NCBI GenBank assembly: GCA_001648575.1
Contig: LQXN01000053.1
Location: forward strand, 1 to 64,000
Length of the DNA: 64,000 bases
Direction: 5' to 3'
Origin: Sutcliffiella horikoshii DSM 8719
GTDB lineage: Bacteria > Bacillota > Bacilli > Bacillales > Bacillaceae_I
Shown here: one piece after another, positions 1 to 64,000 of the stretch
Numbering within the stretch: the first letter of the stretch is position 1
How the letters are laid out: each line of letters begins with the position of its first letter
Notes under the pieces: generated by a model
What the model was told of the DNA's origin: nothing
The model's database searches: none
What the model saw: only the letters and a program-made list of their open reading frames with translations
Translations under genes and position numbers: made by a program

Positions 1-30
1 GCAACAAAGTATACGAAAACAGTCAATAAT

Positions 31-75
31 AAAAAAAGGTAACCGGAGCGACATGTAACAGCCGGTCCGGTTACC
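31..75 (-). terminator. Intrinsic terminator of the NAD kinase gene
   Basis: An inverted repeat GGTAACCGG (38-46) / CCGGTTACC (67-75) is flanked on the left by seven A residues (31-37). Read on the minus strand this is a hairpin followed by a T-run, just downstream of the minus-strand gene ending at 103. Confidence 0.8.
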
Positions 76-102
76 GATATATGTTAAGATCCCTATATTA
101 CC

Positions 103-903
103 TTATAAGAAAGTCCGCTTAACCTTCTCCCAAAATGAGTTATCTTTTAGCTTAACCGTCTTAATTTTTCGATCTGTCAATTGAATATCCAAGCGCTCGA
201 CATGCTTGATGCTCAGGGCCTCATTATCGATGCCGATTGTAGGGTAGTCATTACCGTCTTGAATCACTTTTAAAGTCAGCTTTCTTTCCCCAGCCATGAT
301 AAACGGGGATCCAAGCGTCCTATAGCTGTTATTATTGATGGAGGCAAGCTCGCTTACTTGGAAACATGGAAGCATCGGGTCCACGACAGCACCTTGTACG
401 GATTTATTGTAAGCGGTACTGCCAGTTGGGGTAGAAACAATCATCCCATCCCCTCGGAATGTCTCGAAATGCAAGTCATCTATGTAAACATCAATGGCAA
501 ACGTTTTGATGATTGCAGATCGTATGGAGCATTCGTTCAAACACTGGAATTTGGATATTCCATCTATGGAAACCTCAATTGTAGGGTACTTTCTTACCTC
601 AATCTGTTCAAAAGTCATGGCTTCGACCATTTTTTCCGTATCGTCAATATGGAAATCGCAATAAAAACTAGACGTGTCGCCAGCATTTATGCCAGCGTAA
701 AGGCAATCTTCTTTAAAGCCTGTTTTTTGAACAGCCTGAAGGAATGTACCATCTCCGCCAACTGCTACTATGATATTGGCATTATGATGATCATTCAGAA
801 TCTCGAAGTTATTTTGTTCTGCCAACTGCTCTAGCTTTGCAACCTTGGTCACCAATTCTTCTTCTCTTTTATAAAAGAAGAATATTTTACGGCGTTCTGT
901 CAT
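103..903 (-). CDS. nadK: NAD kinase (second Bacillus paralogue, YtdI/NadK2 type)
   Basis: This enzyme phosphorylates NAD to NADP in the cytoplasm and so controls the NADPH pool. The 266-residue protein has the diagnostic GGDG nucleotide-binding motif at about residues 49-52, an NE pair near 123-124 and the conserved GSTAYNKS segment near 161-168, all hallmarks of the NAD kinase family. Length fits the B. subtilis YtdI type. The gene lies divergently from sppA, the same arrangement as ytdI-sppA in B. subtilis, which argues for the YtdI paralogue and not the YjbN one. A strong terminator follows it. Which paralogue it is remains an inference from gene order. Confidence 0.93.
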   Translation of the reverse strand: MTERRKIFFFYKREEELVTKVAKLEQLAEQNNFEILNDHHNANIIVAVGGDGTFLQAVQKTGFKEDCLYAGINAGDTSSFYCDFHIDDTEKMVEAMTFEQIEVRKYPTIEVSIDGISKFQCLNECSIRSAIIKTFAIDVYIDDLHFETFRGDGMIVSTPTGSTAYNKSVQGAVVDPMLPCFQVSELASINNNSYRTLGSPFIMAGERKLTLKVIQDGNDYPTIGIDNEALSIKHVERLDIQLTDRKIKTVKLKDNSFWEKVKRTFL

Positions 904-1082
904 CCTGATTCCTCCTAAATTGTAATGAAAATTGGAATGCTAACAAAAAATATCCAGATAATATTACCTTTTCGAAAAGAATTCTAGTACAATTCTATAT
1001 TGTGATAAGTTTACCACTTTGATGAAACTTTTTAAAACCATTTAACGTATAGGTACTGTACGAACAACTAGGAGGTTTGAAT

Positions 1083-2093
1083 ATGAATGGAAAACGTTGG
1101 GCCGCGTTAGGGATAGCGGCATTGTTATTTTTTGTATCCATCATCACTAGCATAGCGACAAGACCATCAGAAAGCTCCACATCTGAGTCATTTTCCAGTA
1201 TTTTCGGTGGCGAGGAAGAGTTTATTGAGAAAGTGATTCAAGAAGGAAGTCCAAACCGAAAGATTCTAGTGTTGGAAGTGAACGGTGTCATTCAAGATAC
1301 CGGAAGTGATGTTACTTCCATCTTTCAATCACCAGGATACAATCACCGTCAGTTTTTAAGAATGTTAGATCAGGCAAAGGAAGATAACTCTGTCCAGGGT
1401 ATAATTGTACGTGTGAATTCTCCGGGTGGCGGAGTGTCCGAGAGTGCAGAGATACATAAACGATTGGTGGAGATCAAGGAAGAAACAGAAAAGCCGATCT
1501 ACATCTCCATGGGTACGATGGCTGCTTCAGGCGGTTATTATATAGCTGCTCCTGCAGACAAAATCTTTGCCTCACCTGAAACGATTACAGGTTCCATAGG
1601 TGTCATTATGCAGGGAATCAATTATAAAGAACTTGCTGAGAATTATGGAGTGAAATTTGAAACAATCAAGAGCGGTCCATATAAAGACATCATGTCCCCG
1701 ACAAAGGATATGTCAGAAGAGGAGCGCGAAATCCTTCAATCCATGGTAGACAATATGTATAACCAGTTTGTTGAGGTCATTGCAGAAGGAAGAGGGATGA
1801 GCGAGGCGGAAGTGCGTAACTTTGCTGACGGAAGAATCTATGATGGGCAACAGGCAAAAGACATTAATATTGTGGATGAGCTTGGCTACTTCGAGGATGT
1901 CATCGATGCGATGAAGGAAGAGAATGATATGGGGAATGTCCAGGTCGTTCAATATACAGAAAATCTCGGATGGGGCTCTTTATTCAGTATGAATGTCCAA
2001 TCACTATTAAAGCCAGAGTCAGAAATGCAGATGTTAGCAAGAATGATCAATCAGCCTAATTCTCCAAGACTGATGTACTTGTATGCAGAGTAG
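1083..2093 (+). CDS. sppA: Signal peptide peptidase SppA
   Basis: This is a membrane-bound serine protease of the S49 family that degrades cleaved signal peptides. The 336-residue protein has one N-terminal membrane segment (about 6-24). The catalytic serine lies in MAASGGYY (Ser149) and the general-base lysine in SGPYKDIMSP (Lys201), a Ser/Lys dyad as in B. subtilis SppA. The ATG at 1083 was chosen over the upstream in-frame TTG at 1077 because AGGAGG (1070-1075) is 7 bases from it, and the N-terminus then matches the known protein. It is followed after 9 bases by yteJ, probably in one operon. Confidence 0.95.
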   Translation: MNGKRWAALGIAALLFFVSIITSIATRPSESSTSESFSSIFGGEEEFIEKVIQEGSPNRKILVLEVNGVIQDTGSDVTSIFQSPGYNHRQFLRMLDQAKEDNSVQGIIVRVNSPGGGVSESAEIHKRLVEIKEETEKPIYISMGTMAASGGYYIAAPADKIFASPETITGSIGVIMQGINYKELAENYGVKFETIKSGPYKDIMSPTKDMSEEEREILQSMVDNMYNQFVEVIAEGRGMSEAEVRNFADGRIYDGQQAKDINIVDELGYFEDVIDAMKEENDMGNVQVVQYTENLGWGSLFSMNVQSLLKPESEMQMLARMINQPNSPRLMYLYAE

Positions 2094-2102
2094 GAGGGGA
2101 AT

Positions 2103-2687
2103 ATGATGAGAGAAGAACCGAATAAAGAAAACGATTTCGAGAAAACAGAGCGGGAAGATGCACAACAACCCCATGAGGAATCTAGATTAGTGGAAAGCAG
2201 AACATCATTGGAAACAGAAGGGGACCACATCCTGGCGGCTTCTGATAGAACTGCGGTTCCTGCTTACCGTTATGCAGGGTTCTGGATGAGGTTATGGGCG
2301 TTCCTATTAGATTTACTGATTATATGGAGCATAGGTGCAATTGTGGTATTTCCTTTATTTAGATTGCTGGGAATTTCTGAAAGCCAGAGTTTCTTATTCT
2401 CCCCTGCATCAATCGCTACAACCATCATTTTGTACGGTTACTTCATTTTAATGACGAAGTATTTCAAACAAACACTGGGCAAGATGGTGTTTGGCTTGAA
2501 AGTGATAGATTTGAAGCATGAACATTTGACATGGAAAAGTATTCTCTTCCGTGAAGGAGTAGGGCGTTATATTGCCTTGTTCTATTTTCCGTTAACGTAT
2601 ATCGTCTTTCTTGTTGCAGCTTTTACAAGCAAAAAACAGGGAGTGCACGATTTTATCGCAGACACTACCGTAGTACATGAAAATTAA
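2103..2687 (+). CDS. yteJ: RDD-family membrane protein (YteJ-like)
   Basis: This is an integral membrane protein of the RDD family, whose function is poorly known. The 194 residues begin with a long, very acidic hydrophilic N-terminal tail (about 1-60). An RDD domain follows: the RL-W-FLLDLLI helix near 62-80, a second helix near 98-120, the conserved GKMVFGLKV segment and a final hydrophobic helix. It sits directly after sppA, as in B. subtilis, and ends at a strong terminator. A second in-frame ATG at 2106 is equally well placed relative to AGGAGGGG (2092-2099). The tail appears longer than in the B. subtilis protein. Confidence 0.85.
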   Translation: MMREEPNKENDFEKTEREDAQQPHEESRLVESRTSLETEGDHILAASDRTAVPAYRYAGFWMRLWAFLLDLLIIWSIGAIVVFPLFRLLGISESQSFLFSPASIATTIILYGYFILMTKYFKQTLGKMVFGLKVIDLKHEHLTWKSILFREGVGRYIALFYFPLTYIVFLVAAFTSKKQGVHDFIADTTVVHEN

Positions 2688-2689
2688 AA

Positions 2690-2733
2690 ATAAACCTGTT
2701 GGCCTTATATGGCCGGCAGGTTTATTTTTTTTT
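2690..2733 (+). terminator. Intrinsic terminator of sppA-yteJ
   Basis: A hairpin TAAACCTG.TGGCC / GGCC.GCAGGTTTA is followed by a run of nine T residues, right after the yteJ stop codon. Confidence 0.88.
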
Positions 2734-2774
2734 CGCTCGGAGATAATGGAAGGGGATAGAAAGGTTGTGAAAAC

Positions 2775-3479
2775 GTGATTTGGACCATTATTATCATTGC
2801 CATCATACTTTTTCTCATATTCGTGGTTCTCGTCACAAGAATTACCATTCAATTTTATTTCCATCATCAACAGGACAATGATGACCAGATGACTGTGAAA
2901 CTGAGTGCATGGTTCGGATTGTTGAGATATACCATTGATGTGCCACTTATTAGTGTGGATACGGATACAGCATCCATTCATGTTGAGGAAACAACCAAGA
3001 TGGGAGCAGGAGATCCGGCAAATGGGAAACAAAAGGAGAAGGATTTCTCCCCGAAAGAGATTTGGCAAAGCTTTCAGGATACCTATGAACTAGTTCGGCA
3101 TGTAGTAGGGATGCATGAGATAGTGCGTAGAATGCTGGCAAGAATAGAGGTTAAACAGTTGGAATGGCATAGCAATATCGGAGTAGGGGATGCTGCGCAT
3201 ACAGGCATGTTTGTAGGAGTTGGCTGGTCGATAAAAGGAGGGGTAGTGGGGATTTTAAGTGAGTACACTGAATTGAAGGCACAACCCGTTCTTTCCATCA
3301 CACCATATTTTCAACAAACAGTTTCCCAAACTTTAATAAGGTGTATGTTTCGTTTCCGAATCGGGCATGCTATGTTGGCAGGAATAAGAATCGTTAAATA
3401 TTGGAAGGGCGGACGACCGAAATTCAAAACCCGTCCGTTATCCGTGTTATCGAAAGAGGAAAAACACGAATCCATGTAA
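2775..3479 (+). CDS. ytfI: DUF2953 protein YtfI
   Basis: The 234-residue protein is recognised by synteny (sppA-yteJ-ytfI-ytfJ-tpx) and by its architecture. A single N-terminal membrane anchor (about 2-22) precedes a domain of unknown function carrying polar, beta-rich sequence. It probably exposes this domain at the membrane. The start is a GTG at 2775, preceded by a weak AAGG Shine-Dalgarno site. It is followed after 21 bases by the sporulation gene ytfJ, so a sporulation-linked role is plausible but not shown. Confidence 0.82.
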   Translation: MIWTIIIIAIILFLIFVVLVTRITIQFYFHHQQDNDDQMTVKLSAWFGLLRYTIDVPLISVDTDTASIHVEETTKMGAGDPANGKQKEKDFSPKEIWQSFQDTYELVRHVVGMHEIVRRMLARIEVKQLEWHSNIGVGDAAHTGMFVGVGWSIKGGVVGILSEYTELKAQPVLSITPYFQQTVSQTLIRCMFRFRIGHAMLAGIRIVKYWKGGRPKFKTRPLSVLSKEEKHESM

Positions 3480-3500
3480 CAGGAAAAAAGGAGGATCTAT

Positions 3501-3980
3501 ATGTCTGAACATCCTATTAAAAGTTTGATGACGACTGCGATGGAAAACCTGAAAGATATGATTGATGTCAATACTATCATCGGTGATCCAGTAGAAACAC
3601 CAGATGGAAGTGTCATCCTGACTGTTTCCAAAGTCGGTTTTGGATTTGCTGCAGGAGGAAGTGAGTTCCAGGGTGGTGGTTCATCTGGTCCTGAGAAACA
3701 TGATGGTGGCGGCAACCAACAAAACCAAGGCCATAAGCTTCCGTTTGGCGGAGGTAGCGGGGGCGGTGTATCCATTACGCCGATCGCATTCCTAATTGTA
3801 AATTCTCATGGTGTGAAAATGTTACACCTCGATGAAAGCACCAGTATCTATGAAAGATTGTTGGACCTTGCTCCACAGGCAGTTGAAAAGGTACAGCACA
3901 TGTTAAATAACAATAAACAGAACAGAGGAAGTCATTCGGATCAATCTTATAATGACCATAAGCAGGATTTGGACTTCTAA
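3501..3980 (+). CDS. ytfJ: GerW-family sporulation protein YtfJ
   Basis: This is a small (159-residue) GerW/YtfJ-family protein, known in Bacilli as a sporulation or spore-germination protein. The N-terminal PIKSLMTTAMENLKDMID segment and the VGFGFAAGGSEF stretch are family signatures. A glycine- and asparagine-rich low-complexity loop (about 50-92) separates two conserved parts. The C-terminus is rich in Asn, His and Asp. AAGGAGG precedes the ATG at good spacing. It is probably co-transcribed with ytfI. Confidence 0.9.
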   Translation: MSEHPIKSLMTTAMENLKDMIDVNTIIGDPVETPDGSVILTVSKVGFGFAAGGSEFQGGGSSGPEKHDGGGNQQNQGHKLPFGGGSGGGVSITPIAFLIVNSHGVKMLHLDESTSIYERLLDLAPQAVEKVQHMLNNNKQNRGSHSDQSYNDHKQDLDF

Positions 3981-4051
3981 AATTCGCCGGCTGCGCTGCA
4001 GTTGGCTTTTTGTTTGGATTGAAGTGCAGTGTGATATTGGGGGAATTAAGG

Positions 4052-4211
4052 GGGAGCGTCCTGGAAATTTTGGGGGTTATCCGGAAAACTAGGGGGGTAT
4101 CCTGAAATTTTGGGATTTATCCTGAAAACTAGGAGTTTACCCTGAAAAGTCGGGATTTATCTTGAAATCTCCGAATTTACCCTGAAATCTAAGATGAGTA
4201 TCAGAAATTTT
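4052..4211. repeat. Degenerate tandem array, eight 20-bp units
   Basis: Eight consecutive 20-bp units can be laid out without gaps from 4052 to 4211. The consensus is close to GGGATTTATCCTGAAAACTA, for example units at 4092, 4112, 4132, 4152 and 4172. The most constant part is the TAYCCTGAAA core. The array fills most of the 391-base gap between ytfJ and tpx. No start codon, RNA gene or spacer structure is visible in it. It shares an ATTTATCC core, on the opposite strand, with the array at 17685-17800. Confidence 0.85.
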
Positions 4212-4306
4212 GCCATGCACCATCAAGAAAGCTACCCATTTCGACAAACAGATACCCCAAACGAAAACCACCATTCTCCCCCGCCGCACCTATAAAGTTT
4301 GATTAA

Positions 4307-4335
4307 TTGCAAAACTCCCAAAACATAGCTATTAT
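4307..4335 (+). promoter_or_regulatory. Probable sigma-A promoter of tpx
   Basis: TTGCAA (4307-4312), a 17-base spacer and TATTAT (4330-4335) lie just upstream of the tpx ribosome-binding site. Confidence 0.5.
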
Positions 4336-4371
4336 AACAAGTGTACATACAATTTGAGGAGGGAAATGAAC

Positions 4372-4872
4372 ATGGCAAACGTAACATTTAAAGGGAACCC
4401 AATGACATTAGTCGGCAGTGAAGTAAAAGTAGGGGACCAAGCTCCAAATTTCTCCGTTCTTGCGAATGACCTATCAGCAGTAACATTAGAAAACTATAAA
4501 GGATTTAAGAAATTAATCAGTGTAGTACCATCCATTGATACAGGTGTATGTGATCAACAAACTCGCAAATTCAATGAAGAGGCTTCAAAGCTTGAGAACG
4601 TAAAAATTATTACTGTCAGCATGGACTTGCCTTTCGCTCAAAAGCGCTGGTGCGCAGCTAGTGGTCTTGACAATGTCGAGATAGTATCTGACCACCGCGA
4701 TGCTTCTTTTGGTGAAGCTTACGGAGTGTTGATGCAAGAGCTCCGTCTGCTTGCCCGCTCCACGTTTGTTGTGGATTCCAACGACAAAGTAACATACGTT
4801 GAATATGTAGGGGAAGGTACAGACCACCCTAATTATGAGTCGGCAATCGAAGCAGTTAAAGCTGCAGAATAA
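4372..4872 (+). CDS. tpx: Thiol peroxidase Tpx (2-Cys peroxiredoxin)
   Basis: This enzyme reduces hydroperoxides using thioredoxin in the cytoplasm. The 166-residue protein has the peroxidatic cysteine in [11 protein letters not shown] (Cys60) and the resolving cysteine in KRWCAASG (Cys94), the atypical 2-Cys pattern of Tpx. The conserved LPFAQ and [14 protein letters not shown] segments are present. The ATG at 4372 was chosen because AGGAGG (4357-4362) is 9 bases upstream and the resulting MANVTFKG N-terminus aligns with B. subtilis Tpx. An in-frame ATG at 4366 is too close to the ribosome-binding site. A good terminator follows. Confidence 0.95.
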
Positions 4873-4907
4873 AACTTAACATACTTTAAAATATCAAATG
4901 CACCAAG

Positions 4908-4946
4908 AAAAGCAGACTGTGTTAATAGCAGTCTGCTTTATTTTTG
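4908..4946 (+). terminator. Intrinsic terminator of tpx
   Basis: A hairpin AAAGCAGACTG / CAGTCTGCTTT is followed by TATTTTT. Confidence 0.9.
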
Positions 4947-4998
4947 ACCAATCTCCATGTAGAATAGGAATACTGAAATTTTTCAAAGGAGTGGCATA

Positions 4999-5994
4999 AT
5001 GTCCATTACGAAACTAGAAAATACATTTACTTTATTCGATTCAACAGCGCAAATACTACAAGAAGAACTGGATTGTACATACTTAGAGGCACTTGCCGAA
5101 ACAGCAGAAAACCTCTTCCACGGGGCAGTTATCCAAGAGGAAGTTTCAGAGGTGACCAAGCGCAGACTTGAAAAAGAATACAGCAAACTATCTATTTCAT
5201 CTCTTCAAAAAGAAGAAATCAGAAAAGGATATCAGCTGGCAATCCTGAAGGGAATGAAAGATGCGGTTCAAGCGAATCATCAAATGACTCCTGATGCAAT
5301 TGCCATGTTTATGGGATACCTCGTCGGAAAATACACCTCACATTTACAGCAGCTGACCTTACTTGATCCTGCTATTGGTACAGGTAACCTCCTTACAGCT
5401 GTCCTTAACCACCAGCCAAACAAAAGGTTAGAGGCGTTTGGTGTGGATGTGGACGACCTTTTAGTGAAACTTGCTTATAGTAATGCCAACCTCCAGGAAC
5501 AAGCAATCAGTTTATTCAACCAAGATGGCCTTAGCAATCTGTTTATAGAGCCGGTTGATGTAGTGGTAAGCGATCTTCCGGTAGGTTATTATCCAGATGA
5601 TACGAACGCAGCAAACTTTAAGTTGAAAGCTGAGGAAGGTCATTCCTATGCACATTATCTTTTCATCGAACAAAGCTTGCGCTATACCAAACCAGGTGGC
5701 CACCTACTATTCCTTGTTCCAAACACCATGTTTGATGAAGAAGAGGCAAAACGAGTGAACACCTTGATCAAAGATGAAGCATATATCCAGGGGATGCTGC
5801 AGCTCCCGGAAACAATGTTTCAAAACAAGAATTATGCCAAGAGCATCCTGGTCCTTCAAAAGAAGGGAATTGGCATAGAGCCTCCTAAAGAAGCATTGCT
5901 TGTCAATCTACCAAGCTTCTCCAACATGCAGGCAATGGAAAAGATAATGGGACAAATCAATGACTGGTTTTCCGGGCGAAACAAAAAAAAATAA
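4999..5994 (+). CDS. ytxK: Class I SAM-dependent methyltransferase, YtxK (N6-adenine methylase fold)
   Basis: The 331-residue protein has the fold of N6-adenine DNA methyltransferases. SAM-binding motif I is DPAIGTGN (about 123-130) and motif IV is DLPVGYY (about 192-198), where classical DNA methylases have NPPY or DPPY. No target-recognition domain or restriction partner is present. It is the conserved housekeeping homologue YtxK, always between tpx and ackA in Bacillus, whose substrate is not established. The altered motif IV makes DNA adenine methylation uncertain. AAGGAG precedes the ATG at 4999. Confidence 0.88.
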   Translation: MSITKLENTFTLFDSTAQILQEELDCTYLEALAETAENLFHGAVIQEEVSEVTKRRLEKEYSKLSISSLQKEEIRKGYQLAILKGMKDAVQANHQMTPDAIAMFMGYLVGKYTSHLQQLTLLDPAIGTGNLLTAVLNHQPNKRLEAFGVDVDDLLVKLAYSNANLQEQAISLFNQDGLSNLFIEPVDVVVSDLPVGYYPDDTNAANFKLKAEEGHSYAHYLFIEQSLRYTKPGGHLLFLVPNTMFDEEEAKRVNTLIKDEAYIQGMLQLPETMFQNKNYAKSILVLQKKGIGIEPPKEALLVNLPSFSNMQAMEKIMGQINDWFSGRNKKK

Positions 5995-6028
5995 CTATGC
6001 TATTCTTCAGAAAATAACGAATATATAA

Positions 6029-6042
6029 GGTAAGCGTTACCA
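6029..6042 (+). promoter_or_regulatory. Probable cre (CcpA) site upstream of ackA
   Basis: GGTAAGCGTTACCA matches the cre consensus TGWAANCGNTNWCA at 12 of 14 positions. It lies about 60 bases upstream of a TATAAT hexamer at 6098-6103. In B. subtilis ackA is activated by CcpA from an upstream cre, so the position suggests activation. Confidence 0.65.
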
Positions 6043-6193
6043 TCAAGGGAAGCCTCTTGCAAATGCAGTATGACGGTGTTTAAATGGAAAAGGTATATAT
6101 AATATCGGAACTTTGCGCAAGATAGGTAGAGTGCAAAAATCATTTAATTATCGAATCAAGTGTGACCATATAAAAGGAGTTGTACGTATTGTC

Positions 6194-7381
6194 ATGTCAA
6201 AAATTATTGCAATAAATGCAGGAAGTTCGTCACTTAAGTTTCAGTTATTCGAGATGCCTAGTGAAAATGTTATCACAAAGGGGTTAGTGGAACGTATCGG
6301 TTTAGACGATGCCGTTTTCACCATCTCTGTGAACGGAGAAAAAGTAACTGAAATCACAGACATTCCTGAACATGGAGTAGCGGTTAAAATCTTATTGAAG
6401 AAATTGATCGATCTTGGAATCATTCAAAGCTTTGATGAAATTACAGGTATTGGTCATCGTGTTGTACACGGTGGGGAAAAGTTTAACGAATCCGTCCTGA
6501 TTACCGAAGAGATATTAGGCCAATTGGAAGAGCTTTCCGAACTTGCTCCACTTCATAACCCTGCAAATATCGTAGGTATCAAAGCGTTCAGGGAAATCCT
6601 CCCTAATGTACCGGCAGTTGCAGTTTTTGATACGGCATTCCACCAATCAATGCCTGAAAAATCATTCCTATACAGCTTGCCATACGAATACTATGAAGAC
6701 TATGGCATCCGTAAATACGGTTTCCATGGTACCTCTCATAAGTATGTATCCGAGCGTGCTGCGGAATTGCTTGGCAGGCCTGTCGAGCAACTTCGCCTGA
6801 TTTCTTGCCACTTAGGTAACGGTGCAAGTATCGCAGCCATCGAAGGCGGAAAGTCTATTGATACTTCCATGGGCTTCACCCCGCTTGCCGGTGTAGCGAT
6901 GGGAACCCGTTCAGGTAACATCGACCCTGCATTGATTCCATTCATCATGGAGAAGACAGGAAAAACAGCGGACGAAGTATTGGAAGTTTTGAACAAACGA
7001 AGTGGTATCCTTGGAGTTTCCGGATTCTCAAGTGACCTTCGTGACATCGAATCTGCTGCAACAGAAGGAAACGAGCGTGCTGAACTTGCATTAGAAGTAT
7101 TCGCGGGCCGTATCCACAAGTATATCGGTTCTTATGCTGCAAGAATGTTCGGAGTGGATGCAATCATCTTTACTGCAGGTATCGGCGAAAACAGTGATGT
7201 AATCCGTGCAAGAGTCCTTCAAGGACTTGAGTTCATGGGCGTTTACTGGGATCCTGCATTAAACAAGGTTCGTGGTAAAGAAGCATTCATCAACTATCCG
7301 CATTCCCCAGTCAAAGTCATCATCATTCCTACAAACGAAGAAGTGATGATCGCAAGAGACGTAATGAAAATAGCGCTATAA
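6194..7381 (+). CDS. ackA: Acetate kinase
   Basis: This enzyme converts acetyl phosphate and ADP to acetate and ATP, the overflow acetate pathway. The protein has the family motifs NAGSSSLKF at the N-terminus, [24 protein letters not shown] and TAGIGENS, in the usual order and over the usual length (395 residues). The ATG at 6194 gives an N-terminus identical to B. subtilis AckA. The ribosome-binding site AAAAGGAG (6172-6179) is 14 bases away, which is unusually far. No better in-frame start is visible between them. A cre-like site lies upstream and a strong terminator downstream. Confidence 0.97.
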
Positions 7382-7390
7382 TGAATTATT

Positions 7391-7437
7391 CAAGTCCCCA
7401 TCATGTTTTTAAAACAATGATGGGGACTGTTTTTTTG
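7391..7437 (+). terminator. Intrinsic terminator of ackA
   Basis: A long hairpin AGTCCCCATCAT / ATGATGGGGACT is followed by seven T residues. Confidence 0.92.
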
Positions 7438-7496
7438 TGCTGAATCCCTATGTTATAATGGAGAAAACTAGCAGTTGGAAAAGTGAGGGGAAGAAC

Positions 7497-8339
7497 GTGT
7501 CCATTAGAAAACAATCCGAACAGTGGAAACATAAACTTACACAGTGGGAAGAAAGTCTCTATACATACGAACCGTCCCAGTTATCTGATACATGGGACCA
7601 TTGGGTGGACAAGGCATTCGACCTTTTGCCAACCGAAAAAAAGGAAGTGTTTTTTGCCCAGATTGACACATGGCTTTTTCATTTACATGGCATCATCCAG
7701 CAATCCTCCTTCCAACAACAAGCAGAAGATCGGATAGTCAATATGGCTCGAAGTTACAAGGAAGACGTAGAAACGATTGAGGATATAAGAGAATTACCTT
7801 TATCCCAAAAAGCATTTATCGCTGAGCAACAAATTGCCAAGCAAAAACTTTATGCCGTGGTCCAGGGAGGTATGACGGGTACTGGGAAGCTATCTACACT
7901 GGCTATTGATATACCAGCGTTTGCCGCATTGAATATCCGTACAACTCAACTTGTAGCAATGGCATACGGGTACAGAGCAAGCACGCCTGTGGAGATGGTG
8001 AAATCATTGCAACTGTTTTACGGTGCAACGATTCCAAAGAAGTATCAGCATCAGCGCTGGGAAGCATTGAGAAACGAGCTCGGAGAGGATACCGACCATT
8101 ATTTTGATGTGTTAACAAATAAAGATCACCCGACAGCATGGCTACAGCAACCGTTGCTGCATCTGATAAAGCTTTTATTCGTCGCACTTATTGGGCGGAA
8201 AAAAATGAACAATATCCCTGTACTCGGGATGATTACTGCTGCCGGAACAAACTATTACTGGACTAAGGAAGTCTCCGAGTTCTCCCATTATTATTACATG
8301 ATGAGGCACTTGGTCGATAATGGGGAATTAGACGAGTAG
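7497..8339 (+). CDS. EcsC-family protein
   Basis: The 280-residue protein resembles EcsC, the third product of the B. subtilis ecsABC locus. Shared features are W-KA-LLP near the N-terminus, a TWLFHLHGIIQ segment, a GTGKLSTLAIDIPAFAALN turn and a C-terminal hydrophobic helix (LLHLIKLLFVALIG). Here it stands alone, without EcsA/EcsB ABC transporter genes, so it is a family member and not ecsC itself. Function is unknown. The GTG at 7497 was chosen because GAGGGGAAG lies just upstream, and a TATAAT hexamer at 7454-7459 fits a promoter. The repeat element at 8351-8528 separates the gene from its terminator. Confidence 0.8.
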   Translation: MSIRKQSEQWKHKLTQWEESLYTYEPSQLSDTWDHWVDKAFDLLPTEKKEVFFAQIDTWLFHLHGIIQQSSFQQQAEDRIVNMARSYKEDVETIEDIRELPLSQKAFIAEQQIAKQKLYAVVQGGMTGTGKLSTLAIDIPAFAALNIRTTQLVAMAYGYRASTPVEMVKSLQLFYGATIPKKYQHQRWEALRNELGEDTDHYFDVLTNKDHPTAWLQQPLLHLIKLLFVALIGRKKMNNIPVLGMITAAGTNYYWTKEVSEFSHYYYMMRHLVDNGELDE

Positions 8340-8350
8340 TTCATCTTTAA

Positions 8351-8528
8351 AATTGCATTTTTTTTGTTGATCTTCGTTGCAGGAGCTTCGCTTTCCGGCG
8401 GGCGGTCCGTAAGCCTCCTCACTCCGTTGCGGGGTCTTACCTGTCCCTTCCTCCCGCAGGAGTCTTCGCTCCTTCCACTACTATCAACAGGGAATTTATA
8501 ACTCGAAAATAACTTTTTCTACACCCTG
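8351..8528 (-). repeat. Dispersed palindromic repeat, type 1, one end lost (copy A)
   Basis: Read on the minus strand this matches the core of the complete copies at 13508, 40335 and 52615. It has TGTTGAT ends, the GGGAGGAAGGGACAGG segment, GACCCCGCA and GGAGGCTTACGGACCGCCCG, followed by AAAGCGAAGC. The end with GTGTAGAAAAAG is recognisable near 8505-8528 and abuts a terminator hairpin. The other terminus (CTTTGTCAACAGT in the complete copies) is missing next to the EcsC gene. Confidence 0.85.
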
Positions 8529-8563
8529 ATAGCAACTGAATATACTCAGTTGCTATTTTTTTT
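8528..8563 (+). terminator. Intrinsic terminator, probably of the EcsC-family gene
   Basis: A hairpin ATAGCAACTGA / TCAGTTGCTAT is followed by nine T residues. The repeat copy A lies between the EcsC stop codon and this hairpin. Confidence 0.88.
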
Positions 8564-8636
8564 CAGTAAAGTAAATAAATCGTATATTTTAAAGGGTATT
8601 AGAAATATAAATCTAAAAATGAGAGGAAAAGCGGAT

Positions 8637-8924
8637 ATGGAGATAATCTTAGTTTTGATATTATTTGGACTATGCTTGTTTGGTTTTAATTGGCTTATGG
8701 GGTACAGAAAAAATCATATTACCATTGATTTTGATGATAGGCATACCGATTATGGAGAGTATGTTAAAGCGATAGAGGACGAACTGGCCAAACAAGGGAG
8801 AAACGTCAGTTACAAAGGAAATCGAAAATTCATTATTGATGGACGTTCCTATATTTTCATAGAACGCAATCTTTCAATGGGAGGCGTCCCTGTTCAAAGG
8901 ACGATTTTAAAGCCTGAAAAATGA
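8637..8924 (+). CDS. Small membrane-anchored protein of unknown function
   Basis: I do not recognise this 95-residue protein. It has one N-terminal membrane helix (about 2-20) followed by a short charged, probably cytoplasmic domain of mixed beta and alpha character, with an FDDRHTDYGEYV segment. The ATG at 8637 is 10 bases after AGAGG. Reading upstream to the longer in-frame start would add a segment without coding character that overlaps the terminator T-run. It is more A+T-rich than its neighbours and lies in a variable stretch. Confidence 0.6.
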   Translation: MEIILVLILFGLCLFGFNWLMGYRKNHITIDFDDRHTDYGEYVKAIEDELAKQGRNVSYKGNRKFIIDGRSYIFIERNLSMGGVPVQRTILKPEK

Positions 8925-9099
8925 CTTTCAATGCAAGTTAATGATATAAGTTAATGAAATAATGTGGGTCAAACGTTGCAAGGGAAACTACATTTGTTCG
9001 GTGTATTGCTGACGAAAATAAAAAAATACATCTCTCTGCTACTCAACCAATAATAAGAAACGTCTGTTAACAAAGCTCTAAACTTAAATGCGGATCTGA

Positions 9100-9140
9100 A
9101 TAGAAAAGCGGGGCTCCTAAACGAAGCCCCGCTTTTCTGC
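9100..9140 (-). terminator. Hairpin terminator between convergent genes
   Basis: A 14-base-pair stem AGAAAAGCGGGGCT (9102-9115) / AGCCCCGCTTTTCT (9125-9138) lies between the plus-strand gene ending at 8924 and the minus-strand gene ending at 9141. The T/A-rich stem edges suit both directions. Confidence 0.8.
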
Positions 9141-9455
9141 TTATGAATGTATCTTAGGAGAAGAAATGTGTTGGTTCATTCTGTACCATAGCCATAAATC
9201 ATTGATGGTGCTTGCATGCTCTGCAATTTCAGAATTCAATTGGCAGGAGCGTTCGAAATTGGCCTCGTCATTTAATTGTGCTTGTTTTCTGTTGATTTGT
9301 TCTTCTATCTCTTTGATACGGTCTGGGATTCTTCCTCTTATCTTTTCCCATTCCAATAGTATTTCCTGTTGTATTTTTTTATCATATTGATTCCATTCAA
9401 GGTCTAGTTTTGGCAAGGGGATCCCCAGCCTTTGGTCCGTTACAAAAGAAAACAT
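9141..9455 (-). CDS. Conserved small protein of unknown function
   Basis: This soluble 104-residue protein has no recognised domain. The middle (about 30-80) is a charged amphipathic helix region with EKIRGRIPDRIKEIEEQINRK-type sequence, consistent with a coiled coil. The start was placed at the ATG at 9455, which is 8 bases after AAGGAAGG. The longer reading frame up to 9491 begins without a ribosome-binding site. It reads like a small cytoplasmic Bacillaceae protein, but I cannot name it. Confidence 0.6.
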   Translation of the reverse strand: MFSFVTDQRLGIPLPKLDLEWNQYDKKIQQEILLEWEKIRGRIPDRIKEIEEQINRKQAQLNDEANFERSCQLNSEIAEHASTINDLWLWYRMNQHISSPKIHS

Positions 9456-9637
9456 AGCGACTTCCTTCCTTTTTCTCCCCATTTTCCCCATTGTATAATA
9501 ACTTTGATGAAGATTCTATGTATACGCCATCTTTTCAATTGTGTATTCAAAAGTGATATAAGGAATTTTTTCCACCATTAAATGTGTGCAATTAGATGCA
9601 AACTATGATGGATACTTATTGAGAGGTGGATAAAAAG

Positions 9638-9805
9638 ATGAAGAAAAAAGAACCAAAAGAAGTTTACTCTTATGATGATAATGCCGTAAACGAAGTGCAT
9701 AACCAAATTACTGATGCATACTCGAGCGGCGTGGTTGGGGAGCAGTATAGTTCCAATGCCTATCAGCCGGTGGAAGAGGAAAACCAACATACTACCCACG
9801 AATAA
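9638..9805 (+). CDS. Small acidic protein, 55 residues, unknown function
   Basis: An ATG at 9638, 8 bases after GAGAGGTGG, opens a 55-codon frame that ends at TAA 9803-9805. The product starts MKKKEPKEVYSYDDNAVNE and is rich in Asn, Glu, Tyr and Gln, with no membrane segment. The good ribosome-binding site and lack of competing frames support it. It might be a small spore-associated or stress protein, but nothing in the sequence proves this. Confidence 0.55.
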   Translation: MKKKEPKEVYSYDDNAVNEVHNQITDAYSSGVVGEQYSSNAYQPVEEENQHTTHE

Positions 9806-9819
9806 TTTTATACGGCATT

Positions 9820-9898
9820 TTGCTTTCCTGTGGGCGGTCTGGGACCCTCCTCGGCAAACCCGATGCTCCCATGTATCTTTTACCCGCAGGAAGTCTGA
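9820..9898 (-). repeat. Decayed fragment of the dispersed palindromic repeat (copy M)
   Basis: TTTCCTGTGGGCGGTCTGGGACCCTCCTCGG and, further on, ACCCGCAGGAAGTCT match the reverse complement of the family core (CCGAGGAGG...CCGCCCGC...AAA and GACTTCTGCGGG). The middle and ends are lost. Confidence 0.55.
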
Positions 9899-9926
9899 TT
9901 TAATGCTTGTTTCATTAGTAGGATAC

Positions 9927-11252
9927 CTAGATAGCCTTTAGCTGGTGTTTTTTTATCATCCTACAAATACTCACATAAAGCCCTCCGGTAACGAGGAAAG
10001 TCAGAAAGCCTGGCGACAGATATTCCGGAAGTGAAAAATAAACTAGTATGCCGACGCCTATACAGATGAAGCCAGGTTTATTATAGGATGGAAGAATTTC
10101 AGCCACAGCAATGTTCTTCCTTTTTATAATGAGGAAATCCGTAATGATAACGGCAGATAAAGGGATGACAAATGCCCCGATCAGTGAGATATATTGTTTT
10201 GCCTCTTCCACCAATGCAGGTGAAAGGGATAAAAGGATCCCAGCTGTACCAAAAATCAGGGCGCTTTTCACTCTCCCAAGTAAAGGGAAAGAATTCAAAA
10301 GACTGAATCCTCCTGTATATGCATTACTTAAGTTAATGGAAATCATGGACAAAATGGCTGCTCCGAGAATGATGAATGTTAAGAGGCCGGAATCGCTCAA
10401 CTCACTTGTTGCGATAAAGGGGTTCAAGCCTCCGGTTAAGCTGGCTGTGTAAGCTCCAAAGAATGCCGTTAAAATAAAACCTGCGACATTTCCTGTAAAC
10501 AATCCCCAAAATCCTTGTTTTGAGTTTACGGCATACCTTGTGACATCAGCAGAAGAAGAAACCCCGGAAACGTATTGGACAAATGCCAGGCTGGCGAAAA
10601 AGCCCATCATCGGCAGGTTCCAAGTTCCTGCATTCCCTCCGTATGCTCCCATTCCATCGTTTCCATGACTCAATAAAAGGTAAAGCAGGGCAAGCTGTCC
10701 TAAGATAAGCAGAGGCAGAAAATATTTAGTCGCCCTCTTTACTGCATCAAAACCCACAAGTGCAAGCCCGCTCATTATTACCGCCAAGAACATGGCAATT
10801 AGATAAAATGGTAAGCTGATCGCAAAAGTTCTTTCAAGCATGAACTGTACTACTAGCGTTCCCCCCACAGTTTGAACGGCAAACCAATATAGGGAGGTTA
10901 TCGTTCGGATAGGGGATGAGATGAATCTGGATCCTTTTAATCCGATGATGGAACGAATGGCAAATTGAGAGGGAATCCCACGCTCCGCACCTGGCAATGA
11001 TAAGTAAGAGACAAAAATGAATGCAAGGGTTGCACCGAGAATGGTGGATAGGAATGCAGCTGAAAAACTGAGCCCGCCTTGGACGACTGCTAAAGCAGGC
11101 ACAAGGAAGTTCCCGGCATTCACTGAAAATGCCATTTGTATTATCGTATATTCATACCATTTAGTTTTTCTTAATTCTTGTGGAACAGCTTCTAAACCGA
11201 ACCGTTCAATCCGGCTTTGTGGTGTCAACACCACATGTTGAGCTTTTGCCAT
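9927..11252 (-). CDS. NCS1-family cytosine/purine/hydantoin-type permease
   Basis: This is a polytopic membrane transporter of about 441 residues with roughly 12 hydrophobic segments. The N-terminus has the NCS1 pattern: an RIERFGLEAVP leader, then WYEY, then NAGNFLVPALAV in helix 1. Helix 6-7 carries SGVSSSADVTRYA. It probably imports a nucleobase or related compound by cation symport; the substrate cannot be read from sequence. No catabolic partner gene lies nearby. The ATG at 11252 is used here, but a TTG at 11258 is closer to the AAAGGGG ribosome-binding site and is a real alternative. It is divergent from the SDR gene. Confidence 0.88.
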   Translation of the reverse strand: MAKAQHVVLTPQSRIERFGLEAVPQELRKTKWYEYTIIQMAFSVNAGNFLVPALAVVQGGLSFSAAFLSTILGATLAFIFVSYLSLPGAERGIPSQFAIRSIIGLKGSRFISSPIRTITSLYWFAVQTVGGTLVVQFMLERTFAISLPFYLIAMFLAVIMSGLALVGFDAVKRATKYFLPLLILGQLALLYLLLSHGNDGMGAYGGNAGTWNLPMMGFFASLAFVQYVSGVSSSADVTRYAVNSKQGFWGLFTGNVAGFILTAFFGAYTASLTGGLNPFIATSELSDSGLLTFIILGAAILSMISINLSNAYTGGFSLLNSFPLLGRVKSALIFGTAGILLSLSPALVEEAKQYISLIGAFVIPLSAVIITDFLIIKRKNIAVAEILPSYNKPGFICIGVGILVYFSLPEYLSPGFLTFLVTGGLYVSICRMIKKHQLKAI

Positions 11253-11384
11253 GACCAAGGTTTGCCCCTTTCTTTCGTGTACCTAACAATCATTTTATCG
11301 TATCTTAACGGCTTATATGTTGTAAATTTAGTGAAATTACAAGAAAATAGAGAAGTAAGCAACTTCATTAGGGGGGAATCCAGT

Positions 11385-12149
11385 TTGAGACATGCCGTAA
11401 TAACAGCTGGTTCCAAAGGACTTGGACAAAAAGTGACGGAAATGCTTCTGAAAAAGGGGTGTTCTGTTTCAATAAATTATAGAAGTGATAAGGAAGCGAT
11501 CGATCGCTTGAAAACTGAATGGAAAGACTTTGGTGGCGATAGGCTGCACTTTTTTCAAGGAGACGTGACAAGGAAAGAGGATATGTCCCGATTCATTGAG
11601 GAAGCGATTGATAAATATGGAAGAATCGACTATTTGATCAACAATGCTGGACCGTATATCTTTGAACGAAAAAAGCTAGCGGATTATTCAGATGAAGAGT
11701 GGTACGAAATGATAGAAGGGAATTTGAGTGCCGTATTTCACCTGTTTCGAAAAACCATCCCAATAATGCGAAAACAGCATTTTGGTCGTATCATTACATA
11801 CGGCTTCCAGGGAGCCGAATCTTCTCCAGGCTGGATATACCGTTCTGCCTTTGCCGCCTCAAAGGTCGGCTTGGTTTCTTTGACTAAAACCATTGCTTTT
11901 GAAGAAGCGGAAAATGGCATTACAGCCAATATGGTCTGTCCAGGGGATATTGTCGGGGAGATGAAAGAAGCATCTATTGAGCAAGCTAAGGACTTGGGGG
12001 ATGCCAAAGATACTCCTGTCGGACGTTCTGGAACAGGAGAAGATATTGCCAGGGCGATTCGATTCTTATGTGAAGAAGACTCAGATATGATAACCGGGGC
12101 AGTTCTCGAGGTGACAGGTGGCGTCGAAGTCATTAACCGTTTTCGTTAA
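11385..12149 (+). CDS. ytkK: SDR-family oxidoreductase, YtkK-like
   Basis: This is a 254-residue short-chain dehydrogenase/reductase. It has the glycine-rich TAGSKGLG cofactor motif at the N-terminus, the structural NNAGP motif, and a long stretch GNLSAVFHLFRK-IPIMRKQHFGRIITYGFQGAE that matches my memory of B. subtilis YtkK. The expected catalytic YxxxK tyrosine appears replaced: the matching region reads AFAASK, so Phe or Ala stands where Tyr is normal. Oxidoreductase activity is therefore uncertain. The TTG at 11385 was chosen because GGGGGG (11371-11376) is 8 bases upstream and the N-terminus then fits the family. Confidence 0.85.
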   Translation: MRHAVITAGSKGLGQKVTEMLLKKGCSVSINYRSDKEAIDRLKTEWKDFGGDRLHFFQGDVTRKEDMSRFIEEAIDKYGRIDYLINNAGPYIFERKKLADYSDEEWYEMIEGNLSAVFHLFRKTIPIMRKQHFGRIITYGFQGAESSPGWIYRSAFAASKVGLVSLTKTIAFEEAENGITANMVCPGDIVGEMKEASIEQAKDLGDAKDTPVGRSGTGEDIARAIRFLCEEDSDMITGAVLEVTGGVEVINRFR

Positions 12150-12186
12150 GGAATGAGCATGATAAATTTTTGACAATTCCGTCTGT

Positions 12187-12200
12187 TTTAAGCGCTTACA
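12187..12200 (+). promoter_or_regulatory. Probable cre (CcpA) site upstream of ald
   Basis: TTTAAGCGCTTACA matches the cre consensus TGWAANCGNTNWCA at 13 of 14 positions. It lies about 30 bases upstream of the -35 box of the proposed ald promoter. Confidence 0.65.
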
Positions 12201-12219
12201 AAATCGGTTAAAAAACTAT

Positions 12220-12247
12220 TTTACATTTTCTAGTTTAATGTTATATT
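12220..12247 (+). promoter_or_regulatory. Probable sigma-A promoter of ald
   Basis: TTTACA (12220-12225), a 16-base spacer and TATATT (12242-12247) precede the ald ribosome-binding site by about 35 bases. Confidence 0.5.
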
Positions 12248-12295
12248 AGTTACGTCTTAACGCTTTGTGATAATGATGAGGGAGGTATTTGATCC

Positions 12296-13417
12296 ATGAG
12301 AATTGGTGTACCTAGAGAGATAAAAAACAACGAAAACCGTGTTGCGATGACCCCTGCAGGTGTAGTTAACCTTGTTGGGTTCGGACATGAAGTATACATA
12401 GAAAAAGAAGCTGGTATCGGATCAGGCTTCACTGATGAGCAGTATCTACAAGCTGGTGCGAAAATGGTGGAAACGGCTGCAGAAGCATGGTCCATGGATA
12501 TGGTCATGAAAGTAAAAGAGCCTCTTCCTTCTGAATACGAATATTTCCGTGAAGGGTTAATCCTTTTCACATATCTGCATCTTGCTCCAGAACCAGAATT
12601 AACAAAGGCTTTAATTGATAATAAAGTGGTTGGAATCGCGTACGAAACGGTACAGCTTCCAAACGGTTCCCTGCCATTGTTGACTCCAATGAGTGAAGTG
12701 GCTGGTCGTATGGCAACTCAAATTGGTGCTCAATTCCTAGAAAAAATCAAAGGTGGAAAAGGGATCCTTCTTGGTGGTGTACCTGGTGTCCGCCGCGGGA
12801 AGGTAACGATCATCGGTGGAGGTGTCGCTGGTACGAATGCCGCCAAGATGGCAATCGGACTTGGTGCGGATGTGACAATCCTTGACTTGAACCCTGATCG
12901 CCTTCGTCAACTGGATGATATTTTCGGAAAAGACATCCAGACGCTTATGAGTAACCCGTTGAACCTTGAAATCGCCGTGAAGGAATCCGATCTTGTCATC
13001 GGTGCCGTTCTTATTCCAGGTGCTAAAGCGCCGAAGCTTGTTTCAGAGGAAATGATCCAATCCATGGGTGCGGGATCTGTAGTAGTGGATATTGCCATTG
13101 ACCAAGGTGGGATTTTTGAAACGACAGATCGCATCACAACACATGATGACCCTACATATGTGAAACATGAAGTAGTTCATTATGCAGTGGCAAATATGCC
13201 TGGTGCTGTTCCGCGTACATCTACGATTGCATTGACGAACGTAACCGTTCCATATGCGGTACAGATTGCAAACAAGGGCTATAAACAGGCATGCCTGGAT
13301 AACGAAGCATTGCTTAAAGGAATCAACACGCTGGATGGTTATGTGACATATGCTGCAGTGGCAGAGTCTCATGGCTTGGCGTATGAGAGTGCGAGCAACT
13401 TGTTGGTGAAGAGCTAA
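12296..13417 (+). CDS. ald: Alanine dehydrogenase
   Basis: This enzyme converts L-alanine to pyruvate and ammonia with NAD, allowing use of alanine as carbon and nitrogen source, and is needed for normal sporulation in B. subtilis. The 373-residue protein begins [20 protein letters not shown], the family signature. It has the [10 protein letters not shown] substrate-site segment, an IGAQFLEK helix and the Rossmann motif [10 protein letters not shown] near 173-182. GGAGG precedes the ATG at 12296. The upstream cre and promoter suggest CcpA control. It ends at a clear terminator. Confidence 0.97.
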
Positions 13418-13423
13418 TATATT

Positions 13424-13467
13424 TAGGAAAACCATACCGGGTAACGACCTTGGTATGGTTTTTTATT
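13424..13467 (+). terminator. Intrinsic terminator of ald
   Basis: A hairpin AAACCATACC / GGTATGGTTT with six T residues follows the ald stop codon. Confidence 0.88.
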
Positions 13468-13476
13468 GCGAAAAAA

Positions 13477-13508
13477 CCAGATACCTTTTGTTTCTTAGGT
13501 ATCTGGCA
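13477..13508 (-). terminator. Terminator hairpin for the M24 peptidase gene, distal copy (flank of element B)
   Basis: CCAGATACC / GGTATCTGG forms a hairpin. Six A residues at 13471-13476 provide the T-run on the minus strand. The same 32 bases recur exactly at 13725-13756, and the mobile element lies between the two copies. Confidence 0.85.
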
Positions 13509-13723
13509 CTGTTGACAAAGCCCTTAATATTATTAAATTTGCATCCTGCTGTTGATCTTCGTTCCAGGCGCTTCGCTTTTCGCGGGCGGTCCGGAAGCCT
13601 CCTCGGGCTTACGCCCTGCGGGGTCTTCCCTGTCCCTTCCTCCCGCAGAAGTCTGCGCGCCTTCCACTACGATCAACACAGGTTTTGCATATCTCAAAGA
13701 TAAAATAACTTTGTTTACACACT
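13508..13723 (-). mobile_element. MITE-like element, complete copy B, inserted in a terminator
   Basis: About 216 bases with imperfect inverted ends: ACTGTTGACAAAG on the left and, reading inward from the right, AGTGTGTAAACAAAG. The interior holds the G+C-rich palindromic core with TGTTGATC...GATCAACA borders. On both sides lies the same 32-base sequence, the terminator hairpin of the minus-strand peptidase gene (13477-13508 and 13725-13756, identical; one base is shared with the element end). On the minus strand it is nearly identical to 52615-52831, indicating recent spread. It encodes no protein. Confidence 0.85.
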
Positions 13724-13724
13724 G

Positions 13725-13756
13725 CCAGATACCTTTTGTTTCTTAGGTATCTGGCA
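13725..13756 (-). repeat. Duplicated terminator hairpin, proximal copy (flank of element B)
   Basis: An exact repeat of 13477-13508 lies directly downstream of the minus-strand peptidase stop codon. It lacks its own T-run, so it can form the hairpin but may terminate poorly by itself. Confidence 0.9.
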
Positions 13757-13762
13757 TATATA

Positions 13763-14866
13763 TTATGCTTTTATTATTTGCAGATCTTTCGGATAGCTTG
13801 TCAACAATTCAATCCCGTTGTCGGTTACTAAAATGTCGTCCTCGATTCGTACGCCACCTACTCCTGGTTTGTAGATTCCAGGTTCAATGGTAAACGCCAT
13901 TCCTTTTTGTAGTTTCATCGTATTTGTTTCATTCATGGATGGGTATTCATGCACTTCTATACCTAGGCCGTGGCCGATACGGTGAGTAAAGAATTCTCCA
14001 TAGCCGCTTTCAGAAATGATTGAACGGGCAGTACGATCCAGCTGTCCAATCTCTACACCAGGTTTACAGATTTCCACTGCAGCTAGTTGTGCTTTGAGAA
14101 CAGTTTCATAGATTTCCTGCTGCTGTTCGTTTACTTTTCCAAAGGCAACTGTTCTAGTGATATCCGAGCAATACCCATTTAACACAACACCTAAGTCGAA
14201 GAGGACAAGGTCCCCTTCCTGCACCTGATCCAAGCCGGGCTTCCCATGAGGAGCGGCAGTCTTCAAACCTGTCAGTGCCATGGTCGAAAAGGACATCTGG
14301 CTGATGCCTTTTTTCTTCAGTTCGTACTCGATTGTCGCAACAAGTTCTTGCTCGGTAACTCCTTTTTTAAGGTGATGCACCCCAACTTCCACTCCGAAAT
14401 CGGCAAGCTTGGCCGCTTCCCTCAAAATGGAGACTTCCTGCTCATCTTTCACAAGGCGAAGCTGATACATCTTATCCTCTGCAGCGGCAAGATTCACACC
14501 CGGGAATATCCCTTCTAACTTATGTAAACGGGAGACAGTCATATGTTCCTGCTCAACAGCGAGCTTCTCAATAGAGATGTCTTGTTTTTTCACATACTCC
14601 TGAACCTTCTGCCAAGGATCATCTGTATCATTGTAGCCCACTATTCCATAAGCCCAGCCGGTTTTCTTCACCTGTTCTACTTCCATATTCGGACAGACAA
14701 TGGCAGGCTCATGATTAGGAAAAGCGAGAAGTCCCAATAGTCTTTCGTGTGGATCTGTGTAAAATCCGCTTATGTAAAATACGTTTGGGGTAGATGTCAA
14801 GAAACAACCGGACAAGTCCTCCTGTTTCAGCCATTCCACCAATTGCTGCAGACGATGTTCTTTCAA
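13763..14866 (-). CDS. M24-family Xaa-Pro dipeptidase/aminopeptidase
   Basis: This is a cytoplasmic metallopeptidase that cleaves dipeptides or peptides with proline in second position. The 367-residue protein has a creatinase-type N-terminal domain (about 1-130) and an M24 pita-bread C-terminal domain. Metal ligands are visible in order: Asp in LFDLGVVLNGY, Asp in SDITRTVAFG, His in HRIGHGLGIEVHE, Glu in TIEPGIY and Glu in GGVRIEDD. The TTG at 14866 was chosen because AAGGAG is 8 bases upstream. The GTG at 14875 overlaps that ribosome-binding site. Its terminator has been split by element B. Confidence 0.9.
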   Translation of the reverse strand: MKEHRLQQLVEWLKQEDLSGCFLTSTPNVFYISGFYTDPHERLLGLLAFPNHEPAIVCPNMEVEQVKKTGWAYGIVGYNDTDDPWQKVQEYVKKQDISIEKLAVEQEHMTVSRLHKLEGIFPGVNLAAAEDKMYQLRLVKDEQEVSILREAAKLADFGVEVGVHHLKKGVTEQELVATIEYELKKKGISQMSFSTMALTGLKTAAPHGKPGLDQVQEGDLVLFDLGVVLNGYCSDITRTVAFGKVNEQQQEIYETVLKAQLAAVEICKPGVEIGQLDRTARSIISESGYGEFFTHRIGHGLGIEVHEYPSMNETNTMKLQKGMAFTIEPGIYKPGVGGVRIEDDILVTDNGIELLTSYPKDLQIIKA

Positions 14867-15038
14867 TTCAGCCACTCCTTTATTGGGTAAATTACTTCTA
14901 GATACGAAGTTTAATACGTTTACATTAAGAGTATCAGGGAATCATACTTGTGTAAATTTTATTAGAAGGATTTTCAGATAAAAAAGAGAAGATTAACTGG
15001 TATGAAGAATTTAAGTTGGAAAGGGAGAGGTTGTTAAA

Positions 15039-15722
15039 ATGAAAGTTTCCTATCATGGACATTCCGTAATAAAAGTAGAGGCTAATGGAAAAACAATTCT
15101 TTTTGATCCATTTATAAGTGGAAATGATTTGACGGATTTAAATGCGGACGACCTGAAAGTCGATGTCATTCTTTTAACGCACGGTCATAATGATCATGTT
15201 GGGGATACGGTGGACCTTGCTTTGAAAAATGACGCATTGGTTGTTGCACCGTTTGAACTCGCCGAATATTTAGGGTGGCAAGGTGTGAAGGTTCATGAGA
15301 TGCATATCGGGGGAGCCCATGAATTTGATTTTGGCCGGGTGAAATTGACGCAGGCTTTTCATGGCTCTAGTTATACGGACTACGAAACAAAAACGATTGT
15401 TTATACAGGAATGCCGAGTGGGATTTTACTAACTATAGACGGAAAGACAATTTTCCATGCCGGGGACACAGCATTATTTTCCGATATGAAAATGATCGGG
15501 GAGTTAAATGACATAGATGTGGCGTTCCTGCCAATCGGGGATAATTTCACGATGGGTCCTGATGATGCGGTTCTGGCTGCAAAGTGGCTCGATGCGTCCA
15601 CGGTGGTCCCGATTCATTTTAATACATTCCCTGTCATTGAACAAAATCCCCATGATTTTGTTTCCAAGCTGCCAAATGGTGTGGGTAAGGTATTGGAGCC
15701 AGGCGAAACGATAGAGTTATAG
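15039..15722 (+). CDS. ytkL: UPF0173 metal-dependent hydrolase YtkL
   Basis: This is a 227-residue metallo-beta-lactamase-fold hydrolase. The metal-binding motif HGHNDH is at residues 48-53, HAGD at 140-143 and a final histidine in VPIHFNTFP near residue 190-200. FDPFISGND near the N-terminus is typical of the UPF0173 group. The natural substrate is not established. GGGAGAGG lies upstream of the ATG at 15039. A terminator follows within 10 bases of the stop codon. Confidence 0.93.
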
Positions 15723-15730
15723 ATAGATGT

Positions 15731-15760
15731 AAAAAAGAAGCGGTTTTGCTTCTTTTTTTT
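15731..15760 (+). terminator. Intrinsic terminator of ytkL
   Basis: A short hairpin AGAAGC / GCTTCT is followed by eight T residues. Confidence 0.82.
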
Positions 15761-15814
15761 GTGGTCACGAATATACATGATACAAGCTATCCAGTTAGGA
15801 AGGAGTGTCGTGTG

Positions 15815-16057
15815 TTGAAGAACAGATTATTATTAGCGTTATTATGTATTGCTGCCCTTTTATATGTGGCCGTCCCACGTTTACCGGTGACAGAAGATGG
15901 ACTTGCAGGTTGGTTTGCCATCGCGTGGATAGTGCTTGCATTAATGGCCGTTGGGGGGAATATGGCAGCCATCATGTACTTGCCAAAGCGGAAACGAATG
16001 GTACAAAAAGCGAAATTGGCACAGGTGAAAAAGGTCCGATTGCGTCAATATCAGTAA
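15815..16057 (+). CDS. Small membrane protein, two helices, unknown function
   Basis: The predicted 80-residue protein has a hydrophobic helix near the N-terminus (about 5-20), an extracytoplasmic loop LPVTEDGLAGW, a second helix (about 34-57) and a strongly basic C-terminal tail with KRKRMVQKAKL and KKVRLRQYQ. I do not recognise it. The TTG at 15815 is 9 bases after AAGGAG; the GTG at 15812 is an alternative. It lies between ytkL and ytoI, and the basic tail predicts a cytoplasmic C-terminus. Confidence 0.65.
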   Translation: MKNRLLLALLCIAALLYVAVPRLPVTEDGLAGWFAIAWIVLALMAVGGNMAAIMYLPKRKRMVQKAKLAQVKKVRLRQYQ

Positions 16058-16174
16058 ACACGTTGAATACAAGGCTTCACACCCGTATAATGAAGGTAAG
16101 AAGGTTGTTAGGGATACTAAGGATTGATCATGTATTGTGAAAACAACCAATAACTTTGTGGACGGGTGAATAGT

Positions 16175-17482
16175 GTGACTAAGCATGAACAGATTCTCCA
16201 ATATATCGAAGAACTACCTATTGGGGAAAAAATATCAGTACGACAAATAGCCAAGGCATTGACAGTGAGTGAAGGTACAGCATACAGAGCGATCAAGGAC
16301 GCCGAAAATAAAGGATATGTTAGTACCATCGAACGCGTTGGTACTATTCGTATTGAGCGGAAAAAGAAAGAAAATATCGAAAAGCTGACATTTGCCGAAG
16401 TTGTCAACATAGTAGATGGACAAGTCCTTGGGGGACGAGAAGGGCTTCACAAAACATTGAACAAATTCGTCATCGGTGCGATGAAACTTGAAGCGATGAT
16501 GCGTTATACAGAAGCAGGTAACCTATTGATTGTCGGAAACCGCTACAATGCCCACAAACTGGCAATCGAAGCTGGTGCTGCGGTGTTGATCACCGGTGGC
16601 TTTGACACGGACGAAGAGGTCAAGCGCTTGGCAGATGAAATGAAGTTGCCGATCATCTCGAGCAGCTACGATACTTTCACGGTTGCGACCTTGATCAACC
16701 GTGCTATATACGATCAGTTAATTAAAAAGGAAATCGTGTTGGTGGAAGATATTTTGACACCAATTGAGGCGACGACCTACTTAACGACAGAGGACACCAT
16801 CGCAGAATGGTACCAAGTGAACGAAGAAATCAAGCATAGCCGTTTTCCGATCATTGATAAAAACCTAAAGGTGCAGGGCGTGGTCACTTCAAAAGATGTA
16901 CTTGGGAAGGACTCTGGTACACTCATTGAAAAAGTGATGACAAAAAACCCCATCACTGTAAATGGTAAAACTTCAGTCGCTTCTGCCGCGCACATCATGG
17001 TCTGGGAAGGAATCGAGATGCTGCCGGTCGTGGACCAGAGTCACCGGCTTCTTGGGATCATCAGCCGTCAGGACGTACTGAAGGCCTTGCAGATGATCCA
17101 AAGGCAGCCTCAGGTAGGTGAAACCCTTGATGACATTGTGACCAACCAGTTTGTCGATGTGACAGAATCAAAAGGGGAAGAAGCTTATCAAAGTGAAGTG
17201 ACTCCGCAAATGACGAATTCGGTGGGGACAATTTCTTACGGTGTGTTCACCACCATCGTGACGGAAGCAGCAAAGCGTGTTATTCGCAATCTGAAGAAGA
17301 GTGATATGGTTGTGGAGAACATCACAATCTATTTCATTAAGCCAGTCCAAATCGACAATACCATTGAGATCCGTCCAAAGGTGCTCGAGGTCGGCCGCAA
17401 GTTCGGTAAGGTGGACGTGGAAGTCTATCATGAGGGCAATGTCGTCGGCAAGGCGATGATGATGGTTCAGTTGATTCAATAG
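16175..17482 (+). CDS. ytoI: CBS/hotdog-domain regulator YtoI
   Basis: The 435-residue protein has four parts. They are an N-terminal helix-turn-helix (about 1-65, with VSEGTAYRAIKDAENKGYVST), a DRTGG-type domain (about 70-180), two CBS modules (about 195-310) that usually sense adenine nucleotides, and a C-terminal hotdog domain (about 320-435) containing TNSVGTISYGVFTTI. The order HTH-DRTGG-CBS-hotdog is characteristic of YtoI. It probably links an adenylate or acyl-CoA signal to transcription, but its target is unknown. The GTG at 16175 gives the family N-terminus TKHEQIL; a GTG at 16166 is an alternative. Confidence 0.92.
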   Translation: MTKHEQILQYIEELPIGEKISVRQIAKALTVSEGTAYRAIKDAENKGYVSTIERVGTIRIERKKKENIEKLTFAEVVNIVDGQVLGGREGLHKTLNKFVIGAMKLEAMMRYTEAGNLLIVGNRYNAHKLAIEAGAAVLITGGFDTDEEVKRLADEMKLPIISSSYDTFTVATLINRAIYDQLIKKEIVLVEDILTPIEATTYLTTEDTIAEWYQVNEEIKHSRFPIIDKNLKVQGVVTSKDVLGKDSGTLIEKVMTKNPITVNGKTSVASAAHIMVWEGIEMLPVVDQSHRLLGIISRQDVLKALQMIQRQPQVGETLDDIVTNQFVDVTESKGEEAYQSEVTPQMTNSVGTISYGVFTTIVTEAAKRVIRNLKKSDMVVENITIYFIKPVQIDNTIEIRPKVLEVGRKFGKVDVEVYHEGNVVGKAMMMVQLIQ

Positions 17483-17496
17483 TTTTGCGGTACATG

Positions 17497-17531
17497 GCGC
17501 TCTTACCTTTTGTGGTAGGGGCGCTTTTTTG
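17497..17531 (+). terminator. Intrinsic terminator of ytoI
   Basis: An imperfect hairpin GCGCTCTTACC / GGTAGGGGCGC is followed by six T residues. Confidence 0.75.
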
Positions 17532-17684
17532 TGTTGCTTGGGATGTTACTTGGGTTGGCGGTGGTTGGGCTGCAGTGGGGAGACTTTGGCGCTCGGGGCG
17601 GGGAGGGAGCTAAGATCAAGGGCAAGGGCAGAAGTGTGGAAAGGCTTTTGGTGAGGGAGTTGGTGGATCGGGAAAAACGCTAAA

Positions 17685-17800
17685 ATGGTTAAACTCGCTA
17701 GTTCAATGGATAAATTGATTTTAGGATGGATAAATCCGTTTTACAATGGATATATCTTCTTGAAGAATGGATAAATCAAATTAATAATGGATAAAAAATA
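17685..17800. repeat. Degenerate tandem array with ATGGATAAAT core, 20-21 bp period
   Basis: The ATGG of the core occurs at 17685, 17706, 17726, 17746, 17767 and 17787, spaced 20-21 bases. The fullest units read ATGGATAAATTGATTTTAGG and ATGGATAAATCCGTTTTACA. The array occupies the end of the 414-base gap between ytoI and the NERD-domain gene. The G+C-rich stretch before it (17535-17680) shows no feature I can name. The reverse complement of the core, ATTTATCCAT, matches the ATTTATCC of the array at 4052-4211. Confidence 0.8.
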
Positions 17801-17896
17801 AAACAGTGAAAAGCTCGTTGAAAATATTGTTGAATTGGCAGGATTTTTGTAGTGTGGAGTTGAAATGAACAAGACTATAGAAAAAGGAGTGTCTCA

Positions 17897-18868
17897 ATGA
17901 TAAAAAAAGCTAGAGAAAAATCCAATAGGTTACTTGTTCATGAAGCTGCCCTAAGAAGACTTGTGCCTACCCATCCACAATATCATTTAATAGAACAGGA
18001 ATACGGTAAAATGAAATACGGTTACAAAGGTGAAGAGGCTTTAGATTATTTTTTAACCTTTCTCCCTCATGAAAACTATCATCTACTCCATGGACTCCGA
18101 ATTAAAGACTCTAAAGATAGGTACTTCCAATTAGATTCCCTGCTTATCACATCTAGTCATTGCATAATAATTGAATCCAAATATATATCAGGCACACTCG
18201 AATTTGATGAGGTTGCCAGTCAACTTATTCGTTATAAACCTGGTGGAGAGATAGAAAGGATGAGCGATCCCCTTTCTCAAGTTTCCCGTCATCGCCACCA
18301 ACTTTCTTCTTGGTTAGAACAGTATAACTTCCCCCAATTACCTATCGCGAGTTTAGTTGTCTTAACTCATAATCAGTCCAACTTAGTAAAAGCATCTTCA
18401 TCACTCATGAAAAAGGTAACTTTTCTTACTAACCTCCCTAAAAGAATATCTGAAATAAATGGAATTCATTCGACCGAAATTCTCAATCAAAGAGAACGTA
18501 ATAAGCTTTCTAAAACATTAATAAAAAAACATACTCAAGATAGTTTTAATTTCTTGCAATACTATCGAATTAAGCAGGAAGATCTGAAAAAAGGAGTAAT
18601 CTGTAACTATTGCGGGTCAAACTCTATGAGGAAGAAAAGAAAGTATTGGCTTTGTGGGAATTGCAATTTTCATTCAGCATTAGCACACCTTCAAGCAATA
18701 CAAGATTATAAACTGTTAATATACACCACTATTCAAAACAAAGAGCTGAAGGAATTCCTTCAGCTCAATTCCCCAGCAGAGGCCTACAATATATTGGTTT
18801 CGCTTGACCTTCCCTCGGTGGGTTCTAAAAAAGGAAGGAAGTACTCACTGGAACATTTCAAAACTTAA
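17897..18868 (+). CDS. NERD-domain (nuclease-related) protein with zinc ribbon
   Basis: The 323-residue protein has a NERD domain in its first half. The candidate catalytic residues are Asp80 in QLDSLLIT and Glu93/Lys95 in IIESKYISG, the D...ExK pattern of PD-(D/E)xK nuclease relatives. The second half ends in a zinc ribbon with cysteine pairs CNYC (236, 239) and CGNC (253, 256). NERD proteins are thought to act on DNA, but this one is uncharacterised. It separates ytoI from ytpI, adjacent in B. subtilis, is A+T-rich with different codon habits (many CTT/TTA, TCT, AAT), and looks acquired. AAAAAGGAG precedes the ATG. Confidence 0.85.
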   Translation: MIKKAREKSNRLLVHEAALRRLVPTHPQYHLIEQEYGKMKYGYKGEEALDYFLTFLPHENYHLLHGLRIKDSKDRYFQLDSLLITSSHCIIIESKYISGTLEFDEVASQLIRYKPGGEIERMSDPLSQVSRHRHQLSSWLEQYNFPQLPIASLVVLTHNQSNLVKASSSLMKKVTFLTNLPKRISEINGIHSTEILNQRERNKLSKTLIKKHTQDSFNFLQYYRIKQEDLKKGVICNYCGSNSMRKKRKYWLCGNCNFHSALAHLQAIQDYKLLIYTTIQNKELKEFLQLNSPAEAYNILVSLDLPSVGSKKGRKYSLEHFKT

Positions 18869-18943
18869 TCCAGAGGAAAAGCTCCTAAACAAAAAGCCGC
18901 CCCCATAAACTCCAAAGGACGACCCATAAACACTAGAATCCAT

Positions 18944-19285
18944 TTAATTCGTAACTGTCTTCTCTTTCATTTCTGCTTCTTTTACCGCTTCCGCTTCTTC
19001 GATGGCAAATGGCGTATAGAAACGGTAGGCCTTGTAGCCTGCCCAGATGCTGCCGAGTCCAACAACAATAAGGACGATTCCGACTACTATTGCAACGGTG
19101 GACAGAGGGTCAATCAGTGTATTGATTCCGAAAAAGAATACAAAGCTTCCAAGGGCGATGCTGGATTTTGCACTCAGCCATTTCTTTTCTGCTGGAAGGT
19201 GGGTGCGGAAGTATTTCACTTTATACATCACATAGAACATTAATGAAAAGATAATGAGAAAAACAAAGATAGCCAAAAAGGACAC
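18944..19285 (-). CDS. ytpI: Membrane protein YtpI
   Basis: This is a 113-residue integral membrane protein with three hydrophobic helices (about 3-22, 45-60 and 63-85) and a charged C-terminal tail rich in Glu, Lys and Ala. The EKKWLSAKSSIALGSFVFFFGIN segment and the position between ytoI and nrnA identify it as the YtpI homologue, whose function is unknown. The GTG at 19285 lies very close to GAAGGAG. A TTG at 19276 is a possible true start with 11-base spacing. Confidence 0.82.
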   Translation of the reverse strand: MSFLAIFVFLIIFSLMFYVMYKVKYFRTHLPAEKKWLSAKSSIALGSFVFFFGINTLIDPLSTVAIVVGIVLIVVGLGSIWAGYKAYRFYTPFAIEEAEAVKEAEMKEKTVTN

Positions 19286-19458
19286 ACTCCTTCTATATTC
19301 GTTATATTAGTAATTATTTTATCATAAGCGTACAAGCTATATTGTAACGTGTTCGTGAACAAAATTCTACTTTTGCCTCTATGCGGTTAATTCTTTGAGT
19401 TCAATCGATTGTATGATTAAATAAAAGATAAGAATCAAATGAAAGAGGGATACATATA

Positions 19459-20409
19459 ATGAGGCAGCAAATTATAGATGAAATCAAAGCGCACGAAACG
19501 GTTATCATCCATCGTCATGTAAGGCCAGATCCCGATGCATATGGGTCGCAATGTGGATTGGCGGAGTTGATCAAGGAAAGTTATCCGGAAAAAAAGGTGT
19601 ATCGTGTCGGGAAAGCGGAGGAGTCGTTTAATTTTTTGAGCAAGCTTGATGAGATACCTGATTCGAGTTATGACGGGGCTCTTGTGATTGTCTGCGATAC
19701 AGCCAATACTGACCGTATCTGTGACCAGCGCTACAAGATGGCTGCTAAATGGATCAAAATAGACCATCATCCAAATGAGGATAGATATGGGGATATGATG
19801 TGGGTCGATACCGATTCGAGTTCGACGAGTGAAATGATATATGAATTGTATTTGGCTGGGGAAAATCAGGGATGGAAGATGTCAAAGGAAGCGGCAAGAT
19901 TGATTTTTGCCGGTATCGTTGGAGATACGGGAAGATTCCTTTTCCAGAGTACGAATACGAAGACATTCAAATATGCGAGCGAACTGTTGAGCTACGGATT
20001 TTCGATGACCGATTTGTATGAGGAGCTTTATCGCACAAAGCTGCATATTGCCAAACTGAGCGGGTATGTGTTGGAGAATTTCTCCCTCCATGAGAACGGC
20101 ATTGCTTCCATGAAGATCACTCCTGATATTCTGCAGCGCTATAATGCTTTACCATCTGAAGCTTCCCAGCTTGTAGGGATGCTTGGAAATATTGAAGGAA
20201 TTAGGGCATGGGCATTTTTTATTGAGGAATCAGATCAAATCCGGGTTAGACTCCGTTCGAAGGGGACGATCGTGAATCAAATAGCGAAGAAGTATAATGG
20301 TGGTGGTCATCCGTTTGCCTCAGGTGCTTCCATATACAAATGGGAAGATGCGGACTTAGTATTGGCAGATTTGATTGAAGCATCAAGGGCGCATCTGCAA
20401 GGAGAATAG
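19459..20409 (+). CDS. nrnA: Bifunctional oligoribonuclease / pAp phosphatase NrnA (YtqI)
   Basis: This DHH-family phosphoesterase degrades 2-5 nt RNA oligomers and dephosphorylates 3'-phosphoadenosine 5'-phosphate. The 316-residue protein has HRHVRPDPDAYGS (18-30), DTAN (80-83) and the DHH motif (102-104) of the DHH domain. The DHHA1 signature GGGHPFASGA is about 26 residues before the C-terminus. GAAAGAGGG lies upstream of the ATG at 19459. It shares a bidirectional terminator with the convergent ytrI. Confidence 0.95.
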   Translation: MRQQIIDEIKAHETVIIHRHVRPDPDAYGSQCGLAELIKESYPEKKVYRVGKAEESFNFLSKLDEIPDSSYDGALVIVCDTANTDRICDQRYKMAAKWIKIDHHPNEDRYGDMMWVDTDSSSTSEMIYELYLAGENQGWKMSKEAARLIFAGIVGDTGRFLFQSTNTKTFKYASELLSYGFSMTDLYEELYRTKLHIAKLSGYVLENFSLHENGIASMKITPDILQRYNALPSEASQLVGMLGNIEGIRAWAFFIEESDQIRVRLRSKGTIVNQIAKKYNGGGHPFASGASIYKWEDADLVLADLIEASRAHLQGE

Positions 20410-20416
20410 AACACAA

Positions 20417-20460
20417 TAAAAGAGGAATTGTCACTAAACAGCCAGACGCTTCCTCTTTTA
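20417..20460. terminator. Bidirectional terminator between nrnA and ytrI
   Basis: TAAAAGAGGAA (20417-20427) pairs with TTCCTCTTTTA (20450-20460). The A-rich left arm and T-rich right arm make it usable in both directions. It overlaps the ytrI stop codon by three bases. Confidence 0.82.
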
Positions 20461-20958
20461 TTCCATTTTTACAATCAACAAGTCGATTTCAATCGTCGTG
20501 TCGACATAAAGGAAATCAACCTCGAAGTAGTATTTTTTATCATCCAATGAGTAACTTTTGTTTTCAATCACCTTTATCAACAGCTCTTTGTTGTCCTTGA
20601 TGCTTGCAATATCCTTTGAGACTAGATGGTTCAAGTCTTCGGTGATCCTTGCGACAATGGAGGAGCGGCTGAAGGAGTTGAGCATATACTTTTCATGATT
20701 GATGATGGAGATGTTGAAATCCTCAATTTTCAGCTGGTCTTTTTCTTCCTTCAGCTTATCATTATCCTCGGTAAGAATATGAATCCTGTCTTTATAGCTT
20801 TTAACTTCATCCTTATATTTTTTCAAGGCACTAAGATTTTCCTCCAAGGTAATGCCATACATGAGCATGAAAATCAGCCATCCGATTATGCCCCCTATCA
20901 CAACACCTGTAAAGAACCGTTGCCAGCCCGGGTCCCGGTTGTACGGTGGAACGCGCAT
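20458..20958 (-). CDS. ytrI: Sporulation membrane protein YtrI
   Basis: This 166-residue protein has one N-terminal membrane helix (about 14-34), a coiled-coil stretch (about 38-78, with KKYKDEVKSYKDRIHILTEDN) and a C-terminal beta-rich domain. YtrI, with YtrH, is a sigma-E-dependent sporulation protein in B. subtilis. The ATG is 9 bases after CAGGAGA. It follows ytrH by one base, so the two are certainly one transcript. Confidence 0.88.
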   Translation of the reverse strand: MRVPPYNRDPGWQRFFTGVVIGGIIGWLIFMLMYGITLEENLSALKKYKDEVKSYKDRIHILTEDNDKLKEEKDQLKIEDFNISIINHEKYMLNSFSRSSIVARITEDLNHLVSKDIASIKDNKELLIKVIENKSYSLDDKKYYFEVDFLYVDTTIEIDLLIVKME

Positions 20959-20959
20959 A

Positions 20960-21295
20960 TTACAATGTCTCCTGTGTCAGCCAGCTGATGATAAGTGCCC
21001 CTGTCTGGGCGCCGCCGGTAGCGGAAATGATCAGCAGCAACTGTTTGACAAGAAATTTTGTCTCTCCATTGAACAATCCCTTTTCCAAATTATAAAAAGT
21101 ATCAAAGGTGCCTCCGATGGCTGCTACGATAGCCCATATTTTCAAGCTGTTCGCCAAACGCCACATTCTTGTAAGTGGGGGGTCCCCGACCAAGAAGGCT
21201 GCAATGCCTCCGATGATGGCTCCTCCCAGTATGACCCCTACAGCAATGAAAAAACTGAATATCAGGGTTGCGATAAATGGATCTTTAACGTCCAT
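20960..21295 (-). CDS. ytrH: Sporulation membrane protein YtrH
   Basis: This 111-residue hydrophobic protein has about three membrane helices with glycine-rich packing (VGVILGGAIIGGIAAFLVGD) and a terminal SATGGAQTGALIISWLTQETL segment, matching YtrH. It lies directly upstream of ytrI on the minus strand and divergent from dnaE, as in B. subtilis. The ATG at 21295 was chosen because AAGGA is 8 bases upstream. The ATGs at 21304 and 21301 fall on or next to the ribosome-binding site. Confidence 0.88.
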   Translation of the reverse strand: MDVKDPFIATLIFSFFIAVGVILGGAIIGGIAAFLVGDPPLTRMWRLANSLKIWAIVAAIGGTFDTFYNLEKGLFNGETKFLVKQLLLIISATGGAQTGALIISWLTQETL

Positions 21296-21375
21296 TTTCA
21301 TCATCCTTTCTGTCCTTAATCATATATATGGACAGGAAGTGGCAAGTATGTGATGTTAATGGAGAAGTTTGATGA

Positions 21376-21405
21376 TTGTTTTTAGAACGTGATAGCCCCT
21401 ATAAT
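21376..21405 (+). promoter_or_regulatory. Probable sigma-A promoter of dnaE
   Basis: TTGTTT (21376-21381), an 18-base spacer and TATAAT (21400-21405) lie about 40 bases upstream of the dnaE start. Confidence 0.5.
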
Positions 21406-21446
21406 GAATGTAATAAATGGAAGCGTTAAATAAGGTGTGATAATCA

Positions 21447-24400
21447 ATGAGTTTTGTTCATTTGCATATAAAAAGTAGTTACAGCCTATTGAATAGTTCT
21501 GTCCGCTTTTCCAAGCTGGTGGAGCAGGCAAAGGAGCTTGGATTCACTTCACTTGCTTTGACAGACGAAGATGTAATGTATGGTGCGATAGATTTTTATA
21601 AAGCTTGCAAGTCCGCAAATATTAAGCCGATTATGGGTTTGACGCTTTCTGTACTGGCAAAGGAAAGTGAGAACGAGGAGGAGTCCGCCTATCCTGTCCT
21701 TCTTTTAGCGAAAAATAAGCAGGGCTTCACCAATCTGATGAAGCTTTCCAGCATTGTGCAGACGAAAGCGCCAAATGGCGTGCCAAAAAGGTGGCTGAAA
21801 CATTATGCCAAGGGCTTGATCGCCATCCTTTCAGCTTCAGAATCGGAATTGGCACATATGAAGGATCAGAGTGCTGCTGAGTATTTGGATATGTTCGGGA
21901 AGGAACATGTCTACTTGGGGATTGACCGGAACTCCGATGATTCCCGGGAGAAGTCGGAACATACTAGAAAAAGACATAATGACTTACCGGTCGTTGCGTT
22001 AAGTAAAGTGCACTATCTTCTAAAGGAAGATGTGTTTGTCTATGAATGCCTTCGCAACATCAAACAAGGAACAAAGCTGGAATCAATGCCGAAAGAGGCG
22101 CCAGATTACATGCGCCAAACTGGGGAAATGGTCCAGATGTTCGAGGATATTCCCGATGCGCTGGAGAACACCATCAAGATAGCCAATCAGTGTCAGGTGG
22201 AAATCGAGTTTAACCGGTCGGCACTTCCAAGCTATCCATTACCAGATGGGGAGAAAGCGGATACGTATCTTGAAAAATTGTGTTGGGAAGGTCTTAAGGG
22301 ACGAATTGGCGAGATTCCGAAAGAGTATGAGGAACGTTTGAGTTATGAATTAGAAGTTATTCAAGGGATGGACTTCAGTGACTATTTCTTGATTGTATGG
22401 GACTTTATGCATTTTGCAAGGAAAGAAGGCATCCTGACAGGACCTGGGCGTGGATCTGCTGCTGGCTCCCTTGTAGCATACAGCTTGTTTATCACTGATG
22501 TGGATCCGATTCAACATGATCTGCTATTTGAACGTTTCCTAAATCCAGAACGGATAACGATGCCTGATATTGATATCGATTTTCAGGATAATAAAAGGGA
22601 TGAAGTAATCAAGTATGTGGCAGAAAAGTACGGACAGCTCCATGTGGCGCAAATCATCACGTTTGGTACACTGGCAGCAAAGGCGGCATGGCGGGATGTA
22701 GCAAAAGCTTTGAACCTTTCAGGTAAAGAACTGGAAATGATATCTAAGATGATTCCTTCACGACCTGGAATAACGTTGGAGGCTGCATACAAGGAAAATG
22801 AGAGACTGCAAAAAGCGATAAACGAGACGAAGGAAAGGCAACGTGCTTTTCATACAGCAAGGCAGATAGAAGGTTTGCCACGACATTCCTCCACTCATGC
22901 GGCCGGGGTGGTCATTACCGAAAGTCCCCTTACAGAAATGATTCCAATACAGGCCGGTCAGCAGGATATTTATCTGACACAGTTCACGATGGAAACGTTA
23001 GAGGAGCTTGGACTCCTGAAAATGGACTTCCTTGGTCTGAGGAACCTGACCATGATCCAAAGCATCAGGTATCAGGTGAAAAAAGAAACCAAAACAGATC
23101 TAGAGAACATTCCAACGGACGATCAGGCAGCCTTCCGCCTCTTAAGTGAAGGAGATACTTCGGGGATTTTCCAATTGGAGTCACCGGGGATGAAGAAAGT
23201 ACTTACAAAACTTAAACCTACAAATTTGGAGGATATTGTTGCGGTTAACGCATTATATCGCCCGGGTCCAATGGAACAGATCCCTTTATTCATCGACCGG
23301 AAGCATGGCAGGAAACAGGTTGAATATCCGCATCCCGACCTGATTCCCATTCTGGAGAAAACGTTCGGAGTCATCGTTTATCAGGAACAGATCATGCAAA
23401 TTGCAGCTTTGATGGCAGGATTTTCGCTAGGGGAAGCTGATCTTTTGAGAAGAGCGGTCAGCAAGAAGAAAAAAGAAGTGTTAGCACAAGAGCGTGCGCA
23501 TTTTGTGGAAGGCTGCTTGAATAAAGGCTATGACAATAATGTGGCAAATGAAGTCTATGATTTGATTGTCCGTTTTGCCGACTACGGTTTTAACAGGAGT
23601 CATGCGGTTGCATATAGCATGATTTCCTATGAGTTGGCCTATCTTAAGGCAAATCACCCTAAAGTATTCATGGCGACCCTGCTGTCAAGTGTGATGGGGA
23701 ATGAGCAGAAGCTTTCCCAATATATCACTGAAACGAAAAGAAAAGGGATTGAAGTCTTGCCCCCATCGATCAACAAAAGCGGAATTGGCTTTCAGGTGGA
23801 AAAAGAAGGGGTTCGCTTCAGTCTCTTGACCGTAAAAGGAGTAGGTGTACAAGCAATAAAAGGATTGATGGAGGAGCGGAAAAAGAAACCCTTCATCGAT
23901 CTGTTCGATTTTTGCAACAGGACTGGATCCAAGCTCAATCGGAAAACGATGGAGATGCTCATTTATTCAGGAAGCATGGATGAGTTCAAGGAGGACAGGG
24001 CCACCCTTCTTGCAACTTTGGATGTTGCCCTCCAGCATGCCGAGCTTGTCATGCCTTCTGATGATGATCAAATTGACTTTTACTTGGAAGCAGAGTTCAA
24101 TATTAAGCCCAAATATGTAAAGGTGGAGCCGCTTCAACTGACAGAGCAATTACAGCTGGAAAAAGAGGCACTGGGCTTTTATCTTTCCAAACACCCGACA
24201 GAACCTTTTTCCTCTTACTTTCAATTAGCGGGTGCCACGCTCATTTTGGACCTCCCTTCCGCCAGTCAAAGGAAGGTGCGGGTAGGCAGCTTCCTGTCCA
24301 ATGAAAGGGTGATCCGTACGAAGAAAGGGGATCTGATGGCCTTTCTCACACTATCGGACCAATCTGGGGATATGGAGGCCGTTGCTTTTCCGGATCTCTA

Positions 24401-24779
24401 TCAGCGATATTCGCATCTGTTGAAGACCGGAGAGACATTGTTGATAGAAGGGAACCTGGAAGAAAGAGAAGGGAAAAGCCAGCTTATTGTAAAAAATGTC
24501 ATGGAAATAGATGCTCTTGTGGAGCAATACGCTCATCTTATTGGAGATTTATTTTTACAGATAGATGAAGAAAAGCATGAAAAAGAAGTGTTTATGCATC
24601 TTCAAAAAGTACTAAAACAACACCACGGACCATCACCGGTGTATGTCCATTATATTCATGCCAAAAAAACGATAAAATTACAGCCAGCCTATTATACGGC
24701 ACCGACAGAGGAGTGTCTGCTCAAGCTGCAGACGTTACTTGGAGAAGGAAATGTCGTCTTCAAAAAATCTTTACAATGA
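21447..24779 (+). CDS. dnaE: DNA polymerase III alpha subunit DnaE
   Basis: This is the second replicative polymerase of Bacilli, which extends RNA primers before handing over to PolC. The 1110-residue protein has an N-terminal PHP domain (starting FVHLHIKSSYSLLNS), then the C-family palm with GPGRGSAAGSLVAY and PDIDIDFQDNKRDEVIKY, where the catalytic Asp residues lie. Fingers with GLPRHSSTHAAGVV, a helix-hairpin-helix region and a C-terminal OB fold (about 960-1060) follow. It lacks the exonuclease insertion of PolC. AAGGTG precedes the ATG. Confidence 0.97.
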   Translation: MSFVHLHIKSSYSLLNSSVRFSKLVEQAKELGFTSLALTDEDVMYGAIDFYKACKSANIKPIMGLTLSVLAKESENEEESAYPVLLLAKNKQGFTNLMKLSSIVQTKAPNGVPKRWLKHYAKGLIAILSASESELAHMKDQSAAEYLDMFGKEHVYLGIDRNSDDSREKSEHTRKRHNDLPVVALSKVHYLLKEDVFVYECLRNIKQGTKLESMPKEAPDYMRQTGEMVQMFEDIPDALENTIKIANQCQVEIEFNRSALPSYPLPDGEKADTYLEKLCWEGLKGRIGEIPKEYEERLSYELEVIQGMDFSDYFLIVWDFMHFARKEGILTGPGRGSAAGSLVAYSLFITDVDPIQHDLLFERFLNPERITMPDIDIDFQDNKRDEVIKYVAEKYGQLHVAQIITFGTLAAKAAWRDVAKALNLSGKELEMISKMIPSRPGITLEAAYKENERLQKAINETKERQRAFHTARQIEGLPRHSSTHAAGVVITESPLTEMIPIQAGQQDIYLTQFTMETLEELGLLKMDFLGLRNLTMIQSIRYQVKKETKTDLENIPTDDQAAFRLLSEGDTSGIFQLESPGMKKVLTKLKPTNLEDIVAVNALYRPGPMEQIPLFIDRKHGRKQVEYPHPDLIPILEKTFGVIVYQEQIMQIAALMAGFSLGEADLLRRAVSKKKKEVLAQERAHFVEGCLNKGYDNNVANEVYDLIVRFADYGFNRSHAVAYSMISYELAYLKANHPKVFMATLLSSVMGNEQKLSQYITETKRKGIEVLPPSINKSGIGFQVEKEGVRFSLLTVKGVGVQAIKGLMEERKKKPFIDLFDFCNRTGSKLNRKTMEMLIYSGSMDEFKEDRATLLATLDVALQHAELVMPSDDDQIDFYLEAEFNIKPKYVKVEPLQLTEQLQLEKEALGFYLSKHPTEPFSSYFQLAGATLILDLPSASQRKVRVGSFLSNERVIRTKKGDLMAFLTLSDQSGDMEAVAFPDLYQRYSHLLKTGETLLIEGNLEEREGKSQLIVKNVMEIDALVEQYAHLIGDLFLQIDEEKHEKEVFMHLQKVLKQHHGPSPVYVHYIHAKKTIKLQPAYYTAPTEECLLKLQTLLGEGNVVFKKSLQ

Positions 24780-24805
24780 TTAATATTATGATATAGTTAA
24801 CAGGG

Positions 24806-24836
24806 AGGTGGTCAGACCACCTTTTCCTGATTTTTG
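24806..24836 (+). terminator. Possible terminator of dnaE
   Basis: A compact hairpin AGGTGG TCAGA CCACCT is followed by a T-rich stretch with interruptions (TTTTCCTGATTTTT). Confidence 0.55.
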
Positions 24837-24914
24837 AGTATAAAATTAATGAGTAAATATAGCGGTTTTTTAAGTACTTGATAAGAACCACAAATAGCAG
24901 GGGGGACAAGAACT

Positions 24915-26153
24915 GTGTCTTTAAAAGAAGAAGCTTTACATATGCATAAGGTCCATCAAGGAAAATTGGAATCAAAATCGAAAGTCCCGGTAAGAAACGC
25001 TAAAGACTTGAGCTTGGCCTATTCACCAGGTGTTGCTGAACCGTGCAAAGCCATTTATGATGATAAAAATAAAGTATATGACTATACCATGAAAGGGAAT
25101 ATGGTAGCGGTAGTTTCAGATGGGACAGCTGTGTTGGGTCTTGGAAACATCGGACCTGAAGCCGCTCTTCCTGTCATGGAAGGGAAAGCTGTGTTATTCA
25201 AGAGCTTTGCGGGAGTGGATGCATTTCCCATCTGCTTGAATACAACAGATGTCGATAAAATCGTAGAAACCGTTAAGCTGCTAGAACCTACTTTTGGCGG
25301 AGTGAATCTTGAGGATATCGCGGCGCCGAACTGTTTTGTGGTGGAAGAACGCTTAAAGAAAGAAACGAATATTCCTATATTCCATGATGATCAGCACGGA
25401 ACGGCCATTGTTACTGTGGCAGGTCTTGTCAACGCCCTTAAACTGGTAGGGAAGAATATCGGAGAAATAAAAGTTGTGGCAAATGGTGCAGGTGCAGCAG
25501 GTATAGCTATCATAAAACTATTATATCGTTATGGTGTCAGGGATATTACGATGTGTGATTCCAAGGGCGCAATCTATGAAGGGCGTCCTTATGGCATGAA
25601 TAGTGTAAAGGCGGAAGTGGCGACTTACACAAATCGTGACAAGATGGAAGGTAGCTTGGCTGACGTAATAAAAGAGGCGGATGTATTTATCGGCGTCTCC
25701 GTCGAAGGTGCCCTTACACAGCCAATGATAGAAACCATGAACAAGGATTCCATCATTTTTGCCATGGCAAACCCAAACCCTGAAATCATGCCGGCAGAAG
25801 CAAAGCTTGCAGGAGCGAGCGTAATCGGTACAGGACGTTCTGATTTTCCAAACCAGGTAAATAATGTTCTGGCGTTTCCGGGTATTTTCCGCGGAGCGTT
25901 GGATGTCAGAGCGACGCATATAAATGAGCAGATGAAAATTGCGGCAGTCGAAGCGATTGCAAGCCTTGTGGCACCGCATGAGCTAAGTGATGATTATGTC
26001 ATACCTGCTCCATTCGACCCTCGTGTCGCACCTGCTGTGGCTGCTGCTGTGGCCAAGGCAGCAATGGAAACGGGAGTAGCAAGAATCAAGGTAGACCCAG
26101 AAGAAGTTGCCGAAAAAACTAGACGAACCGCCGTTATCGGAAAAAGTGAATAG
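24915..26153 (+). CDS. ytsJ: Malic enzyme YtsJ (NADP-preferring type)
   Basis: This enzyme decarboxylates malate to pyruvate, forming NADPH. The 412-residue protein has the malic-enzyme signature FHDDQHGTAIVTVAGLVNAL, the Rossmann motif ANGAGAAGIAII, the DGTAVLGLGNIGPEAALPVMEGK segment and the C-terminal VIPAPFDPRVAP region. It aligns closely with B. subtilis YtsJ, which prefers NADP. The start is a GTG at 24915 after GGGGGAC. The GntR regulator starts 3 bases after its stop codon, so they are co-transcribed. Confidence 0.95.
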   Translation: MSLKEEALHMHKVHQGKLESKSKVPVRNAKDLSLAYSPGVAEPCKAIYDDKNKVYDYTMKGNMVAVVSDGTAVLGLGNIGPEAALPVMEGKAVLFKSFAGVDAFPICLNTTDVDKIVETVKLLEPTFGGVNLEDIAAPNCFVVEERLKKETNIPIFHDDQHGTAIVTVAGLVNALKLVGKNIGEIKVVANGAGAAGIAIIKLLYRYGVRDITMCDSKGAIYEGRPYGMNSVKAEVATYTNRDKMEGSLADVIKEADVFIGVSVEGALTQPMIETMNKDSIIFAMANPNPEIMPAEAKLAGASVIGTGRSDFPNQVNNVLAFPGIFRGALDVRATHINEQMKIAAVEAIASLVAPHELSDDYVIPAPFDPRVAPAVAAAVAKAAMETGVARIKVDPEEVAEKTRRTAVIGKSE

Positions 26154-26156
26154 TCC

Positions 26157-26771
26157 ATGACCACACCTACAAAAATGTATTTGGAGATTGTGAAAAAGAT
26201 CCGTGCCATTATCGTCGCGGACGGGTTGAAGACAGGAGATAAAATTCCTTCAGAACGGGAACTGTCCGACAGGTTGAATGTCGGGCGTTCTTCTGTTCGA
26301 GAAGCGCTTCGGGCTCTGGAACTCCTTGGCCTCATCGAAACAAGGCGTGGAGAAGGTACTTTTATCAAGGACTTTAAAGAGCATCACCTAGTAGAATTGC
26401 TAGGGACGTTCATCCTGGAGCAGGAAAAAACAAAAAGTGATCTACTGGAAACAAAACTGGAAATAGAAAAGTCATGCATACAGCTTTTTATGCAGAAAGC
26501 CACTGACAAAGACTATGAAAAAATAAGAGATTTGGCAGTTACTGCTTCTAGCAGGACGGAATTTTTCAAAGAGATGGTCATAATAGTCGATAACAGCTTG
26601 ATGCTAAGGATCTGGACGCTTGTAAATAGTTATGCACGTATCATCGCTAAGGATAATATGATAGAGAGTGGTGTATACGAGGAATTACTAGAGGCGATGA
26701 GAGGAAATGATGCAACACTAGCAATAAAGTTATATGAAAAACATTTTGCGGAATTTGTCGATGGAAAGTAG
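26157..26771 (+). CDS. GntR/FadR-family transcriptional regulator
   Basis: The 204-residue protein has an N-terminal winged helix (about 5-72, with KIPSERELSDRLNVGRSSVREALRALELLGLIETRRGEGTFI) typical of the FadR subgroup, then a helical effector domain that is shorter than the usual FCD domain. It lies between the malic enzyme and accDA genes, which suggests control of pyruvate/malate or acetyl-CoA metabolism, but the ligand cannot be read. The ATG at 26157 has only a weak ribosome-binding site and is probably translationally coupled to ytsJ. Confidence 0.85.
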   Translation: MTTPTKMYLEIVKKIRAIIVADGLKTGDKIPSERELSDRLNVGRSSVREALRALELLGLIETRRGEGTFIKDFKEHHLVELLGTFILEQEKTKSDLLETKLEIEKSCIQLFMQKATDKDYEKIRDLAVTASSRTEFFKEMVIIVDNSLMLRIWTLVNSYARIIAKDNMIESGVYEELLEAMRGNDATLAIKLYEKHFAEFVDGK

Positions 26772-26896
26772 ACAAGAATCTACAACATCCATCGAGGTGT
26801 TTCCGTTACATTAACAGTATGAGAGAAATGGTAACTAGAGGAATTTGTTTATTGGAATAATTTTAACAGCCTTACTTGCCTATCTTTTGACCTGTT

Positions 26897-26915
26897 ATTA
26901 GTACCAAATACCAAA
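26897..26915 (+). promoter_or_regulatory. Probable FapR operator upstream of accD
   Basis: ATTAGTACCAAATACCAAA matches the FapR palindrome ATTAGTACCTGATACTAAT (as I remember it) at 15 of 19 positions, including the entire left half. It lies just downstream of a TTGACC hexamer (26887-26892), a position typical of FapR sites overlapping promoters. FapR represses lipid-synthesis genes until malonyl-CoA rises, and accDA makes malonyl-CoA. Confidence 0.5.
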
Positions 26916-27012
26916 GCTAAGTAACAAAGTCTTAGATTAACCTTTGAATAGTCGACGAGTAAAAAACCGTTCAGTTTTCTTTTTACTCAAAATAAAGGGA
27001 GGTTCTGTTGTT

Positions 27013-27876
27013 TTGTTAAAGGATTTGTTCACAAAGAAAAAGAAATATGCATCCATTCCATCCGATCAAGCGCATCAAGATGTGCCGGAAGGGATCATGA
27101 CCAAATGTCCAAGCTGTAAAAAAATCATGTATACAAAAGAATTGATGAAGAATTTGAAGGTGTGTCTGCACTGTGGCCATCATCACCCAATGAATGCAAA
27201 AGAGAGAATTCAAAGCTTACTAGATAAAGGAAGCTTTATAGCATACGATGAAGATATGGTATCGGAAAACCCGCTTCATTTTCCAAATTATTTGGAGAAG
27301 CTTGAAGGGGACCAAAAGAAAACAGGCATCAATGAAGCTGTAGTAACCGGTGAGGGTACAATCAACAGCCATCCTCTTGTCATTGCGGTCATGGACTCTA
27401 CATTCCGCATGGGAAGCATGGGTTCTGTAGTCGGGGAGAAAATTACACGTGCAATAGAAAAGGCGAAAGAAAAACGAGTGCCATTCCTCATTTTCACTGC
27501 TTCAGGTGGAGCGAGAATGCAGGAAGGTGTTTTAAGCTTAATGCAAATGGCCAAAACAAGTAGTGCGTTGAAGCTTCATAGTCAAAACGGCGGATTGATC
27601 ATTTCTGTGATGACTCATCCTACTACTGGTGGTGTTTCTGCAAGCTTTGCTTCGCTTGGAGACTATAATTTTGCAGAACCGAAAGCGTTAATCGGTTTTG
27701 CAGGTCGACGCATCATTGAGCAGACTATTCGCGAAGATCTTCCGGAAGACTTCCAAACAGCGGAATTTCTATTGAAGTGTGGCCAACTGGATGCGGTCAT
27801 ACCTCGTCTTGATCTAAAAGAAACCTTAACAAATGTGCTCGATATACATCAAGGAGAGGAGGAGACGGGATGGTAG
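27013..27876 (+). CDS. accD: Acetyl-CoA carboxylase carboxyltransferase subunit beta
   Basis: This is one half of the carboxyltransferase that makes malonyl-CoA for fatty acid synthesis. The 287-residue protein has an N-terminal zinc ribbon with four cysteines (32, 35, 51, 54: KCPSCKK and VCLHCGHH), then the carboxyltransferase core with [18 protein letters not shown] and the oxyanion-loop segment [13 protein letters not shown]. The TTG at 27013 was chosen. It gives the family N-terminus [12 protein letters not shown], and AAGGGAGG (26996-27003) is 9 bases upstream. It overlaps accA by 7 bases. Confidence 0.96.
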
Positions 27877-28856
27877 GAGAAATGGAATTTGAAAAGCCAG
27901 TGGTGGAATTACGCAAAAAAATAGGAGAACTGAAAGAGTTCACAAGAAATAGTGATATGGATCTTTCTAGTGAAATAGAAAAGCTTGAAGTCCGACTCGA
28001 AAAGCTTGAAGCAGATATTTATGGAAATCTCTCTCCTTGGGATCGTGTTCAAATAGCGAGAAACCCTGAACGCCCGACAACCCTTGATTATATCGAACGG
28101 GTATTTACTAATTTCCTTGAATTGCATGGAGATCGTTATTACGGGGATGATGAAGCCATTGTTGGTGGAATCGGTAAATTCGAAGGTATTCCTGTGACTA
28201 TCATCGGTCATCAACGTGGAAAAGACACGAAAGAAAACATCCGCCGTAACTTTGGGATGCCTCATCCTGAAGGATATCGGAAAGCATTAAGGTTGATGTA
28301 TCAAGCTGAAAAATTCAACAGGCCGATTGTATGTTTCATCGACACGAAAGGTGCCTATCCAGGGAAGGCCGCAGAAGAGCGGGGGCAAAGTGAGGCAATC
28401 GCTAAAAACCTCTTTGAAATGGCTGGATTAAAGGTGCCGGTGATCTGCATAGTTATCGGGGAAGGCGGAAGTGGCGGCGCGCTTGCATTAGGGGTCGGAA
28501 ACCATGTTCATATGCTTGAGAATTCGACTTATTCGGTGATTTCTCCTGAGGGGGCAGCGGCTATATTATGGAAAGATGCAAGCCTAGCAAAAAAGGCGGC
28601 GGAATCCATGAAAATCACTGCACCAGACCTATTTGACCTTGGAATCATCGATAAAATCATACCTGAAGCTAAGGGTGGCGCCCATAAAAATGTGGATTTC
28701 CAGGCAAAAGGAATCCGGAATATCTTGAAGGAGTCTCTCCAGGATTTGATGCCGTTAAGTGCGGAAGAGCTGATTGAGCACCGTTATGCTAAATACAAGC
28801 GGATTGGGGCTTTTTCATTCAAAGAGCAGCTTAAACCCGAGAAAATAAATCAGTAA
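27870..28856 (+). CDS. accA: Acetyl-CoA carboxylase carboxyltransferase subunit alpha
   Basis: This is the partner of AccD in the carboxyltransferase complex. The 328-residue protein shows the family stretches LEFEKP-like N-terminus, [43 protein letters not shown], the active-site segment [16 protein letters not shown], and [22 protein letters not shown] lies inside the end of accD. The two subunits are translated from one message, which fits their 1:1 assembly. Confidence 0.97.
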
Positions 28857-29204
28857 AAAGCTGGGACGGGATGTAATATGCCCGTTCTTTTTCTTGTCCT
28901 AGAAATTATCGGGAAATTTAATAGTGAATTATGAAAATATGGGTATCCTTAGAGGTAGGCATACTTTTGGCAAGGTTCAGTAAGAAACCTATTAAATAGG
29001 TAGGAAAAAATACCTGTGACGCATGGTAAAAATAACCACCTCAAATAAAAGCGCATACATAAATATATTCGACAGATTTCAGTTGTTTTCGACATATCTT
29101 CGTGGTAATTTTTAATATGGAGACTTTACATACCACTCATTTTTCGAATAAAATTAATGTTTGGGTATACGTTTATAGGCAAATTAGCTCAAGAGGTGAA
29201 ATAA
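28857..29204 (+). other. Intergenic region between accA and pfkA
   Basis: 348 bases without a gene. A weak hairpin with GGACGGG / CCCGTTC and a T-run (28864-28895) may terminate accDA. A possible promoter TCGACA (29089-29094), 18 bases, TAATAT (29113-29118) lies about 90 bases upstream of pfkA. Nothing else was recognised. Confidence 0.45.
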
Positions 29205-30164
<960 letters not shown>

Positions 30165-30291
30165 TGATATAGGGACATTGGAATCGTTTTCATAACCAGG
30201 TAGCCTGAGGCTTATGTTGGTGTAATGCCACTCTATTGCTTTATAATATAAAGGACGAAAAGAACGGTATATAACTAGGAGGAAATTTTAC

Positions 30292-32046
30292 ATGAAAAAA
30301 ACCAAAATTGTTTGTACGATAGGACCAGCAAGTGAAAGTGTCGAGACTTTAGTCCAATTGATCGATGCCGGCATGAACGTAACTCGCTTGAACTTCTCAC
30401 ATGGTGATTTTGAAGAGCATGGTGCACGCATCCGCAACATCCGTGAAGCGGTTGAGCGCACAGGTAAAAACGTCGCGATCTTACTGGACACAAAAGGTCC
30501 AGAAATCAGAACGCATACCATGCAGGATGGGGCAATTGAATTAGAGCAAGGGAGAGAAATCATTATCTCCATGGAAGAAGTAATCGGAACAACTGAGAAG
30601 TTCTCCATTACATATCCTGGGTTGATGGAAGATGTGACTCCTGGATCCCGTATCCTTTTGGATGATGGACTAATCGGCTTGGAGGTCCTTGAGGTCGGAC
30701 ACAATGAGATCAGAACGAAAATCATGAACTCCGGTACATTGAAAAATAAAAAAGGTGTAAACGTTCCTGGTGTTAAAGTGAACCTTCCTGGAATTACAGA
30801 AAAGGACGCAAATGATATCCGTTTCGGTATTGAGCAAGGAGTGGATTTCATTGCAGCTTCTTTCGTGCGTCGTGCATCAGACGTTTTAGAAATCCGTGAA
30901 CTATTGGAAGCACATGGTGCTGCGGACATCCAGATCATCCCTAAAATTGAAAACCAAGAGGGAGTTGACAACATCAACGAAATCTTGGAAGTATCTGATG
31001 GCTTGATGGTTGCTCGTGGAGACCTTGGTGTGGAAATCCCTGCAGAAGAGGTACCTCTTGTACAGAAGGATCTTATCAAAAAATGCAACCTTGCTGGAAA
31101 GCCTGTCATCACGGCTACTCAAATGCTTGATTCCATGCAACGCAACCCACGCCCAACCCGTGCAGAAGCAAGTGACGTAGCGAACGCGATCTTTGATGGC
31201 ACAGATGCCATCATGCTTTCCGGTGAGACGGCGGCAGGCACTTATCCTGTAGAAGCGGTTCAAACGATGCACAATATCGCTTCCCGCGCTGAGCAAGCTT
31301 TGGCTTATGGTGAAATTCTTTCCAAACATAGTAAACAAGCTGCACTTACAGTCACAGATTCGATTGGACAATCTGTTGCTTACACTGCTATAAGTTTGGA
31401 TGTTTCTGCAATTGTTACGCCGACAGAAAGCGGACATACAGCACGGATGATTTCTAAATATCGTCCTAAAGCACCGATCGTTGCAGTTACTTCCTGTGAA
31501 GCAGTATCACGCAAATTGGCTCTGGTTTGGGGTGTGTATCCACGCATCGGCCGCCAGGCAACTTCTACAGATGAAATGTTGGATGTGGCAGTGGAAGAAT
31601 CATTGAACACAGGCATCGTTTCCCACGGTGACTTGATTGTCATTACTGCAGGTGTCCCTGTTGGGGAAAAAGGCACAACGAACTTGATGAAAATCCATGT
31701 CGTTGGAGATGTGCTTGCAAGTGGACAAGGGATTGGCAGAAAATCTGCTTTCGGTAAAGTCGTAGTGGCAAAAACAGCAGAAGAAGCTGCTGAAAAGATG
31801 ACACAAGGTGCTATCTTCGTAACAAACGGCACTGACAAGGATATGATGCCTTCCTTAGAAAAAGCATCTGCACTTATCACGGAAGAAGGGGGTTTGACCA
31901 GCCATGCTGCGGTTGTGGGATTAAGCCTTGGCATTCCGGTAATCGTCGGAGTAGAGCTCGCAACTTCCGTGCTGGAAGATGGACAAGAAATTACAGTGGA
32001 CTCTTCAAGAGGCACTATCTATTCTGGTCACGCAAGCGTACTATAA
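30292..32046 (+). CDS. pyk: Pyruvate kinase with C-terminal PEP-utilizing-type domain
   Basis: This enzyme makes pyruvate and ATP from phosphoenolpyruvate. The 584-residue protein has the barrel with [33 protein letters not shown], the active-site lysine in [10 protein letters not shown] and [14 protein letters not shown] domain and C domain follow, and then an extra C-terminal domain of about 110 residues (from about 475) resembling the PEP-synthase mobile domain, with LTSHAAVVG. The extra domain is usual in Bacillus and Geobacillus enzymes. GGAGG precedes the ATG. Confidence 0.97.
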
Positions 32047-32055
32047 TTGTAAGTA

Positions 32056-32102
32056 AGACCCCCTATTTCCAGGCATATGCTAGGGATATAGGGGGTTTTT
32101 AT
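32056..32102 (+). terminator. Intrinsic terminator of pfkA-pyk
   Basis: A hairpin ACCCCCTAT / ATAGGGGGT is followed by five T residues. Confidence 0.88.
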
Positions 32103-32230
32103 CTGTTCTTTAGCAAGTGCCATATAAAGTGGTATTGGCAGGTGTATAGAGGTGAAAATAGAGTAATCCACTCATTTTTGATATAATTAGCTGGAAGCTT
32201 GCTTTTTAATAGAAATGGGGTTGTCCTCTT

Positions 32231-32626
32231 ATGTTTAGAATTTTATTGGCATTGATAATCGTTGTACCAGCATTGGAGATATGGGTCCTTATTACCGCAG
32301 GAAAGTTTATAGGTGCGATACCGACCATCCTGCTGATCATCCTTACTGGAGTCTTGGGGGCTTGGCTTGCAAGGTACCAAGGTGTTTCGGCACTCAGAAG
32401 TGCACAACAAAAAATCAATAGCGGCCAGATGCCTGGCGAGGTAATAATTGACGGGCTATGCATCTTAATAGGGGGAGTATTATTGTTGACCCCTGGGTTC
32501 ATTACGGATGCAATTGGATTTGCATTGTTATTGCCTGCAACGAGAAACATGATCAAGCCATCCATCATGCGTGCCATACGTAATAGAATGGACCGCGGAC
32601 AATTTATTGTCATAAATAGAAGATAA
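32231..32626 (+). CDS. fxsA: FxsA family membrane protein (YtzA)
   Basis: This is a 131-residue membrane protein of the FxsA family, named after an E. coli protein whose overproduction blocks phage T7 exclusion. It has three hydrophobic helices, the LEIWVLI motif near 15-21 and the hallmark GVLLLTPGFITDAIGFALLLP segment near 82-101, then a basic C-terminal tail. The biological role in Bacillus is unknown. The ATG at 32231 follows GGGGTTG. It sits between pyk and the ytvI region, as in B. subtilis. Confidence 0.92.
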   Translation: MFRILLALIIVVPALEIWVLITAGKFIGAIPTILLIILTGVLGAWLARYQGVSALRSAQQKINSGQMPGEVIIDGLCILIGGVLLLTPGFITDAIGFALLLPATRNMIKPSIMRAIRNRMDRGQFIVINRR

Positions 32627-32737
32627 TACGACTGAGGCGGTGGAGGATTTCCATTGCCTTTTTCTAAAATCATGATAATATAAAAAAATAGATAGAGAGC
32701 ATTGTAAAATTTGTAAAATTAGTTTGGGGGAAATAGA

Positions 32738-33652
32738 ATGAAACATTGGTTAAAAATATTGCTGGTGTTAACCTTGGTTTTATCTGGACTTAGTTTAACG
32801 AACGTTGGACATGCTGCCGGTGGAGAAGATGAAGAAGAAAGCATCAATGAAAAGTTCGGTTTACCGATTGTAGTATACGGCGGGACATTGAATGATGACC
32901 AAAAACAGGAAGTCCGAAACCTCCTGAATGTGAAAAATCCTGAAATGGTAGAAGAAATAACTGTCACAGGTGAGGACCTGGTTAAATACATCGATGGGGA
33001 AGATCGTAATGCACGTATGTTCTCCTCTGCTAAAATAACCCGAAAAGAAAAAGGCGAAGGTCTTATCATAGATAGGGCCACTCCTGAAAATATTACACAG
33101 GTTACAGATGATATGTATGCAAATGCCCTTTTGACAGCTGGAATCGAGGACGCTGAAGTGATTATCGTCTCTCCGGTTAAAGTAAGTGGTCATTCCGCAT
33201 TGGTAGGAATCTATAAGGCTTATGAAGTAAGCGGAGAAGAGCTAAACAAAGACCGTATGGAAGTGGCAAATGAAGAGTTGAATATTGCTACTAAACTAGC
33301 GGAAGAAGAAGGCATGGACAGCGAAAAGGTAAGTGAACTACTGACTGAAATCAAAAAACAGATTGCAGAACAAAAGCCTGCAACCCGTGAAGATGTCGAG
33401 CGGATCGTCGAGGAGCAGCTTGCTAAATTAAAGATAGAGCTGAGTGATGAGGACAGACAATTGCTGATTGACTTGTTTGAAAAAATGCGCTCACTCAATA
33501 TCAACTTTGATAATGTAAAACAGCAACTAGAGGATATTTCCAAAGACATCAAAAACCGAATTGGAGAAGTGGTGGGAGATGAAGGATTCTGGCAGGGTGT
33601 GGCCGATTTCTTCCGTGACTTATTCCAGTCCATTGCAAACTTGTTCAAATAA
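32738..33652 (+). CDS. DUF1002 secreted protein, YpuA-like
   Basis: The 304-residue protein has a signal peptide (about 1-27: basic start, hydrophobic core, cleavage near GHAA-GG). A DUF1002 domain follows, with PIVVYGGTLND, VTGEDLVKYI and the VKVSGHSALVGIYKAYE segment typical of B. subtilis YpuA. The C-terminal third (about 200-290) is a charged helical coiled coil ending in an amphipathic FWQGVADFFRDLFQSIANLF helix that could contact the membrane. It is probably exported and cell-surface associated. The ypuA gene is elsewhere in B. subtilis, so this may be a paralogue. Confidence 0.85.
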   Translation: MKHWLKILLVLTLVLSGLSLTNVGHAAGGEDEEESINEKFGLPIVVYGGTLNDDQKQEVRNLLNVKNPEMVEEITVTGEDLVKYIDGEDRNARMFSSAKITRKEKGEGLIIDRATPENITQVTDDMYANALLTAGIEDAEVIIVSPVKVSGHSALVGIYKAYEVSGEELNKDRMEVANEELNIATKLAEEEGMDSEKVSELLTEIKKQIAEQKPATREDVERIVEEQLAKLKIELSDEDRQLLIDLFEKMRSLNINFDNVKQQLEDISKDIKNRIGEVVGDEGFWQGVADFFRDLFQSIANLFK

Positions 33653-33660
33653 AATATGAT

Positions 33661-33698
33661 AAACGCTTTCTCTCTTTGGGGGAAAGCGTTTTTTTTTG
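33661..33698 (+). terminator. Intrinsic terminator after the YpuA-like gene
   Basis: A hairpin AAACGCTTTC / GAAAGCGTTT is followed by nine T residues. Confidence 0.92.
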
Positions 33699-33757
33699 CA
33701 GGTGCAAAAAAAGGTGCCCGCTTCGTAATGAAAATGCAGGCCCCTTGACTTCTATTC

Positions 33758-34882
33758 CTATACAATTCTATTCTTTCCAACAACGAATAAATAGATATCC
33801 TTGATCACATCCGCCTTCCACAGGGTTTTGAAAATGACAACCGTGACCGGACCGACGATCAAGCCTAGGAAACCGATCAACTTGAACCCAATAAACAAAC
33901 TGACCAAAGTTGCCAATGGATCAAGGCCTATACTGGAAGATAATATTTTGGGTTCCATCAACTGGCGCTGAACAATGACAATCAAGTATAGAACTCCAAG
34001 ACCAATGGCTAGGGGGAGGTTCCCGCTGATGGCCAAGAAGATGATCCATGGCACAAATACCAGTCCTGTACCAAGATAAGGAATCAAATCGACCAATCCG
34101 ATGATCAAGGCTACCGTAATGGCATACTCGACACGTAAAACTAATAATCCTATCAATACGATGATGGTCGTGATGGAAATGAGCGTTGCCTGGGCCCGCA
34201 TAAAACCGAAAAATGCTTTCTTTAGACTTAAGAACACTTTGGTGAGACTGCCTTGTGCTTTGAGAGGGGTAATACGTTTCAACCTTGCTTTATGCTTGAA
34301 CCAATCCTTGCTGATGAAGAAGGTTGCAAGCAGGGAAAAGATGAGGACAGTTGCTACGCTTGGAATCCAAGTAATAAGCTTTGGGAGGTTTGTCAGGAAT
34401 GTTTGAATGAACTCTCCGACGGTGCTCGCGACCGTTGCACCGATATTTTCAATATTCGTCAACAGGGACTGCTGTTGCCCTTCCTCCAAGCTGTGGAACA
34501 TGTTGCTGATCTGGTTGAAAAAGGGGAGTATTTCCATTACGACAAATTGCTCTACATATACAACCAAGGTTTCAAAATGCCCAGGAACTACCTTTGCCAA
34601 GTACTCAGTACCGGATACAATTTCTACGATCAAGAGGGTCACTACACCAGCAACGGTGGCAAATACAGCCATTAAAGAAAGAAAGACAGCCAAGCTCCTT
34701 GGTAGCCGTCCTCTTTTTTCAAGGAGATTTACGAGTGGGTTAATTAAAAATGCAAGAATTAAAGCAATGATGAATGGATAAGCGATGGAGAATAAATAAT
34801 AGAAAGAGATAAGGCTGATTGTGATGATGGATAGAACCAGGAGAAGTCTGAAAAAGATATGTACATAGTTCCAGTTCAACAT
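33758..34882 (-). CDS. ytvI: Sporulation integral membrane protein YtvI (AI-2E transporter family fold)
   Basis: This 374-residue membrane protein of the AI-2E/PerM family has two N-terminal helices, a large soluble loop (about 75-150), and five or six C-terminal helices with the family motifs GLVDLIPYLGTGLVFVP, EPKILSSSIGLDPL and FKLIGFLGLIVGPV. In B. subtilis YtvI belongs to the sigma-E sporulation regulon. The ATG at 34882 lies 5 bases after AAGGAG. The GTG at 34888 overlaps the ribosome-binding site, and a TTG at 34879 is a further alternative. It is divergent from ytwI. Confidence 0.9.
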   Translation of the reverse strand: MLNWNYVHIFFRLLLVLSIITISLISFYYLFSIAYPFIIALILAFLINPLVNLLEKRGRLPRSLAVFLSLMAVFATVAGVVTLLIVEIVSGTEYLAKVVPGHFETLVVYVEQFVVMEILPFFNQISNMFHSLEEGQQQSLLTNIENIGATVASTVGEFIQTFLTNLPKLITWIPSVATVLIFSLLATFFISKDWFKHKARLKRITPLKAQGSLTKVFLSLKKAFFGFMRAQATLISITTIIVLIGLLVLRVEYAITVALIIGLVDLIPYLGTGLVFVPWIIFLAISGNLPLAIGLGVLYLIVIVQRQLMEPKILSSSIGLDPLATLVSLFIGFKLIGFLGLIVGPVTVVIFKTLWKADVIKDIYLFVVGKNRIV

Positions 34883-35058
34883 TAACACTCCTTACTGCCA
34901 GAAATTCCTTTTAGATAATTTTACAACCTAGACCATACTTTTCATAGGTTTATATTTTATAATTTGGAAAATTCAGTACAATACCAATTCTTTTTCTTTC
35001 TCTTTTCATTATGGTAGTATGAAAATCAGGGTCATGTGTTTGGAAGGATGGAAACAAA

Positions 35059-35520
35059 ATGTTTAGTCAGGCTACCTTATTTTTGTTGGTACTTCTATTA
35101 ATAGGTTTTATTGCCAAGAACCCATCTTTGATGTTTGCTGTTGGAGTATTGCTTGTTATTAAAGTTATTGGGCTGGATAATAAAGTATTCCCCTATCTTC
35201 AATCTAAAGGGATTAATTGGGGGGTCACGATAATTACCATTGCCGTTCTTGTTCCGATTGCTACAGGTGATATTGGCTTTAAGCAGCTGCAGGAAGCATT
35301 GAAATCTTCCTATGCATGGGTGGCGCTTGGCGCGGGGATTGCGGTGGCTCTTATTGCGAAAAGCGGCTTGACCTTACTGGCCAATGATCCTCATATCACA
35401 ACGGCGCTTGTCTTTGGTACCATTCTTGCTGTTTCTTTGTTCAATGGAGTAGCAGTCGGACCGTTGATTGGTGCGGGAATTGCATACCTTGCAATGAGGG
35501 TAGTGGAATATTTCACATAA
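35059..35520 (+). CDS. ytwI: UPF0756 / DUF441 membrane protein YtwI
   Basis: This 153-residue polytopic membrane protein has about four or five hydrophobic helices. Family segments include GVLLVIKVIGLDNKVFPYLQSKGINWGV, VLVPIATGDIGF and a final GVAVGPLIGAGIAYL helix. Its function is unknown. It is divergent from ytvI and upstream of citZ, as in B. subtilis. Confidence 0.9.
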   Translation: MFSQATLFLLVLLLIGFIAKNPSLMFAVGVLLVIKVIGLDNKVFPYLQSKGINWGVTIITIAVLVPIATGDIGFKQLQEALKSSYAWVALGAGIAVALIAKSGLTLLANDPHITTALVFGTILAVSLFNGVAVGPLIGAGIAYLAMRVVEYFT

Positions 35521-35874
35521 TGGAATTTTCACAAATTGTTTTTTCGTAATAATATTTTTTGAAGGACTTTCCTTCTTTTCATTCACAAAAGACTGAAAAT
35601 TGTTTATAATGGGGACAAGGACACTTCCTTCCTACTCAGCTACAGAAACATTGTTCGCCGAAAATGCGCGCGCACCCATGAATGCAATGGATATGGCGCT
35701 TATTTTTATGAATGGAAATGTAAGCATTTTCTTAGTTTGCTAGATTCTGAATTGATGAATTACTCTTAATATTTATACAGAGATATGTTTTTTATCATTA
35801 TGTTGAGCAAGCGTTCGGGTGAACAATGGTAGATAAGGATTTGGGGTAATTTTCACATAAAGGAGAGGTTTCAA
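35521..35874 (+). other. citZ upstream region with two promoter candidates
   Basis: 354 bases. A strong candidate promoter TTCACA (35582-35587), 17 bases, TATAAT (35605-35610) lies 265 bases upstream of citZ. A second, TTGATG (35752-35757), 16 bases, TATACA (35774-35779), lies closer. No clear CcpC dyad or good cre was found, and no terminator for ytwI is obvious. Confidence 0.5.
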
Positions 35875-36993
35875 ATGACAACGACTAAAGGTCTAGAAGG
35901 AATTGTAGCAACTACTTCCGCTATCAGTTCCATTATTGACGACACACTAACGTATGTTGGCTACAACATTGATGACTTAGCAGATCATGCTAGCTTCGAA
36001 GAGGTAATCTATCTTTTATGGCATCAAAAACTGCCTAACAAGGAAGAATTAGCTTCTCTTAAGAAGGAGATTGCAGAAAATGCTGCACTTCCTGAAGAAG
36101 TGATCAACCATTTCAAAACGTACCCAATCGACAAGGTCCATCCAATGGCTGCGCTACGCACTGCTGTATCCTTGCTTGGATTATATGATGCAGATGCAGA
36201 CAACATGGATCCGGAAGTAAACTACCATAAAGCGGTTAGACTTCAAGCTAAAATGCCGACAATTGTGACAGCGTTCTCAAGAATCCGCAAGGGGTTAGAT
36301 CCAATTGCGCCAAGAACAGACCTTGGTATGGCTGCCAACTTCTTATACATGCTGACGGGCGAAGAACCATCCGATGTGGCAATCGAAGCATTCAATAAAG
36401 CATTGGTCCTTCATGCAGATCATGAGCTTAATGCATCCACCTTCACTGCACGTGTATGTGTAGCGACATTGTCTGATGTGTACTCTGGTGTCACTGCAGC
36501 AATCGGAGCGTTAAAAGGTCCGTTGCACGGTGGAGCGAACGAAGCGGTAATGAAGATGCTTTCTGAAATCGGTGAAGTGGAAAATGCGGAAAGTTATATC
36601 CGTGAAAAGCTTGCGAATAAAGAAAAAATCATGGGCTTCGGTCACCGTGTATATCGCCAGGGAGATCCTCGTGCGAAGCATTTACGCGAAATGTCTGAGA
36701 AGCTTACTCATCTTACCGGGCAACCGAAATGGTATGAAATGTCCGTGAAAGTGGAAGAAGTAGTGACTTCAGAAAAGCCGCTTCCACCAAACGTTGACTT
36801 CTACAGTGCTTCTGTATACCATTCTCTAGGAATCGACCATGATCTGTTCACTCCGATTTTCGCTGTGAGTCGTGTATCTGGTTGGTTGGCACATATCCTT
36901 GAGCAATATTCCAACAACCGCCTGATCCGCCCGCGTGCCGATTACACAGGTCCCGGAAAACAGGATTATGTACCATTAGAAAAACGCAGTTAA
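35875..36993 (+). CDS. citZ: Citrate synthase (CitZ)
   Basis: This enzyme condenses oxaloacetate with acetyl-CoA, entry to the TCA cycle. The 372-residue protein begins TTTKGLEGIVATTSAIS, as in CitZ. It has the catalytic His in KGPLHGGANEAV, the second His in IMGFGHRVYRQGDPRA, and the catalytic Asp in VDFYSASVYHSLGI. The length is that of the short Gram-positive type I enzyme. GGAGAGG precedes the ATG. It is the first gene of the citZ-icd-mdh cluster. A 115-base gap before icd contains no obvious terminator. Confidence 0.97.
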   Translation: MTTTKGLEGIVATTSAISSIIDDTLTYVGYNIDDLADHASFEEVIYLLWHQKLPNKEELASLKKEIAENAALPEEVINHFKTYPIDKVHPMAALRTAVSLLGLYDADADNMDPEVNYHKAVRLQAKMPTIVTAFSRIRKGLDPIAPRTDLGMAANFLYMLTGEEPSDVAIEAFNKALVLHADHELNASTFTARVCVATLSDVYSGVTAAIGALKGPLHGGANEAVMKMLSEIGEVENAESYIREKLANKEKIMGFGHRVYRQGDPRAKHLREMSEKLTHLTGQPKWYEMSVKVEEVVTSEKPLPPNVDFYSASVYHSLGIDHDLFTPIFAVSRVSGWLAHILEQYSNNRLIRPRADYTGPGKQDYVPLEKRS

Positions 36994-37108
36994 TCACCAT
37001 CTGCCGCAACGAGCGACAATGGTCCAATCTTTGTTATAATAAAAAGGGGAGGGTGAGATCCTTCCCCCGGATACTTATGTAATTATATTTTCTTAGGAGG
37101 TTTTTACT

Positions 37109-38377
37109 TTGACACAAGGAACAAAAATTACAGTTACAGATGGCGTACTAAACGTACCCAACAACCCGATTATTCCATTCATCGAGGGAGACGGAATCGG
37201 TCCTGACATTTGGGCATCTGCTTCCCGTGTTTTAGAAGCAGCAGTTGAAAAAGCATATAAAGGCGAAAAACAAATCGTCTGGAAAGAAGTATTGGCTGGA
37301 GAAAAAGCATTCAACCAAACTGGTGAATGGTTGCCAAGCCAAACTCTTGATGATATCCGCGAGTACATAATTGCAATCAAAGGACCTCTGACTACTCCAG
37401 TAGGTGGCGGGATCCGTTCTCTTAACGTTGCTCTTCGTCAAGAGTTGGACCTTTTCACATGCTTACGTCCTGTTCGTTATTTCCAAGGGGTTCCTTCTCC
37501 TATTAAACGCCCAGAAGATACTGACATGGTTATTTTCCGTGAAAACACAGAAGACATCTATGCTGGAATCGAGTATGCGAAAGGCTCTGAGGAAGTAGAA
37601 AAGCTGATCAACTTCCTTCAAACGGAAATGGGAGTTAACAAAATCCGTTTCCCTGAAACTTCCGGTATCGGAATCAAGCCTGTATCTGAAGAAGGTACTT
37701 CCCGTCTTGTTCGTGGTGCAATCAACTATGCAATCGAGCATGGCCGCAAATCTGTAACACTAGTACACAAAGGAAACATCATGAAGTTTACTGAGGGTGC
37801 TTTCAAAAACTGGGGTTACGAGCTGGCTGAAAAAGAATTCGGCGATAAAGTATTCACTTGGGCACAATATGACCGTATCGCGGAAGCGGAAGGTAAAGAT
37901 GCTGCGAACAAAGCTCAAGAAGCTGCAGAAGCAGAAGGCAAGATCCTTGTGAAGGATTCCATTGCTGATATCTTCTTACAACAAATCCTTACTCGTCCAA
38001 AAGAGTTCGATGTTGTTGCGACAATGAACCTGAATGGTGACTACATCTCTGATGCACTTGCTGCACAAGTAGGTGGAATCGGAATCGCTCCTGGAGCAAA
38101 CATCAACTATGAAACTGGTCACGCAATTTTCGAAGCAACACATGGTACTGCTCCGAAATATGCTGGTCTTGATAAAGTAAACCCATCTTCTGTTATCCTT
38201 TCCGGTGTATTGATGCTTGAGCACCTTGGTTGGACAGAAGCTGCTAAACTTGTAGTAGATTCTATGGAAAAATCCATCGCTTCTAAAGTAGTAACTTACG
38301 ACTTTGCACGTCTAATGGACGGCGCAACAGAAGTAAAATGCTCCGAATTCGGCGACGAACTAATTAAAAACATGTAA
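37109..38377 (+). CDS. icd: Isocitrate dehydrogenase (NADP-dependent)
   Basis: This enzyme oxidatively decarboxylates isocitrate to 2-oxoglutarate. The 422-residue protein contains [34 protein letters not shown] with the regulatory-loop serine, [31 protein letters not shown] and [17 protein letters not shown]. It is near identical in outline to B. subtilis Icd (423 residues). The start is a TTG at 37109, 7-8 bases after AGGAGG. A strong terminator follows, so mdh expression needs readthrough or its own promoter. Confidence 0.97.
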
Positions 38378-38382
38378 TTCCC

Positions 38383-38415
38383 AAAAAGCAAAAACTCTTA
38401 GGGTTTTTGCTTTTT
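38383..38415 (+). terminator. Intrinsic terminator of icd
   Basis: AAAAAGCAAAAAC (38383-38395) pairs with GTTTTTGCTTTTT (38403-38415), leaving a T-rich 3' arm. Confidence 0.85.
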
Positions 38416-38442
38416 GAAAATAAGCTAATGTTAAACGATGCA

Positions 38443-38575
38443 CTCTAGCTGATGATTGGAGCAAAAGGCGAAGACTCCAGCGGGGGAGTATCGGAGACCC
38501 CACAGGCGAAGCCGAGGAGGCTCAAACACCGCCCCTAGGAAAGCGAAGCCCAGTGTGGAAATCAACAGCGGTGTA
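38443..38575 (+). repeat. Dispersed palindromic repeat, type 2 (copy E)
   Basis: It has the type 2 ends TCTAGCTGATGATTGGAGCA and GGAAATCAACAGCGGTGTA. Between them lie GACTCC.GCGGGGG, GAGACCCCACAGG, GCCGAGGAGGCTCAA.CACCGCCCC and AGGAAAGCGAAGC. It lies between the icd terminator and the mdh ribosome-binding site, so it is within any mdh leader transcript. Confidence 0.88.
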
Positions 38576-38610
38576 AGAGTTGTCCATTAATAGTTTAGGG
38601 AGGAATAATC

Positions 38611-39549
38611 ATGACAATGAGGCGTAAAAAAGTATCTGTAATCGGTGGAGGATTCACCGGAGCAACAACAGCATTCCTACTCGCACAAAAGGAACTCGCA
38701 GACGTTGTTCTAGTAGACATCCCACAAATGGAAAACCCTACTAAAGGTAAAGCTTTAGACATGTTAGAAGCAGGTCCTGTCCAAGGATTTGATGCAAACA
38801 TAACCGGTACATCCAACTATGAAGATACTGCTAATTCCGATATCGTCGTCATCACAGCAGGTATCGCCAGAAAGCCTGGCATGAGCCGTGACGATCTTGT
38901 AACCACAAACCAGAACATCATGAAAAGCGTGACAAGGGAAATTGTGAAGCATTCCCCAGATTGCTATATCATCGTGCTGACAAATCCGGTAGATGCGATG
39001 ACGTACACCGTATTCAAAGAGTCCGGTTTCCCTAAAAATCGGGTAATTGGCCAGTCCGGTGTCCTTGATACAGCACGTTTCCGTACATTTGTGTCCCAAG
39101 AACTTAACCTTTCCGTCAAGGATGTTACAGGATTCGTCCTAGGAGGCCATGGAGATGACATGGTTCCACTTGTTCGCTATTCCTATGCTGGTGGTATTCC
39201 ACTAGAGACATTGCTTCCAAAAGATCGTCTGGATGCAATTGTGGAAAGAACCAGAAAAGGTGGCGGGGAAATCGTCAACCTTTTGGGTAACGGTAGTGCC
39301 TATTATGCCCCTGCAGCGTCCATGGTGGAAATGGTAGAGGCGATCCTAAAAGACCAACGCCGTATCCTTCCTTCCATCGCATACCTGGAAGGTGAATATG
39401 GACATGGGGGAATCTACCTTGGTGTTCCAACCATTCTTGGTGCAGGTGGAATCGAGAAGATAATCGAATTAGAATTGACAGAGGAAGAAAAAGCTGCTCT
39501 TTCCAAATCCGTCGAATCCGTCAAAAATGTCATGAATGTCCTATCCTGA
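38611..39549 (+). CDS. mdh: Malate dehydrogenase
   Basis: This enzyme oxidises malate to oxaloacetate with NAD. The 312-residue protein of the LDH-like type has the Rossmann motif [19 protein letters not shown], the NAD-specific Asp in VVLVDIPQ, the active-site loop [16 protein letters not shown] and the catalytic His in [20 protein letters not shown] is 8 bases before the ATG at 38611. It is separated from icd by a terminator and repeat E, and from its own terminator by repeat F. Confidence 0.97.
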
Positions 39550-39582
39550 AATCATTAAGAGGACGTAAGTAATATTAAGAAT

Positions 39583-39722
39583 TTCTAGCTGTTGATAGGA
39601 GCACAGGGCGAAGACTCCTAAGGGAGATAGCGGTAGATTGAGACCCCTGAAGCGTTGTGAGGAGGCTCAAGCACCGCCACTAGGAAAGCGAAGCCCGGTG
39701 CGGAAATCAACAGCGGTGTATA
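39583..39722 (+). repeat. Dispersed palindromic repeat, type 2 (copy F)
   Basis: The ends are TCTAGCTGTTGATAGGAGCA and GGAAATCAACAGCGGTGTA. Inside are GACTCCTAAGGGAGATAGCGG, TGAGACCCC, GAGGAGGCTCAAGCACCGCC and AGGAAAGCGAAGC. It lies between the mdh stop codon and the mdh terminator. Confidence 0.88.
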
Positions 39723-39741
39723 ACAGAAGAATATAACTAAT

Positions 39742-39768
39742 TCGGGGAATTCTTTCCCCGATTTTTTA
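39742..39768 (+). terminator. Intrinsic terminator of mdh
   Basis: A hairpin CGGGGAA / TTCCCCG is followed by ATTTTTT. Confidence 0.88.
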
Positions 39769-39777
39769 ACACACTAT

Positions 39778-39791
39778 TGTAAACGTTTACA
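39778..39791 (+). promoter_or_regulatory. Perfect cre (CcpA) site before the MaoC-like gene
   Basis: TGTAAACGTTTACA is a perfect palindrome and matches the cre consensus TGWAANCGNTNWCA at all 14 positions. It lies 44 bases upstream of the ATG at 39836 and just after the mdh terminator. The location suggests catabolite repression of the next gene. Confidence 0.8.
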
Positions 39792-39835
39792 AAAGAAGCA
39801 AAGGGTATTTTCCAACATCATCAGGGGGTGGCTAT

Positions 39836-40312
39836 ATGTTACTTGGTAAAAAGAGAAAGCTTGGAAGAAAACTAGCAGAAATCCAAGTGGGAGAAAAGCT
39901 GGAGTTAACCGAAAAAATAGAAGATAAAGACCTACTACTTTATCTTGGACTGACAAATGACGCAAATCCATTATATATACAACACGATTACGCGTCACAA
40001 ACACCTTTCAAAAAACCGATTGTTCCTAGCATAATGCTGACTGGAATCATTACGTCTGCAGTTTCCAAATACTTACCTGGTCCAGGAAGCCATGTGGTCA
40101 GTCAAGATATTTCTTTCCCAAAGCCAGTCTATCATTACGGAACCATCCAATTCCTTTTTGAAGTGGTGGAGGTCAATGAGAAAGATCACAGCATCGTAAT
40201 GAGTGTCCATGGAACCAATGAAGATAACCATACAGTGGCAAAAGGATCTATTACAGTCTGCCCACCCCATCGCCTTGAGCCGATGGAAAGCAGTGCAATG
40301 GAAAACTTTTAA
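39836..40312 (+). CDS. MaoC-like (hotdog) dehydratase/hydratase
   Basis: The 158-residue protein has the MaoC-like hotdog fold. The hydratase-type segment LTNDANPLYIQHDYASQTPFKKPIVPSIML carries the Asp (D/N-x-NPLH-like) and the general position of the catalytic His, here partly altered (NPLYIQHD). Family members hydrate trans-2-enoyl-CoA with R stereochemistry. The perfect upstream cre supports a role in carbon or fatty acid use that is switched off by glucose. AGGGGGTGG precedes the ATG. It lies between mdh and phoP. Its terminator is split by element C. Confidence 0.82.
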   Translation: MLLGKKRKLGRKLAEIQVGEKLELTEKIEDKDLLLYLGLTNDANPLYIQHDYASQTPFKKPIVPSIMLTGIITSAVSKYLPGPGSHVVSQDISFPKPVYHYGTIQFLFEVVEVNEKDHSIVMSVHGTNEDNHTVAKGSITVCPPHRLEPMESSAMENF

Positions 40313-40314
40313 TA

Positions 40315-40334
40315 AAAGCCTGGTTTCTAGGCTC
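40315..40334 (+). repeat. Duplicated terminator hairpin, proximal copy (flank of element C)
   Basis: AAAGCCTGGTTTCTAGGCTC lies directly after the MaoC-like stop codon. It matches 40548-40567 at 17 of 20 positions and keeps the hairpin but has no T-run. Confidence 0.8.
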
Positions 40335-40543
40335 ACAGTGTGTAGACAAATTTATTTTCGAGTAATAAATTCCCTGTTGATAGCAGTGGAAGGCGCGCAG
40401 ACTCCAGGGGGTGGAAGGGACAAGTAAGACCCCGCAGGGTTAGCCGAGGAGGCTTACGGACCGCCCGCAGGAAAGCGAAGCGCCTGCAACGGAGATCAAC
40501 TGTTCCACCAGATAACTTAACTAATTAATAGTTTGTCAACAGT
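40335..40543 (+). mobile_element. MITE-like element, complete copy C, inserted in a terminator
   Basis: About 209 bases. It begins ACAGTGTGTAGACAAA and ends GTTTGTCAACAGT, imperfect inverted ends. The interior is the G+C-rich palindromic core (CTGTTGATAGCAGTGGAAGG ... CGGAGATCAACTG). The terminator hairpin of the MaoC-like gene is present on both sides with three differences, so this copy appears older than B and D. Confidence 0.82.
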
Positions 40544-40547
40544 CTAA

Positions 40548-40571
40548 AGAGCCTAGTTTTTAGGCTCTTTT
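40548..40571 (+). terminator. Terminator of the MaoC-like gene, distal copy
   Basis: A hairpin AGAGCCTA / TAGGCTCT is followed by seven T residues. It is the downstream copy of the duplicated hairpin around element C and the one that keeps the T-run. Confidence 0.85.
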
Positions 40572-40705
40572 TTTCGTGTGTGGTTCTATTGTGATGAATA
40601 ATATTTACGTGTAAAATGGAAAAGTAATGATAGATAGATAAATATAAATAGAATTGGCATCAGGGTGGAAAAAGGGTTTTCCAAAACAGTTGGTGGAGGA
40701 AAAGA

Positions 40706-41434
40706 ATGAATAAGAAAATTCTTATAGTAGACGACGAACAATCCATTGTGACATTGTTACAGTACAACTTGCAGCAGGCAGGCTATGATGTTTCAGTTGC
40801 AATGGACGGAGAAGAAGGCCTTAATAAGGCGATGAAAAAGAATTATGACATGATTGTGCTTGATCTTATGCTACCAAAGAAAGACGGTATAGAGGTTTGC
40901 AAAGAGCTCAGACAGCATAAAATTCACACACCGATCTTGATGCTGACTGCTAAAGATGATGAATTTGATAAAGTTCTTGGCCTTGAGCTTGGCGCTGACG
41001 ATTATATGACAAAGCCGTTCAGCCCGAGAGAAGTGGTTGCGAGGGTCAAAGCGATTCTTCGAAGAATGCAACAGCAAACGACCATTAGCGAGACACCGAA
41101 GGAAGAAGAAGATACTTCTGAGACGATTAAGATCGGAGACGTGAAAATCCTTCCTGAACATTATGAAGCATATTTCCGTGAAGACCGATTGGAGCTGACT
41201 CCAAAGGAATTTGAACTTCTTGTCTATCTTTCAAGAAATAAAGGAAGAGTGTTAACGAGAGATCAATTGCTCAGTGCCGTCTGGAATTATGATTTTGCCG
41301 GGGATACACGTATTGTGGATGTCCATATCAGTCACTTGCGTGAAAAAATAGAAATAGACACGAAAAAACCTACATATATAAAAACAATCAGAGGGCTTGG
41401 GTACAAGATGGAGGAACCGAAGATACATGAATAG
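40706..41434 (+). CDS. phoP: Response regulator PhoP
   Basis: This is the phosphate-starvation response regulator. The 242-residue OmpR-family protein has a receiver domain with the acidic pair DD (9-10), phospho-acceptor Asp53 in VLDLMLPKKDG and Lys103 in MTKPFSP. The C-terminal winged helix includes LTPKEFELLVYLSRNKGRVLTRDQLL and RIVDVHISHLREKIE. It overlaps phoR by 8 bases, the standard coupling of the phoPR operon. It follows mdh and a MaoC gene; in B. subtilis phoP directly follows mdh. Confidence 0.96.
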   Translation: MNKKILIVDDEQSIVTLLQYNLQQAGYDVSVAMDGEEGLNKAMKKNYDMIVLDLMLPKKDGIEVCKELRQHKIHTPILMLTAKDDEFDKVLGLELGADDYMTKPFSPREVVARVKAILRRMQQQTTISETPKEEEDTSETIKIGDVKILPEHYEAYFREDRLELTPKEFELLVYLSRNKGRVLTRDQLLSAVWNYDFAGDTRIVDVHISHLREKIEIDTKKPTYIKTIRGLGYKMEEPKIHE

Positions 41435-43196
41435 GTTCCGTTCAAGACTCCTCTTTGCGCTCATCACATTGATTGTTGTGGTGCTTGTGTGCCTTGGTTT
41501 ATTGTTAGGTCAACTTTTTAAGACTTTTTATTTGAATACGTTCAATCAAAGGTTGGTAAAAGAAACAAATCTAGTAACGATGTTAGTGGAAGAGGAAGAA
41601 ACTATTACCACTGAACTGCAAAAGCATTTGGAGGACGTTAGTGGTACATTGACGGCTAGAATCAGTATCACTGATAAGGATGGAATCGTTCTCTTTGATA
41701 CAAATGGACCTTCTCCAACTGGAGAGGATTCACATCAGGATATCATTAAAGATACAATCCAGAATAATAAAGACAAAGACAGAATCTTTTATGAGCAGAA
41801 TAATGAGTTTTACTATTATGGAAGCTCCTTAACACGTGATGGCATACGGGATGGGTATGTCATATTAAGCACTCCGATTGATTCTTTGCAAAGGGTGAAC
41901 CAGCAAATTTGGGGCTTGCTTATCGCAAGTCTTGGCGCAGCATTTGTGGTGATATTACTGCTAGGAGTCAGGATTACCTCCCAATACACACGTCCGATTG
42001 AATCTGCGACCAAGGTAGCGATGGAGCTTGCCAAAGGAAACTACAAAGCTAGAACATTTGAAGAACATGTGGATGAAACAGGGATGCTGAGTCAATCCAT
42101 CAATATTCTTGCAAGAAACCTTCAAGATATGACGAAAGCTCAAGAGATGCAACAGGATCGCCTGCGGACCCTTATTGAAAGTATGGGAAGCGGTCTTATC
42201 TTAATTGACGGTCGTGGTTATGTCAATCTTATTAATCGGGCATATAAGGAAACTTTTGACGCGGACTCTTCCGAATACCTCTACAGGTTATACTATGAAG
42301 CGATAGAACATAAAGAGGTCGTCAGTTTGATAGAGGAGATATTCATGACAGAGGTGAACGTCCGCAAACAGCTGCTTTTGCCTCTGAAAATCGAAAGAAG
42401 GCACTTTGAGGTTTACGGGGCACCGATCATCGGCATCAATGATGAGTGGAAAGGGATTGTGCTTGTTTTCCATGACATTTCAGAATTGAAAAAGCTTGAA
42501 CAAATGCGAAAGGACTTTGTTGCAAATGTATCCCATGAGTTGAAAACTCCGATTACCTCAATCAAGGGCTTTTCCGAAACATTGCTGGACGGGGCAATGA
42601 ATGATAAGGACACATTGGAATATTTCCTTTCCATCATTCTGAAAGAAAGCGACAGGCTGCAATCCTTGATTGAAGACTTGTTAGATCTTTCCAAAATTGA
42701 AAAGCAAGGCTTCAAACTAAATCCGGAGTATTTCGAAATCAATGGCATATTAGAGGAAATCTTCGTGATTTTAAAAAGGAAGGCAAAGGAAAAGGAAATC
42801 GAGCTTCTCTTGAATCGGCCGCCAAAAGATTTGTTTTTATTTGCTGATGCTTCCAGGGTGAAACAGGTTTTCATTAATCTTATTAACAATGCCATCGCTT
42901 ATACACCGGCTGGTGGAGAAGTGAAGGTGAATGTGGAAGAGGTAGATGGAGAAATTGTGATCGTAGTTTCTGATACAGGTGTGGGGATGGAACAAGAAGA
43001 AATCCCGCGGATATTTGAACGTTTTTACAGGGTGGATAAAGCACGCAGCCGTAACTCTGGTGGAACCGGACTTGGCTTGGCCATCGTAAAGCATATAGTG
43101 GAAGCTCACCATGGCTCCATATCTGTTAAAAGTAAATTGGATAATGGAACGACGTTTACGGTAAAATTGTCTAAAGAAAACAAAGATTTACAATAG
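41427..43196 (+). CDS. phoR: Sensor histidine kinase PhoR
   Basis: This membrane kinase phosphorylates PhoP. The 589-residue protein has a membrane helix (about 5-28), an extracytoplasmic sensor loop (about 30-155), and a second helix (about 158-180). A HAMP linker, a PAS domain (about 250-345), a HisKA domain with the phospho-acceptor His in VANVSHELKTPITS, and a HATPase domain with NLINNAIAYT, DTGVGM and GGTGLGLAIVKHIVEAHHG follow. The ATG at 41427 was chosen, 10 bases after GGAGGAA. The longer frame would overlap phoP by another 30 bases. A terminator follows. Confidence 0.95.
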   Translation: MNRFRSRLLFALITLIVVVLVCLGLLLGQLFKTFYLNTFNQRLVKETNLVTMLVEEEETITTELQKHLEDVSGTLTARISITDKDGIVLFDTNGPSPTGEDSHQDIIKDTIQNNKDKDRIFYEQNNEFYYYGSSLTRDGIRDGYVILSTPIDSLQRVNQQIWGLLIASLGAAFVVILLLGVRITSQYTRPIESATKVAMELAKGNYKARTFEEHVDETGMLSQSINILARNLQDMTKAQEMQQDRLRTLIESMGSGLILIDGRGYVNLINRAYKETFDADSSEYLYRLYYEAIEHKEVVSLIEEIFMTEVNVRKQLLLPLKIERRHFEVYGAPIIGINDEWKGIVLVFHDISELKKLEQMRKDFVANVSHELKTPITSIKGFSETLLDGAMNDKDTLEYFLSIILKESDRLQSLIEDLLDLSKIEKQGFKLNPEYFEINGILEEIFVILKRKAKEKEIELLLNRPPKDLFLFADASRVKQVFINLINNAIAYTPAGGEVKVNVEEVDGEIVIVVSDTGVGMEQEEIPRIFERFYRVDKARSRNSGGTGLGLAIVKHIVEAHHGSISVKSKLDNGTTFTVKLSKENKDLQ

Positions 43197-43280
43197 CTTT
43201 ACACACCTTTCATAACACCTTAACAAAGCTTTGTTACTATAATCTATGAAAACCCCTTCATCCAAGGAGCCAATTTTTGA

Positions 43281-43317
43281 AGAGGAGAGAGCCCACCCTG
43301 CTCTCTCCTTCTTTTTG
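43281..43317 (+). terminator. Intrinsic terminator of phoPR
   Basis: A hairpin AGGAGAGAGC / GCTCTCTCCT is followed by TCTTTTTG. It lies 85 bases after the phoR stop codon. The stretch from here to the repeat at 43536 holds nothing I recognise. Confidence 0.82.
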
Positions 43318-43535
43318 TTTAATGCTCTTTTCGTAAACTTTGTTGCTTTTTCGTATGGATACATAAATCGTTATCTTTCTTACTGTCGTGCTCTTTTCCC
43401 TGCCGTAATTAAGAAATACTTACACCTTTTAGAGTATGAAAGTAGTTAAAAGTCAAATTTCCGACTTTTTACAAATAAATAGTAACAATCTTTGAGAAAA
43501 GAGCCTTGTTTAAAGATTAAGAAAGTATATATTTC

Positions 43536-43686
43536 GGTTGATTTCCGTTCCAGGCGCTTCGCTTGCCTGCGGGCGGTCCGGAAGCCTCCTGAGGGAGATA
43601 GTGCTAGGTGGTGACCCCGCAGGCTTGCCGAGGAGGCTCCCCCCTAGGAAAGCGAAGCCATTTGCGGAAATCAATAGCGGAGTATA
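43536..43686. repeat. Chimeric copy of the dispersed palindromic repeat (copy G)
   Basis: The first half (GGTTGATTTCCGTTCCAGGCGCTTCGCTTGCCTGCGGGCGGTCCGGAAGCCTCC, in parts) is type 1 in minus orientation. The second half (GAGGGAGATAGTGCTAGG...GACCCCGCAGG...AAGCGAAGCC...GGAAATCAATAGCGG) is type 2 in plus orientation. The whole can fold into one very long hairpin. It lies in the 581-base gap between phoR and hflK. Confidence 0.8.
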
Positions 43687-43777
43687 ACCCAGAAACTAAT
43701 ATACATATAAATAATGAAACCTTCCCTTTCATCATACGTATAAGTTATGGAGAACATAAAAAGGGGAGAATACAACA

Positions 43778-44746
43778 TTGATAAGTTTAAAGCGCATTTA
43801 TACGACCGTTTTTCTTGTGGTCCTTGCTGCGGTTATCGGGTCAGTTGCCTTGACATCCTGGTACACAGTGGATCAGTCCGAACAAGCAGTCATCCTGACA
43901 TTCGGAAAAGTGGAAGAAGGAATCAGTGAGCCTGGGCTGCATTTTAAGATGCCTTGGCCAATACAGGACGTAAAAAAATTATCCAAAGAGACTTTCAGTT
44001 TACAATTCGGCTATGAAGAGAAAAATGGAGAAATAGTTGAATTCACGAATGATACCAAAATGATTACAGGTGACGAAAATATCGTGTTGGCGGATATGGT
44101 TGTCATGTGGAAAATAAGCGAACCCGGAAACTACTTATTTAATACTGATGATCCGCGGGCAGTTCTGTATAATGCAACGTCGGCTTCTTTAAGGAGTATT
44201 ATCGGCAGTACGCAGATTGATGAAGCACTTACTTCAGGGAAAGCACAGATTGAAGTAGAAGTATTCGAGCTCCTCACATCTCTGATGGAAACCTATGACA
44301 TTGGTATTTCTGTAACGTCTGTCAATCTTCAAGATGTGGAATTACCAAATGCAGAAGTACGGAAAGCATTTACAGATGTAACAGATGCCCGTGAGATGGA
44401 AAACACCAAAAACAATGAAGCGAAAAGATATCAGAACCAGCGCATGAATGAAGCCGAAGGGGAAAAAGACGCCATCATTTCCAAAGCAGAAGGGGAGAAG
44501 GCGGCCAGAATTGAGCGTGCTCGAGGGGACGTAGCGAAATTCAATTCTTTATATAATGAATATGTGAACGCACCGGAATTGACAAGGAAGCGTTTGATAT
44601 TGGAAACAATGGAAGAAGTATTACCGTATGCTGAAATCTATATTATGAATGATGATGGCAATACCATGAAATACTTCCCGCTCCGAACAGAAAATCCTGC
44701 GCCAAAACCACCAGCGAACCCGGAAGGAAGTGGGAACAATGAGTGA
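43778..44746 (+). CDS. hflK: HflK-like SPFH/band-7 membrane protein
   Basis: This is the first subunit of a membrane-associated HflKC complex, which in other bacteria surrounds and modulates the FtsH protease. The 322-residue protein has a membrane helix near 8-28, then the SPFH domain (VDQSEQAVILTFGKVEEGISEPGLHFKMPWPIQDV), a coiled coil of Glu/Ala/Lys-rich sequence (about 205-255), and a proline-rich tail. The start is a TTG at 43778 after GGGGAG. It overlaps hflC by 8 bases. B. subtilis has no clear hflKC at this position. Confidence 0.88.
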   Translation: MISLKRIYTTVFLVVLAAVIGSVALTSWYTVDQSEQAVILTFGKVEEGISEPGLHFKMPWPIQDVKKLSKETFSLQFGYEEKNGEIVEFTNDTKMITGDENIVLADMVVMWKISEPGNYLFNTDDPRAVLYNATSASLRSIIGSTQIDEALTSGKAQIEVEVFELLTSLMETYDIGISVTSVNLQDVELPNAEVRKAFTDVTDAREMENTKNNEAKRYQNQRMNEAEGEKDAIISKAEGEKAARIERARGDVAKFNSLYNEYVNAPELTRKRLILETMEEVLPYAEIYIMNDDGNTMKYFPLRTENPAPKPPANPEGSGNNE

Positions 44747-45671
44747 TCAAAACATCATCAACCTTGAAAAGAAAAAACCTGATGTGCAATGGAAGACCAT
44801 TATACGTGGTGGATTATTTGGAGTAATAGTCCTTGTGATCCTGGGGGTTATCCTTGCCAATGTATTTGTTGTTAAAGAAGGAGAGTATAAGGTAGTAAGG
44901 CAGTTTGGGGAAGTAGTCAAAATCGTTGATGAGCCTGGATTGAATATCAAAACACCATTTATCCAATCAGTGACGACAGTCCCAAAATATCAGATGCTAT
45001 ATGATGAAGCAAGTGCAGAGATAAACACCCGCGACAAAAAGCGGATGCTAATTGATAACTATGTGGTTTGGCGTGTGGAAGATCCTCAACTGATGATCAG
45101 CAACCTTGCAAATCTTGTGAATGCGGAAACAAAGATGTCTGAATTTGTGTTTTCGGTAGTCAGAACAGAGCTTGGTCAATTGAACTATGATGATATCATC
45201 AATGATGAAAAATCTTCTAGAGGAAGTTTGAACGATCGAGTCACGGAAAGAGTGAACCAACTGCTAGCAAAAGATAATTATGGGATCATTGTGACAGATG
45301 TACGTATGAGAAGAACCGATTTGCCTCCTGAAAATGAAGAGGCTGTATTCACACGAATGATTTCCGAGCGTCAATCCACAGCACAGGAATATCTTTCTCG
45401 TGGAGATGCTGACAAAAATAGAATCATGGCCAATACCGACCGTGAAGTAAGGGAGATCCTTGCAAAGGCAGATGCCGATGCTGATACGATTCGTGGGCAA
45501 GGTGAAGGGGAAGCGGCAAAGATTTATAACGATACATTCTCCAAAGATGCAGAATTCTATGAGCTTTACCGTACACTCGAATCCTATAAAAAGACGATCG
45601 ATGGAGAAACCGTCATCGTCCTTCCATCTGACTCCCCATACGCTAAACTGCTGATGGGTGGAATGGAATAA
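44739..45671 (+). CDS. hflC: HflC-like SPFH/band-7 membrane protein
   Basis: This is the partner of the preceding HflK. The 310-residue protein has a membrane helix near 23-45, an SPFH domain (VVKEGEYKVVRQFGEVVKIVDEPGLNIKTPF), the NYVVWRVEDPQ segment, a coiled-coil helix (TDREVREILAKADADADTIRGQGEGEAAKIY) and a C-terminal VLPSDSPYAKLL segment that is usual for HflC. The ATG at 44739 was chosen because it is preceded by GGAAGTGGG; a GTG nine bases earlier is less likely. The overlap with hflK indicates coupled translation. Confidence 0.9.
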   Translation: MSDQNIINLEKKKPDVQWKTIIRGGLFGVIVLVILGVILANVFVVKEGEYKVVRQFGEVVKIVDEPGLNIKTPFIQSVTTVPKYQMLYDEASAEINTRDKKRMLIDNYVVWRVEDPQLMISNLANLVNAETKMSEFVFSVVRTELGQLNYDDIINDEKSSRGSLNDRVTERVNQLLAKDNYGIIVTDVRMRRTDLPPENEEAVFTRMISERQSTAQEYLSRGDADKNRIMANTDREVREILAKADADADTIRGQGEGEAAKIYNDTFSKDAEFYELYRTLESYKKTIDGETVIVLPSDSPYAKLLMGGME

Positions 45672-45756
45672 AAAGAGTAAAGTTTTAATGTAATAAGATG
45701 AGTGCCGCAGAGGAAGCAACGGCCAAACTTTAGATTAAAGCTCCACTCATAACAAC

Positions 45757-45819
45757 AAAGCCACAATTTTTGTTTCTATTCCTATCCATGATAGAATAGA
45801 AGTAGAATTGTGGCTTTTT
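45757..45819 (+). terminator. Hairpin terminator after hflKC
   Basis: AAAGCCACAATT (45757-45768) pairs with AATTGTGGCTTT (45806-45817), followed by TT and C. The loop is long (about 37 bases) and contains its own small inverted repeat. Confidence 0.7.
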
Positions 45820-45866
45820 CACATAAATTTTATACATAAGAAAAAAGGAACAAAGGAGGAGTTAAC

Positions 45867-48497
45867 TTGGCCAACAAATTAGTTTTGATTGATGGAAACT
45901 CGATTGCATACCGTGCTTTTTTTGCGTTGCCATTATTGAGTAATGAAAAAGGCATACATACCAATGCGATTTACGGTTTCACCATGATGCTCATGCGCAT
46001 TTTAGAAGAGGAAAAGCCAACACATATGCTTGTGGCTTTTGATGCAGGGAAAACGACTTTCCGTCATAAAACGTTTGGGGATTACAAAGGTGGCCGTCAA
46101 AAAACGCCACCGGAACTTTCTGAGCAATTTTCATTTCTTAGAGAACTTTTGGATGCATATAACATCAAGCGCTATGAATTGCCTGAATACGAAGCAGATG
46201 ATATCATCGGCACGCTTGCTCAACAGGCTGCAAAAGATGATTTCAAAGTGAAAATCATTTCGGGAGATAAGGACTTAACACAACTTGCAACCGAAAAAAT
46301 CACAGTGGATATCACGAAAAAAGGGATTACAGACGTTGACTCCTATACACCTGCTTTCATAGAAGAAAAATATGGTTTGAAAGTAGACCAAATCATTGAT
46401 ATGAAAGGTCTGATGGGAGATTCTTCAGATAATATCCCAGGTGTGCCTGGTGTCGGAGAGAAGACGGCCATCAAGCTCTTAAAAGAGTTTGGGACGATCG
46501 AAACACTACTAGAGTCCATTGATAAAGTCAGCGGTAAGAAGCTGAAGGAAAAGCTTGAGGACAATAAAGAACAAGCGATCATGAGTAAAGAGCTGGCCAC
46601 CATCATGACAGAAGCCCCTGTAGAAGTTACAGTCGAAGAGCTTATTTATGAAGGTTACGACAAGAAGAAAGTTGTCGATATTTTTAAAGAGCTCAGTTTC
46701 AATTCCCTCTTGGACAAGCTTGGAGAGGATAAAGAAACTGTCACAGAAGACCTCGAGGATATTACATTTGAAATTGTGGAAGAGGTCAAAGAAGAATACT
46801 TTGCAAAAGAGAACTTCTTCATGGTTGAGGTATTGGACGAAAATTACCACCGTGCAGATATCCAAGGAATAGCACTTGTCAATGAAACAGGGAATTATTT
46901 TATTCCAACAGAAGTGGCATTGGACTCGGAGGAATTTGCCGCATTTGCATCAGATTCCAAGACAAAGAAGACGGTGTTCGATGCGAAGAGAGCAATTGTT
47001 GCTTTGAAATGGAAAGGGATCGAATTGAACGGAATCGATTTTGATTTCATTATTGCATCCTATATTGTCAATCCTTCTGAAACATCCACCGACCTGGCTG
47101 AAATTGCCCGAAAAAAAGGCTATTATCAGCTTGAAACAGATGAAGCGGTCTATGGAAAAGGTGCAAAACGCGCTGTGCCTGACCAGCAGACAGTGGCTAA
47201 CCACCTTGTGCGGAAAACCTTTGCCATGCAAGAAATGAAGGAATCTTTCATTCATGAATTAAAGGACAATGAGCAGCTCGAACTGTTTGAAGAGCTCGAA
47301 ATGCCATTAACATTGGTACTTGGGGAAATGGAAGCGCTCGGTATCAAAGTGGATAAATCACGATTGGAAGAAATGAGAACGGACTTGGGTGAGAAACTGG
47401 ATGAAATTGAAGGAAAGATATTTGATCTTGCTGGTGAAAAATTCAATATAAATTCACCGAAGCAGTTAGGTGTCATCCTTTTTGAAAAGCTTGGACTGCC
47501 GCCAGTAAAGAAGACAAAGACAGGGTATTCCACTTCGGCGGATGTATTGGAAAAGTTGGCGGAAAAGCATGAAGTGATTCAACAAATCCTTCACTACCGT
47601 CAGCTTGGTAAATTAAAGTCCACTTATATCGAAGGTCTATTAAAAGTTATCCATAAGGATTCACATAAAATCCACACCCGCTTTAACCAGGCGTTGACGC
47701 AAACAGGTCGTCTCAGCTCCATTGATCCTAACCTGCAGAATATCCCGATCCGTTTAGAAGAAGGAAGAAAGATCAGAGAGGCATTCATTCCTTCACATGA
47801 AGACTGGGTCATATTCGCAGCTGATTATTCACAAATCGAATTACGGGTCCTAGCGCACATTGCGGGCGATGAAAAATTAATTGAGGCATTCAAAGAAGAT
47901 GCAGATATCCATACAAAAACGGCAATGGACGTATTCCATGTATCGGAGGATGAAGTCACTTCCAACATGCGCCGCCAGGCAAAAGCGGTTAACTTCGGAA
48001 TTGTTTATGGAATCAGTGACTACGGTCTTTCTCAAAGCCTTGGGATTACAAGGAAAGAAGCCAAACTGTTCATTGATCGTTATCTGGACAGTTTCCCGGG
48101 TGTTAAAGAATATATGGAAGACAGTGTCCTTGATGCAAAGGACAAGGGATATGTAACAACACTCCTTCACCGTCGCCGGTATCTGCCGGAGATCACTAGC
48201 AGCAACTTTAATCTGCGGAGTTTTGCTGAAAGAACGGCCATGAATACACCTATCCAAGGAAGTGCCGCAGATATCATCAAAAAAGCGATGATCGACATGG
48301 CCGCTAAATTGGAAGAAGAGAATATGCAGGCAAAAGTACTTCTGCAAGTGCACGATGAACTTGTATTTGAAGCCCCTGAAGAGGAAATAGAAAAATTGAA
48401 GAAAATCGTACCAGAAGTGATGGAACAAGCAGTGGAATTGAAGGTCCCGCTTAAAGTGGATTATTCTTATGGATCCACATGGTATGATGCAAAATAA
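45867..48497 (+). CDS. polA: DNA polymerase I
   Basis: This enzyme fills gaps in repair and removes RNA primers. The 876-residue protein has an N-terminal 5'-3' exonuclease domain (about 1-290, with LIDGNSIAYRAFFA, DGKK-like DAGKTTFRH and GDSSDNIPGVPGVGEKTA) and a central 3'-5' exonuclease fold. The latter lacks the first catalytic Asp (region VEVLDEN), as in the inactive Geobacillus enzyme. A polymerase domain with motif A (AADYSQIELRVLAH), motif B (RRQAKAVNFGIVYG) and motif C (VHDE) follows. The start is a TTG at 45867 after AAAGGAGGAG. Confidence 0.97.
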   Translation: MANKLVLIDGNSIAYRAFFALPLLSNEKGIHTNAIYGFTMMLMRILEEEKPTHMLVAFDAGKTTFRHKTFGDYKGGRQKTPPELSEQFSFLRELLDAYNIKRYELPEYEADDIIGTLAQQAAKDDFKVKIISGDKDLTQLATEKITVDITKKGITDVDSYTPAFIEEKYGLKVDQIIDMKGLMGDSSDNIPGVPGVGEKTAIKLLKEFGTIETLLESIDKVSGKKLKEKLEDNKEQAIMSKELATIMTEAPVEVTVEELIYEGYDKKKVVDIFKELSFNSLLDKLGEDKETVTEDLEDITFEIVEEVKEEYFAKENFFMVEVLDENYHRADIQGIALVNETGNYFIPTEVALDSEEFAAFASDSKTKKTVFDAKRAIVALKWKGIELNGIDFDFIIASYIVNPSETSTDLAEIARKKGYYQLETDEAVYGKGAKRAVPDQQTVANHLVRKTFAMQEMKESFIHELKDNEQLELFEELEMPLTLVLGEMEALGIKVDKSRLEEMRTDLGEKLDEIEGKIFDLAGEKFNINSPKQLGVILFEKLGLPPVKKTKTGYSTSADVLEKLAEKHEVIQQILHYRQLGKLKSTYIEGLLKVIHKDSHKIHTRFNQALTQTGRLSSIDPNLQNIPIRLEEGRKIREAFIPSHEDWVIFAADYSQIELRVLAHIAGDEKLIEAFKEDADIHTKTAMDVFHVSEDEVTSNMRRQAKAVNFGIVYGISDYGLSQSLGITRKEAKLFIDRYLDSFPGVKEYMEDSVLDAKDKGYVTTLLHRRRYLPEITSSNFNLRSFAERTAMNTPIQGSAADIIKKAMIDMAAKLEEENMQAKVLLQVHDELVFEAPEEEIEKLKKIVPEVMEQAVELKVPLKVDYSYGSTWYDAK

Positions 48498-48538
48498 TTT
48501 TTTAGAAAAAGCCAAGCTATAAGAGGATGTGTGTTACC

Positions 48539-49375
48539 ATGCCTGAACTACCAGAGGTTGAAACCGTCAGAAAAACGCTGGTTCAGCTTGTGAAAGGAAA
48601 AACGATCAGTGAAGTAAAAGTTCTATGGCCGAAAATGATTAAGGAACCAGATGATTCCATTCTTTTCGAAAAGATGCTCATTGGGCAGGAAATCCTGGAT
48701 GTAGGCAGAAGGGGAAAGTTCCTTCTGTTCTATCTCAATGATTATTGCATGGTATCCCATCTGAGGATGGAGGGTAAGTACGGCTTGTTCAAGAAAGAGG
48801 AGCCGGCCAATAAACATACACATGTTTTCTTCTATTTTGAGGATGGGACAGAACTTCGTTATCAGGATGTACGGAAATTTGGTACGCTTCACCTTTATAA
48901 AAAAGGGGAGGAGTTGGCAGCGAAGTCGCTTGTCAGCCTGGGACCTGAGCCGTTTGAAGAGGAGTTCAACCTGGAACTTCTGAAGTTTAGACTTGCAAAA
49001 ACGAACAGAAACATCAAAGCCGTACTCTTAGATCAGACTGTAGTCGTCGGACTCGGCAACATTTATGTCGATGAAGCGTTGTTCCGTGCCGGAATACATC
49101 CAGAGCGCACGGCAAACAGCCTGGACGAGGAAGAGCTGACAGAGCTGCAACGTGAAATTGTCCTAACCCTCCAGGAAGCTGTAGATAAAGGAGGAAGTAC
49201 AATTCGTTCCTACGTCAACTCACAAGGGCAGATCGGCATGTTCCAGCTTGAGCTATTCGTTTATGGACGCAAAGGGGAACCATGCCGAAAATGCGGCCAT
49301 GAGATTGAAAAGACAGTTGTAGCAGGCAGAGGCACGCATACCTGTCCAAATTGCCAGCCACGGAACGTTAGGTAA
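48539..49375 (+). CDS. mutM: Formamidopyrimidine-DNA glycosylase (Fpg/MutM)
   Basis: This glycosylase/AP lyase removes 8-oxoguanine and ring-opened purines. The 278-residue protein begins MPELPEVETVR, where the processed N-terminal Pro is the nucleophile. It has the H2TH region with QTVVVGLGNIYVDEALF, and a C-terminal zinc finger with cysteines in PCRKCGHEIEK and HTCPNCQ. The ATG at 48539 is required to put Pro at position 2; the frame upstream (GTG 48527) would bury it. It follows polA by 41 bases and is probably co-transcribed. Confidence 0.96.
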   Translation: MPELPEVETVRKTLVQLVKGKTISEVKVLWPKMIKEPDDSILFEKMLIGQEILDVGRRGKFLLFYLNDYCMVSHLRMEGKYGLFKKEEPANKHTHVFFYFEDGTELRYQDVRKFGTLHLYKKGEELAAKSLVSLGPEPFEEEFNLELLKFRLAKTNRNIKAVLLDQTVVVGLGNIYVDEALFRAGIHPERTANSLDEEELTELQREIVLTLQEAVDKGGSTIRSYVNSQGQIGMFQLELFVYGRKGEPCRKCGHEIEKTVVAGRGTHTCPNCQPRNVR

Positions 49376-49472
49376 CGGGAAGTTAAACAAAGTCACTCCA
49401 TTAAAACATTAGCACACATCGAATGGGCTCCTGCCATATACTATCGTAGTGATAGTTAGGGAGGAGCTCTAT

Positions 49473-50114
49473 ATGATTCCATACATCTCGCTTATCCTAT
49501 TAGCTTTTGCAGTTAGTCTGGATAGCTTCAGTGTCGGGCTGACATATGGCCTAAGAAAAATGCATATGCCACTAAGATCCATCAGTATTATTGCGTGCTG
49601 CTCGGCAGTCTCGCTTTTGCTTGCCATGCTTGTTGGCACCATACTTATGAATTTTCTCTCCCCTGCTTTTGCAGAGACAATCGGTGGAAGTATTCTGATA
49701 CTGCTCGGAATATGGGTTCTTTATCAATTCTTCCGTGCCAGTACAGCCAATGACGCCACTACATTTGTGGATGAACGGATCCTGTTTAATCTTGAAATCA
49801 AATCATTGGGGGTAGTCATCAATATTTTGAGGAAACCGACTGAAGCCGATTTTGACCGTTCGGGATCGATTACTGGACTGGAGGCTTTTTTTCTTGGAGT
49901 AGCTTTGTCTTTGGATGCATTTGGAGCGGGTATCGGTGCAGCCTTATTAGGATATTCCCCTTGGCTGATGGCGATTTCGGTTGCGGTGATGAGCTCGTTG
50001 TTTGTCATTACAGGGATAAAGTTGGGGAAAATTTTTTCCGCTGTTTCATGGATCAATAAATTTTCATTTTTACCTGGTGTTTTACTTATCATTATCGGTA
50101 TTATTAAAATGTGA
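49473..50114 (+). CDS. ytaF: Sporulation membrane protein YtaF (MntP-like fold)
   Basis: This 213-residue membrane protein has six hydrophobic helices in two halves. Each half carries a conserved acidic motif, AVSLDSFSVG near 13-22 and ALSLDAFGAGIGAAL near 141-155, the inverted-repeat pattern of MntP/YtaF transporters. Between them is a cytoplasmic loop with a KPTEADFDRSGSITGLEA segment that resembles a calcium-binding loop. YtaF is linked to sporulation in B. subtilis. The ATG at 49473 is 8 bases after GGGAGGAG. Confidence 0.9.
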   Translation: MIPYISLILLAFAVSLDSFSVGLTYGLRKMHMPLRSISIIACCSAVSLLLAMLVGTILMNFLSPAFAETIGGSILILLGIWVLYQFFRASTANDATTFVDERILFNLEIKSLGVVINILRKPTEADFDRSGSITGLEAFFLGVALSLDAFGAGIGAALLGYSPWLMAISVAVMSSLFVITGIKLGKIFSAVSWINKFSFLPGVLLIIIGIIKM

Positions 50115-50319
50115 ACAAGACTAGAGGAGACTGTTGGGTGCAGTCTCTCTTTTTAAAAGGCTCTTTTCTCAAAGGTTGTTGCATACAAAGTCTTAAATTG
50201 GCTAGTAGTATACTTAGCGCAACAGGGAAAAGAACATGACAGTAAGTAATATAACGGGTTGATAGGGAAATATAAGCAACACAGTATACTATAACAGCCA
50301 TTAAAAAGGAGGAGTGGAC

Positions 50320-50916
50320 ATGCCTTTGATCATAGGCCTTACGGGTGGGATCGCAAGCGGGAAAAGTACAGTAGCCAATATGCTTCGGGATAAAAGCATA
50401 CCGATTGTAGACGCAGATGTTGTAGCACGTGAAGTTGTCGAAATCGGCACTGATTCATATAAAAAGTTGGTCAGTGAATTTGGGCAAGAAATATTAAATA
50501 GCGACAAAACATTAAACCGCCCAAAGCTTGGCAGTATTATTTTTCAGGATCAGGAGAAACGGGAAAAGCTCAATAGCATCATGCATCCAAGCATCAGAAC
50601 CAGCATGAAGGAAAAGACGCAGAAATATATAGAAGATGGACATGAAGTGGTAGTAATGGATATCCCCTTACTGTTTGAAAGCAAGCTCACTCATCTTGTG
50701 GACAAGACACTACTTGTCTTTGTTACCGAGAAAACCCAACTCAAACGATTGATGGAACGTAACGATTTAACAGAAAAGGAAGCAACAGACAGAATACAAT
50801 CCCAGATGCCCCTTTCCGAAAAAGTGAAGCTCTCCCATGCTGTAATAGACAACAACGGCTCCCTAACCAAAACAGAACAACAACTAAATGAGATACTAGA
50901 TGAATGGGAGGTTTAA
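50320..50916 (+). CDS. coaE: Dephospho-CoA kinase
   Basis: This is the last step of coenzyme A synthesis. The 198-residue protein has the P-loop GLTGGIASGKST near the N-terminus, VDADVVAREVV, MDIPLLFESKL with the catalytic Asp/Glu environment, and the lid segment RLMERNDLTEKEATDRIQSQM. The ATG at 50320 is 7 bases after AAGGAGG; the GTG at 50314 lies too near the ribosome-binding site. It follows ytaF, as in B. subtilis. Confidence 0.95.
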   Translation: MPLIIGLTGGIASGKSTVANMLRDKSIPIVDADVVAREVVEIGTDSYKKLVSEFGQEILNSDKTLNRPKLGSIIFQDQEKREKLNSIMHPSIRTSMKEKTQKYIEDGHEVVVMDIPLLFESKLTHLVDKTLLVFVTEKTQLKRLMERNDLTEKEATDRIQSQMPLSEKVKLSHAVIDNNGSLTKTEQQLNEILDEWEV

Positions 50917-50960
50917 GATTTCCACTAAGTATGTTAACCCTAGATGATTGATGTGTAATC

Positions 50961-51075
50961 CGTGAGACTCCTTGAAAATGCTAGCGCATTTTCTTCGTGC
51001 GATGAATTGCTACCGTAGTCTTCCTTGTCCTGCGGGAGGAAGGGACAGGGAAGACCCCGCAACGAAGGAGGCCAC
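50961..51075 (+). repeat. Partial dispersed repeat with hairpin module (copy H)
   Basis: It contains GACTCCTTGAAAATGCTAGCGCATTTTCTTCGTGCGATGAATTGCT, also present at 58563-58608 with few changes. This is followed by type 1 core TTGTCCTGCGGGAGGAAGGGACAGGGAAGACCCCGC. The 3' half of the core is missing. Confidence 0.75.
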
Positions 51076-51107
51076 TGATAAACCCAATAACTTATCACCC
51101 TAATGAT

Positions 51108-51250
51108 TTCTAGCTGTTGATTGGAGCAAAAGGTGAAGACTCCTGCGGGGGGATAGCGACAATCTAGAGACCCCGCAGGGCGCAGCCCAAGGAGGCTCAA
51201 GGTCGCCCCGCGGAAAGCGCAGCCTTTTGTGGAAATCAACAGCGGTATTA
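51108..51250 (+). repeat. Dispersed palindromic repeat, type 2 (copy I)
   Basis: The ends are TCTAGCTGTTGATTGGAGCA and GGAAATCAACAGCGGTAT. The core has GACTCCTGCGGGGGGATAGCG, GAGACCCCGCAGGGCGCAGCCC, AGGAGGCTCAAGGTCGCCCCGCGGAAAGCG. Confidence 0.88.
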
Positions 51251-51287
51251 GCCAAATCATTAGAATAATGTACTTTTTCAGTGGCCT

Positions 51288-51354
51288 TCAACGAAGTGAG
51301 GAGGCTTCCGGACCGCCCGTGGAAAGCGAACGGCTGAAACGGAAATCAACAGCT
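51288..51354 (+). repeat. Partial dispersed repeat, 3' half of type 1 (copy J)
   Basis: AACGAAGTGAGGAGGCTTCCGGACCGCCCGTGGAAAGCGAACGGC and a terminal GGAAATCAACAGCT match the right half of the family. The left half is absent. Confidence 0.75.
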
Positions 51355-51394
51355 TTACGACAACATAAATTAGCTTTTGCTATAGAGTATAGTC

Positions 51395-51437
51395 TGAGGG
51401 CATATCCAAAAATAGGGGTATGCCCTTTTTTTATTTT
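51395..51437 (+). terminator. Possible terminator before the gapB promoter
   Basis: A hairpin GGGCATA / TATGCCC followed by TTTTTTTATTTTTT. It ends transcripts entering from the repeat cluster. Confidence 0.8.
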
Positions 51438-51441
51438 TTAC

Positions 51442-51471
51442 ATGACATATTGAATTCAATTATGTTATACT
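51442..51471 (+). promoter_or_regulatory. gapB promoter with CcpN-type operator
   Basis: ATGACA (51442-51447), an 18-base spacer and TATACT (51466-51471) form a sigma-A promoter. The bases 51461-51471, TATGTTATACT, match the CcpN operator consensus TRTGHYATAYW (from memory) at every position and overlap the -10 box. CcpN represses gapB during glycolysis in B. subtilis. Confidence 0.65.
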
Positions 51472-51527
51472 AATTGCAGGATAAAAGATTAATAAGTATA
51501 ACATATATACAGAAATGGGGAATTTGC

Positions 51528-52559
51528 ATGAAGGCAAAGGTTGCAATTAATGGGTTTGGACGAATTGGGAGAATGGTATTCAGACGTGCCATCCAAGAGG
51601 AAGGTTTAAATATTGTTGCAATCAATGCGAGCTATCCAGCGGAAACGCTAGCTCACCTTATTAAGTATGACACAAATCATGGACGTTTTGATGCGGATGT
51701 ATACGCACAAGACGATGCCTTAATTGTAAATGGAAAGCGTATTCAACTAGTGAATAACCGTAACCCAGAAGAGCTTCCATGGAAAGAAATGAATATCGAT
51801 ATTGTTATTGAAGCAACAGGGAAATTCAATTCCCGTGATAAAGCGGCTCTTCATCTGCAAGCCGGTGCGAAACGTGTTGTATTGACTGCACCAGGAAAGA
51901 ATGAAGATGTAACGATAGTGATGGGTGTAAATGAAGAAGTATTGGATATGAATGAGCACTATGTCATTTCAAACGCTTCATGTACCACAAACTGCTTGGC
52001 GCCGGTTGTAAAGGTACTGGATCAGCAATTTGGCATTGAAAATGGATTGATGACAACCGTCCATGCCTATACAAATGACCAAAAGAACATTGATAACCCG
52101 CATAAGGATCTACGTCGTGCAAGAGCATGCGGACAGTCCATCATCCCTACTTCCACAGGTGCTGCAAAAGCGTTATCTCTTGTGCTGCCACACTTAAAAG
52201 GAAAATTACATGGAATGGCACTCCGGGTACCAACACCAAACGTTTCCTTGGTTGACCTGGTTGTGGACTTAAAAAAACCTGTGACTGTAGATGAAGTAAA
52301 CGATGCATTCCAAAGGGCTTCCATCGGTACCTTGGACGGAATTCTAGGAGTGACAATGGAACCACTTGTATCTGTTGATTTCAACACCAATCCACATTCT
52401 GCAATCATTGACGGACTCTCCACAATGGTCATGGGGGACACGAAGGTGAAAGTTTTGGCTTGGTATGATAATGAGTGGGGTTATTCCTGCAGAGTAGTAG
52501 ATCTTGTCCATTTCGTAGCAGAAAAAATGATGGAATCCAACGAGGTAATGGCAGGATAA
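51528..52559 (+). CDS. gapB: Glyceraldehyde-3-phosphate dehydrogenase, gluconeogenic GapB
   Basis: This NADP-dependent enzyme acts in gluconeogenesis. The 343-residue protein has the Rossmann motif [14 protein letters not shown], the nucleophile Cys152 in [13 protein letters not shown], and [15 protein letters not shown] at the C-terminus. After the second beta strand it reads INASYPAET, without the Asp that NAD-specific GapA has, which supports NADP preference. The ATG at 51528 gives an N-terminus matching the family; the longer frame has none. Its terminator is split by element D. Confidence 0.96.
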
Positions 52560-52585
52560 CAAACAACCAATAAAAGGATAAATGT

Positions 52586-52614
52586 AAGCGGTTAACATTC
52601 TCTGTTAATCGCTT
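52586..52614 (+). repeat. Duplicated terminator hairpin, proximal copy (flank of element D)
   Basis: AAGCGGTTAACA / TGTTAATCGCTT forms a hairpin just after gapB without a T-run. It matches 52835-52863 at 28 of 29 positions. Confidence 0.9.
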
Positions 52615-52831
52615 CAGTGTGTATACAAAGTTATTTTATCTTTGAGATATGCAATAACCTGTGTTGATCGTAGTGGAAGGCGCGCAGACTTCTGCGGGAG
52701 GAAGGGACAAGGAAGACCCCGCAGGGCGAAAGCCCGAGGAGGCTTCCGGACCGCCCGCGAAAAGCGAAGCGCCTGGAACGAAGATCAACAGCAGGATGCA
52801 AATTTAAAAATATTTAGGGCTTTGTCAACAG
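52615..52831 (+). mobile_element. MITE-like element, complete copy D, inserted in a terminator
   Basis: About 217 bases, beginning CAGTGTGTATACAAAG and ending GGGCTTTGTCAACAGT. The core runs from GTGTTGATCGTAGTGGAAGG to CGAAGATCAACAG. It is nearly identical to copy B in reverse complement. The gapB terminator hairpin is present on both sides. Confidence 0.85.
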
Positions 52832-52834
52832 TCT

Positions 52835-52868
52835 GAAGCGGTTAACATTCTCTGTTAACCGCTTTTTG
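52835..52868 (+). terminator. gapB terminator, distal copy (flank of element D)
   Basis: A hairpin AAGCGGTTAACA / TGTTAACCGCTT is followed by TTT. It is the downstream member of the duplicated pair. Confidence 0.8.
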
Positions 52869-52973
52869 GCATGCTTTCGCAATATGTACCGTTAAAGAAG
52901 GAAGTTATAATAGATTTTTTATTCTTCCACTCTATAAATCTCAGCTTGCTAGAAAAAAAGTCTTAAATGCCTG

Positions 52974-53002
52974 TTGCAAAACTAAAATAAAAGCATTATA
53001 CT
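52974..53002 (+). promoter_or_regulatory. Probable sigma-A promoter of speD
   Basis: TTGCAA (52974-52979), a 17-base spacer and TATACT (52997-53002). It predicts an untranslated leader of about 145 bases before speD, containing an inverted repeat GTTAG / CTAAC around 53048-53069. Confidence 0.6.
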
Positions 53003-53152
53003 ATTTTTCGTGAACTTCTTGAAACGGTTATGTGGCTACTTAAAGGGTTAGGACCTCTCTGGACTAACTTTCCCCCGTGGTAGTAATACATCAATCACTC
53101 TTCACCTTTGAGGAATTCATGTATTTTAAAAAATGAAAAGGGGGAACGTGAG

Positions 53153-53527
53153 ATGGAAACAGTAGGTCGTCACGTTATTTCAGAATTATGGGGTTGCGAT
53201 TTTGACAAATTGAATGATATGGATTACATCGAAAAGACATTTGTCGATGCTGCATTAAAATCAGGTGCAGAAGTAAGAGAGGTAGCTTTTCATAAGTTTG
53301 CACCTCAAGGGGTAAGCGGAGTAGTCATTATTTCCGAATCCCACTTAACAATCCATAGCTTTCCAGAGCACGGATATGCAAGTATCGATGTATATACATG
53401 TGGAGAATTAGATCCTAATATTTCAGCTGACTATATTGCGACTGCTTTAAATGCTCAGACACGTGAAACAATCGAACTTCCACGTGGAATGGGTCCTGTT
53501 CGAGTAAACAAAGCAAAAGCTCTTTAA
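53153..53527 (+). CDS. speD: S-adenosylmethionine decarboxylase proenzyme SpeD
   Basis: This enzyme makes decarboxylated SAM for spermidine synthesis. The 124-residue proenzyme cleaves itself between Glu62 and Ser63 in ISESHLTIH, turning Ser63 into the pyruvoyl cofactor. His68 and Cys83 are the other conserved catalytic residues. This is the short class 1B bacterial form. The ATG at 53153 follows AAGGGGGAACGTGAG. The long leader and its own promoter and terminator make it monocistronic. Confidence 0.95.
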
Positions 53528-53552
53528 AATTATAACTAAATGCATTAAAATA

Positions 53553-53584
53553 AAAAGAGGTGTATAGCATGCACCTCTTTTTAT
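53553..53584 (+). terminator. Intrinsic terminator of speD
   Basis: A hairpin AAAGAGGTG / CACCTCTTT is followed by TT. Confidence 0.85.
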
Positions 53585-53641
53585 TATACTCAAAATACAC
53601 TATACATAAATAATTCACCGATAAGGGGTTGTCAGGTTAAA

Positions 53642-54049
53642 GTGGGAGCAATGCAGAAGTTAAAAGGTGTTATGACAAATCATTCGGAAACAAGGGAAAA
53701 TCATTCAGAAGAAGAGCTTCGCAGTCGATATTATAAAACTACCAATAAAAATGCGATGAAAGCATTACAGGAACTTTTTAAAACTATGGACGGTGCAACG
53801 ATAAAGTCCGTTTCCGAGGAACATGGGGAAATAGCTGTGCAATGGACAAAAGGCAGGAAGGCTTTTGTGATAGCTACAGTCATTTCTGTCCGCCCTTTTG
53901 AAACTGCAGTCGATTTCTCGGTTACCACAGAGACCAAACTCTTGCCGTTCGATTTTGGATACAGTCGCTCATTGATCAAGCATATGTATGACCGGATTGA
54001 TAAATCGATGATCTATATTGGCTCCGGACTCAATTCGGGGAAAAAGTAG
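53642..54049 (+). CDS. Conserved cytosolic protein of unknown function
   Basis: I cannot name this 135-residue soluble protein. The first 30 residues are hydrophilic and variable. The rest (about 35-130) looks like a compact alpha/beta domain with an IAVQWTKGRKAFVIATVISVRPFETAVDFSVTT stretch. The start is uncertain: GTG 53642 and ATG 53651 are both possible, and neither has a strong ribosome-binding site. It lies 24 bases before nrdR and may be co-transcribed with it. Confidence 0.7.
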   Translation: MGAMQKLKGVMTNHSETRENHSEEELRSRYYKTTNKNAMKALQELFKTMDGATIKSVSEEHGEIAVQWTKGRKAFVIATVISVRPFETAVDFSVTTETKLLPFDFGYSRSLIKHMYDRIDKSMIYIGSGLNSGKK

Positions 54050-54073
54050 ATTGGAAACGGAGTTGAAACCATC

Positions 54074-54535
54074 ATGAAATGTCCTGCGTGTAACCATAAC
54101 GGGACCAAAGTATTAGATTCACGACCAGTAGAAGAGGGGCGTTCCATAAGGAGGAGACGGGAGTGCGAGTCTTGCTCCTATCGTTTTACAACGTTTGAAA
54201 AAGTGGAAGAAATGCCGCTGATTGTCGTGAAAAAAGAAGGAATCCGCGAAGAGTTCAGTAGAGAAAAAGTGTTAAGGGGGCTTATCCGTGCATGCGAGAA
54301 AAGACCTGTAGCACTTAAACAGCTAGAAGACATTGTGGTGGAAGTGGAAAAGGAATTAAGGAATATTGGTATCTCGGAAGTGAAAAGCGATATGGTCGGA
54401 GAAATGGTAATGGAACGTTTATCAAAAATTGATGAAGTGGCATATGTCCGTTTTGCCTCTGTATACCGTCAGTTTAAAGATATCAATGTCTTTTTAGATG
54501 AGCTGAAGGAAATCATCGAAAAGGAACGAAAATAA
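54074..54535 (+). CDS. nrdR: Transcriptional repressor NrdR
   Basis: This repressor controls ribonucleotide reductase genes in response to ATP/dATP. The 153-residue protein has an N-terminal zinc ribbon (cysteines 3, 6, 31 and 34: MKCPAC and ECESCSYRF) and an ATP-cone domain (about 49-139) with [29 protein letters not shown]. It precedes dnaB, as in B. subtilis (ytcG). Confidence 0.97.
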
Positions 54536-54671
54536 AAGGTTCATTACTCGGTTAGTTTGAGAATGAATACAGTCAATAAGTATGACACAATAAGGAACCC
54601 TATGTAAGAGAGGAAATAGTATGCCTCTCTTTTTCGATTGAAATATTTTCTTAAGAAAGGTTTGGAGTATC

Positions 54672-56120
54672 ATGTCAGATCGTCATTGGAAAGAACTGGT
54701 CCCTGTAGATCGGTATATCGTACGTTCAAATGGATTGCTTCAACAGTTTGATCGCAAACTACTTACAATGCTTTACCAACCACTGCTGGGCTTCAGGGGA
54801 CACAGCCTTTACATGACCCTTTGGAGTGAGTTGGATCAAGACCGCTTATGGGGCGGAGAATCGACACATCATGGAATCATGACAACCATGCAATGTAATC
54901 TAAAAGATATTCATCAAGAACGGATCAAGCTTGAGGGGATCGGTCTTTTGAAGACATGGGTCAAAGAAGAAGATCAGATTCGCACCTTCATTTATGAACT
55001 TCAACCCCCGCTCTCCCCGGAAGCCTTCTTTTCAGAACCCATGCTGACCATCTATCTCTACAATCGCTTAGGAAAAAATAAATATGCAAGTGTAAAGAAA
55101 TATTTTTCCGACAAGGCTATTCCGATGGAGAATTTTCAGGAAGTGACACGAAGCTTCAGCGATGTATTCCAATCCGTTCAATCGGAAAATATGGCTTATG
55201 CTGCCAATGAAGAGATGATGGAGGAACTCCCGTTGCCAGAAGGGGAGGAATGGCTGGATCGTAAGCCCGGAAACGAGCCTAAGGTAGGACAAGAGATATT
55301 TGACTTTGATCTTTTTTTCGCAGGGCTTTCCGAGGTCGTCATTCCAAAAAAATCGATTACTTCCAAAGTGAAAGAAGCAATAATAAAGCTGTCATTCATT
55401 TATACTATCGACCCGATATCCATGCGTGACCTAATGATGAATGTAATTGATGTGGAGGAAAAAGTAGACTTGGAGAAGCTGAGAAAAGGGGCAAGGGATT
55501 GGTATCAATTGGAATACCAGGATACATTGCCGGGACTTGTGGAAAAGACACAGCCGTTGAATTTAAAGCAGTTCTCAGATCGAAAACCTGCCACAAAGGA
55601 TGAACAGTTGATTCAGCAGCTGGAAAATGTCTCGCCAAAACAAATGCTCACCGACCTTTCCGGTGGATCTGAGCCATCTGCCTCCGATTTACGGATAGTA
55701 GAGGATGTCATGTTTAAACAGCAGTTGACACCTGGTGTCGTGAATGTGCTGCTATATTATGTATTATTAAAGACAGATATGAAGCTAAACCGCAAATATG
55801 TGGAGAAGATTGCAAGTCATTGGGCTCGCAAGCAGGTGAAAACCGTTGGTGAAGCAATGGAGCTTGCAAAAGAGGAACACCGCCAGTATCAAAATTGGGC
55901 AGAGACAAAGCCTTCTGCAAACGGAGCAGGGGGAGGCACCACTTCTAAAGCCAAAGCGGGGAAAGTGGTCCGAAATCGTTTTGTCAGCGCGGACGGTAAT
56001 GCCACAGAATCGGACACGGCTAGTTCTGATAAGTTCAAAGAAGTGGAAGAGGACGAGAGACAGAAACTGATGGAACGTTTAGCCAAAATGAAAGAGAAGA
56101 AATTAAGACTGGATCAATGA
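54672..56120 (+). CDS. dnaB: Replication initiation / membrane attachment protein DnaB
   Basis: This is the Bacillus DnaB protein (not the helicase), which with DnaD and DnaI loads the replicative helicase DnaC at oriC and restart sites. The 482-residue protein has the N-terminal DDBH1-type winged helix (about 1-110), a central region and a DDBH2 domain near 310-405 with YVEKIASHWARKQVKTVGEAMELAKEEHRQY. A basic, low-complexity linker follows, ending in a charged helix. The ATG at 54672 follows AAGGTTTGGAG. Its usual partner dnaI does not follow. Confidence 0.95.
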   Translation: MSDRHWKELVPVDRYIVRSNGLLQQFDRKLLTMLYQPLLGFRGHSLYMTLWSELDQDRLWGGESTHHGIMTTMQCNLKDIHQERIKLEGIGLLKTWVKEEDQIRTFIYELQPPLSPEAFFSEPMLTIYLYNRLGKNKYASVKKYFSDKAIPMENFQEVTRSFSDVFQSVQSENMAYAANEEMMEELPLPEGEEWLDRKPGNEPKVGQEIFDFDLFFAGLSEVVIPKKSITSKVKEAIIKLSFIYTIDPISMRDLMMNVIDVEEKVDLEKLRKGARDWYQLEYQDTLPGLVEKTQPLNLKQFSDRKPATKDEQLIQQLENVSPKQMLTDLSGGSEPSASDLRIVEDVMFKQQLTPGVVNVLLYYVLLKTDMKLNRKYVEKIASHWARKQVKTVGEAMELAKEEHRQYQNWAETKPSANGAGGGTTSKAKAGKVVRNRFVSADGNATESDTASSDKFKEVEEDERQKLMERLAKMKEKKLRLDQ

Positions 56121-56135
56121 CAAGTGAGTATAGGG

Positions 56136-56176
56136 GAGGCTGCATGTTTCTTTTTGGAATATGCGGCCTTTTTTGT
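56136..56176 (+). terminator. Terminator directly after dnaB
   Basis: A hairpin GGCTGCAT / ATGCGGCC is followed by six T residues. It starts 16 bases after the dnaB stop codon, exactly where dnaI would begin in B. subtilis. Confidence 0.8.
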
Positions 56177-56314
56177 AGTAAAATTATAGGACGGTTGTTT
56201 AATGAGTTATTAATAAGTGAAAATTTAAAGCATCTACATCCTAAAAAAGATGTTAATACGGTTAAAAAGGGGTATCGTCTATTATATGAGACTAAAGAAA
56301 AGGGGAAATAACCT

Positions 56315-57214
56315 TTGAGAAAAGTTGTGGTGATCTTGAATCCAAATGCCGGGAACAAAAAACTGATAAATTCCATTGAAAAGATAGAGGAAATGCTTTT
56401 AAGCCAGTTTGAAGAAGTGGCCATCCACGAAACGAAAAAAGAAGGAGATGGTGCAAAGCTGGTGGAGCAGATGGCCGGTGATGTTGATCTATTGATTGGT
56501 GCCGGAGGGGATGGAACCATCTATGAATTAGTCAACGCCTTGGCTCCTCTTGAAAGAAGACCTGTTTTTGCCATCATACCCGGCGGGACATGCAATGATT
56601 TTTCAAGGACGCTTGGAATTAATCAACACCCTGTAAAAGCTGTCGAGCAAATTCTGGAACAAAACACTCAAAAGGTGGATATTGGTCGCAGCGATAATCG
56701 ATACTTTATGAACTTTTGGGGAATCGGGCTCGTTTCAAAGGTCTCAGATAATATTGACAGCGGTACAAAACAGCTCCTGGGAAGGATCTCCTACTACATT
56801 GGTGCGGGGCAGACGGTGTTAGAGGAGGAACCATTCCACCTAAAAATAGAGAGTGAAACAAATTCGTATGAAGGGGATGCCGTCATGTTGCTAATTGGCA
56901 ATGGCTCTTTTCTTGGTGGCATCCAGTCTTTCTTCCCATACTCAAGTGTACAGGACGGTGACCTGGATGTGCTCATCATCAAGCAAACCTCCATTGCCCA
57001 CCTTTGGACATGGTTACAGACAAGGCTGCAAAACGAGGCGCCGACCGAAGAGAATGACGATCTAGTCTACTTTCGTGCCAAGGAGCTTAAGGTGGAAGCA
57101 TCCCCGAATCAGGTAATTGATACGGACGGGGAAAAATTATCCGATACTCCGGCTACCGTAACTATTCTACCTAATCACTTAGAAGTGATCGTAGGGGATT
57201 TTCCATTACAGTAA
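56315..57214 (+). CDS. Diacylglycerol kinase-family lipid kinase (YtlR-like)
   Basis: This is a 299-residue lipid kinase with the DAGK catalytic fold: NPNAGNKK near 9-16, GGDGT at 64-68, PGGTCNDFSRTLG near 89-101, and the FMNFWGIGLVSKVSDNI segment. A C-terminal beta-sandwich domain with IDTDGEKL follows. It probably phosphorylates a membrane lipid or sphingosine-like substrate. The TTG at 56315 follows AAAAGGGGAAATAACC. Gene order is unusual: this position between dnaB and ytxC is where dnaI and ytxB lie in B. subtilis. Confidence 0.88.
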   Translation: MRKVVVILNPNAGNKKLINSIEKIEEMLLSQFEEVAIHETKKEGDGAKLVEQMAGDVDLLIGAGGDGTIYELVNALAPLERRPVFAIIPGGTCNDFSRTLGINQHPVKAVEQILEQNTQKVDIGRSDNRYFMNFWGIGLVSKVSDNIDSGTKQLLGRISYYIGAGQTVLEEEPFHLKIESETNSYEGDAVMLLIGNGSFLGGIQSFFPYSSVQDGDLDVLIIKQTSIAHLWTWLQTRLQNEAPTEENDDLVYFRAKELKVEASPNQVIDTDGEKLSDTPATVTILPNHLEVIVGDFPLQ

Positions 57215-57219
57215 TAACA

Positions 57220-57268
57220 AAAATAAGCGCTAATCCATGTTACTTGGACTGGCGCTTATTTTTTTATA
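57220..57268 (+). terminator. Intrinsic terminator of the lipid kinase gene
   Basis: A hairpin AAATAAGCGC / GCGCTTATTT is followed by further T residues. Confidence 0.88.
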
Positions 57269-57332
57269 TTTATTCATTTTTTCGGCTGCCCACCCATATA
57301 CATAGAATCAGGTGACCAAAGGGGGGACAAAC

Positions 57333-58169
57333 TTGTTTGAGATTTCCTTTCGAAATGAATCGGATGCAAGTGCCATATATGTGAATATGCTGAAAGCAAA
57401 TCCTGAAAGTGATTCTATCCTTTCTTTACATAAAGAAAAAATCGTCTTGGAATCGAAGGATACTCATTTTTACAAAAACACCTTTACCCCGGTGTTGAAG
57501 AAATATATTCAACGAACAAAAGAAAAAGAGTGGATATTGCATGTTTTGGAAAATACGTTCTATTTTAAAGAGGCAGAGGAGCAAGAGCAGATTCTTTGTA
57601 TCCTGCAGTCTATTCTACTTGGAGAACGCTCTGATATCCCTAATCTCCCTTCTGTCATGCAACGCGGGGATCAGTTGGAAGAGGTGATAGAATCGTTCTT
57701 TCAAAAACCAATGTCATTTTCATTTGACTCGTTCCTTACATTCAGGCTGAAAGAGTACTTTGAGAACCTTCAAGTATATGTGGAGGCCGCAATTGATGAG
57801 TACAAACTGGAACAAGAATATCAATCATTCGTTCACCAGCTCCGAGAACTGCTGGCAACAACCGAATCAAAGATGGATGAATTGCATCTCATCTATCAGT
57901 ATCAATTTGATTTTTATGATAAGTCCTTTTCTCATATTTCCAAAAGCCAGCTTATCAAATATATGAACAGGACGCACTTTAACAATTATTCGTACTATAT
58001 TGATTCCGTTGTGCTGGCACCTTTAGTATCCATTGCTCCCAAAAAACTATTTCTATACACAGACAATACAGACCATCAATTAGTAGAAACAATCCGAAAT
58101 ATATTTGATGAACGAGTAGTGGTTTTACCATTTCAATATTTTGGGCAAAATAAAAGTAAAATTGATTAA
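57333..58169 (+). CDS. ytxC: Sporulation protein YtxC
   Basis: This 278-residue soluble protein matches YtxC by position before thrS and by family segments such as PMSFSFDSFLTFRLKEYFE and YYIDSVVLAPLVSIAPKKLFLY. YtxC is a conserved protein of endospore formers with unknown biochemistry. The TTG at 57333 was chosen because AAGGGGGGAC lies just upstream; the frame before it encodes the ribosome-binding site itself. The A+T-rich, low-G+C codon use is like that of the next intergenic region. Confidence 0.88.
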   Translation: MFEISFRNESDASAIYVNMLKANPESDSILSLHKEKIVLESKDTHFYKNTFTPVLKKYIQRTKEKEWILHVLENTFYFKEAEEQEQILCILQSILLGERSDIPNLPSVMQRGDQLEEVIESFFQKPMSFSFDSFLTFRLKEYFENLQVYVEAAIDEYKLEQEYQSFVHQLRELLATTESKMDELHLIYQYQFDFYDKSFSHISKSQLIKYMNRTHFNNYSYYIDSVVLAPLVSIAPKKLFLYTDNTDHQLVETIRNIFDERVVVLPFQYFGQNKSKID

Positions 58170-58178
58170 CATGACTAC

Positions 58179-58207
58179 TTGATTTTCCTATCAGGGGAGA
58201 ATATAAT
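58179..58207 (+). promoter_or_regulatory. Sigma-A promoter of thrS
   Basis: TTGATT (58179-58184), a 17-base spacer and TATAAT (58202-58207), just upstream of the T-box leader. Confidence 0.7.
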
Positions 58208-58234
58208 AACCTACATAATCAATTTTAACTTTAT

Positions 58235-58516
58235 AGCTCAAAAGTATCGATGAGGATATGAGTGCTCTAAAAACGGATATTAGAGAGGGAAGTCACCGGC
58301 TGCAAGCTTCCTATCACGATTATGGCGCTAACCACCTCTGAACTTCAACAGTGAACATTGGAGTAGCTGTTGACGGGGAAATCCCTCGTTATCTAATAAT
58401 GAAGCCGTCTTTTTAAGGAGTGTACCAGTGCTCCACACACTAAAAAGATGGGAACTTGGGTGGAAACACGGATATTAAACTCGTCCCTTATTTTAAATAA
58501 GGGGCGGGTTTTTTTA
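58235..58516 (+). promoter_or_regulatory. T-box leader of thrS
   Basis: This RNA leader senses uncharged tRNA-Thr. A specifier-loop candidate with a Thr codon (ACC in CTAACCACC, about 58328-58336) lies in a stem I region. The T-box sequence GGGTGGAAACACGG is at 58457-58470. The antiterminator bulge TGGA can pair with a tRNA 3' end UCCA. It is followed by a terminator hairpin AACTCGTCCC...GGGGCGGGTT with a T-run ending near 58515. Confidence 0.9.
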
Positions 58517-58531
58517 TTTTGGTTCAGTTAA

Positions 58532-58728
58532 TCTCTAGCTGTTAATTGGAGCAAAAGGCGAAGACTCCTCGAAAATGCTACACATTTTCTTCGTGCGATG
58601 AATCGCTGTCGGAGCCTTCCTTGTCCTGAGGGAGATAGCGCTAGGTGGAGACCCCGCAGGCTTGCCGAGGAGGCTCTCGTCAGCCCCTAGGAAAGCGAAG
58701 CCATTTGCGGAAATTAACAGCGGTGTCA
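58532..58728 (+). repeat. Dispersed palindromic repeat, type 2 with extra module (copy K)
   Basis: The ends are TCTAGCTGTTAATTGGAGCA and GGAAATTAACAGCGGTGT. An additional hairpin module GAAAATGCTACACATTTTCTTCGTGCGATGAATCGCT is inserted, shared with copy H. The element lies between the T-box terminator and the thrS ribosome-binding site. Confidence 0.88.
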
Positions 58729-58766
58729 AACAGAACCTAAAAAATTCTAAAGAAGAGGTGACAGAG

Positions 58767-60698
58767 ATGTCGGAATTAATGAAGATCACATTTCCAGACG
58801 GAGCGGTAAAGGAGTTTGAACGTGGTACGACAACAGAAGATATCGCTGCATCCATCAGTCCGGGTCTGAAAAAGAAAGCAATCGCTGGAAAACTAAACGG
58901 AGAACTCATTGACCTGCGTTCCCCGATTAATATAGACGGAGAAATCAGCATCATCATGCAAGACTCCGACGAAGCGCTTGGAATCATGCGACACAGTACT
59001 GCCCACTTGATGGCACAAGCGATCAAACGCCTATACGGCAACGTGAAACTTGGAATCGGTCCAGTAATCGAGAACGGATTCTACTACGATATCGACATGG
59101 AGGAATCATTGACTCCAGAAGACCTTCAAAAAATTGAAAAAGAAATGAAAAAAATCGTCAGCGAAAACCTGGATGTTGTTCGTGTGGAAGTTAGCAGAGA
59201 AGAGGCACTGCGCCGCTACGAAGAACTAGATGATGAGCTGAAGCTTGAATTGATCCGCGAACTGCCGGAAGGAGAAACAATCTCCATCTATGAACAAGGT
59301 GAATTCTTTGACCTTTGCCGAGGAATCCATGTACCATCCACTGGGAAAATTAAAGAGTTCAAATTGTTAAGCATCGCTGGTGCATACTGGAGAGGCGACA
59401 GCAAAAACAAAATGCTGCAACGAATTTACGGAACTGCCTTCTTCAAAAAAGCAGAGCTTGATGAGCATCTTCGTCTATTGGAAGAGGCAAAAGAGCGTGA
59501 TCACCGTAAAATCGGGAAAGAGCTTGACCTTTTCTTCAACTCCCAAAAAGTTGGGCAAGGTTTACCGCTATGGCTACCAAAAGGTGCAACAATCCGCCGC
59601 GTAATCGAGCGTTATATCGTTGACAAAGAAGTGGAGCTTGGCTACGACCACGTATACACTCCAGTAATGGGTAGCGTGGAGCTTTACAAAACTTCCGGTC
59701 ACTGGGATCACTATCAGGACGGCATGTTCCCTCCAATGGAAATGGATAACGAACAACTTGTTCTTCGTCCAATGAACTGTCCACACCATATGATGGTGTA
59801 CAAAAACAGCATCCATAGTTACCGTCAGCTTCCAGTTCGTATTGCTGAACTTGGAACAATGCACCGCTATGAAATGTCCGGAGCACTAGCAGGACTACAG
59901 CGTGTACGTGGCATGACTCTGAACGATGCACACATCTTCGTTCGACCTGACCAAATCAAGGATGAGTTGAAACGTGTAGTGAACCTTGTTCTTGAAGTAT
60001 ATAAAGATTTCGGCCTGGATGACTATTCCTTCCGTCTATCCTACCGTGACCCTGAAAATAAAGAGAAGTATTTCGATGACGATGCAATGTGGGAAAAAGC
60101 ACAAGGCATGCTGAAGGAAGCAATGGATGAGCTTGGTCTTGATTATTTCGAAGCAGTCGACGAAGCGGCTTTCTATGGTCCTAAGCTGGACGTTCAAGTA
60201 CGTACTGCCCTTGGAAAAGAGGAGACTCTATCCACTGTACAGCTTGACTTCTTATTGCCAGAGAAATTCGACCTGACTTATGTTGGGGAAGACGGCAAGC
60301 AACACCGTCCGGTCGTGATACACCGCGGTGTCGTCTCTACAATGGAACGCTTTGTTGCATTCCTGATCGAAGAGTACAAAGGTGCTTTCCCTACTTGGTT
60401 GGCGCCAGTACAAGTGCAAGTGATCCCTGTATCACCTGACGCGCATTTTGATTATGCAAAAGAAGTGCAAGACCTTCTGAAATCAAAAGGCATCCGTGTA
60501 GAAATGGACGAAAGAAACGAAAAAATCGGCTACAAAATCCGTGAAGCACAAATGCAGAAGATTCCATACATGCTAGTGCTTGGCGACAATGAAATCCAAG
60601 AACGTGCAGTAAACGTCCGTAAATACGGCGAACAAAAATCAGAAACAATTTCACTGGAGAAATTTGTGGATGACATAGTGAAAGAAGCGAAGAGATAA
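58767..60698 (+). CDS. thrS: Threonyl-tRNA synthetase
   Basis: This class II synthetase charges tRNA-Thr and removes misattached Ser. The 643-residue protein has a TGS domain (about 1-62), an editing domain (about 63-240, with [19 protein letters not shown] and the [14 protein letters not shown] motif), the catalytic domain (about 270-535, with [15 protein letters not shown] and [12 protein letters not shown]) and an anticodon-binding domain. The ATG at 58767 follows AAGAGGTGACAGAG and gives the same length as the B. subtilis enzyme. Expression is controlled by the T-box leader. Confidence 0.97.
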
Positions 60699-60709
60699 GC
60701 TTTTTAGAT

Positions 60710-60753
60710 AGGGGAGTGCCTTGGCTGAGGATGCCACGGCATTCCCTTTATTT
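60710..60753 (+). terminator. Intrinsic terminator of thrS
   Basis: A hairpin AGGGGAGTGCC / GGCATTCCCT is followed by a T-rich stretch. Confidence 0.8.
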
Positions 60754-60785
60754 CATTGTTTGTCTAAAAACAGTGTAGTTAGTCG

Positions 60786-60910
60786 TTTGGCTTGTATTCC
60801 AGCTAGTTTGGACAGAAGTGCGTCACTTTCGCTCGTATTTTTAAGGTTTGGACAGTATTTCCCTCCAAACCGAAACGGACAGTAAATGAGTGTTTTTCGA
60901 CAGTAAGTTA
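60786..60910. repeat. Degenerate tandem array with TTTGGACAGTATTT core, about 20 bp period
   Basis: Units beginning near 60786, 60807, 60827, 60847, 60874 and 60894 share TTTGGACAGTATTT-like sequence, with GACAG at 60811, 60851, 60878 and 60899. It has the same period as the arrays at 4052 and 17685 but a different core. It occupies the gap between thrS and the repeat at 60936. Confidence 0.55.
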
Positions 60911-60935
60911 AATCATTGAAATGTTTTTACAAATT

Positions 60936-61073
60936 CCCCCTGTCGACTGAAGTGCAGGGTGGTCGACTCCTGCGGGAGATTAACGGTTGGTTGAGACCCC
61001 GCAACGAAGTGAGGAGGCTCAAGCACCGTCCCGCGGAAAGCGACCACCCGGAACGGAAGGAGGCAGGAGGTTA
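60936..61073 (+). repeat. Dispersed palindromic repeat, divergent variant (copy L)
   Basis: It contains GACTCCTGCGGGAGATTAACGG, GAGACCCCGCAACGAAGTGAGGAGGCTCAAGCACCGTCCCGCGGAAAGCGACC. The usual GTTGAT/ATCAAC ends are replaced by CTGTCGACTGAAGTGCAGGG and ACCCGGAACGGAAGG. It lies upstream of the infC promoter. Confidence 0.75.
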
Positions 61074-61172
61074 ACGCAACAACCCTATCTTTTCACACTT
61101 AAGAAAAAAACTATTGCACAAACGCAATTTATCTGATATCATTTAAAACGTTGTTTCATTTGATACGAATTC

Positions 61173-61202
61173 TTGACAATCAATCATCATTAATGATATA
61201 TT
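61173..61202 (+). promoter_or_regulatory. Sigma-A promoter of infC-rpmI-rplT
   Basis: TTGACA (61173-61178), an 18-base spacer and TATATT (61197-61202), upstream of the L20 leader. Confidence 0.75.
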
Positions 61203-61207
61203 ATACA

Positions 61208-61424
61208 AGGTCAAATTGAATACTTGTTTGAGGACAAGAAGAAGCACCCGCTTCTCACCTGATTGACGCAGTTCATGCAGTTGGCAGGTTTTACGAGAAA
61301 GATTTTATCTTTTACTTATGTAATCGTAAAGTGTGGGTGTACATGTACATCCGCACTTTTTTGTTTGTACAAAGTGCAGTAAATTGTTCGTCAAACGGTG
61401 TTCGGAATAAACCTTGGAGGTGGC
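61208..61424 (+). promoter_or_regulatory. L20 leader (autoregulatory RNA of infC-rpmI-rplT)
   Basis: This leader binds ribosomal protein L20, which in B. subtilis causes early termination of the operon. It contains a terminator hairpin AAGTGTGG...CCGCACTT with a T-run (61328-61364). Upstream AAGCACCCGCTTCT and GACGCAGTTCATGCAGTTGGCAGG stretches are typical of the L20 leader family. The assignment rests on operon context plus the terminator. Confidence 0.8.
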
Positions 61425-61426
61425 TA

Positions 61427-61945
61427 ATTATTAGCAAGGATATGATGGTAAACGATGGCATTCGTGCTCGTGAAGTTCGTCTAATCGGTCAAAATGGAGA
61501 TCAGCTTGGAATTAAGTCAAAAGTGGAAGCGCTGGAAATTGCAGCTCGTGCAAACCTTGACTTAGTAATGGTTGCGCCTAATGCGAAACCTCCTGTATGC
61601 CGAATTATGGACTACGGAAAATTCCGTTTCGAGCAACAGAAGAAAGATAAAGAAGCGCGTAAAAACCAAAAAGTAATCAGCTTAAAGGAAGTTCGTTTAA
61701 GCCCTTCAATTGATGAACATGACTTCAACACGAAGCTTCGCAATGCAATCAAATTCCTTGAAAAAGGAGACAAAGTAAAAGCATCGATCCGATTCAAAGG
61801 ACGTGCGATTACGCATAAAGAGATTGGTCAGCGAGTGCTGGACCGTTTCTCTGCTGCATGTGCAGAAGTATCAACAGTTGAGTCCCATCCAAAAATGGAT
61901 GGTCGTAGCATGTTCTTAATTTTAGCACCTAAAAACGAAAAGTAA
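61427..61945 (+). CDS. infC: Translation initiation factor IF-3
   Basis: This factor keeps ribosomal subunits apart and proofreads start-codon choice. The predicted 172-residue protein has the N-domain with [20 protein letters not shown] and the C-domain with [38 protein letters not shown]. The start is the rare codon ATT at 61427, 6 bases after GGAGG, giving an N-terminus ISKD... as in B. subtilis IF-3. Rare ATT starts allow IF-3 to repress its own translation. A second ATT at 61430 is possible, but no ATG is well placed. Confidence 0.92.
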
Positions 61946-61966
61946 TTCATATGAGGAGGAACTCCA

Positions 61967-62167
61967 ATGCCTAAAATGAAAACTCATCGCGGATCAGCGA
62001 AAAGATTCAAAAAAACTGGATCTGGTAGCTTAAAGCGTTCTCACGCATACACAAGTCACTTGTTCGCTAACAAGTCTCAAAAGCAAAAGCGTAAATTGCG
62101 TAAGTCAGCTATGGTCAGCAAAGGTGATTTCAAACGCATCCGTCACATGTTAGACAACTTAAGATAA
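61967..62167 (+). CDS. rpmI: Ribosomal protein L35
   Basis: This is a 66-residue, very basic large-subunit ribosomal protein. It starts [20 protein letters not shown], the L35 signature, and ends with a KRIRHML segment. GAGGAGG precedes the ATG. It is the second gene of the infC-rpmI-rplT operon, 21 bases after infC. Confidence 0.97.
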
Positions 62168-62194
62168 TATTTTTTAAAATAGGAGGTATTCATA

Positions 62195-62554
62195 ATGCCA
62201 AGAGTTAAAGGCGGTACAGTAACACGCCAACGTCGTAAAAAAGTCATTAAATTAGCCAAAGGTTATTACGGTTCTAAACACACTTTATATAAAGTAGCTA
62301 ACCAACAAGTAATGAAATCCCTAATGTACGCTTATCGCGATCGTCGCCAAAAGAAACGCGACTTCCGTAAGCTTTGGATCGCTCGTATCAACGCAGCGGC
62401 TCGCATGAACGGTCTTTCTTACAGCCGTCTAATGCACGGTTTGAAAGTAGCTGGAATCGAAGTAAACCGCAAAATGTTAGCTGAGCTAGCAGTTAGCGAC
62501 GAAAAAGCATTTGCTGAATTGGCATCTGCTGCGAAAAACAGCTTAAATAAATAA
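62195..62554 (+). CDS. rplT: Ribosomal protein L20
   Basis: This is a 119-residue basic protein needed early in large-subunit assembly and the autoregulator of this operon. It starts [30 protein letters not shown] and contains [25 protein letters not shown], typical of L20. AGGAGGT precedes the ATG. A strong terminator follows. Confidence 0.98.
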
Positions 62555-62563
62555 TTTCTTAAA

Positions 62564-62600
62564 CAAAAGAGGCTAACGATTTGGTAGCCTCTTTTGTATT
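62564..62600 (+). terminator. Intrinsic terminator of the infC operon
   Basis: A 12-base-pair stem CAAAAGAGGCTA / TAGCCTCTTTTG. Confidence 0.88.
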
Positions 62601-62683
62601 TGATAAAATGAAGATATACAAACCTGTCGTCACAATGTTTATGCAAAATAAATAATGCACACATTTCTATGCTGGAGGATATG

Positions 62684-62947
62684 ATGGAAGTACTCATCGG
62701 TTATTTCATTCTGATTAATATAGTAGGCTTCATTATAATGAAAGTGGATAAACAGAGGGCTATTGAGCATCGTTGGAGGGTACCGGAGTTGCATCTCTGG
62801 GGAATAACACTCCTTGGTGGAGCGCTTGGGACATGGATGGGGATGAGGACATTCCGCCATAAAACCAAAAGGCCGCTTTTTCGTTTTGGACTTCCGTTTG
62901 TCACCTTTATATATATTGGTCTGATGGGGTACCTTCTGCTTGTCTGA
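62684..62947 (+). CDS. ysdA: DUF1294 membrane protein YsdA
   Basis: This 87-residue membrane protein has two or three helices, a conserved MKVDKQRAIEHRWRVPE segment near 22-38, and GALGTWMGMRTFRHKTKRP. The DUF1294 signature and its position after rplT identify it as YsdA. The function is unknown. The ATG at 62684 is 6 bases after GGAGG; the ATG at 62681 is less well spaced. Confidence 0.88.
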   Translation: MEVLIGYFILINIVGFIIMKVDKQRAIEHRWRVPELHLWGITLLGGALGTWMGMRTFRHKTKRPLFRFGLPFVTFIYIGLMGYLLLV

Positions 62948-63012
62948 TATGCTATCATAAATCATTATTATTTGAATAAGCTTTTATTATTACATCTAAG
63001 GGGGCAAGCTGA

Positions 63013-63600
63013 ATGGACGAAAAATTAGACGTGCTTTTTGTCGTCATTGAAAGTCACTGGTGGCTCGCTTCTCTTGGGTTTATTCTTTTTCATATTTTAA
63101 GACAAGTCTTATTCATTCCGGTTGTCATCATCTGTATTGCAGGTGGGGCTTTATTCGGAGGACTTGTAGGAAGCATCTATTCGATAGTGGGACTGACATT
63201 ATCGAGTCTGTTTTTTTATTTCCTTTATCAACAGTTTCCCGGTATCTTTGGAAAGGTTTTAAAAATGAAAGAAAGACTGTTCGGCAACCGTGCCAATTTC
63301 ACAGTTGGCCAAGTAACTATTATGCGCCTCATTCCGTTCATTCACTTTCACCTGCTATCCCTCTGTCTGATCGAAGCGACGAAAAGCTTCCCAAAATATG
63401 CGAAAGCATCTCTTCTAAGCAATATTCCCCTCGCCATCATATATACAGTCTTTGGACAATTTATCACGGACTTCTCCCCTACCGCCATGTTAGCTGTGTT
63501 GATCGGTCTCCTCCTCCTCATGTTGATCATGAGGCAGAAAGTGGTCGTCATGAAATGGGAACAGTTCTTTCATAAGGAAAAGCAATATAAAAGAGGTTAA
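63013..63600 (+). CDS. VTT-domain (TVP38/TMEM64, DedA-like) membrane protein
   Basis: This 195-residue polytopic membrane protein belongs to the VTT/SNARE-associated family. It has hydrophobic helices near 14-45, 48-72 and 140-178 and the family segment GGALFGGLVGSIYSIVGLTLSSLFFYFL. The re-entrant region RLIPFIHFHLLSL with the usual Arg-Leu-Ile-Pro follows. Members may flip or scramble lipids. In B. subtilis the related ytxB lies before ytxC, so this gene may be its relocated counterpart. AAGGGGGC precedes the ATG. Confidence 0.82.
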   Translation: MDEKLDVLFVVIESHWWLASLGFILFHILRQVLFIPVVIICIAGGALFGGLVGSIYSIVGLTLSSLFFYFLYQQFPGIFGKVLKMKERLFGNRANFTVGQVTIMRLIPFIHFHLLSLCLIEATKSFPKYAKASLLSNIPLAIIYTVFGQFITDFSPTAMLAVLIGLLLLMLIMRQKVVVMKWEQFFHKEKQYKRG

Positions 63601-63666
63601 CGCATAACACGAGTATATGGCATAATGTCTCTTCAATATTGAGTTTAGCTGCACAACTCTATGAAT

Positions 63667-63706
63667 AAAAGTCGATTCCTTCAGACTGCATGGAATCGAC
63701 TTTTTT
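63667..63706. terminator. Bidirectional terminator
   Basis: AAAAGTCGATTCC (63667-63679) pairs with GGAATCGACTTTT (63692-63704) followed by TT. It lies between the convergent VTT gene and the sigma factor gene. Confidence 0.88.
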
Positions 63707-63715
63707 CGTGCAATT

Positions 63716-64000
63716 TTATTCACAATGAATGAGTTTATCGGGATTCCTGACAATATATATGTTCCGAATCAAATTATTTTCAATATGAATTAACCCCACT
63801 GTATGAATGCCTTCACTTGAACGGAGAACAATAGCTGCTTGACCATTAATTTTGTTGATCTCAATAGGTGGTATACCGTCGGCAGGAGATGCTTTTCGTA
63901 ATGCACCAAGCAGAAATCGAGCAACATGATCTCTTGTTTTAATTGGATTGACCGCGGCTTTAGCTTTACCTCCACCATCAGAGACCAATACTATATTTTG
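63716..64000 (-). CDS. 3' end of an ECF sigma factor gene, SigJ/ECF41-like (partial)
   Basis: The open frame continues past the window edge, so only the last 94 residues are seen. They contain VSDGGGKAKAAVNPIKTRDHVARFLLG, NGQAAIVLRS and a terminal NPDKLIH, which fit the SnoaL-like C-terminal domain of SigJ-type (ECF41) sigma factors. This domain tunes sigma activity in place of a separate anti-sigma factor. The sigma2 and sigma4 domains would lie outside the window. The identification is by C-terminal domain only. Confidence 0.75.
   Translation of the reverse strand, partial: QNIVLVSDGGGKAKAAVNPIKTRDHVARFLLGALRKASPADGIPPIEINKINGQAAIVLRSSEGIHTVGLIHIENNLIRNIYIVRNPDKLIHCE

Follow-up and report, generated by a model that had tools for sequence, protein, structure and literature searches.

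The target-site duplication of a transposable element is normally the fixed ruler mark of its transposase, and the direct repeats of the IS1182 family range from 0 to 60 bp. The closest described systems are IS1272 and TnSha1. In the available portion of Furi et al. 2016 (PMC4923244), both are described as deleting the hairpin that they target, and five of seven target hairpins were terminators by RNA-seq. The available portion of Wan et al. 2017 (PMC5678879) also reports that IS1272 insertion deletes the target hairpin, and its Figure 13 draws hairpin duplication (pathway b) as a hypothetical alternative beside deletion. Siguier and colleagues ascribe palindrome targeting to some members of the IS1182 family, for which, according to Wan et al. 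2017 (PMC5678879), they gave no detailed data. Targeting of palindromes and terminators by IS1182 members is already known.

The elements described here, from Sutcliffiella horikoshii DSM 8719, have in common with the account of Siguier and colleagues the family and the targeting of palindromes. As far as the available text of the other two papers goes (PMC4923244, PMC5678879), they are like IS1272 and TnSha1 in their IS1182-family transposase, in terminal inverted repeats of about 16 bp, and in targeting hairpins without a fixed sequence, several of which are transcription terminators. Unlike IS1272 and TnSha1, where that text describes deletion of the stem-loop with no target duplication, here the whole stem-loop stands on both sides of the element. 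The literature searched, ISfinder being outside that search, gave no case in which an IS1182 element or a MITE derived from one duplicates a whole hairpin. As far as that literature goes, the consistent duplication of whole hairpins is new, as is a MITE family that does so at scale. From comparison of genome sequences, we consider it highly probable that the element is a non-autonomous IS1182-family MITE which inserts at the base of terminator hairpins, with the whole hairpin as its target-site duplication.

The window, i.e. the whole stretch of 64,000 nucleotides that was analysed, carries such an element beside a peptidase gene (13763–14875, minus strand), for which “M24-type” is the name used in the preliminary description; NCBIfam peptidase models score it only below cut-off. 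The gene on the other side of the site encodes alanine dehydrogenase (TIGR00518, 594 bits, cut-off 392). Positions 13477–13508 and 13725–13756 had been described as identical over 32 bases, and direct comparison finds the identity exact. The hairpin proper is 30 bp long (13477–13506, distal to the gene, and 13725–13754, proximal to it). The trailing CA is the first two bases of the element in the left copy and flanking sequence in the right copy, so the match there is coincidental, and the element measures 218 bp (13507–13724, plus strand) rather than the 216 bp first given. The proposed duplication of the entire hairpin stands; its proposed length of 32 bp does not. The element starts CACTGTTGACAAAG and ends CTTTGTTTACACACTG; most other copies start with the usual left end, CAGACTGTTGACAAAG, relative to which the end at 13507 is two bases short. 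On the minus strand the peptidase gene is followed by a hairpin without a T-run, then by the element, the other hairpin, and TTTTTT (AAAAAA on the plus strand, 13471–13476), in agreement with the earlier remark that only the gene-distal copy keeps the T-run. A GC-rich fold-back core lies at 13551–13678 (plus strand). The element has no transposase gene; the only open reading frame listed there is an 82-aa frame from 13455, which begins outside it.

This element is one of many in the genome and no isolated oddity. A query of 401 bases matched the genome at 45 places. In the assembly of 4.68 Mb, 222 occurrences of the end motif CAGNNTGTNGACAAA were counted, versus one of the reversed motif, which suggests roughly 110 elements. 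Among the loci examined, both ends were found for 78 elements of 176–297 bp (207–221 bp in 72 of them). Three lie inside the window: the one described above, a second of 211 bp at 40336–40546 (minus strand; imperfect repeats at 40314–40334 and 40547–40567, 18/21 identical), and a third of 221 bp at 52615–52835 (minus strand). The third lies 3′ of the glyceraldehyde-3-phosphate dehydrogenase gene, between it and the adenosylmethionine decarboxylase gene, and its hairpin copies (52586–52614 and 52836–52864) are 28/29 identical. The same window holds an ordinary ribosomal protein L20 leader at 61230–61368 (RF00558, 89.4 bits).

Repeats anchored at the element ends are the rule among these elements. 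When gaps were allowed, 74 of the 78 elements had such a flanking repeat, typically a whole hairpin, versus 3 of 1539 in a control that paired left and right flanks from different elements; the duplication at 13.5 kb thus exceeds chance. The ungapped search found repeats of 20–35 bp (mean 26.1) in 68 of the 78 elements, 28 of them perfect (mismatched-flank control 2/1538), and of the ten that it missed the gapped version regained six. Four elements lacked a clear repeat in the gapped search. The repeat of L161 scores just under the threshold; the two ends of L179 carry different hairpins, and L167 has a hairpin at the right end at least (both by eye); L074 has no convincing flanking repeat. 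The ends of L179 and L167 show a pattern that recombination between copies could leave. Three sister species give the same picture, with an end-anchored repeat in 18 of 20 elements, the other two (L248 and L249) falling below the repeat threshold. When the flanks of the 68 elements with ungapped repeats are joined into an empty site, the centre of the best hairpin is no more than one base away from that of the repeat in 63 cases, and 49 of the repeats are at least 80% self-complementary in the better copy (12 of 2000 for random stretches). A T- or A-run lies on the outer side in 61 of the 68. At three sites (C5:353.7 kb, C45:5.7 kb and C67:347.8 kb) the order is hairpin, element, hairpin, element, hairpin, from which it follows that a duplicated hairpin is open to re-use.

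According to the preliminary description, the element inserted at the hairpin's 3′ foot and all of the hairpin was duplicated; a look for empty sites in relatives was suggested there as a check. Both the flanking repeats and the empty sites support this proposal. The best empty-site evidence comes from the 52.6-kb element: among 14 congeneric genomes compared (G010, 80% complete, lay outside the comparison), 12 have one clearly homologous hairpin and no CAG-ended element in the gap, and G009 and G005 have other sequence there. Four of the twelve (G003, G006, G007 and G011) carry a different core-type repeat further downstream in the gap. At 13.5 kb both flanking genes are present in 18 of 29 distinct loci compared, and 11 of these (ten congeneric plus G016) have a gap of 37–56 bp with a single hairpin, a correspondence that is mostly positional because the hairpin of the relatives has diverged and because DSM 8719 has an extra hairpin at about 13431–13460 that is absent from the relatives with the short gap. 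The remaining seven loci have longer spacers of 150–1008 bp. At a third site, G015 has its own element in the terminator and G012 has a single related hairpin. The identity of the two copies at 13.5 kb might also be expected if two hairpins predated the element, or if the hairpin travelled with it; however, the 12 congeners with one hairpin and no such element refute a pre-existing pair at 52.6 kb, and each site has a hairpin sequence of its own, in the short elements as in the full-length ISs, so that we regard this explanation as extremely improbable.

An IS1182 kinship had been put forward in the preliminary description, together with a search for the element ends near a transposase gene, and it is borne out: like ends bound IS1182-family transposase genes. 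Seven such full-length ISs were found in the genus and family, of which L112 and L165 score 477 and 483 bits with the NCBIfam model of the IS1182 family, NF033551 (cut-off 270). L112 (in G001) is 1513 bp long with an exact 30-bp hairpin repeat, and L165 (in G016) is 1550 bp with an exact 22-bp hairpin repeat. Four copies of one 1563-bp IS in G009 (L083, L088, L091 and L094) have exact repeats of 24, 20, 22 and 27 bp, so that one IS has left four lengths, each a complete hairpin. The transposase frame of L083 is split into 193 and 254 aa, and tblastn finds a like split in the other three; as each has an exact duplication, recoding or help from another copy in trans may be involved. The seventh, L080 in DSM 8719 itself, is a decayed IS with a degraded repeat (25/31 columns). 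The DSM 8719 assembly yielded two remnants of an L112-like IS and no intact mobiliser, although contig gaps may hide others. In L165 and L083 the end motif is followed immediately by its inverted copy, so that some full-length IS ends are themselves hairpins, and the transposase may see donor end and target as similar structures.

The wider IS sample was drawn by scanning one genome per species and consists of the best 80 of at least 500 relatives (62–80% identity), so that distant IS1182 members are unsampled. With flanks of 260 bp, a first scan detected repeats at 39 of 79 loci among the best of these at least 500; this figure was limited by the method, as many left ends sit 230–290 bp ahead of the gene. 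Both ends could be read (at most one mismatch, 30 nt of flank) in 70 of the best 80, leaving out L265, L267, L269, L270, L271, L272, L274, L275, L310 and L311; for loci with more than one candidate end, the pair with the best score was used, and the control was treated alike. Within this selection of the best 80 of at least 500, 68 of the 70 ISs have a flanking repeat of 19–42 bp, 66 of them perfect (mismatched flanks 0/345), and 66 of these 68 repeats reach a self-complementarity of 80% or more once up to two bases are trimmed, compared with 74 of 2000 random stretches treated alike. The two without a clear repeat are L340, whose two ends carry different hairpins, and L318, with a hairpin at the right end (both by eye). 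The 68 ISs of this best-80 sample span 32 genomes by record titles, and the source genera include Bacillus, Cytobacillus, Neobacillus, Peribacillus, Lysinibacillus, Ureibacillus, Sporosarcina, Domibacillus, Metabacillus and Saccharibacillus. Comparison among loci and genomes shows, to the extent that sequence data can, insertion, whole-hairpin duplication, centring on the dyad, variable length, re-use of sites and like behaviour in full-length ISs.

The repeat is centred on the dyad of the hairpin to the base. In the 66 perfect repeats among the best 80 of at least 500 ISs, self-complementarity is 0.91 in the true frame versus 0.21–0.30 when the frame is slid by 1–8 bp, and the corresponding values for the short elements of DSM 8719 are 0.80 versus 0.19–0.30. 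This frame-shift test is preferred to a correlation between the lengths of repeat and stem (r of 0.87 in the ISs of the best 80 of at least 500, and 0.04 in 26 perfect-repeat elements of DSM 8719), because the former value is partly built in, the stem being measured inside the repeat. In the same best-80 sample, the outermost pairs of the IS repeats are mostly A:T, A-rich before and T-rich after, and a T- or A-run lies on at least one outer side in 61 of 66. Pairing just outside the repeat is 0.77 at one base and 0.68 at two bases out in these ISs from the best 80 of at least 500; A:T pairing thus often runs past the repeat, so that the cut lies inside the outermost bases able to pair. It lies near the base of the GC-rich stem, inside the A/T tracts, with the result that the T-run remains with the outer copy.

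These features bear on how the hairpin is recognised. The mechanism that we infer as the best one joins the element to a cruciform at its two 5′ feet. The target palindrome would fold out into this cruciform, each 3′ end of the element would be joined to the 5′ foot of one of the opposite hairpins, and repair of the gaps would then copy the hairpin arm, whatever its length. The 5′ feet of a four-way junction are adjacent at any arm length, which would explain how one enzyme gives exact repeats of many lengths. This joining corresponds to pathway b as drawn in the available portion of Wan et al. 2017 (PMC5678879), of which the present data would be real cases. A rather unlikely alternative has the same insertion and duplication, with the target either a single-stranded hairpin (at a replication fork, in an R-loop or in a transcription bubble) or duplex DNA cut with a long and variable stagger. 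The targets resemble transcription terminators, so that transcription or replication could expose them, and pairing may reach past the repeat. Against it, repeats of 19–35 and 42 bp in the ISs (best 80 of at least 500) are dyad-centred to the base, which a duplex stagger does not predict, and no 10.5-bp phasing of repeat lengths was seen (n = 136), a weak test given that the spread is less than one period.

The inside of the element also points to the ISs. The core at 13551–13678 was found, at 70–85% identity, inside 32 of the 68 full-length ISs from the best 80 of at least 500, on either side of the transposase gene. In 28 of these 32 it lies between the left end and the gene in like orientation, and those 28 ISs are 1720–1755 bp long, versus 1523–1593 bp for 30 of the 36 core-less ISs of the same best-80 sample. 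On these sequence features the MITE is best read as IS ends plus core, minus the transposase. The 128-bp core has matches in 114 of 199 sampled genomes and 55 of 97 genera of the order, and it occurs also without the CAG ends; it may therefore be an older repeat carried by the IS. The element is short, has no transposase gene, and has IS-type ends, IS-like target behaviour and internal sequence also present in the IS. Its ends, target behaviour and core in common with full-length ISs identify it as an IS1182-type MITE, which agrees with the earlier description of it as MITE-like. It could instead be mainly a functional 3′ UTR or RNA module under selection, with mobility secondary. As RNA, it folds far better than shuffled sequences on both strands (z of -6.1 and -5.6), and the wide occurrence of the core would also fit; however, no Rfam family reaches the gathering score for element or core, the location of the element obeys the IS target rule, and 33 of the 68 ISs of like behaviour (best 80 of at least 500) have no core match at E 1e-4. 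This functional reading is accordingly improbable.

Two other candidates for a mobiliser or parent were rejected. L079, a 451-aa IS1182-like transposase of DSM 8719, scores 263 bits, just under the cut-off of 270; past the stop codon its copies are alike over only 74–75 bp, and neither a CAG end nor a hairpin repeat was seen there. An IS of 484 aa (L101–L105, with the relative L106) was weighed as parent because it sits inside core sequence, and is a separate IS with GAGGCCACTG ends and 8–9 bp repeats (by eye). This IS, of the IS1182 family with a transposase of 484–485 aa, lies in the core apex in six of six copies (L101–L105 in G013, L106 in G012). Its 8–9 bp repeats span the hairpin loop (by eye), and its insertions look like the “loop only” pathway c in the available portion of Wan et al. 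2017 (PMC5678879).

For the host gene, an insertion of the IS1182-type MITE would be nearly harmless, since termination would survive with the T-run beside the far copy. The gene would keep a working terminator at the far hairpin and gain a 3′ UTR as long as the element. More tentatively, and as a possibility to which we give somewhat less than even weight, a transposase without a fixed duplication length may read a four-way junction and copy its arm, with terminators favoured as targets and the core guarding against read-through. The family would then specialise in terminators because insertion between hairpin and U-tract regenerates both terminator and target, so that elements could pile up, and the fold-back core would protect the element from the read-through that each insertion creates.

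The duplication varies from 19 to 42 bp in the ISs (best 80 of at least 500) and matches the target hairpin, so that the structure of the target DNA, and not the enzyme, appears to set the cut positions. Together with deletion by IS1272, this would mean that the IS1182 family acts on a single type of target in two opposite ways, and the contrast would offer a handle on how a DDE transposase reads DNA junctions. For elements of this kind the results suggest a rule of settlement, behind genes and with the terminator preserved, and also a means to spot past insertions. They would also be a genomic hint that terminator palindromes, when folded as DNA, can be attacked.
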